This document shows, one piece after another, positions 1 to 35,031 of a DNA stretch of 35,031 nt. Position 1 is the stretch's first letter. Every line of letters starts with the position of its first letter. Source of the DNA: Lysobacterales bacterium (lineage in GTDB: Bacteria > Pseudomonadota > Gammaproteobacteria > Xanthomonadales > Xanthomonadaceae); contig JAFLEA010000024.1 of the NCBI GenBank assembly GCA_017302035.1, forward strand, positions 1-35,031, given 5' to 3'. The notes beneath the pieces are model-generated. The model saw only the letters and a program-made list of their open reading frames with translations. It did not search any database and was not told where the DNA came from. The translations under genes were made by a program, and so were the position numbers.

Positions 1-52
1 CAGCAGTGCCGGCCACGACCGTCCGCGCCGACGCCCGCCCGGCGCGCGCGGG

Positions 53-69
53 CCGCGGGGATCCCGCGG
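53..69. other. GC-rich hairpin upstream of bfd
   Basis: A perfect 7-bp inverted repeat (CCGCGGG, loop GAT, CCCGCGG). No T-run follows on either strand, so it is not a standard intrinsic terminator. It may end a gene lying left of the window. Nothing else is recognisable in bases 1-120 except a short GAATG/CATTC inverted repeat at 103-115, next to the Fur-box region. Confidence 0.3.
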
Positions 70-121
70 GAGCCGTTCCCCGGGCTGAGCCGTATTCAGG
101 CTGAATGCGACATTCTCGCAA

Positions 122-150
122 TTGACATCGATTCTCATTGTTGCTGGAAT
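122..150 (+). promoter_or_regulatory. bfd promoter with Fur box in the spacer
   Basis: A perfect -35 TTGACA (122-127) is followed, after exactly 17 bases, by the -10-like TGGAAT (145-150). The 19 bases at 124-142 match the Fur consensus GATAATGATAATCATTATC at about 13 positions, with the right half GATTCTCATT especially strong. A repressor bound here would cover the RNA polymerase site. Fur repression of bfd is known in other gammaproteobacteria; here it is inferred from the sequence. Confidence 0.7.
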
Positions 151-182
151 GGGCGCAACGCCTCCCGCGCCGGAGCCCGCCC

Positions 183-380
183 GTGTACGTCTGCCTCTGC
201 AACGGTGTCACCGACCGCCACATCCGCGAAGCGGTGGAGAAGGGCTGCGGCAGCGTGGGCGAACTGACCATGCGCACCGGCTGCGGCGCCAACTGCGGTT
301 CCTGCCTGGACATGGCCGCGGACATGATCGCGGAGATGCAGTCCGAACTGCCCTTGCCGGTGCTGGCCATCGCCGCCTGA
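183..380 (+). CDS. bfd: Bacterioferritin-associated ferredoxin
   Basis: A small [2Fe-2S] protein that in known systems docks on bacterioferritin and passes electrons to its heme so that stored iron is released. From the GTG at 183 it is 65 residues, the usual length (E. coli Bfd is 64). The four cluster cysteines are at C4, C6, C38 and C41 in the order CLC then CGANCGSC, and the opening MYVCLCNG matches the family. An in-frame TTG at 138 lies inside the predicted promoter, upstream of the likely transcription start, so it is rejected. The gene is followed 228 bases later by bfr, its expected partner. No clear ribosome binding site precedes the GTG. The Fur box in the promoter suggests induction by iron starvation. 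Confidence 0.9.
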   Translation: MYVCLCNGVTDRHIREAVEKGCGSVGELTMRTGCGANCGSCLDMAADMIAEMQSELPLPVLAIAA

Positions 381-525
381 GCGTGCGTTCCGGGCGGTGC
401 GCTGTTGCGCGCGGCATGAACCCGGCGCGGTGGATTCACGGTCCGCTCTGCAACCCGCACGATGCGTATGCCGATCGTCAGGCCGCAAGCGAAGGGTGCT
501 GGCGGACGGCTTTCCCGCGCCACCC

Positions 526-544
526 GGCAATGATCACGATTCGC
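526..544. promoter_or_regulatory. Weak Fur-like site upstream of bfr
   Basis: This 19-base stretch matches the Fur consensus at about 12 positions, including the run AATGAT and the later ATT. It lies about 30 bases upstream of the bfr -10 box. It is much weaker than the site in the bfd promoter and could be chance. Confidence 0.25.
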
Positions 545-571
545 GTTCCCCCGCCGCCGGGTGCGGCGCGC

Positions 572-577
572 TAGAGT
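572..577 (+). promoter_or_regulatory. bfr -10 box (TAGAGT)
   Basis: GCTAGAGTG lies 31 bases before the bfr ATG. The same GCTAGANT form stands in front of several other genes in this window. No good -35 is visible at 16-18 bases. The rest of 381-608 shows no gene. Confidence 0.45.
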
Positions 578-608
578 GCGCGCGTTTTCCGCCGCACGGA
601 GCACCGCC

Positions 609-1051
609 ATGAAGGGCGACGCCAAGGTCATCGGGTACCTCAACAAGGTGCTCTACAACGAGCTCACCGCGATCAACCAGTACTTCCTGCACGCCAAGAT
701 GCTGAAGAACTGGGGCCTGAAGGAGCTGGCCGAGCACGAGTACAAGGCCTCGATCGACGAGATGAAGCACGCCGACGCGCTGGCCGAGCGGATCCTGTTC
801 CTGGAGGGGCTGCCGAACTTCCAGGCACTGGGCAAGCTGCGCATCGGCGAGGGCCCGCGCGAAGTGCTCGAGTGCGACCTGGCGCTGGAGATGGAAGCCA
901 TCCCGCTGCTGCGCGAGGCGGTGGCCCATGCCGACTCGATCGGCGACTACGTCAGCCGCCAGTTGCTGGTGAAGATCCTCGATTCCGAGGAGGAGCACGT
1001 GGACTGGCTGGAGACCCAGCTGGACCTGATCGGGCGGATCGGCGAGCCGAA

Positions 1052-1079
<28 letters not shown>
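609..1079 (+). CDS. bfr: Bacterioferritin
   Basis: A 156-residue heme-containing ferritin subunit; 24 such subunits form a shell that oxidises Fe(II) and stores it as a ferric mineral in the cytoplasm. All six ferroxidase-centre ligands are present at the classical positions E18, E51, H54, E94, E127 and H130, and the heme ligand M52 is there, so this is a true Bfr, not a heme-free ferritin. The ATG at 609 is preceded by a GGAG ribosome binding site. Its 3' end overlaps by 28 bases the 3' end of the convergent histidine kinase gene, so the two transcripts must collide or be complementary there. It pairs functionally with bfd upstream. Confidence 0.96.
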
Positions 1080-3603
<2,524 letters not shown>

Positions 3604-3604
<1 letters not shown>

Positions 3605-5466
3605 CAAAGCACCGCGCTCTGGAAATCGAAGTCCAGTTCGGTGCCGACCGAACTGACCAGGTTGCCCTGGATGTAGTCGATGCCGCCCATCCACATCGCC
3701 GCGGCCGCCTGCGGGTCTTCGATCTGCTGGCCGATCACCTGCAGGCCCAGGCGGTGGGCCTGGTCGATGGTGCCGCGCAGCTGGTCGCGCAGTTGGGCGT
3801 CGGCGTGCGCGCCGGCGAAGCGGCCGGCCATGCGCACGTAGCCCAGCGGCAACTGGTTGAGCAGCGCGTCGGCCTCGGTGCCCGGTTCGAACTGGCTCAG
3901 GCAGAACTGCACGCCTGCGGCCATCAGCCGGCGGCAGAAGCCGTCCAGGGTCACGCTGTGGATCAGTGCGTCGCCCAGGCGCAGGTCGATCACCAGCGAG
4001 GTGCCGTCGATGCCGCGCCCGGCGATCGTCTGCAGCAGCCAGTCGGCGAAGGCCTCGCGCGCCAGGGTGCGCGGCGACTGCGACACGAACAGGCGCAGCG
4101 GGGTGCCGGCGGCCTTGCGTTCGCAGATCATGTCCAGCGCATGCTCCATCACCTGCTGGTCGAGGTCGGCGATGCGGCCGCTGGCCTCGGCCGCGGGTAC
4201 CACCTGCGCGGCCGAGAGCAGGGTGCCGTCGGAGCGGCGCAGGCGCAGCAGCACCTGGTACTGGGCCTGCTCGTTGCCGGCCACGGCCACGATCGGCTGG
4301 TAGGCCAGCTCGAGCTGGCCGTCGAGCAGGGCCATGCGCTCCTGCGCCTCGCTGTCGCTGGGCGGCACGTAGATGGCCACGCCATCGCTGTGCAGACGGG
4401 CCTGCAGTGCGCTGCGTTCGGTTGCCTCCAGGGCCGAGCCCGCATCCTCGAAGCCGGCCGACAACGCGGCATAGCCGACCGCGCTGCGCAGTTGCACCTG
4501 CTCGTCGTCGCGCAGCGGGAAGCCCTGCGCGGCCAGGCTGTTGCGCAGGTCGCGGGCGATCCGCTCCAAGGTCGATTCGTCCTCGTCGCGGAGCAGGGCC
4601 AGGAAGCTGTTGTCGTTGAGCCGGGCCAGCGGCGCCGGGGCCACGATCCGGGCCAGGCAGATCCCGGCCTGGGCCATCAGGCGTTCGAACGCGGCATAGC
4701 CGTAGCGTTCGCGCAGACCCAGCGCACTGGCGATCTCGATGAAGAACAGGCCGCCGTGGGCCCCGTCGCGCAGGGCTTCGTCGACCTGCTGCAGCAGCCA
4801 GCTGCGGGTGGCCAGGCCGGTATCCGGGTGGCTGCGCAGCACGCCCTGGCGCGGCACCGGCTGGCGCAACTGGGCGCGGGTGCGCTGGATCCGGTTGGAG
4901 ACGGCGGCGATCAGGTGGCGCGGGCGGATCGGTTTGGTCAGGAAGTCGTCGGCGCCGCTCTCCAGCACCTCGAACTGGCGCTCCGGGTCCGGGTCGCCGG
5001 TGAGGAACACGATCGGCAGCAGCTGGAACGCCGGCTGCTGGCGGATCAGCGAGGTCAGGCGCATGCCGTCCAGGCCGGGCATGTGCAGGTCCATCAGGAT
5101 CAGGTCCGGATCGAAGCGGCCGATCGCCTCGATCACTCCGTCCGGCTGCATCTGCACCTCGGCCTTCATCCCGGCGCCGTGCAGCACACTCTGCGCGAAC
5201 AGCGCCTGGGTGCGGTCGTCCTCCACGATCAGCACCCGATAGGGGGAGGCATCGGGATCGCCGCCGGCCTTCGCCGCGGCGCCCGCGCCGGGTGGCGCGG
5301 TGTCGACTGGATCGGATGCGGAAGCCGCCGCCAGCGGCGGAGCATCGTCGCCGGGGGCGGCATCGCCGACCCAGCGCCGCCAGTAGTGCGCTGGCGGGGT
5401 CTCGGCGCGCATCCGTTGGCGCGCAGCCGCATCCTCCGGCACCGAAGCGGGTTCTCGTACGGTCAT
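3604..5466 (-). CDS. REC protein with degenerate GGDEF and EAL domains
   Basis: A 620-residue soluble response regulator. An unstructured N-terminus (1-75) leads to a complete receiver (78-195; E82, D83, phospho-accepting D126, K178). A GGDEF-fold region (about 211-365) follows in which the signature is replaced by LNDNSF, then an EAL-fold region (about 378-605). In the EAL domain the signature is QVLLR instead of E-[AV]-L-L-R, the paired aspartates of the DDFG motif are gone, the catalytic lysine segment reads YVRMAG and the late glutamate is Q580. Both enzymatic activities are therefore very unlikely; the family precedent is FimX-like proteins that bind c-di-GMP or act as scaffolds. Whether this one still binds the nucleotide cannot be told. 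It is co-transcribed with the downstream hybrid kinase, the probable phosphate donor. Confidence 0.88.
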
Positions 5467-5490
5467 CAGCGTTCCCCCGGCTGGGACCGC

Positions 5491-5496
5491 ATTATG
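5491..5496 (-). promoter_or_regulatory. -10 box (CATAAT) for the signalling operon
   Basis: On the minus strand CATAAT matches TATAAT at five of six bases and lies 24 bases before the ATG of the REC gene. A poor -35 candidate, TTGTCG, is 19 bases further upstream. This would separate the two-gene operon from the DUF4126 gene before it. Confidence 0.45.
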
Positions 5497-5544
5497 TGAC
5501 CAGATGCACTCGCCGCGACAAGTCCGCGCGCCATGGCGGCCGGG

Positions 5545-6135
5545 TCAGGTGGCCGGTGGCGCGAACAGGCGGCGCACGCCGCGGCTGAGCGTGCGCCACA
5601 CCCACCACACCAGCAGCGCGCCCAGCAGGCTCGCGCCGAGCACCACCACCAGGGCGATCCAGGGATGGGCGATCGCCAGGGCCAGGCCACCGATGACCAC
5701 CGCGTCCTCGGCGGTGGACGCCACCCAGTTGCTGGCCGGTTCCGGCGAGGTGTTGAGCAGGGCCCGGGTGCCGGCCTTGAGCCCGTGGCTGGTCAGGGCG
5801 ATGCCGGCCCCGGCGGCGAGTGCGCCGGTGCTCAACTGGCCGTCGGGCGAAAGGGTGGCGGCGGCGAGGAAGGCCCCGGCCGGTACCCGGGCCAAGGTCT
5901 GCAGCAGGTCCCAGACCGAGTCCACGCCGGGGATCTTGTCGGCGAAGAACTCGGCTACCGACAGCAGGCCGCAGGTACCCAGCACCCACCACGACATGGT
6001 CGGTTCCAGCGCCGGTGGCAGCTCGACCCAGCCCATCAGCCCGGCCAGGCCGACCCCGAACACGGTCAGGTAGGCGCGGATGCCGGCCATCCAGGCCAGC
6101 AGGATGCCGATCACATAGATGTGGGCTTCGGTCAT
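5545..6135 (-). CDS. DUF4126 membrane protein
   Basis: A 196-residue integral membrane protein with about five hydrophobic segments and the family pattern of small-residue-rich helices (a GIRAYLTVFGVGL segment early, ADKIPGVDSVWD in a loop, and a late double hydrophobic stretch). The ATG at 6135 is supported by an AGGAG site six bases before it. The function of DUF4126 is not known. It is transcribed divergently from the DUF6776-bactofilin-erpA group and lies 78 bases upstream of the REC protein gene, in the same direction. Confidence 0.8.
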   Translation of the reverse strand: MTEAHIYVIGILLAWMAGIRAYLTVFGVGLAGLMGWVELPPALEPTMSWWVLGTCGLLSVAEFFADKIPGVDSVWDLLQTLARVPAGAFLAAATLSPDGQLSTGALAAGAGIALTSHGLKAGTRALLNTSPEPASNWVASTAEDAVVIGGLALAIAHPWIALVVVLGASLLGALLVWWVWRTLSRGVRRLFAPPAT

Positions 6136-6189
6136 GGAAACTCCTGCTGCGACCGACCGGCGCGGTCCCGGATCCGGCGGGGGCTGCGC

Positions 6190-6195
6190 TAGACT
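6190..6195 (+). promoter_or_regulatory. -10 box (TAGACT) for the DUF6776 operon
   Basis: GCTAGACTG lies 63 bases before the DUF6776 ATG and is the same TAGANT form seen before other genes here. It faces the minus-strand TATACT at 6211-6216, giving two divergent promoters about 20 bases apart. Confidence 0.4.
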
Positions 6196-6210
6196 GCCCC
6201 CTCGCCCCGA

Positions 6211-6216
6211 AGTATA
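6211..6216 (-). promoter_or_regulatory. -10 box (TATACT) for DUF4126
   Basis: On the minus strand TATACT matches the consensus at five of six bases and lies 75 bases upstream of the DUF4126 ATG. No strong -35 is visible. Confidence 0.35.
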
Positions 6217-6258
6217 GGCAGAAACCACCGGCCCCCGGCCGGCCGGCCGCGCCGTCCC

Positions 6259-6990
6259 ATGACCGAACCCGTTCCCCGTTTCCAGGTCGTTCCCAGCCAG
6301 ACCGGGCTGCCCGCCCGCGGTTGGATCGTGGCCATCGCCGTGGCCTGGCTGTTGTCGCTCGGGGCGATGTGGCTGCTGGCGGGCTGGCGCGCCACGCCCG
6401 CGCAGGGCGACGTGCGCGGCCAGCTGCGCGCCGCCGAGCGCACCGCCACCCAGCAGAAGCGCCAGCTCGACGAGCTCAACCAGCGCATGGTGACCCTGGC
6501 GCGCTCGGACCAGATCAGCCGCGCGGCCAACGGCGAGCTGCAGTCCTCGCTGGCCGAGCGCGACGAGGAAATCGCCTCGTTGCGCGCGGACGTGGCCTTC
6601 TACGAGCGCCTGGTCGGCTCGACCGCGCAACGCAAGGGCCTGAACGTGCATTCGATCGAGTTCACCCCGACCGACGCCGGCACCTGGAACTACCGCGCAG
6701 TGTTGACCCAGAACCTGAATCGCGGTGCGATCAGCCAGGGCCAACTGCGCTTCTCGGTGGAGGGCGTGCGCGCCGGCAAGCTGGCCACCATCGGCTGGGA
6801 CGAGCTGCACCAGAAGACCGGGGCGCCGGGGCAGGACTATTCGTTCCGGTATTTCCAGGAACTGGGCGGCAACGTGATGCTGCCCAAGGATTTCACCCCG
6901 CAACGTGTGCGAGTCTCGTTGCGTGGCGGCGCGGGGGGCGTCGAGCAGACTTTCGACTGGAAACCCGCGACAAGCGGAGGGGGCAAGTGA
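6259..6990 (+). CDS. DUF6776 family membrane-anchored coiled-coil protein
   Basis: A 243-residue protein of unknown function. A short cytoplasmic N-terminus is followed by one membrane segment (about 22-42), a long coiled coil (about 52-120, rich in E, Q, R and L) and a compact C-terminal domain (about 125-237) in the periplasm or the cytoplasm depending on topology. The family name is assigned from its overall pattern and its position directly before a bactofilin and erpA, an arrangement I recall from pseudomonads. Its stop overlaps the bactofilin start by four bases (GTGA), so the two products are probably made together. It may anchor or position the bactofilin at the membrane; that role is inference. 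Confidence 0.75.
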
Positions 6991-7427
6991 CCGTGTTCAA
7001 GAACAAGTCGAACCAGCGCGATGGGTTCGCCATCGATACCCTGATCGGCCCGGACATGACCATCCGCGGCGACCTGGAATTCAGCGGCGGGCTGTACGTG
7101 GAAGGCCGCATCGTCGGCAAGGTGCTGGCGATCGAGGGCCGGCCGGCCAGCCTGGTGCTGGCCGAGGCCGGCACCATCGAGGGCGAGGTTCACGTGCCGG
7201 TGGTGATCGTCAACGGCACCCTGAACGGCGACGTCCACGCCGGCGAGCGGGTCGAACTGGCGCAGAAGGCGCGGGTGCAGGGCAATGTCTACTACACCGT
7301 GGTGGAAATGAGCGCCGGGGCGCAGCTGACCGGACGCCTGGTGCATGCGGCCGCCGGGGTCGACCCCGCCGCCGTGTCGGCCGAGGCCGCCACGCCGATC
7401 ACCGCGGCCAAGTCGGCCAAGGCTTGA
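6987..7427 (+). CDS. Bactofilin (polymer-forming cytoskeletal protein)
   Basis: A 146-residue bactofilin. The central beta-helix domain (about 17-120) shows the repeating short strands and turns typical of the family ([20 protein letters not shown] and later [17 protein letters not shown]), flanked by short disordered tails. Bactofilins polymerise without nucleotide and mark sites of cell-wall synthesis or envelope machinery. The GTG at 6987 is chosen because a GGAGG site lies six bases upstream and the codon overlaps the DUF6776 stop as GTGA; a second GTG at 6993 is less favoured. The neighbour DUF6776, with its membrane segment and coiled coil, is a natural candidate partner. Confidence 0.9.
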
Positions 7428-7430
7428 GTA

Positions 7431-7447
7431 GGGGCCGTCGCGGCCCC
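7431..7447. other. Perfect hairpin between bactofilin and erpA
   Basis: GGGGCCG, a TCG loop, then CGGCCCC: a 7-bp perfect stem starting four bases after the bactofilin stop and ending 12 bases before the erpA ATG. There is no T-run. It could slow transcription, stabilise a processed end or mask the erpA start, which has no clear ribosome binding site. Confidence 0.4.
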
Positions 7448-7459
7448 ATCCTGAGCGGC

Positions 7460-7822
7460 ATGGAACTCCTCCATCCCAGCTACCAGCAGCTCGAGCAGCC
7501 GTTGCGGTTCAGCCCCGCGGCTGCGTCCAAGGTCCGCGAACTGATCGCCGAGGAAGGCAACGCCGACCTCAAGCTGCGCGTCTACATCCAGGGCGGCGGC
7601 TGCTCCGGCTTCCAGTACGGCTTCGAGTTCGACGAGAACCAGGCCGAGGACGACATGGCCGTGGCCACCGACGGGGTGACCCTGCTGGTCGATCCGCTGA
7701 GCCTGCAGTACCTGATGGGCGCCGAGGTCGACTACAGCGAGGGCCTGGGCGGGGCGCAGTTCGTGATCCGCAACCCCAACGCCAGGACCACCTGCGGCTG
7801 CGGCAGCAGTTTCACGGTCTGA
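7460..7822 (+). CDS. erpA: Iron-sulfur cluster insertion protein ErpA
   Basis: A 120-residue A-type carrier that transfers [2Fe-2S] or [4Fe-4S] clusters to apo-proteins, including isoprenoid-pathway enzymes. The three cluster cysteines are C48 (in [11 protein letters not shown]), C112 and C114 (in TTCGCGSSF), and the length fits ErpA. The N-terminal region before the HesB fold (1-18) is slightly longer than in E. coli. The ATG at 7460 is the only sensible start; no strong ribosome binding site is visible, and the hairpin at 7431-7447 is just upstream. The gene follows bactofilin and precedes nudC by six bases, so it is probably within one transcript. Confidence 0.93.
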
Positions 7823-7828
7823 GCGGCC

Positions 7829-8758
7829 GTGCCCTCGCCGGCCGATCTCGAAGGCTTCGCATTCCGGGACGCCGCGCTGGACCGCGCCGCGGCATTGCGC
7901 GGTGACGCCGCGGCCCTGCGATCGCTGTGGCCCGGCGCGCGCCTGCTGGTGCTCGACGGCGAGGGGCGGGCCGCCGCCGATGCGGGGGGCGGGCTGCTGC
8001 GGCTGCTGGGCGGCGACCTGGGGGGCGGTCCGGGCACGGCGATCTTCCTCGGCAACGCCGGCGGCCAGGCCTGGTTCGCCCTGGACGCGGCCACGGTGCC
8101 GGCGCTGCGGGCGGTGCAATGGATCGACCTGCGCCGCGCCGCCGCACTGTGGCCGGACGCGGCCGCCAGCGCGTTCGCCTATGCCCGCGGCATGCTGTAC
8201 TGGCAAGCGCGCACCCGCTATTGCGGGGTGTGCGGCGGCACGGTGGCATTCGACCGCGGCGGCTTCGTCGGCCATTGCGCACAGTGCGGCAACGACCACT
8301 ATCCACGGGTCGACCCGGCGGTGATCGTGGCGGTCAGCGACGGCGAGCGGCTGCTGCTGGGCCGCCAGCCCACCTGGGCGCCGCGGCGCTGGTCGGTGCT
8401 TGCCGGTTTCGTCGAGCCCGGCGAGGCCCCGGAACAGGCCGTGGTGCGCGAAGTCCACGAGGAGACTGGCGTGCGGGTGCGCGCCTGCCGCTACCTGGGT
8501 GCGCAGCCGTGGCCGTTCCCCGGCGCGCTGATGCTCGGCTTCCAGGCCCTGGCCGAACCGGACCCGCCGCGGGTGGACGACGAACTGGAGGAGGCGCGCT
8601 GGTTCACCCGCGAGGAAATCGGCGCGGCCCTGCACCGCGACGGTTCGGAGCCGGATGGGGGCGATCCCGGAGCAATCAGCCTGGCCCCGGCGATCTCGAT
8701 CGCCCGCTCCCTGATCCGGGACTGGTACCGGCACGGGCCGATGCTCACGCCGGCTTAG
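7829..8758 (+). CDS. nudC: NAD(+) diphosphatase / RNA deNADding hydrolase
   Basis: A 309-residue Nudix hydrolase that cleaves NADH and NAD-capped RNA to the nicotinamide mononucleotide and AMP parts. An N-terminal domain (1-125) is followed by a four-cysteine zinc ribbon (C132, C135, C150, C153) and a complete Nudix box at 193-215 (G, E199, then REVHEETGV). The NudC-specific segment QPWPFP is at 227-232, with alanine in place of the usual serine before it. The GTG at 7829 begins only six bases after the erpA stop. The N-terminal part is alanine-rich and poorly conserved, so a later start cannot be excluded. Confidence 0.92.
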   Translation: MPSPADLEGFAFRDAALDRAAALRGDAAALRSLWPGARLLVLDGEGRAAADAGGGLLRLLGGDLGGGPGTAIFLGNAGGQAWFALDAATVPALRAVQWIDLRRAAALWPDAAASAFAYARGMLYWQARTRYCGVCGGTVAFDRGGFVGHCAQCGNDHYPRVDPAVIVAVSDGERLLLGRQPTWAPRRWSVLAGFVEPGEAPEQAVVREVHEETGVRVRACRYLGAQPWPFPGALMLGFQALAEPDPPRVDDELEEARWFTREEIGAALHRDGSEPDGGDPGAISLAPAISIARSLIRDWYRHGPMLTPA

Positions 8759-8781
8759 CGTCCGCGGCGGCGGCGTGCGGC

Positions 8782-8787
8782 TAGAAT
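8782..8787 (+). promoter_or_regulatory. ampE -10 box (TAGAAT)
   Basis: GCTAGAATC lies 26 bases before the ampE ATG, after the nudC stop at 8758, so ampE probably has its own promoter. No clear -35 is present. Confidence 0.45.
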
Positions 8788-8813
8788 CGCCGCAGAGGGA
8801 GGGATCCGCCGCC

Positions 8814-9707
8814 ATGTTCGTCACCCTGGTCGCCGTCATCGCCGCACTGGTGCTGGGCCATGTCGCCCCCGCGCTGGTGGCGGCGATGCGCCAGTTCCAG
8901 TGGTTCGCCCACTGGCTCGAATGGCTGGGTGCGCATGCCTCCGAGGGCGCATTCTGGCGCCGGCGCCATGGCATCTGGCTGGCGCTGCTGCCGCCGGTGC
9001 TGGCGCTGGCGCTGATCCAGTTCGCATTGGGGGGGCGGCTGTTCGGGCTGGGGAGCCTGGTGCTCGGCGTGCTGGTGCTGGTCTGGACCTGGGGCCCGCG
9101 CGACCTGGACACCGACGTGGAAGCCGTGCTGGACGCGCAGGATCCGCAGGCCCGGCGCGACTGCCTGGCACGGCTGGCGCCCGAACCGGGCGTGGCGCTG
9201 GCGCAAGGATCGGAACTGCCTGGCGCGACGATGCGCAGCGCCCTGCGTCGCTGGTTCGCGCCGTTGTTGTGGTTCCTGCTGCTGGGGCCGGCCGGGGCGC
9301 TGCTGTACCGCCTGGTCGAGCGTGCCACGCTGGCCGATGCCGGCCTGCTCCCGGCGGAGAACGCCGAGGGCGCGCGCACGCTGCTGCGCTGGCTGGAGTG
9401 GCCGGTGGCGCAACTGATGGCGCTGGCCCTGGCCCTGGCCGGCAACTTCGATCGCGTGTTCCGCGCCTGGCGCGGCGCCGGCGGCGACCGCTGGCAGGCC
9501 GACAGCGCCTTCCTCGAGGCCTGTGCGCGGGCGGCCGTGCGCGGCGAACTGGCCGAAGAAGCCGATGACTACCTGCGCGAAGGCCAGCCCTTGCCCGAGA
9601 CCGGCGACCTGGTCGAGCTGCGCGACGCGATGAGTCTGGTGTGGCGGATGCTGCTGCTGTGGCTGGCGCTGCTGGCGCTGCTGATCATCGCCGGCTGGGT
9701 GAGCTGA
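8814..9707 (+). CDS. ampE: AmpE-like regulatory membrane protein
   Basis: A 297-residue integral membrane protein of the AmpE/CobD-like family. Hydrophobic segments are near 1-20, 55-95, 145-165, 195-215 and 275-296. The signature stretches LLWFLLLGPAGALLYRL and GNFDRVFRAWR match AmpE. In enterobacteria ampE follows ampD and is linked to beta-lactamase induction and cell-wall recycling, but its biochemical role is not settled. Here no ampD or ampC is adjacent, so a role in antibiotic response is only inherited from the name. The ATG at 8814 has GGAGGG 10-15 bases upstream. Confidence 0.83.
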   Translation: MFVTLVAVIAALVLGHVAPALVAAMRQFQWFAHWLEWLGAHASEGAFWRRRHGIWLALLPPVLALALIQFALGGRLFGLGSLVLGVLVLVWTWGPRDLDTDVEAVLDAQDPQARRDCLARLAPEPGVALAQGSELPGATMRSALRRWFAPLLWFLLLGPAGALLYRLVERATLADAGLLPAENAEGARTLLRWLEWPVAQLMALALALAGNFDRVFRAWRGAGGDRWQADSAFLEACARAAVRGELAEEADDYLREGQPLPETGDLVELRDAMSLVWRMLLLWLALLALLIIAGWVS

Positions 9708-9726
9708 ACCCGGGGATCAACCGGGT
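9708..9726. terminator. Hairpin between convergent ampE and DUF2752
   Basis: ACCCGG, a seven-base loop, then CCGGGT, sitting exactly between the ampE stop and the end of the DUF2752 gene and including that gene's stop codon. There is no T-run, so any termination would be weak or bidirectional. Confidence 0.35.
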
Positions 9727-10130
9727 GCGAGCAGGGTGAACGGGAACCAGGGCAAGTTCCTGGCAACCCAGTAGGTGGGCAGCAGCCACAGCCACAGCTT
9801 CGGCTGCATCGCCACCTCCATCAGCGGCCGCAGCGCGCGCGGCTGCCAGCCCTTGTCCCAGGCCGCCATCAGCGGCATCAGGGGCAGCATCAGCATTCCC
9901 AGCGGATTCATCGCGAACGCGCCGGCGATGTCGCCGTGGACCAGCGCATGCAGACCGCGGGTCAGGCCGCAGCCGATGCAGTACAGGCCGGTGAACGCGT
10001 GGAACATGCACGGCGGGAAGGGGCTTCCCGCCAGGTTCGGGTCGAAGGTGCGCAGCAACCACACGCCGGCGCCGACCGCGACTGCGGCCGACGCCAGGCC
10101 CACGACCCACAGCGTGCGCGAAGCGGCCAT
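9717..10130 (-). CDS. DUF2752 membrane protein
   Basis: A 137-residue protein carrying the DUF2752 signature: [20 protein letters not shown] at about 40-59, with three conserved cysteines in C-x9-C-x2-C spacing, then the histidine/GD segment and NPLG at 75-78. Membrane segments are near 8-26, 65-90 and 108-128. The function is unknown. It begins nine bases after the stop of the CD225/dispanin gene, so the pair is an operon; I recall the two families adjacent in other bacteria. The invariant cysteines could bind metal or form a disulfide. Confidence 0.83.
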
Positions 10131-10139
10131 CGGGCCGGC

Positions 10140-10481
10140 CTACTGCATGTGCTGCATCTGCTCGATCAGCTCCTGGTACTCGGCCCAGCCGCCGGTCGAG
10201 AAGAAGTAGATCGTCCACAGCGCGCCGATGATCGCCAGCACGGTGGCCACCCAGCACCAGATCTTGGCGTTGGCCGAGGCACGGCGCGCGCCGGCGACGT
10301 CGCCCTGCTGCAGCAGGCTGTTGACCTTGGCCGCGAACACAATGGCGACGATGCCGACCAAGCCCAGCGGACAGCACAGGCAGGTGGCCAGCACGGTGGC
10401 GATGATCGCCCAGGCCAGGTAGTTGGGGATCGGCTCGTTCACCGGCGCGGCGTTCGGGGCGGGGGGCGGGACGTAGCTCAT
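10140..10481 (-). CDS. CD225/dispanin family protein
   Basis: A 113-residue membrane protein with the CD225 fold: a proline-rich N-terminus, [12 protein letters not shown] leading into a cysteine-bearing partial membrane segment (about 20-48), the intracellular loop [20 protein letters not shown], and a second membrane segment (about 73-95). Vertebrate members are the IFITM proteins, which stiffen membranes and block fusion; bacterial functions are unknown. The ATG at 10481 has an AGGAG site eight bases upstream. It leads the two-gene operon with DUF2752. Confidence 0.87.
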
Positions 10482-10541
10482 CGGGGAACTCCTGGCGGCG
10501 GCGGAATGGGGACGGGGGCAAGCGGGAAACGTCTGCGCCCA

Positions 10542-10547
10542 AGCCTA
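10542..10547 (-). promoter_or_regulatory. -10-like box (TAGGCT) before the CD225 gene
   Basis: On the minus strand TAGGCT lies 60 bases before the CD225 start, in the 102-base gap after the LplT-PlsC gene. It resembles the TAGANT boxes elsewhere but is weak. Confidence 0.25.
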
Positions 10548-10583
10548 ACCGAGCCGGTGGCGCGCCGGCAAAGGCTGGATGTC

Positions 10584-12509
10584 CTAGGCGGCGTCGCCGC
10601 GCAGGGCGCGGACCTGGGCTTCCAGTGCGGCGGCCGACACCGGGCCTTCGAGCGGCGGGGCCGCCACCACGTCCACGTGGGCGCGGAATCGCCGCGGTAC
10701 CCGCATCCGTTCCAGCAGTCCGCTCTGGTCGCGGTCGCCGCGCCGGCTCCACATGCTGGCCCACATCCCGCGCAGGGCCATCGGCACCACCGGCACCGGC
10801 CGGCCGGCCTCGGCCGCGCGTTCGAGGACCTTCTCCACCCCGGACTTGAACGGCGCGATCTCCCCGTCCTTCGTCAGCGCGCCCTCCGGGAAGATGCATA
10901 CGATCTCGCCCTCGGCCAGGGTCGCGTCGATCTCGTCGAAGGCGCGCTGCATCAGCGCCGGGTCCTCGCGCGCCCCGGCGATCGGGATGGCCTTGGCGGT
11001 GCGGAAGATCCAGCTCATCACCGGGATGTTGAAGATCCGGTAGTACATGACGAAGCGCACCGGGCGCGGGATGCTGGCGGCCAGGATCAGTGCGTCCATG
11101 TAGCTGACGTGGTTGCACACCAGCACCGCCGGGCCTTCGTCCGGCACGTGTTCCTCGATGCCGCGCGGGCGCAGCCGGTACAGCGCGCGCACCAGCAGCC
11201 AGCTCAGGAACCGCATCAGGAACTCGGGCACGATGCTGAAGATCCACAGCGCCACCAGCGCATTGGCGATCGCCAGCGCCAGCAGCACCTGCGGGATGGT
11301 CCAGTGCAGCACCGTCTGCAGCAGGATGCCGGTGCCGGCCGCGGCGACGATGAACAGCGAGTTCTGGATGTTCACCGCGGCGAACACCCGCGACATCTCC
11401 GACGCCGGGGTACGGCTCTGGATCAGCGCGAACAGCGGCACCACGAAGAAGCCGGTGAACACGCCGATGCCGAGCAGGTCGATCACGATCCGCACGCTGC
11501 CCGGCTGGGCCAGGAAACCGGGCACGTCCAGGCCGACCAGCGGCGCGGCGCCGGAGCGGGCGAAGTACAGGTCCAGCAGGAACGCGCTCATGCCGAACGC
11601 GCCCAGCGGCACCAGGCCGATCTCCACCGTGCGCGCCGACAGCTTCTCGCACAGCAGCGAGCCGGTGCCGGTGCCGATCGAGAACAGGGCCAGGGCGAAG
11701 ATGTACAGCGAGGCCGAATTGGCGGTCCCGCCCAGGTGCAGTTCGGCGTAGGCCGGCAGCTGCGAGGTCAGCAGGGTGCCGAAGAACCAGAACCAGGACA
11801 CCCCGAGGATCGCGTTGCGCACGCCGCGCTGGCGCCGGGCCAGGCGCAGCATCGCCAGCGACTCGTGCCACGGGTTCCAGTGCACCTTCAACGCCGGTTC
11901 GCCGGCGTCCACCCGCGGGATCAGCCGCGCCACCAGGTTGCCGGCCACCGCCAAGGCAATGATCGCGGTGGCCGCCACCACCGGGCCGTGCGCGCCGGCG
12001 ATCTGGAAGATCAGGCCACCGAAGATCATGCCGGTCAGGATCGAGATCGAGGTGCCCATCTCGACCAGGCCGTTGCCGCCGGTCAGCTCCTCCGGCTTGA
12101 GGATCGCCGGCAGCACCGAGTACTTCACCGGGCCGAACAGGGTCGATTGCACCCCGGTGCAGAACAGCGCCACCAGCAGCACCGGCATGTTCGTGGTCAG
12201 GAAGCCGATCGCCGCCAGCGACATGATCGCGATCTCCATCGCGGTGGTGATCACGATCAGGCGCTGCTTCTCGAGTTTCTCGGCGACCTGGCCGGCGATG
12301 GCCGAGAACAGGAAGTAGGGCGCGATGAAGATCGCCGGGGCCAGCATCGCGTACAGCGAGCGCTCCCCGGTGTCCAGGCCCAGGAAGAACAGCAGGCCGA
12401 TGATCGCCTGGCGGTAGACGTTGTCGTTGAAGGCGCCCAGGGCCTGGACGACGAAGTAGGGCAGGAAGCGGCGCTGGGTCAGCAGCGCGAACTGGCTGTG
12501 GCCGGACAT
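10584..12509 (-). CDS. LplT-like transporter fused to PlsC-type acyltransferase
   Basis: A 641-residue inner-membrane fusion. Residues 1-435 form a major-facilitator domain resembling the lysophospholipid flippase LplT ([10 protein letters not shown] near 27-36, GPVKYSVLP at 126-134, about 11-12 membrane helices). Residues 445-640 are a PlsC-type acyltransferase with the catalytic [10 protein letters not shown] motif (H467 and D472) and the FPEG motif at 540-543. Known relatives flip lysophospholipid inward and re-acylate it. In Aas-type proteins an acyl-ACP synthetase follows the acyltransferase; here the protein ends without it, so the acyl donor must come from elsewhere. The ATG at 12509 has a GGAG site six bases upstream. 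Confidence 0.88.
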
Positions 12510-12533
12510 GCGGGTCTCCGCGGGACTGCGCGG

Positions 12534-12539
12534 AGCCTA
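12534..12539 (-). promoter_or_regulatory. -10-like box (TAGGCT) for the LplT-PlsC gene
   Basis: On the minus strand GCTAGGCTC lies 24 bases before the ATG at 12509. It is divergent from the dioxygenase promoter at 12628-12633. Nothing else is recognisable in the 159-base gap. Confidence 0.35.
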
Positions 12540-12627
12540 GCAGACGGCGGCTGCCCGCAGTGCCGCCGGCGCCGGGGCGGCAACGCTGCGTTGCGGCGCC
12601 CGCATGCCGTCGATCCGCCCGCAGGGG

Positions 12628-12633
12628 TAGAGT
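12628..12633 (+). promoter_or_regulatory. -10 box (TAGAGT) for ygiD
   Basis: TAGAGT lies 35 bases before the ATG at 12669, in the same position and form as the boxes before bfr and groES. Confidence 0.4.
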
Positions 12634-12668
12634 CGGGAATCGTCCATGCGCCGTGCCCGAGGTTCCCG

Positions 12669-13529
12669 ATGAGCGCCGCCCCGCCCCTGCCCGCCGCCTT
12701 CCTGGGCCATGGCAGCCCGATGAACGCGCTGGAGCGCAACCGTTTCACCGAGGCCTGGCGTGCGTTCGGCGCCGCGGTGCCGCGGCCGCGCGCGATCCTG
12801 GCGGTATCGGCGCACTGGTACGTCAACGCCACCGCGGTCACCGCGATGGCGCGGCCGCGCACGATCCACGACTTCTACGGGTTCCCGCAGGCACTGTTCG
12901 ACGTGCGGTACCCGGCGCCGGGCCTGCCCGGGCTGGTCGAAGAGGTCGCCGATGCGGTCCGGCCGGACCATGTCGGCGCCGACCGGGACGCGTGGGGCAT
13001 CGACCACGGTACGTGGTCGGTGCTGGTGCACGCTTTCCCCGAGGCCGACATCCCGGTGGTGCAGTTGTCGATCGACGCGCGCAGGCCGCCGGAGTGGCAC
13101 CTGGCGCTGGGCGCGAAGCTGGCCGCGCTGCGCGCGCGCGGCGTTCTCGTGGTCGGCAGCGGCAACGTGGTCCACAACCTGCGCGCGATCGACTGGCACC
13201 AGCCGGACGGCGCCTTCGACTGGGCGCGGCGGTTCGACGAGCGTGCGCGCGAGCTGATGCTGGAACGGCCGGAGGAGATCCCCTCGCTGGTCGCGCATCG
13301 CGACTTCGGCCTGGCCGTGCCCACGCCCGACCATTTCCTGCCGCTGCTCTACATCGCCGGCCTGGCCGCCGCTTCGGGGCGTCCGGCCAGGACGCTGGTC
13401 GAGGGGTATGCCTACGGGTCGCTGTCGATGACCTCCTACCAGCTCGACGCGTGCTGCCCGGAAGGGGCGGACGGTGCAGGCGCCGCGCCGTTGCAGACGG
13501 CGTTGCCGCCGGAAGACGCCAACGTCTGA
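12669..13529 (+). CDS. ygiD: DODA-type extradiol dioxygenase family protein
   Basis: A 286-residue member of the 4,5-DOPA extradiol dioxygenase (LigB-superfamily) group to which E. coli YgiD belongs. The metal ligands are visible as H14 (LGHGSP), H49 (SAHW), H169 (GNVVHN) and H222 (PDHFLPLL); DHGTWSVL at 112-119 is the other family signature. These enzymes open aromatic catechol rings, but the physiological substrate of the bacterial proteins is mostly unproven. The ATG at 12669 has GAGG about six bases upstream. It stands alone, divergent from the LplT-PlsC gene and convergent with the thioesterase. The last 25 residues are extra compared with the compact domain. Confidence 0.87.
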
Positions 13530-13561
13530 GCCGCCGTGCGGCGGCCGGAACCGCCGGCTCA
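13527..13561. terminator. Palindrome joining two convergent stop codons
   Basis: The ygiD stop and the thioesterase stop form the ends of one inverted repeat (TGAGCCG and CGGCTCA), inside which GCCGCC, a GTGC loop and GGCGGC form a second perfect stem. No T-run follows. It is placed as a bidirectional terminator would be. A similar GAGCCG/CGGCTC structure follows fis at 17767-17795. Confidence 0.45.
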
Positions 13562-14053
13562 GGCGACGCTGGCGGCGTCCGTGCGCAGCGCGCGATAGCG
13601 CTGTTCCAGTTCCTGGCGGATCTGGCGGCGCTGGCACCCCTGTTCGAAGCGGCGCTGTTCTTCGGCGGTGGCCGGCTCGCGCGCCGGCACCTGCACCGGC
13701 CGACCCTCGGCATCCACCGCGACCATGGTGAAGAAACAGCTGTTGGTATGCCGTACCGAGCGCGAGCGGATGTCCTCGGTCACCACCTTGATTCCGACCT
13801 CCATCGAGCTGCGGCCGGTGTAGTTGACCGAGGCCAGGAAGGTCACCAGCTCGCCCACGTGGACCGGCTCGCGGAAGGTCACCTGGTCCACCGACAGGGT
13901 GACCACGTAGCGGCCGGCGTAGCGGCTGGCGCAGGCGTAGGCGACCTCGTCCAGCAGCTTGAGCAGGGCGCCGCCGTGGACGTTGCCGGAGAAGTTGGCC
14001 ATGTCCGGGGTCATCAGCAGGGACATGGTGAGCTGGGCATTGCCTGGGGTCAT
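13559..14053 (-). CDS. YciA-like acyl-CoA thioesterase
   Basis: A 164-residue hotdog-fold thioesterase that hydrolyses acyl-CoA to free acid and CoA. The active-site region reads NFSGNVHGGALLKLLDEVAYACASRYA in two parts (NVHGG at 24-28, then D36 as the likely catalytic acid), with a typical second half around residues 48-112. The C-terminal 45 residues are charged and probably helical. It starts 12 bases after the purD stop, so it is co-transcribed with purD although no metabolic link is obvious. The chain length it prefers cannot be read from sequence. Confidence 0.88.
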   Translation of the reverse strand: MTPGNAQLTMSLLMTPDMANFSGNVHGGALLKLLDEVAYACASRYAGRYVVTLSVDQVTFREPVHVGELVTFLASVNYTGRSSMEVGIKVVTEDIRSRSVRHTNSCFFTMVAVDAEGRPVQVPAREPATAEEQRRFEQGCQRRQIRQELEQRYRALRTDAASVA

Positions 14054-14065
14054 GGCGTTGTCCGT

Positions 14066-15361
14066 TCAATCGTCGCCGCGTTCGCGGGCGATCGCGCGCC
14101 AGCCGATGTCGCGGCGGTGGAATTCGTTGGCCCAGTGGATCGCATCGACGCCGGCATAGGCATTGCGCTGGGCCTCGGACACGCTGTCGCCCAGCGCGGC
14201 CACGCACAGTACCCGGCCGCCGGCGCTGACCACCCGGCCGTCGGCGTCCAGCGCGGTGCCGGCATGGAACACCGTGGCCTTCGCCGGCACCGCATCGAGG
14301 CCGGAGATGGGATCGCCGGTGACGGGAGCCTCGGGGTAGGGGCGGGCCGCCATCACCACGCCCAGCGACGGGCGCCGATCCCACTGCGCCTCGACCTGGT
14401 CCAGGCGGCCGTCGATCGCCGCCTCGACCAGTTCCACCAGGTCGGTCTGCAGGCGCAGCATCACCGGCTGGGTTTCCGGATCGCCGAAGCGCACGTTGAA
14501 CTCGATCACCTTCGGCGCGCCGGACCCATCGATCATCAGCCCGGCGTAGAGGAAGCCGGTGAACGGCACGCCATCGGCGATCATGCCCTGCACGGTGGGG
14601 TTCACGACCTCGCGCATCACCCGCGCATGCACCTCGGGAGTGACTACCGGCGCCGGCGAATACGCGCCCATGCCGCCGGTGTTGGGGCCGGTGTCGCCGT
14701 CGCCGACTCGCTTGTGGTCCTGGCTGGTGGCCATCGGCAGCGCGGTACGGCCGTCGACCATGGAGATGAAGCTGGCCTCCTCGCCTTCGAGGAATTCCTC
14801 GATCACCACCCGTGCGCCGGCATCGCCGAAGGCATTGCCGGACAGCATGTCGCGCACCGCGGCCTCGGCTTCGGCCAGGGTCATGGCCACGATCACGCCC
14901 TTGCCGGCGGCCAGGCCGTCGGCCTTGACCACGATCGGCGCGCCCTTGGCGCGGAGGTAGGCGAGCGCGGCGTCGAGCTCGGTATGCACGGCGTAGAACG
15001 CCGTGGGGATGCCATGGCGGGCAAGGAAATCCTTGGCGAAGGCCTTGCTGCCTTCCAACTGCGCGGCGGCGGCGGTCGGCCCGAAGACGCGCAGGCCGGC
15101 GGCGCGGAAGCGGTCCACCACTCCGGCCACCAGCGGTCCCTCCGGCCCGACTACGGTCAGGGCCACGCCTTCGCTCCGCGCGAGCTGCAGCAGCCCGTCG
15201 ATGTCGGTGGCCGCGACCGCGGCATTGCGGCACCCGGCCTCGCCGGCGGTGCCGGCGTTGCCCGGGGCGACGATCACCTCGGTTACGCGCGGCGACTGCG
15301 CCAGCTTCCACGCCAGCGCGTGCTCGCGGCCGCCGGAACCGATCACCAGGACTTTGGACAT
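14066..15361 (-). CDS. purD: Phosphoribosylamine-glycine ligase
   Basis: A 431-residue ATP-grasp enzyme that joins phosphoribosylamine and glycine to make GAR, step two of purine synthesis. The N-terminal GSGGREHAL (8-16), the ATP-grasp segments [13 protein letters not shown] (144-156) and [12 protein letters not shown] (187-198), the loop [22 protein letters not shown] (215-236 region) and the metal site [10 protein letters not shown] (287-296) are all intact. The ATG at 15361 gives the family's usual N-terminus; an in-frame ATG five codons upstream is possible but adds non-conserved residues. A -10-like TAGAAT lies 31 bases upstream. It lies downstream of purH and the GNAT gene on the same strand. 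Confidence 0.96.
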
Positions 15362-15391
15362 CGCGGGGGCCTGCATGCGTGGGGAGCGGCG

Positions 15392-15397
15392 ATTCTA
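15392..15397 (-). promoter_or_regulatory. purD -10 box (TAGAAT)
   Basis: On the minus strand GCTAGAATC lies 31 bases before the purD ATG, identical to the box before ampE. This suggests purD can be transcribed independently of purH. The remaining gap to the GNAT gene (15398-15534) shows no gene. Confidence 0.45.
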
Positions 15398-15534
15398 GCG
15401 TGGCGATGCGGCCGGGCGCGGCGGCAGCCGGCGTGCGGCTGGGGAGCGGGCCGTTGGTCCGCTGTCCTCGCGGGAGGCGGCAAGCGTGCCGGGCGGCATC
15501 CGGCGCATGGAGGTCGGCGCTTGCGGGCTTGCGG

Positions 15535-16041
15535 TCAGTCTTTCTCGTGATGGCCGAAGGCCGGGTGCAACACCACTTCGCCGGCCGAGGCCGCATCGGT
15601 GTAGCGCAGCGCCTGGAACGCTCCTTCCGGTGCGCCGGGCAGGGTCAGCAGCGGATCGGTGCGGAAGCCGAAGCGGCTGTAGTAGGCCGGATCGCCGAGC
15701 ACCACGCAGCCGTCGGCCTCGCGTTCGTCCAGCAGGCGCAGGCCGGTGCGGATCAGGGCGTCGCCGATGCCGTGGCCCTGGTCGGCCGGGGCCACCGCGA
15801 CCGGGCCGAGCACGTACCAGCGGTCCCCGTCGCGCGAGGGCCGTGCCGGCGAAAACGCAACGTGGCCGGCGATGCGGCCGTCGATGTCGGCCACCAGCGA
15901 GACCGCCAGGGCATGGTCCGCACGCAGCGTGTCGACGATCCGGGCCTCCAGCCTTCCCTCGCCGGGCACGCCGGCGAAGGCGGCGATCACCAGGTCGTGG
16001 ATGGCGTCTGGGTCATCGGGGCCTTCCTCGCGGATCCACAT
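15535..16041 (-). CDS. YhbS-like GNAT N-acetyltransferase
   Basis: A 168-residue GNAT-fold acyltransferase that uses acetyl-CoA. The acetyl-CoA loop is [11 protein letters not shown] at about 83-93, and the C-terminal part [11 protein letters not shown] followed by [14 protein letters not shown] resembles E. coli YhbS. The ATG at 16041 is chosen because the next residues (WIREEGPDD) align with the family start; a GTG eleven codons upstream would add residues without support. The substrate is not known. It sits between purH and purD with gaps of 77 and 173 bases, so its link to purine synthesis may be positional only. Confidence 0.85.
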
Positions 16042-16118
16042 CGCGGCCGTTTCCAGGCAAGGGCAGGCGGCCACCTTGCCACAACCGGCATGCGCGCCGC
16101 ATCAAGGCCGCCGGCGCC

Positions 16119-17705
16119 TCAATGGCGGAAGTGGCGCACCCCGGTGAAGACCATGGCGATGCCGTGCTCGTCGGCCGCGGCGATCACCTCGGCGTCGCGC
16201 ATCGAGCCGCCCGGCTGGATCACCGCCTTGATCCCGGCGGCGGCAGCGGCATCGATGCCGTCGCGGAACGGGAAGAACGCGTCGGAAGCCATCACCGAGC
16301 CTTCCACCGCCAGGCCTGCGTCGGCGGCCTTGATCCCGGCGATGCGCGCCGAGTACACCCGGCTCATCTGCCCGGCGCCGACGCCCACCGTGTGGTGGTC
16401 CTGCGCATAGACGATCGCGTTGGACTTGACGAACTTGGCCACCTTCCAGGCGAACAGCAGGTCGGCGAACTGGGCCTCGGTCGGGGCCAGCCGCGTCACC
16501 ACCTTCAGTTCTTCGCGGGTGACGATGCGGTCGTCGGCGGTCTGCATCAGCAGACCCGAGCCGACCCGCTTGGTATCGATGAAGCCCCGTGATGCCGGCG
16601 CCAGCGGGATCCGCAGCACGCGCACGTTGGCCTTCTTCGTCGCGTAGTCGAGCGCGCCCGGCTCGTAGTCCGGCGCGATCAGCACCTCGACGAACTGGCG
16701 GTCGAGGATGGTCTTGGCGGTGGCCGCATCGAGCGTGCGGTTGAAGGCGATGATGCCGCCGAAGGCCGAGGTCGGGTCGGTGGCGTAGGCCCGCTCGTAG
16801 CTGTCGCCGCAGCCGGTGCCCACCGCCACCCCGCAGGGATTGGCGTGTTTGACGATCACGCAGGCCGGCGCATCGAACTGGCGCACGCATTCCCAGGCCG
16901 CGTCGCTGTCGGCGATGTTGTTGTAGCTCAGTTCCTTGCCCTGCAGCTGCTCGAAGGTGGCCAGCGAGCCCGGCGCCGGATGCAGGTCGCGGTAGAACGC
17001 GGCCCGCTGGTGCGGGTTCTCGCCGTAGCGCAGGTCCATGACCTTGACGAAGCTGCCGTTGGCCTGGGCCGGGAAGGCCGAGCGCACGGGCACTTCGCCG
17101 GAGGCGTCGGTCACCGCCGACAGGTAGCTGCTGATCGCCGCGTCGTACTGGGCGACGCGGTTGAACGCGGCCAGCGACAGCGCGAAGCGGGTGGCCGCCG
17201 ACAGCGCGCCGTCGTTGGCCTGCAGTTCGGCCAGCAGCCCGGCGTATTGCTGCGGCGAGGTCGCCACCGCCACCCGGGCGAAGTTCTTGGCCGCCGAGCG
17301 CAGCATCGCCGGGCCGCCGATGTCGATGTTCTCCACCGCCTCGGCCAGGGTGCAGTCGCGGTTCGCGGTGACCTGCTCGAACGGATACAGGTTCAGCACC
17401 AGCAGGTCGATGGCCGGGATGCCGTGCTGGGCCATCACCGCCTCGTCCAGCCCGGCGCGGCCGAGCAGGCCGCCGTGCACCCGCGGGTGCAGGGTCTTGA
17501 CCCGTCCGTCCATCATCTCCGGAAAGCCCGTCACCTCGGCCACGTCGCGCACCGGCAGTCCGGCTTCGCGGAGCGCGCGGGCGGTACCGCCGGTGGACAG
17601 CAGTTCCACGCCGCGTGCGGCCAGCGCGGAGGCGAGTTCGACCAGGCCGGTCTTGTCGGAAACGGACAGCAGTGCCCGGCGCACGGGCAGGAGGTCGGCG
17701 GTCAT
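16119..17705 (-). CDS. purH: Bifunctional AICAR formyltransferase / IMP cyclohydrolase
   Basis: A 528-residue enzyme catalysing the last two steps of IMP synthesis. The N-terminal IMP cyclohydrolase domain (1-150) has LSTGGTA (36-42) and DGRVKTLHP (66-74). The transformylase domain shows [10 protein letters not shown] (224-233), the catalytic [10 protein letters not shown] (285-294, K286 and H287), and [10 protein letters not shown] (474-483). Length and motifs are complete. The ATG at 17705 has no ribosome binding site but stands 32 bases after a perfect TATAAT. It follows fis on the same strand. Confidence 0.97.
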
Positions 17706-17737
17706 CGGCAGTGGGGAAGTGCGGGGGGAGAAGCGGA

Positions 17738-17743
17738 ATTATA
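17738..17743 (-). promoter_or_regulatory. purH -10 box (TATAAT)
   Basis: A perfect consensus -10 on the minus strand, preceded by GC as in the TAGANT boxes and placed 32 bases before the purH ATG. No matching -35 is visible and no purR-type operator was recognised. Confidence 0.55.
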
Positions 17744-17766
17744 GCCGCCCGCCCATGGTCCCCATC

Positions 17767-17795
17767 GAGCCGCCGGCAGGCGGCGGCACCGGCTC
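17767..17795. terminator. Hairpin at the end of fis
   Basis: GAGCCG (17767-17772) pairs with CGGCTC (17790-17795), which overlaps the fis stop; inside, GCCGCC pairs with GGCGGC around a GGCA loop. There is no T-run. It separates fis from the purH promoter and may be a weak terminator or a 3' stabiliser. It resembles the structure at 13527-13561. Confidence 0.4.
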
Positions 17796-18069
17796 AGGCC
17801 AGGCCGTAGTCCTTGAGTTTCTTGCGCAGGGTGGCGCGATGGATGCCCAGCAGCGCCGCGGCTCGGCTCTGGTTGCCCTCGCAGTGGTTGAGCACTTCCA
17901 CGAACAGCGGGATCTCCATCTCGCGCAGCACGATCTCGTAGACGTCGTTGGCATCCACCCCGTCCAGGTCACGCAGGTAGCGCCGCACCGACTGGGCCAC
18001 GTGTTCGCGCAGCGGCTGGCGGGGAGCGGTGCGGCCGGCGTCGGCGCGGGAAGTGGCGTTCTGCTGCAC
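17794..18069 (-). CDS. fis: Fis family nucleoid-associated transcription regulator
   Basis: A 91-residue DNA-bending protein. The C-terminal helix-turn-helix [20 protein letters not shown] (66-85) is very close to enterobacterial Fis, and the preceding helices (about 20-62) form the dimer core. Residues 1-17 are a variable tail. The reading frame starts with GTG at 18069; a GGA is the only ribosome-binding hint, so the exact start is uncertain. Fis activates growth-rate-dependent genes and shapes the nucleoid in enterobacteria. It lies between the DUF3426 gene and purH on the same strand, with its own TAGACT box. Confidence 0.92.
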
Positions 18070-18117
18070 GTGGATTCCGGAGGATTGCTGCGCGGGCCGT
18101 GCCGGTGCGGGGCAGCG

Positions 18118-18123
18118 AGTCTA
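18118..18123 (-). promoter_or_regulatory. fis -10 box (TAGACT)
   Basis: On the minus strand GCTAGACTC lies 48 bases before the fis GTG, the same form as the box before the DUF6776 gene. It is in the 99-base gap after the DUF3426 gene. Confidence 0.4.
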
Positions 18124-18168
18124 GCGCGCCGGACCGGGCGCCGCCATCGGCAGCGCCCGGGCACGCAT

Positions 18169-19227
18169 TCAGCGGAACTCGAACGAGAATGCGACCGTGC
18201 CCGGCGCCGGTTCCTGGACCAGGAAGGAGACCTGCGCGCTCTGGCCCGGAGACAATTGCGTGGCCGGCGCCGCGCCGAGGTATTCGGCCGGCAGGAACAC
18301 CTGGCTGCCGATCACGCGCCCGTCGGCATCGGACAGGGCCAGTTGCAGCGCGGGCCAGTCCTGGGCCCAGCGCGCGTCGTTGCGGAAGGTCGCATCCACG
18401 CGCAGCGCGCCGGCCTGCGGTGCCGGCCGCACTTGGCGGTCGAGCATGACGAACGCGCCTGGCTCGTGCCACGCCGGCAGGGTGCAGCCCAGGGTGCCGC
18501 ACAGGGTTTCCAGCAGCGGGCGCCAGCCGGGGTCGGCGGCCAGGCGCGCGCGGTCGGCGAGCAGCATCTGCAATCCGAGCAGCAGTGCCAGCAGCGCGAC
18601 CAGCGGCCAGCGCAGGCGCGTCCACGCGGTGCCGCGCGCGCGCCGCGCGGCGAATGCGGCCGGCGCCGGTTCCGGCGTGCTTGCCGGTGCAGGCGCTTCC
18701 GCCACGGATTCCGCCACCGGCTCCGGCTCCGTGGCCGGACCCTGATCCACGGCCGCATCGTGCGCAACCGGATCCCCGGCGCCCGTGTCCGCGCCGGGCA
18801 TGCCGGTTTCGACGTCCACGGCGCCCGCCGGTGCGACCGCATCCGGGCTCGCGTCGATGTCCGCCTCCGCCTGGCCGACGGCTCGCCGCTCCATGTCTTC
18901 ATCCGTTTCCGCCTCGGGCGCCGGGTGGAGCAGCGCGTCATCGGCGTCGGCGTCGGCCACGGTCGCGGGTGCCGTGGTGGCCGGGGCCGTCGTTGCGTCG
19001 GTTCCGCCCCCGCCTAGAGCGCGCAGCATCGCCGCCTGGGCACTGGACGGCGGTGGCGCGGCGGCGGAACCGGTCCCGGCATCGGCGGCCACGGGAGCGT
19101 GCGGCGCGGCCGCGGCGGATTCGGCTTCCAGCGGGCGTCCGCAACGCGGGCAGTTGGCCGGCAACAGCTCGCGCCGCTGCGGCGGGCAGGCGACCAGGAA
19201 CTGGCAATGCGGGCAGGGGACGAACAT
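18169..19227 (-). CDS. Zinc-ribbon and DUF3426 membrane protein
   Basis: A 352-residue single-pass membrane protein. An N-terminal zinc ribbon has two CxxC pairs (C5/C8 and C26/C29). A long linker (about 33-205), rich in alanine, proline, aspartate and glutamate, leads to one membrane segment (about 209-227) and the DUF3426 domain (about 235-352), which has LCGTLGCTLPAW and an immunoglobulin-like beta pattern. The function is unknown. It lies 50 bases after prmA and 99 before fis, an order common in xanthomonads. The linker composition suggests a flexible spacer rather than a folded domain. Confidence 0.87.
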   Translation of the reverse strand: MFVPCPHCQFLVACPPQRRELLPANCPRCGRPLEAESAAAAPHAPVAADAGTGSAAAPPPSSAQAAMLRALGGGGTDATTAPATTAPATVADADADDALLHPAPEAETDEDMERRAVGQAEADIDASPDAVAPAGAVDVETGMPGADTGAGDPVAHDAAVDQGPATEPEPVAESVAEAPAPASTPEPAPAAFAARRARGTAWTRLRWPLVALLALLLGLQMLLADRARLAADPGWRPLLETLCGTLGCTLPAWHEPGAFVMLDRQVRPAPQAGALRVDATFRNDARWAQDWPALQLALSDADGRVIGSQVFLPAEYLGAAPATQLSPGQSAQVSFLVQEPAPGTVAFSFEFR

Positions 19228-19277
19228 GCGGCCTATTCAAGCATGCCGGCCACGCCGGCCGCGACGGCTGCGCATGC

Positions 19278-20195
19278 TCAGCGGCGCACGCCGTCGATGC
19301 GTATCCAGTCCTCTTCGCCGGCGACCCGCAGGTCGTCGAACCAGGCCGCATAGCGCTGCAGCAGTTCGCCTTCCTGGCCGCGCAGGATCCCGGACAGGGC
19401 GATGCGCCCGCCGGGGGCCACGCGCGCGGCGAGCACCTCGGCCAGCGCGTCCAGGGCCGAGGCCAGGATGTTGGCCACCACCAGCGGGTAGGCCGCGGGC
19501 GGTTCGTCTTCGGGCAGGTGCACGGCGAGGTGCTGGTCGACCGCGTTGCGGCGGGCATTGTCCATGCTGGCCAGCAGTGCCTGTGGATCGTTGTCCACGC
19601 CCACCGCGGAGGCGGCGCCGAGCTTGAGCGCGGCTAGCGCCAGGATGCCCGAGCCGCAGCCGAAATCGAGCACCCGCGCGCCGCCCAGCGCGCCATCGGC
19701 GGCGAGCATGTCGAGCCAGCGCAGGCACAGCGCGGTGGTCGGATGGGTGCCCGAACCGAACGCCAGGCCCGGATCCAGCCGCACCACCGCCGCGTCCGCC
19801 GCTTCGGCTTCGGCCGGCAGCGCATGGTTCCAGGGCACGATCCAGGTGCGCGCGCCGAAGCGCATCGGCCGGAACTGGTCCAGCCAGGCGCGTTCCCAGT
19901 CCTCGTCCTCGACCGTGCGGAACGAGGCGCCGGTCCAGTCCAGGCCGGGGTCGAACGCTTCCAGCGCCGCCAGCAGCGCCAGCGCGTCGGTGCCGTCCTC
20001 GAACAGCGCGGTCAGCAGCAGCGACTTCCACACCGGGGTCTGGCCCACGCCCGGTTCCAGGATCGCGCGCTCGTTGGGCGTGTCGGCGTCGGCGTCGAGC
20101 AGGGTCACCGACAGCGCGCCCACGTCTTCCAGCGCGCGCTCGTAGCGCGGCTGCTCGGTCTCGGTGCTGCGCAGGCTCAGTTCCAGCCAGGGCAT
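19278..20195 (-). CDS. prmA: Ribosomal protein L11 methyltransferase
   Basis: A 305-residue SAM-dependent enzyme that trimethylates ribosomal protein L11. The N-terminal L11-recognition domain (1-100) is followed by the linker and the Rossmann domain, with [14 protein letters not shown] (141-154), the SAM-binding [10 protein letters not shown] (177-186), DNDP (201-204) and the ANIL motif (241-244). The usual GTGTHPTT reads GSGTHPTT here, a mild change. The ATG at 20195 is five bases after the accC stop, so the gene is translationally close to the fatty-acid operon. Confidence 0.95.
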
Positions 20196-20200
20196 CGCGC

Positions 20201-21568
<1,368 letters not shown>

Positions 21569-21657
21569 GTCCGTTTCTCAATTTGTCCTTCCGGCCCGCC
21601 GGCCTGGATGCCGGTGGGCGTTCGCGGGCGCGCGCCGGCGGCGCCCGGAAGCCCCGT

Positions 21658-22158
21658 TCAGCCGATCACGAACAGCGGCTGGTCGAACTCGATCGGCTGG
21701 CCGCTCTCGCACAGGATCGCGACCACGGTGCCGGCCACGTCGGCTTCGATCGGGTTGAACATCTTCATCGCTTCGATGATTCCCAGGGTCTCGCCGGCCT
21801 TGACCGCCTGGCCGACCGCGACGAAGGCCGGTTTGTCCGGGGCCGGGGACCCGTAATAGGTGCCGACCATTGGCGCGCGGACCACGTGTCCCGGGGGCAG
21901 TTCGGCGCCGGCCTTGGCGCTGCCGCCGGTGGCGGCCTCGACCGGGGAACTCATCGGCATCGGCGCGGCGGCGGCCGGGGCGGGCGCGGCGACGGGGGCC
22001 GGGCTGCGCACCTCCAGCGCCGCGGCCGGCGCGGCCACGGCCACGCCGTGCGGGATGCGCGACAGGCGCACGCTCTCCTCGCCTTCCTTGATCTCGATTT
22101 CGGCGAGGTTGGATTCTTCGAGCAGGTCGATGAGTTTCTTGATCTTGCGCAGGTCCAT
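21658..22158 (-). CDS. accB: Biotin carboxyl carrier protein
   Basis: A 166-residue carrier that swings carboxybiotin between AccC and the carboxyltransferase AccAD. An N-terminal helix-rich part (1-35) is followed by an alanine/proline linker (about 40-90) and the biotinyl domain with EAMKMF at 129-134, where K132 is biotinylated. The thumb region near SPAPDKPAF (104-112) is present. The ATG at 22158 has GAGG five bases upstream. It begins 26 bases after aroQ, completing the aroQ-accB-accC string usual in gammaproteobacteria. Confidence 0.97.
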
Positions 22159-22184
22159 GGTGGCCTCGGTGTTGCGGTAGGGGA

Positions 22185-22625
22185 TCAGCCGGGCAACCGC
22201 GCCAGCGCGGCGTCCAGGGCGTAGCGGTAGCTGTCGGCGCCGAACCCGCAGACCACGCCGACCGCCTTGTCGCTGAAGTAGCTGTGCTGGCGGAACGGTT
22301 CGCGGGCGTGCGGGTTGGACAGGTGGATCTCGATGTAGGGAATGGCCACCGCCGCCAGCGCGTCGCGCAGCGCCACGGAGGTGTGGGTGAAGGCGGCCGG
22401 GTTGACCAGGATGAAGGCGGTGCCGTCGCCGCGCGCGGCCTGGACCCGGTCGACCAGGGCGTGCTCGGCGTTGGACTGGAACGACTCCAGCGCATGCCCG
22501 GCGACACTGGCCTGGGCGGCCAGGGCGGCATCGATGTCGGCCAGGGTGGCGCGGCCGTAGACCTCCGGCTCGCGGGTGCCGAGCAGGTTGAGGTTGGGGC
22601 CGTGCAGGACCAGCAATTTGGCCAT
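22185..22625 (-). CDS. aroQ: Type II 3-dehydroquinate dehydratase
   Basis: A 146-residue enzyme that dehydrates 3-dehydroquinate to 3-dehydroshikimate in the shikimate pathway. The family N-terminus [16 protein letters not shown], catalytic Y23 in EVYG, the [10 protein letters not shown] segment (74-83) and catalytic H101 in IEIHLSN are all present. The ATG at 22625 fits the family but has no ribosome binding site. Upstream lie a 7-bp inverted repeat and one copy of the structured repeat. It leads the aroQ-accB-accC-prmA operon. Confidence 0.96.
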
Positions 22626-22691
22626 CGGGGGGTGGGGAGCGGAAAGGGCTGGAGTGTGGGGGAACGTGCCGATGGTGTCCAGTTCGGCGAA

Positions 22692-22721
22692 GTTCAATAC
22701 GTTTCAAGCGAATGATTGAAC
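22692..22721. promoter_or_regulatory. AT-richer inverted repeat upstream of aroQ
   Basis: GTTCAAT and ATTGAAC form a perfect 7-bp inverted repeat separated by 16 bases, in an AT-richer patch 67-96 bases upstream of the aroQ start. This is unusual in so GC-rich a region and could be an operator or promoter. No regulator can be named. Confidence 0.35.
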
Positions 22722-22780
22722 CTGGCGTGCCTGGGGGGACAGCGCCCAAAGCGCCTCGACCGACACATGGCGTGGGCCCT

Positions 22781-22870
22781 CCGCCGCGTGTCCCTGCCGC
22801 ACATGTCCCCCGGCACCGGCCTCGCGGCCGGTTCCTCCTCCCGTGTTTCCCGGCAGGGGCACTGCGGCGG
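22781..22870. repeat. Structured intergenic repeat, copy A
   Basis: The outer arms are 22781-22799 and 22851-22870: 19 base pairs with one G-T wobble (22791/22859) and one unpaired T (22863). Inside lie the box CATGTCCCCCGG (22802-22813), a perfect 7-bp hairpin (ACCGGCC, loop TCGC, GGCCGGT), the box TCCTCCT (22833-22839), seven variable bases, and TTCCCGGC (22847-22854). The same boxes at the same spacing occur in copy B at 26239-26318. It lies between the end of the tlpA-like gene and aroQ. Confidence 0.75.
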
Positions 22871-22915
22871 CGCGCGGGAGGGGTGGCGAGGGAGCATCGC
22901 TGCGGGGGTGATGGG

Positions 22916-23509
22916 CTAGTGCCGGGCCCAGTCCTCGATTTCGCCGGGGGCGAAGGGGCCGAGCTTCTGCCTGACCACCGTGCCCCGGGCGTCCACCAGC
23001 ACGCTGTAGGGCAGCAGGCCGCGGAGGTTGCCCAGCCGGACGCTGGCGTCGGCCGGGCCGGGGGTATCGAGCAGGATGGGGTAGTCCACCGGGGTCCGGG
23101 CCAGGAAGCCGCGCACGCCCTCGGCGCTGTCCAGGGCCAGGCCGACCACTTGGACGCCGTCCGCGCCCTGGGAGCGGGCGTAGCGCTGCAGTTCCGGCAT
23201 CTCGTCCAGGCAGGGGCCGCACCAGCTGGCCCAGACATTGACCAGCAGCGGCCGGTCCGGGGCGATGGCGGCAAGATCGACGATGTTGCCGTCCAACCCG
23301 GGCAGGCGGATCTCCGGCAGCGGGTCGCCGGGCCGGGCCGGATGGACCCCGGGCGGCGGCTGCGGCGCGGTGGCCTCGGCGATCGCCTGCAAGGCCTGCT
23401 GGCCGGTATCGGTGCGCAGCCAGGGATTGCCGAACCAGTGGCTGGCCAGGATCCCCAGCCCGCCGGCCACCGCCGCCACGGCCAGCAGGCGCAGCGCCGG
23501 CCGGCTCAT
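22916..23509 (-). CDS. TlpA-family thioredoxin-like protein
   Basis: A 197-residue membrane-anchored periplasmic thiol-disulfide protein. One N-terminal membrane segment (about 6-24) is followed by a thioredoxin fold with the active site WASWCGPC (C97 and C100) and the cis-proline P167 in LLPYSV. TlpA/ResA-type proteins reduce specific partners, for example in cytochrome c or copper-site assembly. Its start overlaps the dsbD stop by four bases (ATGA), so it is made with DsbD, which probably supplies its electrons. The target protein is not evident from the neighbourhood. Confidence 0.88.
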
Positions 23510-25830
23510 CGCACCGAGGCGCGCAGCAGCGCGTCCTCGACGATGGCCTGGGTCAGCACCGGCGGCAGTACCGCCGGCGGTGCGCCGGGACCATAGACCA
23601 CGTACAGCGGCACGCCTACCGCGTTGTGCGCGGCCAGGAACTCGCCGATCTGCGGATCGGTGTTGGTCCAGTCGCCGCGCATGTATACCGCGTCGGTGCG
23701 CGCCAGCAGCTCGCGGAATGCATCGCCGGAGAGCAGGTTGCGTTCGTTGGCCTTGCAGGTGACGCACCAGTCGGCGGTCATGTTCACGAACACCACCCGG
23801 TCCTGGGCGCGCAGGCGTTCCAGTTCCGTGGGCGAGTAGGCGACCACGCCGTCGGCGGGATGCTGGCCGTGGCTTGCCGGCGCCAGCCGGGTCACGCCCC
23901 ACACCGGCAGCAGGGCGACCAGCACCAGTACCAGGGCCAGGACCTTCTGCAGGGAACGGCCGCGCCAGCGGCTGCGTTCGAACCACCACAGCGCCAGTGC
24001 CAGCAGCGCCATGCCGGCCAGCACCAGGGCCATCGCGTCCACCCCGCGCTGGCGCCCCAGCACCCACAGCAGCCACAGCGCGGTCAGGTACATCGGGAAG
24101 GCGAGCAGCTGCTTGAGCGTCTCCATCCACGCGCCCGGCTTCGGCAGGCGCCGCGCCAGCGCCGGGACGAAGCCGATCAGCAGGAACGGCAGCGCCAGGC
24201 CCAGGCCCAGGCCCAGGAACACCAGCATCCCGGCCGCGGCCGGCGCGGCGAAGGCATAGGCCAGCGCCGGGCCCATGAACGGTGCGATGCAGGGGCTTGC
24301 GACCACGCAGGCCAGCACCCCGGTCATGAAGTCGCCGGCCGGACCGTTGCGCGAGGCAGCCGAGGTGCCGCCGAAACCCGCACCCAGGGTGAACACCCCC
24401 GACAGGCTCAGGCCCACCGCGAACATCAGGTACACCAGCGCGGCCACGAACCAGGGCTGCTGCAACTGGAAGCCCCAGCCGGCGGCGATCCCGGCCGCGC
24501 GCAGCGCCACCACCAGCGCGCCGACCGCGGCGAAGGCCGCCAGCACCCCGGCGGTGTACCAGAGCGCGTGCGCACGGGCGCGCTGGCGACTCTCGCCGCT
24601 CTGGGCCAGGCCCAGCACCTTGAGCGAGAGGATCGGCAGCACGCAGGGCATCAGGTTCAGGAGCAGGCCGCCGAGCAGCGCCAGCAGCAGGATCCCGGCC
24701 AGGTGCGGCGCGGGTGCGGCCGGCGGCGGCCCGGCGGTGCGCTGCGCGTTGTCGGCCGAAGCGTCGGGGCGGGCGGCCGCGCCGGCAGGGTTGCCGGCCA
24801 TGCCCGGCAGTGCCGGACCGGATCCGGCATCCGTCGCCGCATCGGTCCCGTCCGCAGTGGCCGCCGGCGATCCGGTCGCCGGCAGGGTCGCCGCCGCATC
24901 CACCCTGCCGGCCGGCAGGTCCACCGGCACCCGGCGGGTCATCGGCGGATAGCAGATGCCATCGGTCTGGCAGCCCTGGAAGGTCGCTGCCACGGTGACC
25001 CGGGTCGGATCCGGATGCGCGCGCCGCAGCGGCAGCACCACCTCCACCGGCTCGAAGAACACCACCACCTCGCCGAAGTGCTCGTCGTGGTGGCGGCTGC
25101 CTTCCGGCCAGCGCGGCGCCTGCGCCTGCACGCCCGGATCGCCCTCGACCGCGAACCGGCTGCGGTCGCGGTAGAGGTAATAGCCCGGCGCCGGGCGCAT
25201 CCGCACCAGGATCCGGTTGCCGCCGTCGGCGATCGCGTCCACGTCGAAGGCCTGCGCTTCCGGCAGCGCGGCCTGGCCGGGCAGCGGCAGCCCGCGCGGC
25301 ACGCCACGGCTGGCGGCGCCGGCCACGGGCAGGCCGGGCAATGCGCCGCGGACGGCGGCCGGAGCCGCACCGGCCGCGGGCAGTGCCACCTGCAGGCGTC
25401 GGGTCTGCGGCGGATAGCAGATGCCGATGTCGGCGCAGCCCTGGTACTTCACCTCCAGCTCGACCGGGCCGTCGCCGGTGGCCTTGCCTTCGAGCACGGC
25501 GACCAGTTCGCCGCGATAGGTCTCCACCGGGCCGAAGAACTCGTCGACGTGGGGATCGCCGTCGGGCAGGCGCAGGCGGGCGCCGGCGAACGCGCCGCCG
25601 GCCTTCACCGCGGTGCGGTGGCGGTACAGGTAGTAGCCGTCGGCGATCTTCCAGCGCACCTCGATGCGGTCGCGGTCCGGGGCGCTGGCGCTGAGCCCGA
25701 AGGCCTGGTCGACCGGCAGCAGGTCGCTGTCGTCCACCGCCAGGGCAGGGGCGGCGGCCAGCAGTGCGGCCAGGGCCAGCGGCAGGCGGAAGGGCAGGGC
25801 CCGGATCAGGCGGTGCAGGAAAGAAGGCAT
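23506..25830 (-). CDS. dsbD: Protein-disulfide reductase DsbD with two alpha-type domains
   Basis: A 774-residue inner-membrane electron carrier, longer than E. coli DsbD (about 565). A signal sequence (1-31) is followed by two similar N-terminal domains, each ending in the same cysteine motif: QGCADIGICYPP (C132 and C138) and QGCQTDGICYPP (C287 and C293). A disordered A/P-rich stretch (310-370) leads to the eight-helix membrane domain with C396 (LMPCVLP) and C514 (ASPCIAP), then a thioredoxin-like domain with WCVTC (C689 and C692). Electrons pass from cytoplasmic thioredoxin through these pairs to the periplasm. The duplicated alpha-like domain is the notable feature. It is co-transcribed with cutA upstream and the TlpA-like gene downstream. 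Confidence 0.94.
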   Translation of the reverse strand: MPSFLHRLIRALPFRLPLALAALLAAAPALAVDDSDLLPVDQAFGLSASAPDRDRIEVRWKIADGYYLYRHRTAVKAGGAFAGARLRLPDGDPHVDEFFGPVETYRGELVAVLEGKATGDGPVELEVKYQGCADIGICYPPQTRRLQVALPAAGAAPAAVRGALPGLPVAGAASRGVPRGLPLPGQAALPEAQAFDVDAIADGGNRILVRMRPAPGYYLYRDRSRFAVEGDPGVQAQAPRWPEGSRHHDEHFGEVVVFFEPVEVVLPLRRAHPDPTRVTVAATFQGCQTDGICYPPMTRRVPVDLPAGRVDAAATLPATGSPAATADGTDAATDAGSGPALPGMAGNPAGAAARPDASADNAQRTAGPPPAAPAPHLAGILLLALLGGLLLNLMPCVLPILSLKVLGLAQSGESRQRARAHALWYTAGVLAAFAAVGALVVALRAAGIAAGWGFQLQQPWFVAALVYLMFAVGLSLSGVFTLGAGFGGTSAASRNGPAGDFMTGVLACVVASPCIAPFMGPALAYAFAAPAAAGMLVFLGLGLGLALPFLLIGFVPALARRLPKPGAWMETLKQLLAFPMYLTALWLLWVLGRQRGVDAMALVLAGMALLALALWWFERSRWRGRSLQKVLALVLVLVALLPVWGVTRLAPASHGQHPADGVVAYSPTELERLRAQDRVVFVNMTADWCVTCKANERNLLSGDAFRELLARTDAVYMRGDWTNTDPQIGEFLAAHNAVGVPLYVVYGPGAPPAVLPPVLTQAIVEDALLRASVR

Positions 25831-25840
25831 CGGCAAGAGG

Positions 25841-26158
25841 TCATTCGCGGGTGGCGGCGGCCACCCAGTCCAGATAGGCGGGCAGGCCAGCGGCGGTTTC
25901 GACCGCCACGATCTCGGGGAGTTCATACGGATGCAGGGCGCGCAGGCGCTCGGTCAGCGCCGGCACCCGGTCGGCCGTGGTCTTGGCCAGCAGCAGGACT
26001 TCCTCGGCCTGCTCCACCGTGCCCTGCCAGCGGTACACCGAGCGCATCGGCGGCAGCACGCTCGCACAGGCGGCCAGCCGCGCCTCGACCAGGGCGGTGG
26101 CCAGGCGCCGGGCGGTGTCGGCGTCGGGGCAGCTGCAGAACACGAGGTGGACCGGCAT
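25841..26158 (-). CDS. cutA: Divalent-cation tolerance protein CutA
   Basis: A 105-residue trimeric protein of the CutA1 family. Landmarks are the N-terminal VFCSCPD, the ARLAACASVLPPMRSVYRWQG core (about 27-46) and the LLLAKTT strand. The family was linked to copper tolerance in E. coli but the biochemical role is unclear. It begins the cutA-dsbD-tlpA operon, with 10 bases to dsbD, an arrangement common in proteobacteria. Its ATG at 26158 lies about 80 bases from copy B of the structured repeat. Confidence 0.94.
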   Translation of the reverse strand: MPVHLVFCSCPDADTARRLATALVEARLAACASVLPPMRSVYRWQGTVEQAEEVLLLAKTTADRVPALTERLRALHPYELPEIVAVETAAGLPAYLDWVAAATRE

Positions 26159-26238
26159 CCGGCAAGTGTACCGGGGGTGGTTGGGGGATCGGGGTGGAGG
26201 CCGGAGGTGGTGGGCCGCGGCGCCCCGGCGCCGCGGCC

Positions 26239-26318
26239 CGATACCTGCCGCCGTTCATGTCCCCCGGATCGGGCCTGCGGCCCAATCCTCCTGCTTTGCT
26301 TCCCGGCGGCAGGTATCG
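26239..26318. repeat. Structured intergenic repeat, copy B
   Basis: A perfect 15-bp outer stem (CGATACCTGCCGCCG at 26239-26253 with CGGCGGCAGGTATCG at 26304-26318) encloses CATGTCCCCCGG (26256-26267), a GGGCC/GGCCC hairpin, TCCTCCT (26286-26292), seven variable bases and TTCCCGGC (26300-26307). Boxes and spacings equal those of copy A, while the stem sequences differ. It lies between the divergent cutA and groES genes. Confidence 0.75.
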
Positions 26319-26352
26319 CACCAGGTCGCTTCCGGCCTTGCTGGCCCGGGCC

Positions 26353-26380
26353 CTTGAAAGGCCCAGAGCCACCCCCATCT
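26353..26380 (+). promoter_or_regulatory. Sigma-32 heat-shock promoter of groESL
   Basis: CTTGAAA (26353-26359), 13 bases, then CCCCATCT (26373-26380): an exact match to the enterobacterial RpoH consensus CTTGAAA-N11-16-CCCCATNT. The start of transcription should be near 26387, giving a 5' leader of about 115 bases before groES that contains the CIRCE element. Confidence 0.85.
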
Positions 26381-26427
26381 GTTTTGGCATCCCCGGTCCC
26401 CGGACCGGGTTTTGACCGTCCGCGGCG

Positions 26428-26454
26428 CTGGCAGTCGTGATGCGCGAGTGCTAG
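26428..26454. promoter_or_regulatory. CIRCE operator (HrcA site)
   Basis: CTGGCAGTC, nine bases, GAGTGCTAG. Against the CIRCE consensus TTAGCACTC-N9-GAGTGCTAA the arms match at six and eight of nine positions. The right arm overlaps a second -10 candidate (TAGAGT at 26452-26457). HrcA repression of groESL through CIRCE is known in many bacteria including xanthomonads; no hrcA gene is in this window. Confidence 0.72.
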
Positions 26455-26457
26455 AGT
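26452..26457 (+). promoter_or_regulatory. Second groESL -10 box (TAGAGT)
   Basis: GCTAGAGTG lies 44 bases before the groES ATG and overlaps the CIRCE right arm, as expected for a housekeeping promoter repressed by HrcA. The -35 region is poor. Confidence 0.45.
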
Positions 26458-26501
26458 GGCCGCCCTTTTTCCAACACCATCAATCACTTGTGAGGGATGA
26501 A

Positions 26502-26792
26502 ATGAGCAATATCAAGCCGTTGTACGACCGCGTGGTGATCAAGCGCACCGAGGAAGAGAAGGTGTCCGCCGGCGGCATCGTGATCCCGGATTCGGCCACC
26601 GAGAAGCCGATCAAGGGCCAGGTCGTGGCCGTGGGCACCGGCAAGGTGCTGGACAACGGCAGCGTGCGCGCGCCGTCGGTGAAGGTCGGCGACCAGGTGC
26701 TGTTCGGCAAGTACAGCGGCACCGAGGTCAAGCTCGACGGCACCGAATACCTGGTGGTGAAGGAAGACGACATCTTCGCCGTGCTGGGCTGA
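26502..26792 (+). CDS. groES: Co-chaperonin GroES
   Basis: A 96-residue lid protein; seven copies cap the GroEL chamber. [15 protein letters not shown] begins the fold, the mobile loop lies at about 17-32 ([15 protein letters not shown]), and the roof and final strands ([16 protein letters not shown]) are intact. The ATG at 26502 is preceded by GAGGGA. groEL follows after 57 bases with no terminator between, so the two form one operon under the sigma-32 promoter and the CIRCE operator upstream. Confidence 0.98.
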
Positions 26793-26843
26793 GCCCGCCG
26801 CTTCGCCAACTCCACAACGAATCCAATAGAACAACAGAGGTAA

Positions 26844-28490
<1,647 letters not shown>

Positions 28491-28526
28491 TCGGGCCTGG
28501 CTCAGGCGTCACGCAGTACCGGGGAG

Positions 28527-28553
28527 CCCCGCCGAAAGGCGGGGTTTCCTTTT
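28527..28553 (+). terminator. groESL intrinsic terminator
   Basis: CCCCGCC, a GAAA tetraloop, GGCGGGG, then TTTCCTTTT. A 7-bp GC stem with a T-rich tail starting 37 bases after the groEL stop. Confidence 0.9.
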
Positions 28554-28646
28554 GTGCAGCTTTCCATGCCGCGGCGGAGCGTCCAGAATCGGCGCCTGAA
28601 GCAAGGGGAATGGGCATGGTTGCCAGTTCGACACTGCGGCCGCGGG

Positions 28647-28673
28647 ATGCCGTGGCAAGGGGAGCCGCGGCAT
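28647..28673 (+). other. Hairpin in the yihY leader
   Basis: ATGCCGTGGC pairs with GCCGCGGCAT (nine Watson-Crick pairs and one G-T) around the loop AAGGGGA. It lies 24 bases before the chosen yihY start. A -10-like CAGAAT is at 28584-28589. The role is not known. Confidence 0.35.
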
Positions 28674-28697
28674 GAGTGGCATGGCGGAGTGCGGGCG

Positions 28698-29549
28698 ATG
28701 ATGCGCTGGTGGTGGAACACCCGCCCGGGCCGGACCCTGGCGCGCTACCTGGAAAGCCGCGGGGCGCTGCTGGCGCGCGGGATGTCGTTCTCGGCGGTGT
28801 TCTCGGTGCTCGCGGCGGTGTACGTGTTCTTCGCCGTGTTCGGCATCGTGTTCGAGTCTTCGAAGGCACTGCGCGACGCGGTGGTGGAGGGCGTGTCGGC
28901 GACCATCCCCGGCCTGATCGACACCGGAGCCGGCGGGGCGATCGACGTCGATGCGCTGTTCGACGTGCAAGTGCTGGGGATCAGCGGACTGCTCGCCATG
29001 CTCGCCCTGGTCTTCACCGCCAGCGGCTGGCTGCGCAGCTTCCGCGATGGGGTGCGCACCATCTTCGGCCTGCCGGAGAAGGATCGCGCCTTCCTGTTGA
29101 TGCGCCTGATCGACGTGGCGCTGGTCATCGCGCTGGGCGTGCTGATGGTGTTCTCGGCCGCGCTGTCGGTGATCGTCACCCAGGCGTTGGGGCTGGCCGA
29201 CAAGTGGATGGTCTCGATGGGTTACCAGATGTCGGACTCGTTCCTGGTGGTCGCCGGCCTGCTGCTGGCGCTGCTGATCGACGTGCTGGTGTTCTTCATG
29301 CTGTTCCGCCTGCAGTCGCGCATCCCGGTGAGCAACCGGGTGGTGCTGCGCGGCGCGTTCATGGGCGCCATTGGTTTTGGCGTGCTCAAGTACCTGGGCG
29401 CCGAACTGGCCAGCGGAGCGAGCAACAACCCGTTGATGGCCGGTTTCGCGGTGATCCTTGGCCTGATGGTCTGGTTCAAACTGGTGATGCAGTGGCTGCT
29501 GCTGACCACTGCATGGATCGCGGTCGGGCCGCGCAGCGACCGCCAGTGA
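28698..29549 (+). CDS. YihY/BrkB family membrane protein
   Basis: A 283-residue integral membrane protein of the YihY/virulence factor BrkB family with about six membrane helices. Landmarks are RGALLARGMSFSAVFSVLAAVYVFF near the start, the GLPEKDRAF loop, and the late segments VLRGAFMGAIGFGVLKYLG and ASNNPLMAGFAVILGLMVWFKL. Despite old names (RNase BN, BrkB) its function is unsettled; it is not a nuclease. Two adjacent ATG codons at 28698 and 28701 follow a GGAG site; I take the first. The gene stands between the groESL terminator and the aroG leader region. Confidence 0.88.
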   Translation: MMRWWWNTRPGRTLARYLESRGALLARGMSFSAVFSVLAAVYVFFAVFGIVFESSKALRDAVVEGVSATIPGLIDTGAGGAIDVDALFDVQVLGISGLLAMLALVFTASGWLRSFRDGVRTIFGLPEKDRAFLLMRLIDVALVIALGVLMVFSAALSVIVTQALGLADKWMVSMGYQMSDSFLVVAGLLLALLIDVLVFFMLFRLQSRIPVSNRVVLRGAFMGAIGFGVLKYLGAELASGASNNPLMAGFAVILGLMVWFKLVMQWLLLTTAWIAVGPRSDRQ

Positions 29550-29580
29550 CGCCGGCCCGCTGTCGTTGCCGCTGAAACGG

Positions 29581-29610
29581 TTGCGCGGTCTGCGGCGGGT
29601 TGCTATCAAT
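29581..29610 (+). promoter_or_regulatory. Candidate promoter of the aroG leader
   Basis: TTGCGC (29581-29586), 17 bases, then TATCAA(T) at 29604-29610, preceded by GC like the other -10 boxes. Transcription would start near 29616, almost exactly at the leader GTG. The -35 match is only three of six bases. Confidence 0.4.
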
Positions 29611-29616
29611 GGACCG

Positions 29617-29685
29617 GTGAACACGCACCGCGCCGCCTTTTATTTTGGATATTGGTTTCCGAAGCCACGGGCGGAGGAAGGGTAG
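29617..29685 (+). CDS. Aromatic-rich leader peptide of aroG
   Basis: A 22-codon open frame from GTG to TAG. After seven residues (MNTHRAA) come the consecutive codons F-Y-F-G-Y-W-F (29638-29658), so three Phe, two Tyr and one Trp in seven codons, followed by PKPRAEEG. Such a cluster is what ribosome-stalling attenuation needs. It ends 37 bases before an 11-bp terminator hairpin and 127 bases before aroG. The ribosome binding site is poor (GGA only) and the predicted transcript start coincides with the GTG, so it may be translated leaderless. An in-frame TTG at 29581 is an alternative start. No database check was possible. Confidence 0.7.
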   Translation: MNTHRAAFYFGYWFPKPRAEEG

Positions 29686-29722
29686 CGCGCATTCCGGAAG
29701 TTCCACGCCGGACACCACCCCG

Positions 29723-29751
29723 AAAGCCGCCAGCGAACCTGGCGGCTTTTT
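29723..29751 (+). terminator. Attenuator terminator upstream of aroG
   Basis: An 11-bp perfect stem (29723-29733 with 29739-29749; core AGCCGCCAG), loop CGAAC, and a run of five T at 29747-29751. It lies between the leader peptide and aroG, so transcription must pass it to reach aroG. A GGCGG at 29670-29674 inside the leader frame could pair with CCGCC at 29727-29731 as a competing stem; TCCGG/CCGGA (29693-29697 and 29708-29712) forms a further hairpin between. Confidence 0.85.
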
Positions 29752-29812
29752 CGTCGCCGGTCATCAGGCAAGACACCGACGCGACACACGACACCCCCAG
29801 GAGCATCCCGAG

Positions 29813-30889
<1,077 letters not shown>

Positions 30890-31042
30890 CCGCGGCGAGA
30901 TGCAGGCGCGCCGGCAGCGGCTGCGCCGCCCCGAGCGCGGGAGACCCCCCATCGGGCACCGGCAAGGCGCGGCCGCCAGCGGGCGTCCCGACGGTGCGTG
31001 CGGTCGTTTTCCGCCCGCCCGGGATCAGGCATGCTGGGCGCC

Positions 31043-33268
31043 ATGAATACGCAGACGCAAGCGACACGCGGTCCCCGGCACTGGTGGGCGACCTGGCTGG
31101 GCTTCTGGCGCGGCCGGCCGCGCTGGCTGCGACGCACGGTGTGGACAGTGCTGGTCGCCTATGCGGCCTACCTGGTGCTGGCCAACCTTTTCATCTACGC
31201 GATGCTGGATCGGGTGGCCAACCAGCGGCCCGATGCGTTCGAGGTGCAATGGGGTCGTGCCTACAGCCTGTTTCCCGGCCACGTGTCGGCGGACCAGGTG
31301 CGCATGCACGGGCAGACCCGGCAGATCGCCTGGGAGGTTCAGGCCGATCGCGCCAGCGGCCGGCTGGCCCTGCTGCCGCTGCTGCGCCGGGAAGTGCGCA
31401 TTCCCGAGGTGGTCGCCACCGGCGTCAGCGGCGGTGCGCGCCATACCGAGCGCAACCGCGAGCCGCCGCCGCCGCGCGAGGGGGGCTGGACGATGGTGTT
31501 CGAGCGCATCGTCAGCGACAGCGTCCGCCGCGGTTACATGGACGAGGTGGTGCTGGACGGCAACGGCCGCGCATCTTTCGGTTTTTCCAAGACGCTGCGC
31601 GGCGGGCCGATGGAGATCTTCCCGTCGAGCTTCCACTTCGACCGGGCGCGGGTGCTGGCCGATGGCGAGGAGGTATTCGAACGCGGCAGCCTGGGCGGCA
31701 ACTTCGCGATCCGGCGCCACAGCCGCGAGCAGGCCACGGGCCTGCAGAAGCTGCTGTTGACCGACGGCGAGATCGACATGGACGCGGAAGGCTCTTCGCT
31801 GCGGGTCCATACCGACGAGCAGGGACGCTTCCGCATGGAACTGGTGCCCGGCGGCGGCCGGTTGCAGGCGCAGCTGGTGATCCGCGACGGCCAGGTGCAA
31901 CCCGGCGGCAGCGTGGTGTGGAGCGCCCCGTTGCAGGGGCAGGGCGTCACCGGGACCGTACTGGACGACACTCTGCGCCTGGAGGCGCGGGTGGACGAGG
32001 ACATCGCGCTGCGCGCGCAGGTACCCAAGCGCGAGGGCGGTGCGTTGGAGCTGGATGCGGAGGTGCGCCTGCAAGGGCGGGAGATCCCGTTGCGGGTCGA
32101 CCTGCAAGCGCTGATCCCGCGCATGTCCGGGCACGTGGTCGGGCAATGGCAATTCCCGTCGCTGGCCTGGGTGCCGAAGCTGTTCAACGCGCCGGACTGG
32201 CTGCGACTGGACGGTTCGGGCGTGCTGGTGGCCGATCTGCAACTGGCCGACGGCCAGCCCGCGCCCGGCAGCCGCATCGAGTTGCCGCAGGTGAAGGCGA
32301 CCGCGCTGGTGATGGACAACCGGATCGAAGGCCAGGGCCAGGTGCGCGCCGAATTGGGCACGGCCGAATCGGGTGCGCTGGAAACCCGGATCGGGGTGCG
32401 CATGGACGGTTATTCCATCGCCGCCGCGAAGTCGCCCTCGACGCCCTACGCGCAGGGCGACAACCTGCTGCTGGACGTGACCGTGCACGGCCTGCCCGAG
32501 CGCGGCGAAGGCCTGGCCGGCACCAGTGCGCACCTGCGCTTCGCCGATGCACAGGTGCCGGACCTGCGCGTGTACAACCGCTTCCTGTCCTCGCAGGCGC
32601 GGATCGAGGGCGGCAGCGGCCTGGCCAGCGCCGACCTGCGCCTGGACGAAGGCGGCAACATCGGCCGCGGCACGGTCTCGGTGCAGGGCCGTGGCGCACG
32701 CATGTCGATGGGCGGTCGACAGCTGCAGGGCGACGTGGCGATCGACGCGCGCCTGCGCCGGGCCGATCTGCAGCAGCGCGAGTTCGTGCTGGACGGCAGC
32801 CAGGTGCGCCTGCGCAACGTGGGCTTCCGCGATGCCGACGGCCGCTCGCGCCAGGGTTGGTCGATGCGGGCGGACCTGCCCAGCGCGCGCATCGATCTGT
32901 CCGAGCCGAGTTCGGTCAACGGGACGGTCAAGGCGCAGGCCAGCGATGCCGGGTTCCTGGTCGACCTGTTCGGCGGCAACCGCAGCATGCCGGCATGGAT
33001 GGGGCGGCTGGTGGACTCGGGCCCGGTGAATGCGCAGGGACGGGTGCAGTGGAAGGGCGAGGTGCTGATCCTGGACGGCGTGGACGCGAACAACGATCGC
33101 TACCGGCTGCAGGCGCGCTTGCGCCTGGCCGGCAAGCAGCACACCGGTCAGCTGCTGGCGCAGTCGGGGCCGCTATCGATCGGCGTGGACCTGCGCGACG
33201 GGCAGCGCGACATGCGCTTCATCCGCGCCCGTGAGTGGTTCGAGTCGCATCCGCCGCTGCTGCCCTGA
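31043..33268 (+). CDS. AsmA/TamB-like anchored protein, function unknown
   Basis: A 741-residue protein with one N-terminal membrane segment (about 32-54) and a long periplasmic part made of alternating short strands with many D/G/R turns, such as LRLDEGGNIGRGTVSVQGRGARMSM and similar repeats around 480-680. This pattern resembles AsmA-like, TamB and YhdP proteins, which form groove-shaped lipid conduits between membranes; the assignment rests on pattern only. Start uncertain: ATG at 31043 is used, but ATG at 31031 with GGGA upstream is equally possible. It stands alone, 153 bases after aroG, and is followed by terminator-like hairpins. Confidence 0.65.
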   Translation: MNTQTQATRGPRHWWATWLGFWRGRPRWLRRTVWTVLVAYAAYLVLANLFIYAMLDRVANQRPDAFEVQWGRAYSLFPGHVSADQVRMHGQTRQIAWEVQADRASGRLALLPLLRREVRIPEVVATGVSGGARHTERNREPPPPREGGWTMVFERIVSDSVRRGYMDEVVLDGNGRASFGFSKTLRGGPMEIFPSSFHFDRARVLADGEEVFERGSLGGNFAIRRHSREQATGLQKLLLTDGEIDMDAEGSSLRVHTDEQGRFRMELVPGGGRLQAQLVIRDGQVQPGGSVVWSAPLQGQGVTGTVLDDTLRLEARVDEDIALRAQVPKREGGALELDAEVRLQGREIPLRVDLQALIPRMSGHVVGQWQFPSLAWVPKLFNAPDWLRLDGSGVLVADLQLADGQPAPGSRIELPQVKATALVMDNRIEGQGQVRAELGTAESGALETRIGVRMDGYSIAAAKSPSTPYAQGDNLLLDVTVHGLPERGEGLAGTSAHLRFADAQVPDLRVYNRFLSSQARIEGGSGLASADLRLDEGGNIGRGTVSVQGRGARMSMGGRQLQGDVAIDARLRRADLQQREFVLDGSQVRLRNVGFRDADGRSRQGWSMRADLPSARIDLSEPSSVNGTVKAQASDAGFLVDLFGGNRSMPAWMGRLVDSGPVNAQGRVQWKGEVLILDGVDANNDRYRLQARLRLAGKQHTGQLLAQSGPLSIGVDLRDGQRDMRFIRAREWFESHPPLLP

Positions 33269-33291
33269 GGCCGGCGGCTGATAACGCTTTC

Positions 33292-33362
33292 ATCCCGGCG
33301 TTTCCCCGATTCAGGGTTTTCCTGCGGGAAACCGCCATTACTGCACCTCGCAGTGCTTTTTT
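33292..33362 (+). ncRNA. Possible small RNA or structured 3' UTR
   Basis: Downstream of the AsmA-like gene, GATAAC (33280-33285) could serve as a -10. The following 70 bases contain the hairpin GGTTTTCC/GGGAAACC (33315-33333, one G-T pair) and end in a second hairpin with six T. It could equally be the 3' UTR of the upstream gene. No family was recognised. Confidence 0.3.
33340..33362 (+). terminator. Terminator after the AsmA-like gene
   Basis: ACTGC, loop ACCTC, GCAGT, then GC and six T (33357-33362). A short 5-bp stem, so of moderate strength. GCAGTGC is repeated directly on both sides of the T-run. Confidence 0.55.
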
Positions 33363-33434
33363 GCAGTGCAGCGTGCAAAGGCCATGACGCTTCCTTCACG
33401 ATGCACCCGCATCCCGACGTGGGGGAGGGAGCAG

Positions 33435-33467
33435 GCCCGCTGGCAGTTCGCTGCAAGCGGGCTTTTT
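33435..33467 (+). terminator. Strong terminator with TTCG loop
   Basis: Arms GCCCGCT and AGCGGGC (7 bp), one G-A mismatch, an inner GCAG/CTGC stem, a TTCG tetraloop, and five T (33463-33467). No clear gene lies between the preceding terminator and this one, so it may end a short transcript of about 100 bases (33363-33467). The rest of 33468-33627 shows no gene. Confidence 0.8.
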
Positions 33468-33614
33468 CATGCCCGTAGAGCGGAGCACCCCGGCGCTGTT
33501 TTTCAGGCCTTCTTCCGCAGCGGCGGACTGACCGTCCGCTCTGCAGCGAAGCGGACAGCGACGCCCGCGCTGCGCCCATCATCGCCCAGGCGGGGCCGGT
33601 GCTTGGGCGCATGC

Positions 33615-33620
33615 CACAAT
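33615..33620 (+). promoter_or_regulatory. glnE -10-like box (CACAAT)
   Basis: CACAAT lies only seven bases before the glnE ATG, which has no ribosome binding site. If this is the -10, transcription starts at or next to the ATG and the mRNA is leaderless. No -35 is evident. Confidence 0.3.
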
Positions 33621-33627
33621 CGCGCCG

Positions 33628-35031
33628 ATGGCTCCCTCACCCGACGTTGCATCCGCCCCTCCGGCCGCGCTGCGCCGGCGCAGCGGCGACCGCGCGCTGG
33701 CCATGCTGCGGGCGGCGTCGCCGCGGCATGCCGCACTGCTGGAGGACCCCGGGCTGGGCGAGCGGGTGCGCCAGGTGGCGCTGGCCAGCGATTTCGCGGT
33801 GGAGACCTTGCGCCGGCAGCCGGCGTTGCTCGAGCACTTGGCCGCGGCGGATCCGGTGCCACTGTCCGCACCCGTACTCGATCCCGGATTGCCGGATTCC
33901 TGGCCGACCCGGCTTCGGCTGTACCGTGCCGCCGCCTCCACCCGGCTGGTCTGGCGCGACGTGCTCGGTCTGGACACGGTGGAGGACACGCTGGCCGGCA
34001 GTACCCGGCTGGCCGAGGATTGCCTGCGCATCGCCCTGGCGGCGGTGGAGGCCGAGTTCGCCGAACGCCACGGCACGGTCCGCGATGAGGCCGGTGCGGC
34101 ACAGCGCCTGGTCGTGTTCGGGCTGGGCAAGCTGGGCGGCGGCGAACTGAACTTCTCCTCCGACATCGACCTGGTCTATGCGTATCCGCGCGCCGGCGAG
34201 TCCGACGGGCGCCGCGCGCTGGAGGCGGAGGACTACTTCGCGCGCCTGGGCCAGCGTCTGGCGAAGCTGCTGGACGAAACCACCGCCGACGGCTTCTGCC
34301 ATCGCGTGGACCTGCGCCTGCGACCGTTCGGCAGTGCCGGGCGGGTGGCGTGGTCGTTCGCGGCGATGGACGGCTATTTCCAGCGCGAGGGCCGCGACTG
34401 GGAGCGCTACGCCTGGCTCAAGGCACGCGCGGTCGCCGGCGACATCCGTGCCGGCGAGGCCTGGCTGGAGACCCTGCGCCCGTTCGTCTACCGGCGCTAT
34501 CTGGACTACACCGCGCTGGACGGGTTGCGCTCGATGAAGGCGGCGATCGTGGCCGAGATGCAGCGCCGCGACATGGCCGAGGACCTCAAGCGCGGCCCCG
34601 GCGGCATCCGCGAGATCGAATTCCTGGTGCAGTCGCTGCAGCTGATCCGCGGCGGCCGCGAGCCGGCGCTGCGCGGGCGCGGTCTGCTGCCGGCATTGCG
34701 GGCACTGGTCGAGGCCGGACAGATCGATCCCGGGCACGGCCAGGCGTTGGCCGACGCCTACCGTTTCCTGCGCCGGCTGGAGAACCGGGTGCAGATGCTG
34801 CGCGACGCCCAGACCCATGCCATGCCCGAGGACGAAGAGGATCGCCTGCGCCTGGCGCTGGGCCTGGGTTACCCGGACTGGCCGCCACTGCGCGATGCAC
34901 TGGCGCGGTGGCGCGGCCGGGTGTCGGCGGAGTTCGAGGCGCTGCTGGTGCCGCGCCGCGGGCACGCCGCGCCCGATGCGCTGGAAGGCTACTGGCGCGG
35001 CCTGCCGCGTGGCGGCGAGGCCGGGGTGCTG
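33628..35031 (+). CDS. glnE: Glutamine synthetase adenylyltransferase/removase, N-terminal half
   Basis: The first 468 codons of a protein usually about 940 residues long; the gene runs off the window. The visible half is the adenylyl-removase domain, which strips AMP from glutamine synthetase when nitrogen is short. The nucleotidyltransferase signature [18 protein letters not shown] is at 165-182, [14 protein letters not shown] follows near 227-240, and [16 protein letters not shown] near 321-336. The ATG at 33628 is the only sensible start: it lies beyond the terminator at 33435-33467 and gives a short variable tail before the fold. No shift or stop breaks the frame within the window. Confidence 0.94.

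Follow-up and report, generated by a model that had tools for sequence, protein, structure and literature searches.

The 35,031-nucleotide stretch of DNA analysed here (contig JAFLEA010000024.1 of a Lysobacterales bacterium, hereafter the window) carries, upstream of aroG, an element that is very probably a ribosome-mediated transcription attenuator of this gene, as judged from its sequence and that of its relatives. A short leader ORF with clustered Phe, Tyr and Trp codons is followed by a predicted terminator hairpin, the 5' arm of which can pair either with its 3' arm or with a strand inside the leader ORF, the two pairings being mutually exclusive. Judging from the codons of the leader, a shortage of any single aromatic amino acid would derepress aroG. 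The features of the region, all on the + strand, are as follows.

29581..29609, +, predicted promoter: TTGCGC at 29581-29586, 17 bases, then the -10 hexamer TATCAA at 29604-29609, preceded by TGC
29617..29685, +, leader ORF: GTG start (ATG at the aligned position in most relatives), 22 codons plus TAG, probably leaderless
29633..29637, +, region 1: CCGCC, tentative protector pairing with region 2, suggested weakly by the fold and by constrained folding
29638..29658, +, regulatory codons Phe-Tyr-Phe-Gly-Tyr-Trp-Phe: TTT TAT TTT GGA TAT TGG TTT
29670..29674, +, region 2: antiterminator strand GGCGG, inside the leader ORF, identical to the core of the terminator 3' arm
29723..29733, +, region 3: terminator 5' arm, core CCGCC at 29727-29731, pairing with region 2 or region 4
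29739..29751, +, region 4: terminator 3' arm and T-run, core GGCGG at 29741-29745, T-run at 29747-29751
29799..29803, +, AGGAG, likely ribosome binding site of aroG, from the sequence
29813..30889, +, aroG: type I DAHP synthase, 358 amino acids plus stop (TIGR00034, 522.6 bits against a cut-off of 173.2; PF00793)

The leader region of aroG

Direct reading of the sequence places the leader ORF between GTG 29617-29619 and TAG 29683-29685, with 22 sense codons encoding VNTHRAAFYFGYWFPKPRAEEG. An earlier, sequence-only reading of this DNA had described a 22-codon leader with F-Y-F-G-Y-W-F in a row, and this description stands. Attenuators are recognised, among other features, by a short leader ORF in which codons for end products of the pathway stand in a run. 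A six-frame scan of the whole window yields a single site with at least six aromatic codons in seven; such a run is found in none of 30 dinucleotide shuffles of the window, and in one of 2000 shuffles of 29551-29812 on the + strand. The GTG start, unusual for a leaderless ORF, is shared by 7 of the 9 sampled genomes of the window's genus (29617-29619 in the window; L082-L085, L087, L090). Within the set of 57 family-level regions defined below, GTG occurs eight times in total, L133 being the only case outside the genus.

The spacing of the -10 box suggests a transcription start at about 29616 in the window, and the leader ORF looks leaderless, from sequence, in the window's family and in the alphaproteobacteria. 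A TG.TATCAA-type box, sought with a lenient pattern, ends 7-9 bases upstream of the leader start in all 57 family-level regions, and a stricter -10 rule places it 7-9 bases before the start in 53 of 56. No Shine-Dalgarno-like motif is seen before any of 56 family-level or 12 alphaproteobacterial leaders. Among the 62 leaders of the remaining lineages, two have such a motif and 41 lack a -10-like box. According to the excerpts available of the respective papers, leaderless leader ORFs are known for trpL of Sinorhizobium meliloti (PMC10117765), in Streptomyces (PMC8079986) and for ilvB of C. diphtheriae (PMC5784534).

The hairpin (29723-29749) begins 37 bases past the leader stop and has a stem of 11 pairs, AAAGCCGCCAG (29723-29733) with CTGGCGGCTTT (29739-29749), closed by the loop CGAAC. 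An 11-bp hairpin with five T at this distance had been part of the earlier reading and is indeed present, its T-run (29747-29751) overlapping the stem by three bases. Since three of the five T lie within the 11 pairs, the terminator is better read as eight GC-rich pairs followed by T5. A predicted intrinsic terminator between the leader ORF and the first structural gene is a second feature of attenuators. A consensus scan of 29400-29900, which expects the -10 box to have T as its sixth base and the stem to be followed by five T within 8 bases, found neither promoter nor terminator. In a 37-row alignment of elements, 97.8% of the cells of the terminator helix are paired, as against 95.1 in shuffles, 15 cells are changed on both sides (5.0 in shuffles) and all 37 sequences form the five core pairs.

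Region 2 lies just past the last aromatic codon, starting 14 bases from the first base of that codon. Its GGCGG equals the core of the terminator 3' arm and is complementary to the CCGCC of the 5' arm. A competing strand, missing from the sequence-only reading, is thus located in the leader ORF, where it is able to pair with the terminator 5' arm.

Proposed mechanism and folding

RNA polymerase would start at the leader GTG or within a base or two of it, and a ribosome would translate the leaderless leader ORF behind the polymerase. When Phe-, Tyr- and Trp-tRNA are all charged, the ribosome should reach TAG and cover the GGCGG of region 2; the CCGCC of region 3 would then pair with the GGCGG of region 4, and the resulting hairpin with its T-run would stop transcription before aroG. 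A shortfall of any one of these charged tRNAs would be expected to stall the ribosome within FYFGYWF. Region 2, by its 14-base distance from the last aromatic codon, would sit just outside the stalled ribosome and, being free, could capture region 3 before region 4 is made, letting the polymerase read into aroG.

Single-sequence folding of the window element gives a structure no better than that of shuffles (z -0.55; 55 of 200 shuffles equal it); the case is therefore a comparative one. Constrained folding was run on 90 elements, 54 family-level and 36 others, with stalls placed at the first and last aromatic codons; the ribosome was represented by a block that reached at most 12 bases from the stalled codon's first base, or from -18 to +12 around the stop. 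With region 4 absent, the probability of pairing between regions 2 and 3, P(2:3), is 0.00 in the free window element, 0.98 with a stall at the first aromatic codon, 1.00 with a stall at the last and 0.00 with the ribosome at the stop. P(2:3) exceeds 0.5 in 35 of the 54 family-level elements when free, in 50 and 52 with a stall at the first and last codon, and in 30 with the ribosome at the stop; the corresponding figures for the 36 other elements are 20, 32, 36 and 13. These models suggest that the fold by itself is not always able to separate the stalled from the unstalled state. Once region 4 is included, the terminator prevails: in the window in every state modelled (P 1.0), among the family-level elements in 54 of 54 and among the 36 others in 33 or 34. 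The switch must therefore be kinetic. A ribosome at the stop codon of the window leader would cover region 2; in 63 of the 90 elements, region 2 starts 25 bases ahead of the stop, and a ribosome at the stop would leave it uncovered. A third feature of attenuators, an antiterminator that uses the terminator 5' arm and would be freed by the predicted stalling, is indicated by modelling together with the comparative evidence below.

A hairpin between regions 1 and 2 is present in the window's fold. Pairing of regions 1 and 2 beats at least 95 of 100 shuffles in just 17 of 118 leaders, the window (20 of 100 shuffles as good) not being among them, and a general protector hairpin is not supported by this count. 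The protector hairpin is the weak part of the model.

Distribution of the element

The AroG protein search returned 589 loci, of which the best 80 were taken. In a sample of 198 genomes of the window's family, a type I aroG match (E<=1e-120, a threshold that weaker type I genes would escape) is found in 52. A covariance model built from the 37 aligned elements (R1), and thus trained partly on these family sequences, detects the element at E<=1e-5 in 52 of the 198 genomes, identical to the aroG set when the two lists are compared row by row by eye. The R1 match lies 19-59 bases upstream of the aroG match in each of them. A terminator conserved in the absence of the leader would have spoken against attenuation, as the earlier reading had pointed out; leader and terminator both precede aroG in 52 of the 52 family genomes with a type I match.

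The upstream stretches of these 52 genomes were pooled with seven loci (L002-L006, L008, L024) from Xanthomonas, Stenotrophomonas, Dyella, Rhodanobacter and one organism named Pseudomonas boreopolis, and removal of two duplicates left 57 distinct family-level regions, the window included; as near-copies remain, they represent fewer than 57 independent cases. In all 57, an aromatic run lies in an ORF of the type FYFWYY.FP.PLAEEG.RSP. Beyond the family, the leader reads FYFYFFWHLKPLADREG in Burkholderia and Caballeronia, with close forms in Paraburkholderia, FF.GYFYFS.S.KAVE in Oxalobacteraceae and SYFWYFSYDSSLAAGG in Bradyrhizobium, and related forms precede aroG in Devosia, Methylosinus and Leisingera. 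The element is common to alpha-, beta-type and gammaproteobacterial lineages.

In the genome of the window, R1 has a single full-length match, before aroG, and three other matches at E<=1 that are terminator-sized fragments. At class level, R1 finds 17 of 369 genomes at E<=0.01; seven fall below 1e-6, and in all seven the match precedes aroG. Among eight class-search loci examined (L178, L179 and L182-L184 being left out), L172-L174 precede aroG, and at the weak matches L175, L176, L177, L180 and L181 neither an aromatic leader nor, among the downstream ORFs listed, a DAHP synthase is seen. In the order of genome G303, which would be Burkholderiales since locus L192 carries the Burkholderia leader, 43 of 200 genomes match at E<=1e-5. 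The 29 new loci from this order (L189-L217) all contain a DAHP synthase ORF by the motif GPCS[IL]HD, and 27 have at least five aromatics in ten codons; the ORF picked in L208 is unlike a leader, L204 reaches the threshold with another upstream window and L217 has four aromatics.

No copy was recognised before aroG of enterobacteria and of most other gammaproteobacteria in the sample, one of 26 class-level loci (L139) being positive. None of the aroG upstream regions rated negative or weak combines at least five aromatics with a start codon. Short Phe-rich frames lie upstream of enterobacterial aroG (L067, L072, L077), for example MACFFWFSGLFRKAVK in L072, which has no terminator by pattern; they are taken as chance.

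Conservation of the competing strand

Leaders were defined by at least five aromatics in ten codons together with ATG or GTG, which gave a set of 131 (101 and 30 from two collections); L217 and L199, the latter with four aromatics in another upstream window, were left out. Seven of the 131 have no terminator by pattern (L048, L050, L054, L057, L061, L072, L208). Both parts of the element are nevertheless visible by eye in L048 and L054, and L050, L057, L061 and L072 are probably chance aromatic runs. GGCGG is missing from six of the 124 terminator-bearing leaders (L009, L010, L051, L133, L134, L200), and 118 of the 131 have both a recognised terminator and a GGCGG wholly within the leader ORF. 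Counted from the first base of the last aromatic codon, GGCGG starts at 8-20 bases in these 118 and at exactly 14 in 81 of them.

The reading frame of GGCGG is the usual one in 104 of the 118 leaders and one of the other two in 8 and 6 (for example L025 against L015, and L062, L201, L207, L211); in the usual frame, the preceding codon is of ten kinds (CTG, CCG, CAG, ACG, AAG, TTG, ATG, CGG, GAG and GCG). GGCGG being kept across three frames, it is the peptide that varies and the RNA that stays. Conservation of the tail PLAEEG for its protein sequence was rejected, as GGCGG is retained while the frame changes. In two Massilia leaders, L015 and L025, a frame shift past the aromatic run turns SSPLAVE into SSPWRWNSGG while the DNA GGCGGTGGA is unchanged, a pair that, as far as sequence can tell, is a natural experiment for constraint at the RNA level.

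Covariation of the competing stem, proposed as a check by the earlier reading, is seen at the edge base and does not extend to the stem as a whole. The edge base of regions 2, 3 and 4 is T-A-T in 72 of the 118 leaders and C-G-C in 10, and the association of T/C with A/G has a Fisher p of 1.5e-5, a statistic that ignores kinship; the base pairs between regions 2 and 3 in 87 and is mismatched in 31. In the 37-row alignment, 83.1% of the cells of the 2:3 pairing are paired, against 82.4% in shuffles, the core hardly varying, and the covariation score does not rise above shuffles, being matched by 192 of 500. Four cells are changed on both sides, against 1.6 in shuffles, a value reached by 20 of 500. 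For 88 of 124 leaders, the duplex of leader tail and arm 3 surpasses at least 95 of 100 shuffles. In the window, the same duplex is no better than chance, 45 of 100 shuffled tails being as good (128 of 200 in a first version); its antiterminator is weak because region 2 reads CGGGCGG and not CTGGCGG.

Codon choice and the amino acids presumably sensed

All five Phe and Tyr codons of the window run end in T, whereas four genes of the window contain 4 TTT against 54 TTC and 2 TAT against 22 TAC. Across the 131 leaders, Phe is encoded by TTT in 73% of cases, compared to 15% in the downstream aroG, and Tyr by TAT in 38%, compared to 25%. The share of T-ending Phe/Tyr codons is higher in the leader than in its own aroG in 121 cases and lower in 9. 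In a window of 71% GC, T-ending codons may prevent pairing of the run, or they may slow its reading.

Among the 118 leaders of all lineages, 94 contain Phe, Tyr and Trp, 23 Phe and Tyr, and one Phe alone; all three occur within the run itself in 92. It is conceivable, if on the doubtful side, that the attenuator in practice senses one or two aromatics, most likely Phe as AroR of C. glutamicum does, the other codons being passengers. The last aromatic codon of the 131 leaders, Phe in 85, Tyr in 34 and Trp in 12, would fit such a sensor, as would the 23 leaders of 118 without Trp and the single one with Phe alone; in the available part of its description, the C. glutamicum aroF operon is acted on by Phe and not by Tyr shortage (PMC11802643). 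Against it, Trp is retained in 94 of the 118 leaders and accompanies Phe and Tyr in 56 of the 57 family-level ones (L116 lacks it), and in the constrained folds a stall at either the first or the last aromatic codon leaves region 2 free, P(2:3) then exceeding 0.5 in 50 and 52, respectively, of the 54 family-level elements.

An additional action in trans of the terminated leader RNA, of the peptide or of both, in the manner of rnTrpL/peTrpL of Sinorhizobium, is unlikely. The attenuator RNA, with a predicted length of about 135 nt when terminated and predicted to be leaderless, resembles rnTrpL as far as the excerpted source describes it (PMC10117765), and the peptide tail P.PLAEEG.RSP is well conserved in the window's family; RNA pairing can, however, explain the tail, and the frame differs in 14 of the 118 leaders, all of them from other lineages. 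That the hairpin is a constitutive terminator of the upstream BrkB-family gene (PF03631), which is on the same strand and ends at 29549, 173 bases before the hairpin, and that the leader encodes a functional small protein with aroG left unregulated, is highly improbable, as aroG has the hairpin in front of it in all 52 family genomes with a type I match and again in distant lineages, and as the GGCGG of the element is kept in three frames at the expense of the peptide sequence, which is at odds with a functional peptide.

The downstream gene

The DAHP synthase gene that the sequence-only reading had placed downstream of the element is the type I enzyme listed above. Its description there as the shared first enzyme needs a correction, as it is not the sole first enzyme: a type II DAHP synthase is also encoded. 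Besides one KDO8P synthase, the genome of the window encodes two DAHP synthases, a type I AroG preceded by the leader and a type II enzyme lacking it. The type II gene (G000:C71:30830-32134, L136) is preceded by an ORF that by eye resembles DsbB, and no aromatic leader is found in the 400 bases upstream of it. A type II enzyme is encoded in all 60 family genomes searched for it and a type I enzyme in 52 of 198. By this distribution, type II may be the housekeeping enzyme and the attenuated AroG one that is called up on shortage. Behind aroG, an ORF of 756 amino acids (30998-33268) matches no Pfam family at E<=0.001.

The proposed attenuator of aroG may be read more broadly as an OR gate, in which a leaderless, TTT-rich leader turns on the accessory type I enzyme upon any shortage of Phe, Tyr or Trp beside a type II housekeeping enzyme, the module being common to Xanthomonas relatives, Burkholderiales and Rhizobiales and passed on with aroG; this broader reading is evenly poised between acceptance and doubt. 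E. coli splits the aromatic control of the entry step among separately regulated isozymes. If the reading is true, signals from Phe, Tyr and Trp would all be combined by one attenuator where their shared pathway begins. The element also offers a sensor part for aromatic starvation and a candidate RNA family.

Relation to known attenuators

ilvGMEDA and thrABC are textbook attenuators responding to several amino acids; their leaders ilvL and thrL read several amino acids, and neither precedes a DAHP synthase gene. The trpL leader of S. meliloti reads Trp only. The statement in the earlier reading that attenuators usually sense one amino acid needs qualifying, multi-amino-acid kinds being not unusual: the aroF leader of C. 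glutamicum carries Phe-Tyr-Phe, of which Phe is effective whereas Tyr availability is without effect, according to the portions available of its descriptions (PMC11802643, PMC4046766). Like the window, this aroR-aroF system has a DAHP synthase gene preceded by a leader ORF that contains aromatic codons, and it works by ribosome-mediated attenuation, as is proposed here (PMC11802643, PMC4046766); compared by description, it differs in that the excerpt mentions Phe-Tyr-Phe without Trp, in that Tyr is ineffective and in that the host is an actinobacterium (PMC11802643). The uORFC-13-1 motif of Acholeplasma, as excerpted, likewise consists of a predicted uORF and terminator before aroF, a DAHP synthase gene, but the source mentions at least one Phe codon and a ribosome binding site, and it concerns another lineage and a prediction only (PMC8632094). 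trpL/rnTrpL of S. meliloti shares the leaderless leader ORF and the attenuator RNA with the window (PMC10117765, PMC7298713), whereas its peptide, of 14 amino acids in the excerpt, precedes trpE (PMC10117765). E. coli pheL-pheA, pheST and trpL share the logic of leader, antiterminator and terminator with the aroG element; pheL and trpL differ from it in reading one amino acid each and in having no DAHP synthase gene downstream, as far as the partial source goes (PMC11802643).

As attenuators of DAHP synthase genes are known in Corynebacterium, the one proposed for aroG is not a new kind. All 4227 families of Rfam release 15 gave no match at gathering score in the window and at the loci of 12 relatives; the best hits below threshold are RNAI (E 0.35) and P26 (E 0.52). 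The literature search gave no description of the element before a proteobacterial aroG among the matches listed, and an earlier description is possible. With this reservation, the element is a widespread variant of a classic type of switch, new in proteobacterial aroG among the matches listed.

Phylogeny of AroG

In a tree of AroG made by a quick method (187 rows), the genes with a leader cluster, with 15 changes against a shuffled mean of 51.6. The leader label required five aromatics in ten codons, L050, L057, L061 and L072 were set to 'none' by hand, and rows marked 'none' include some with a shorter run or another id (L033, L046, L130, L139, L199, L217), so that the 15 changes overstate leader switching. 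In a set of 73 rows, the alphaproteobacterial AroG falls beside that of the window's family and its relatives (SH-aLRT 98). The Xanthomonas relatives share their group in the AroG tree with Bradyrhizobium, Mesorhizobium, Devosia and Leisingera. This placement suggests that aroG may have been transferred between classes together with its attenuator.
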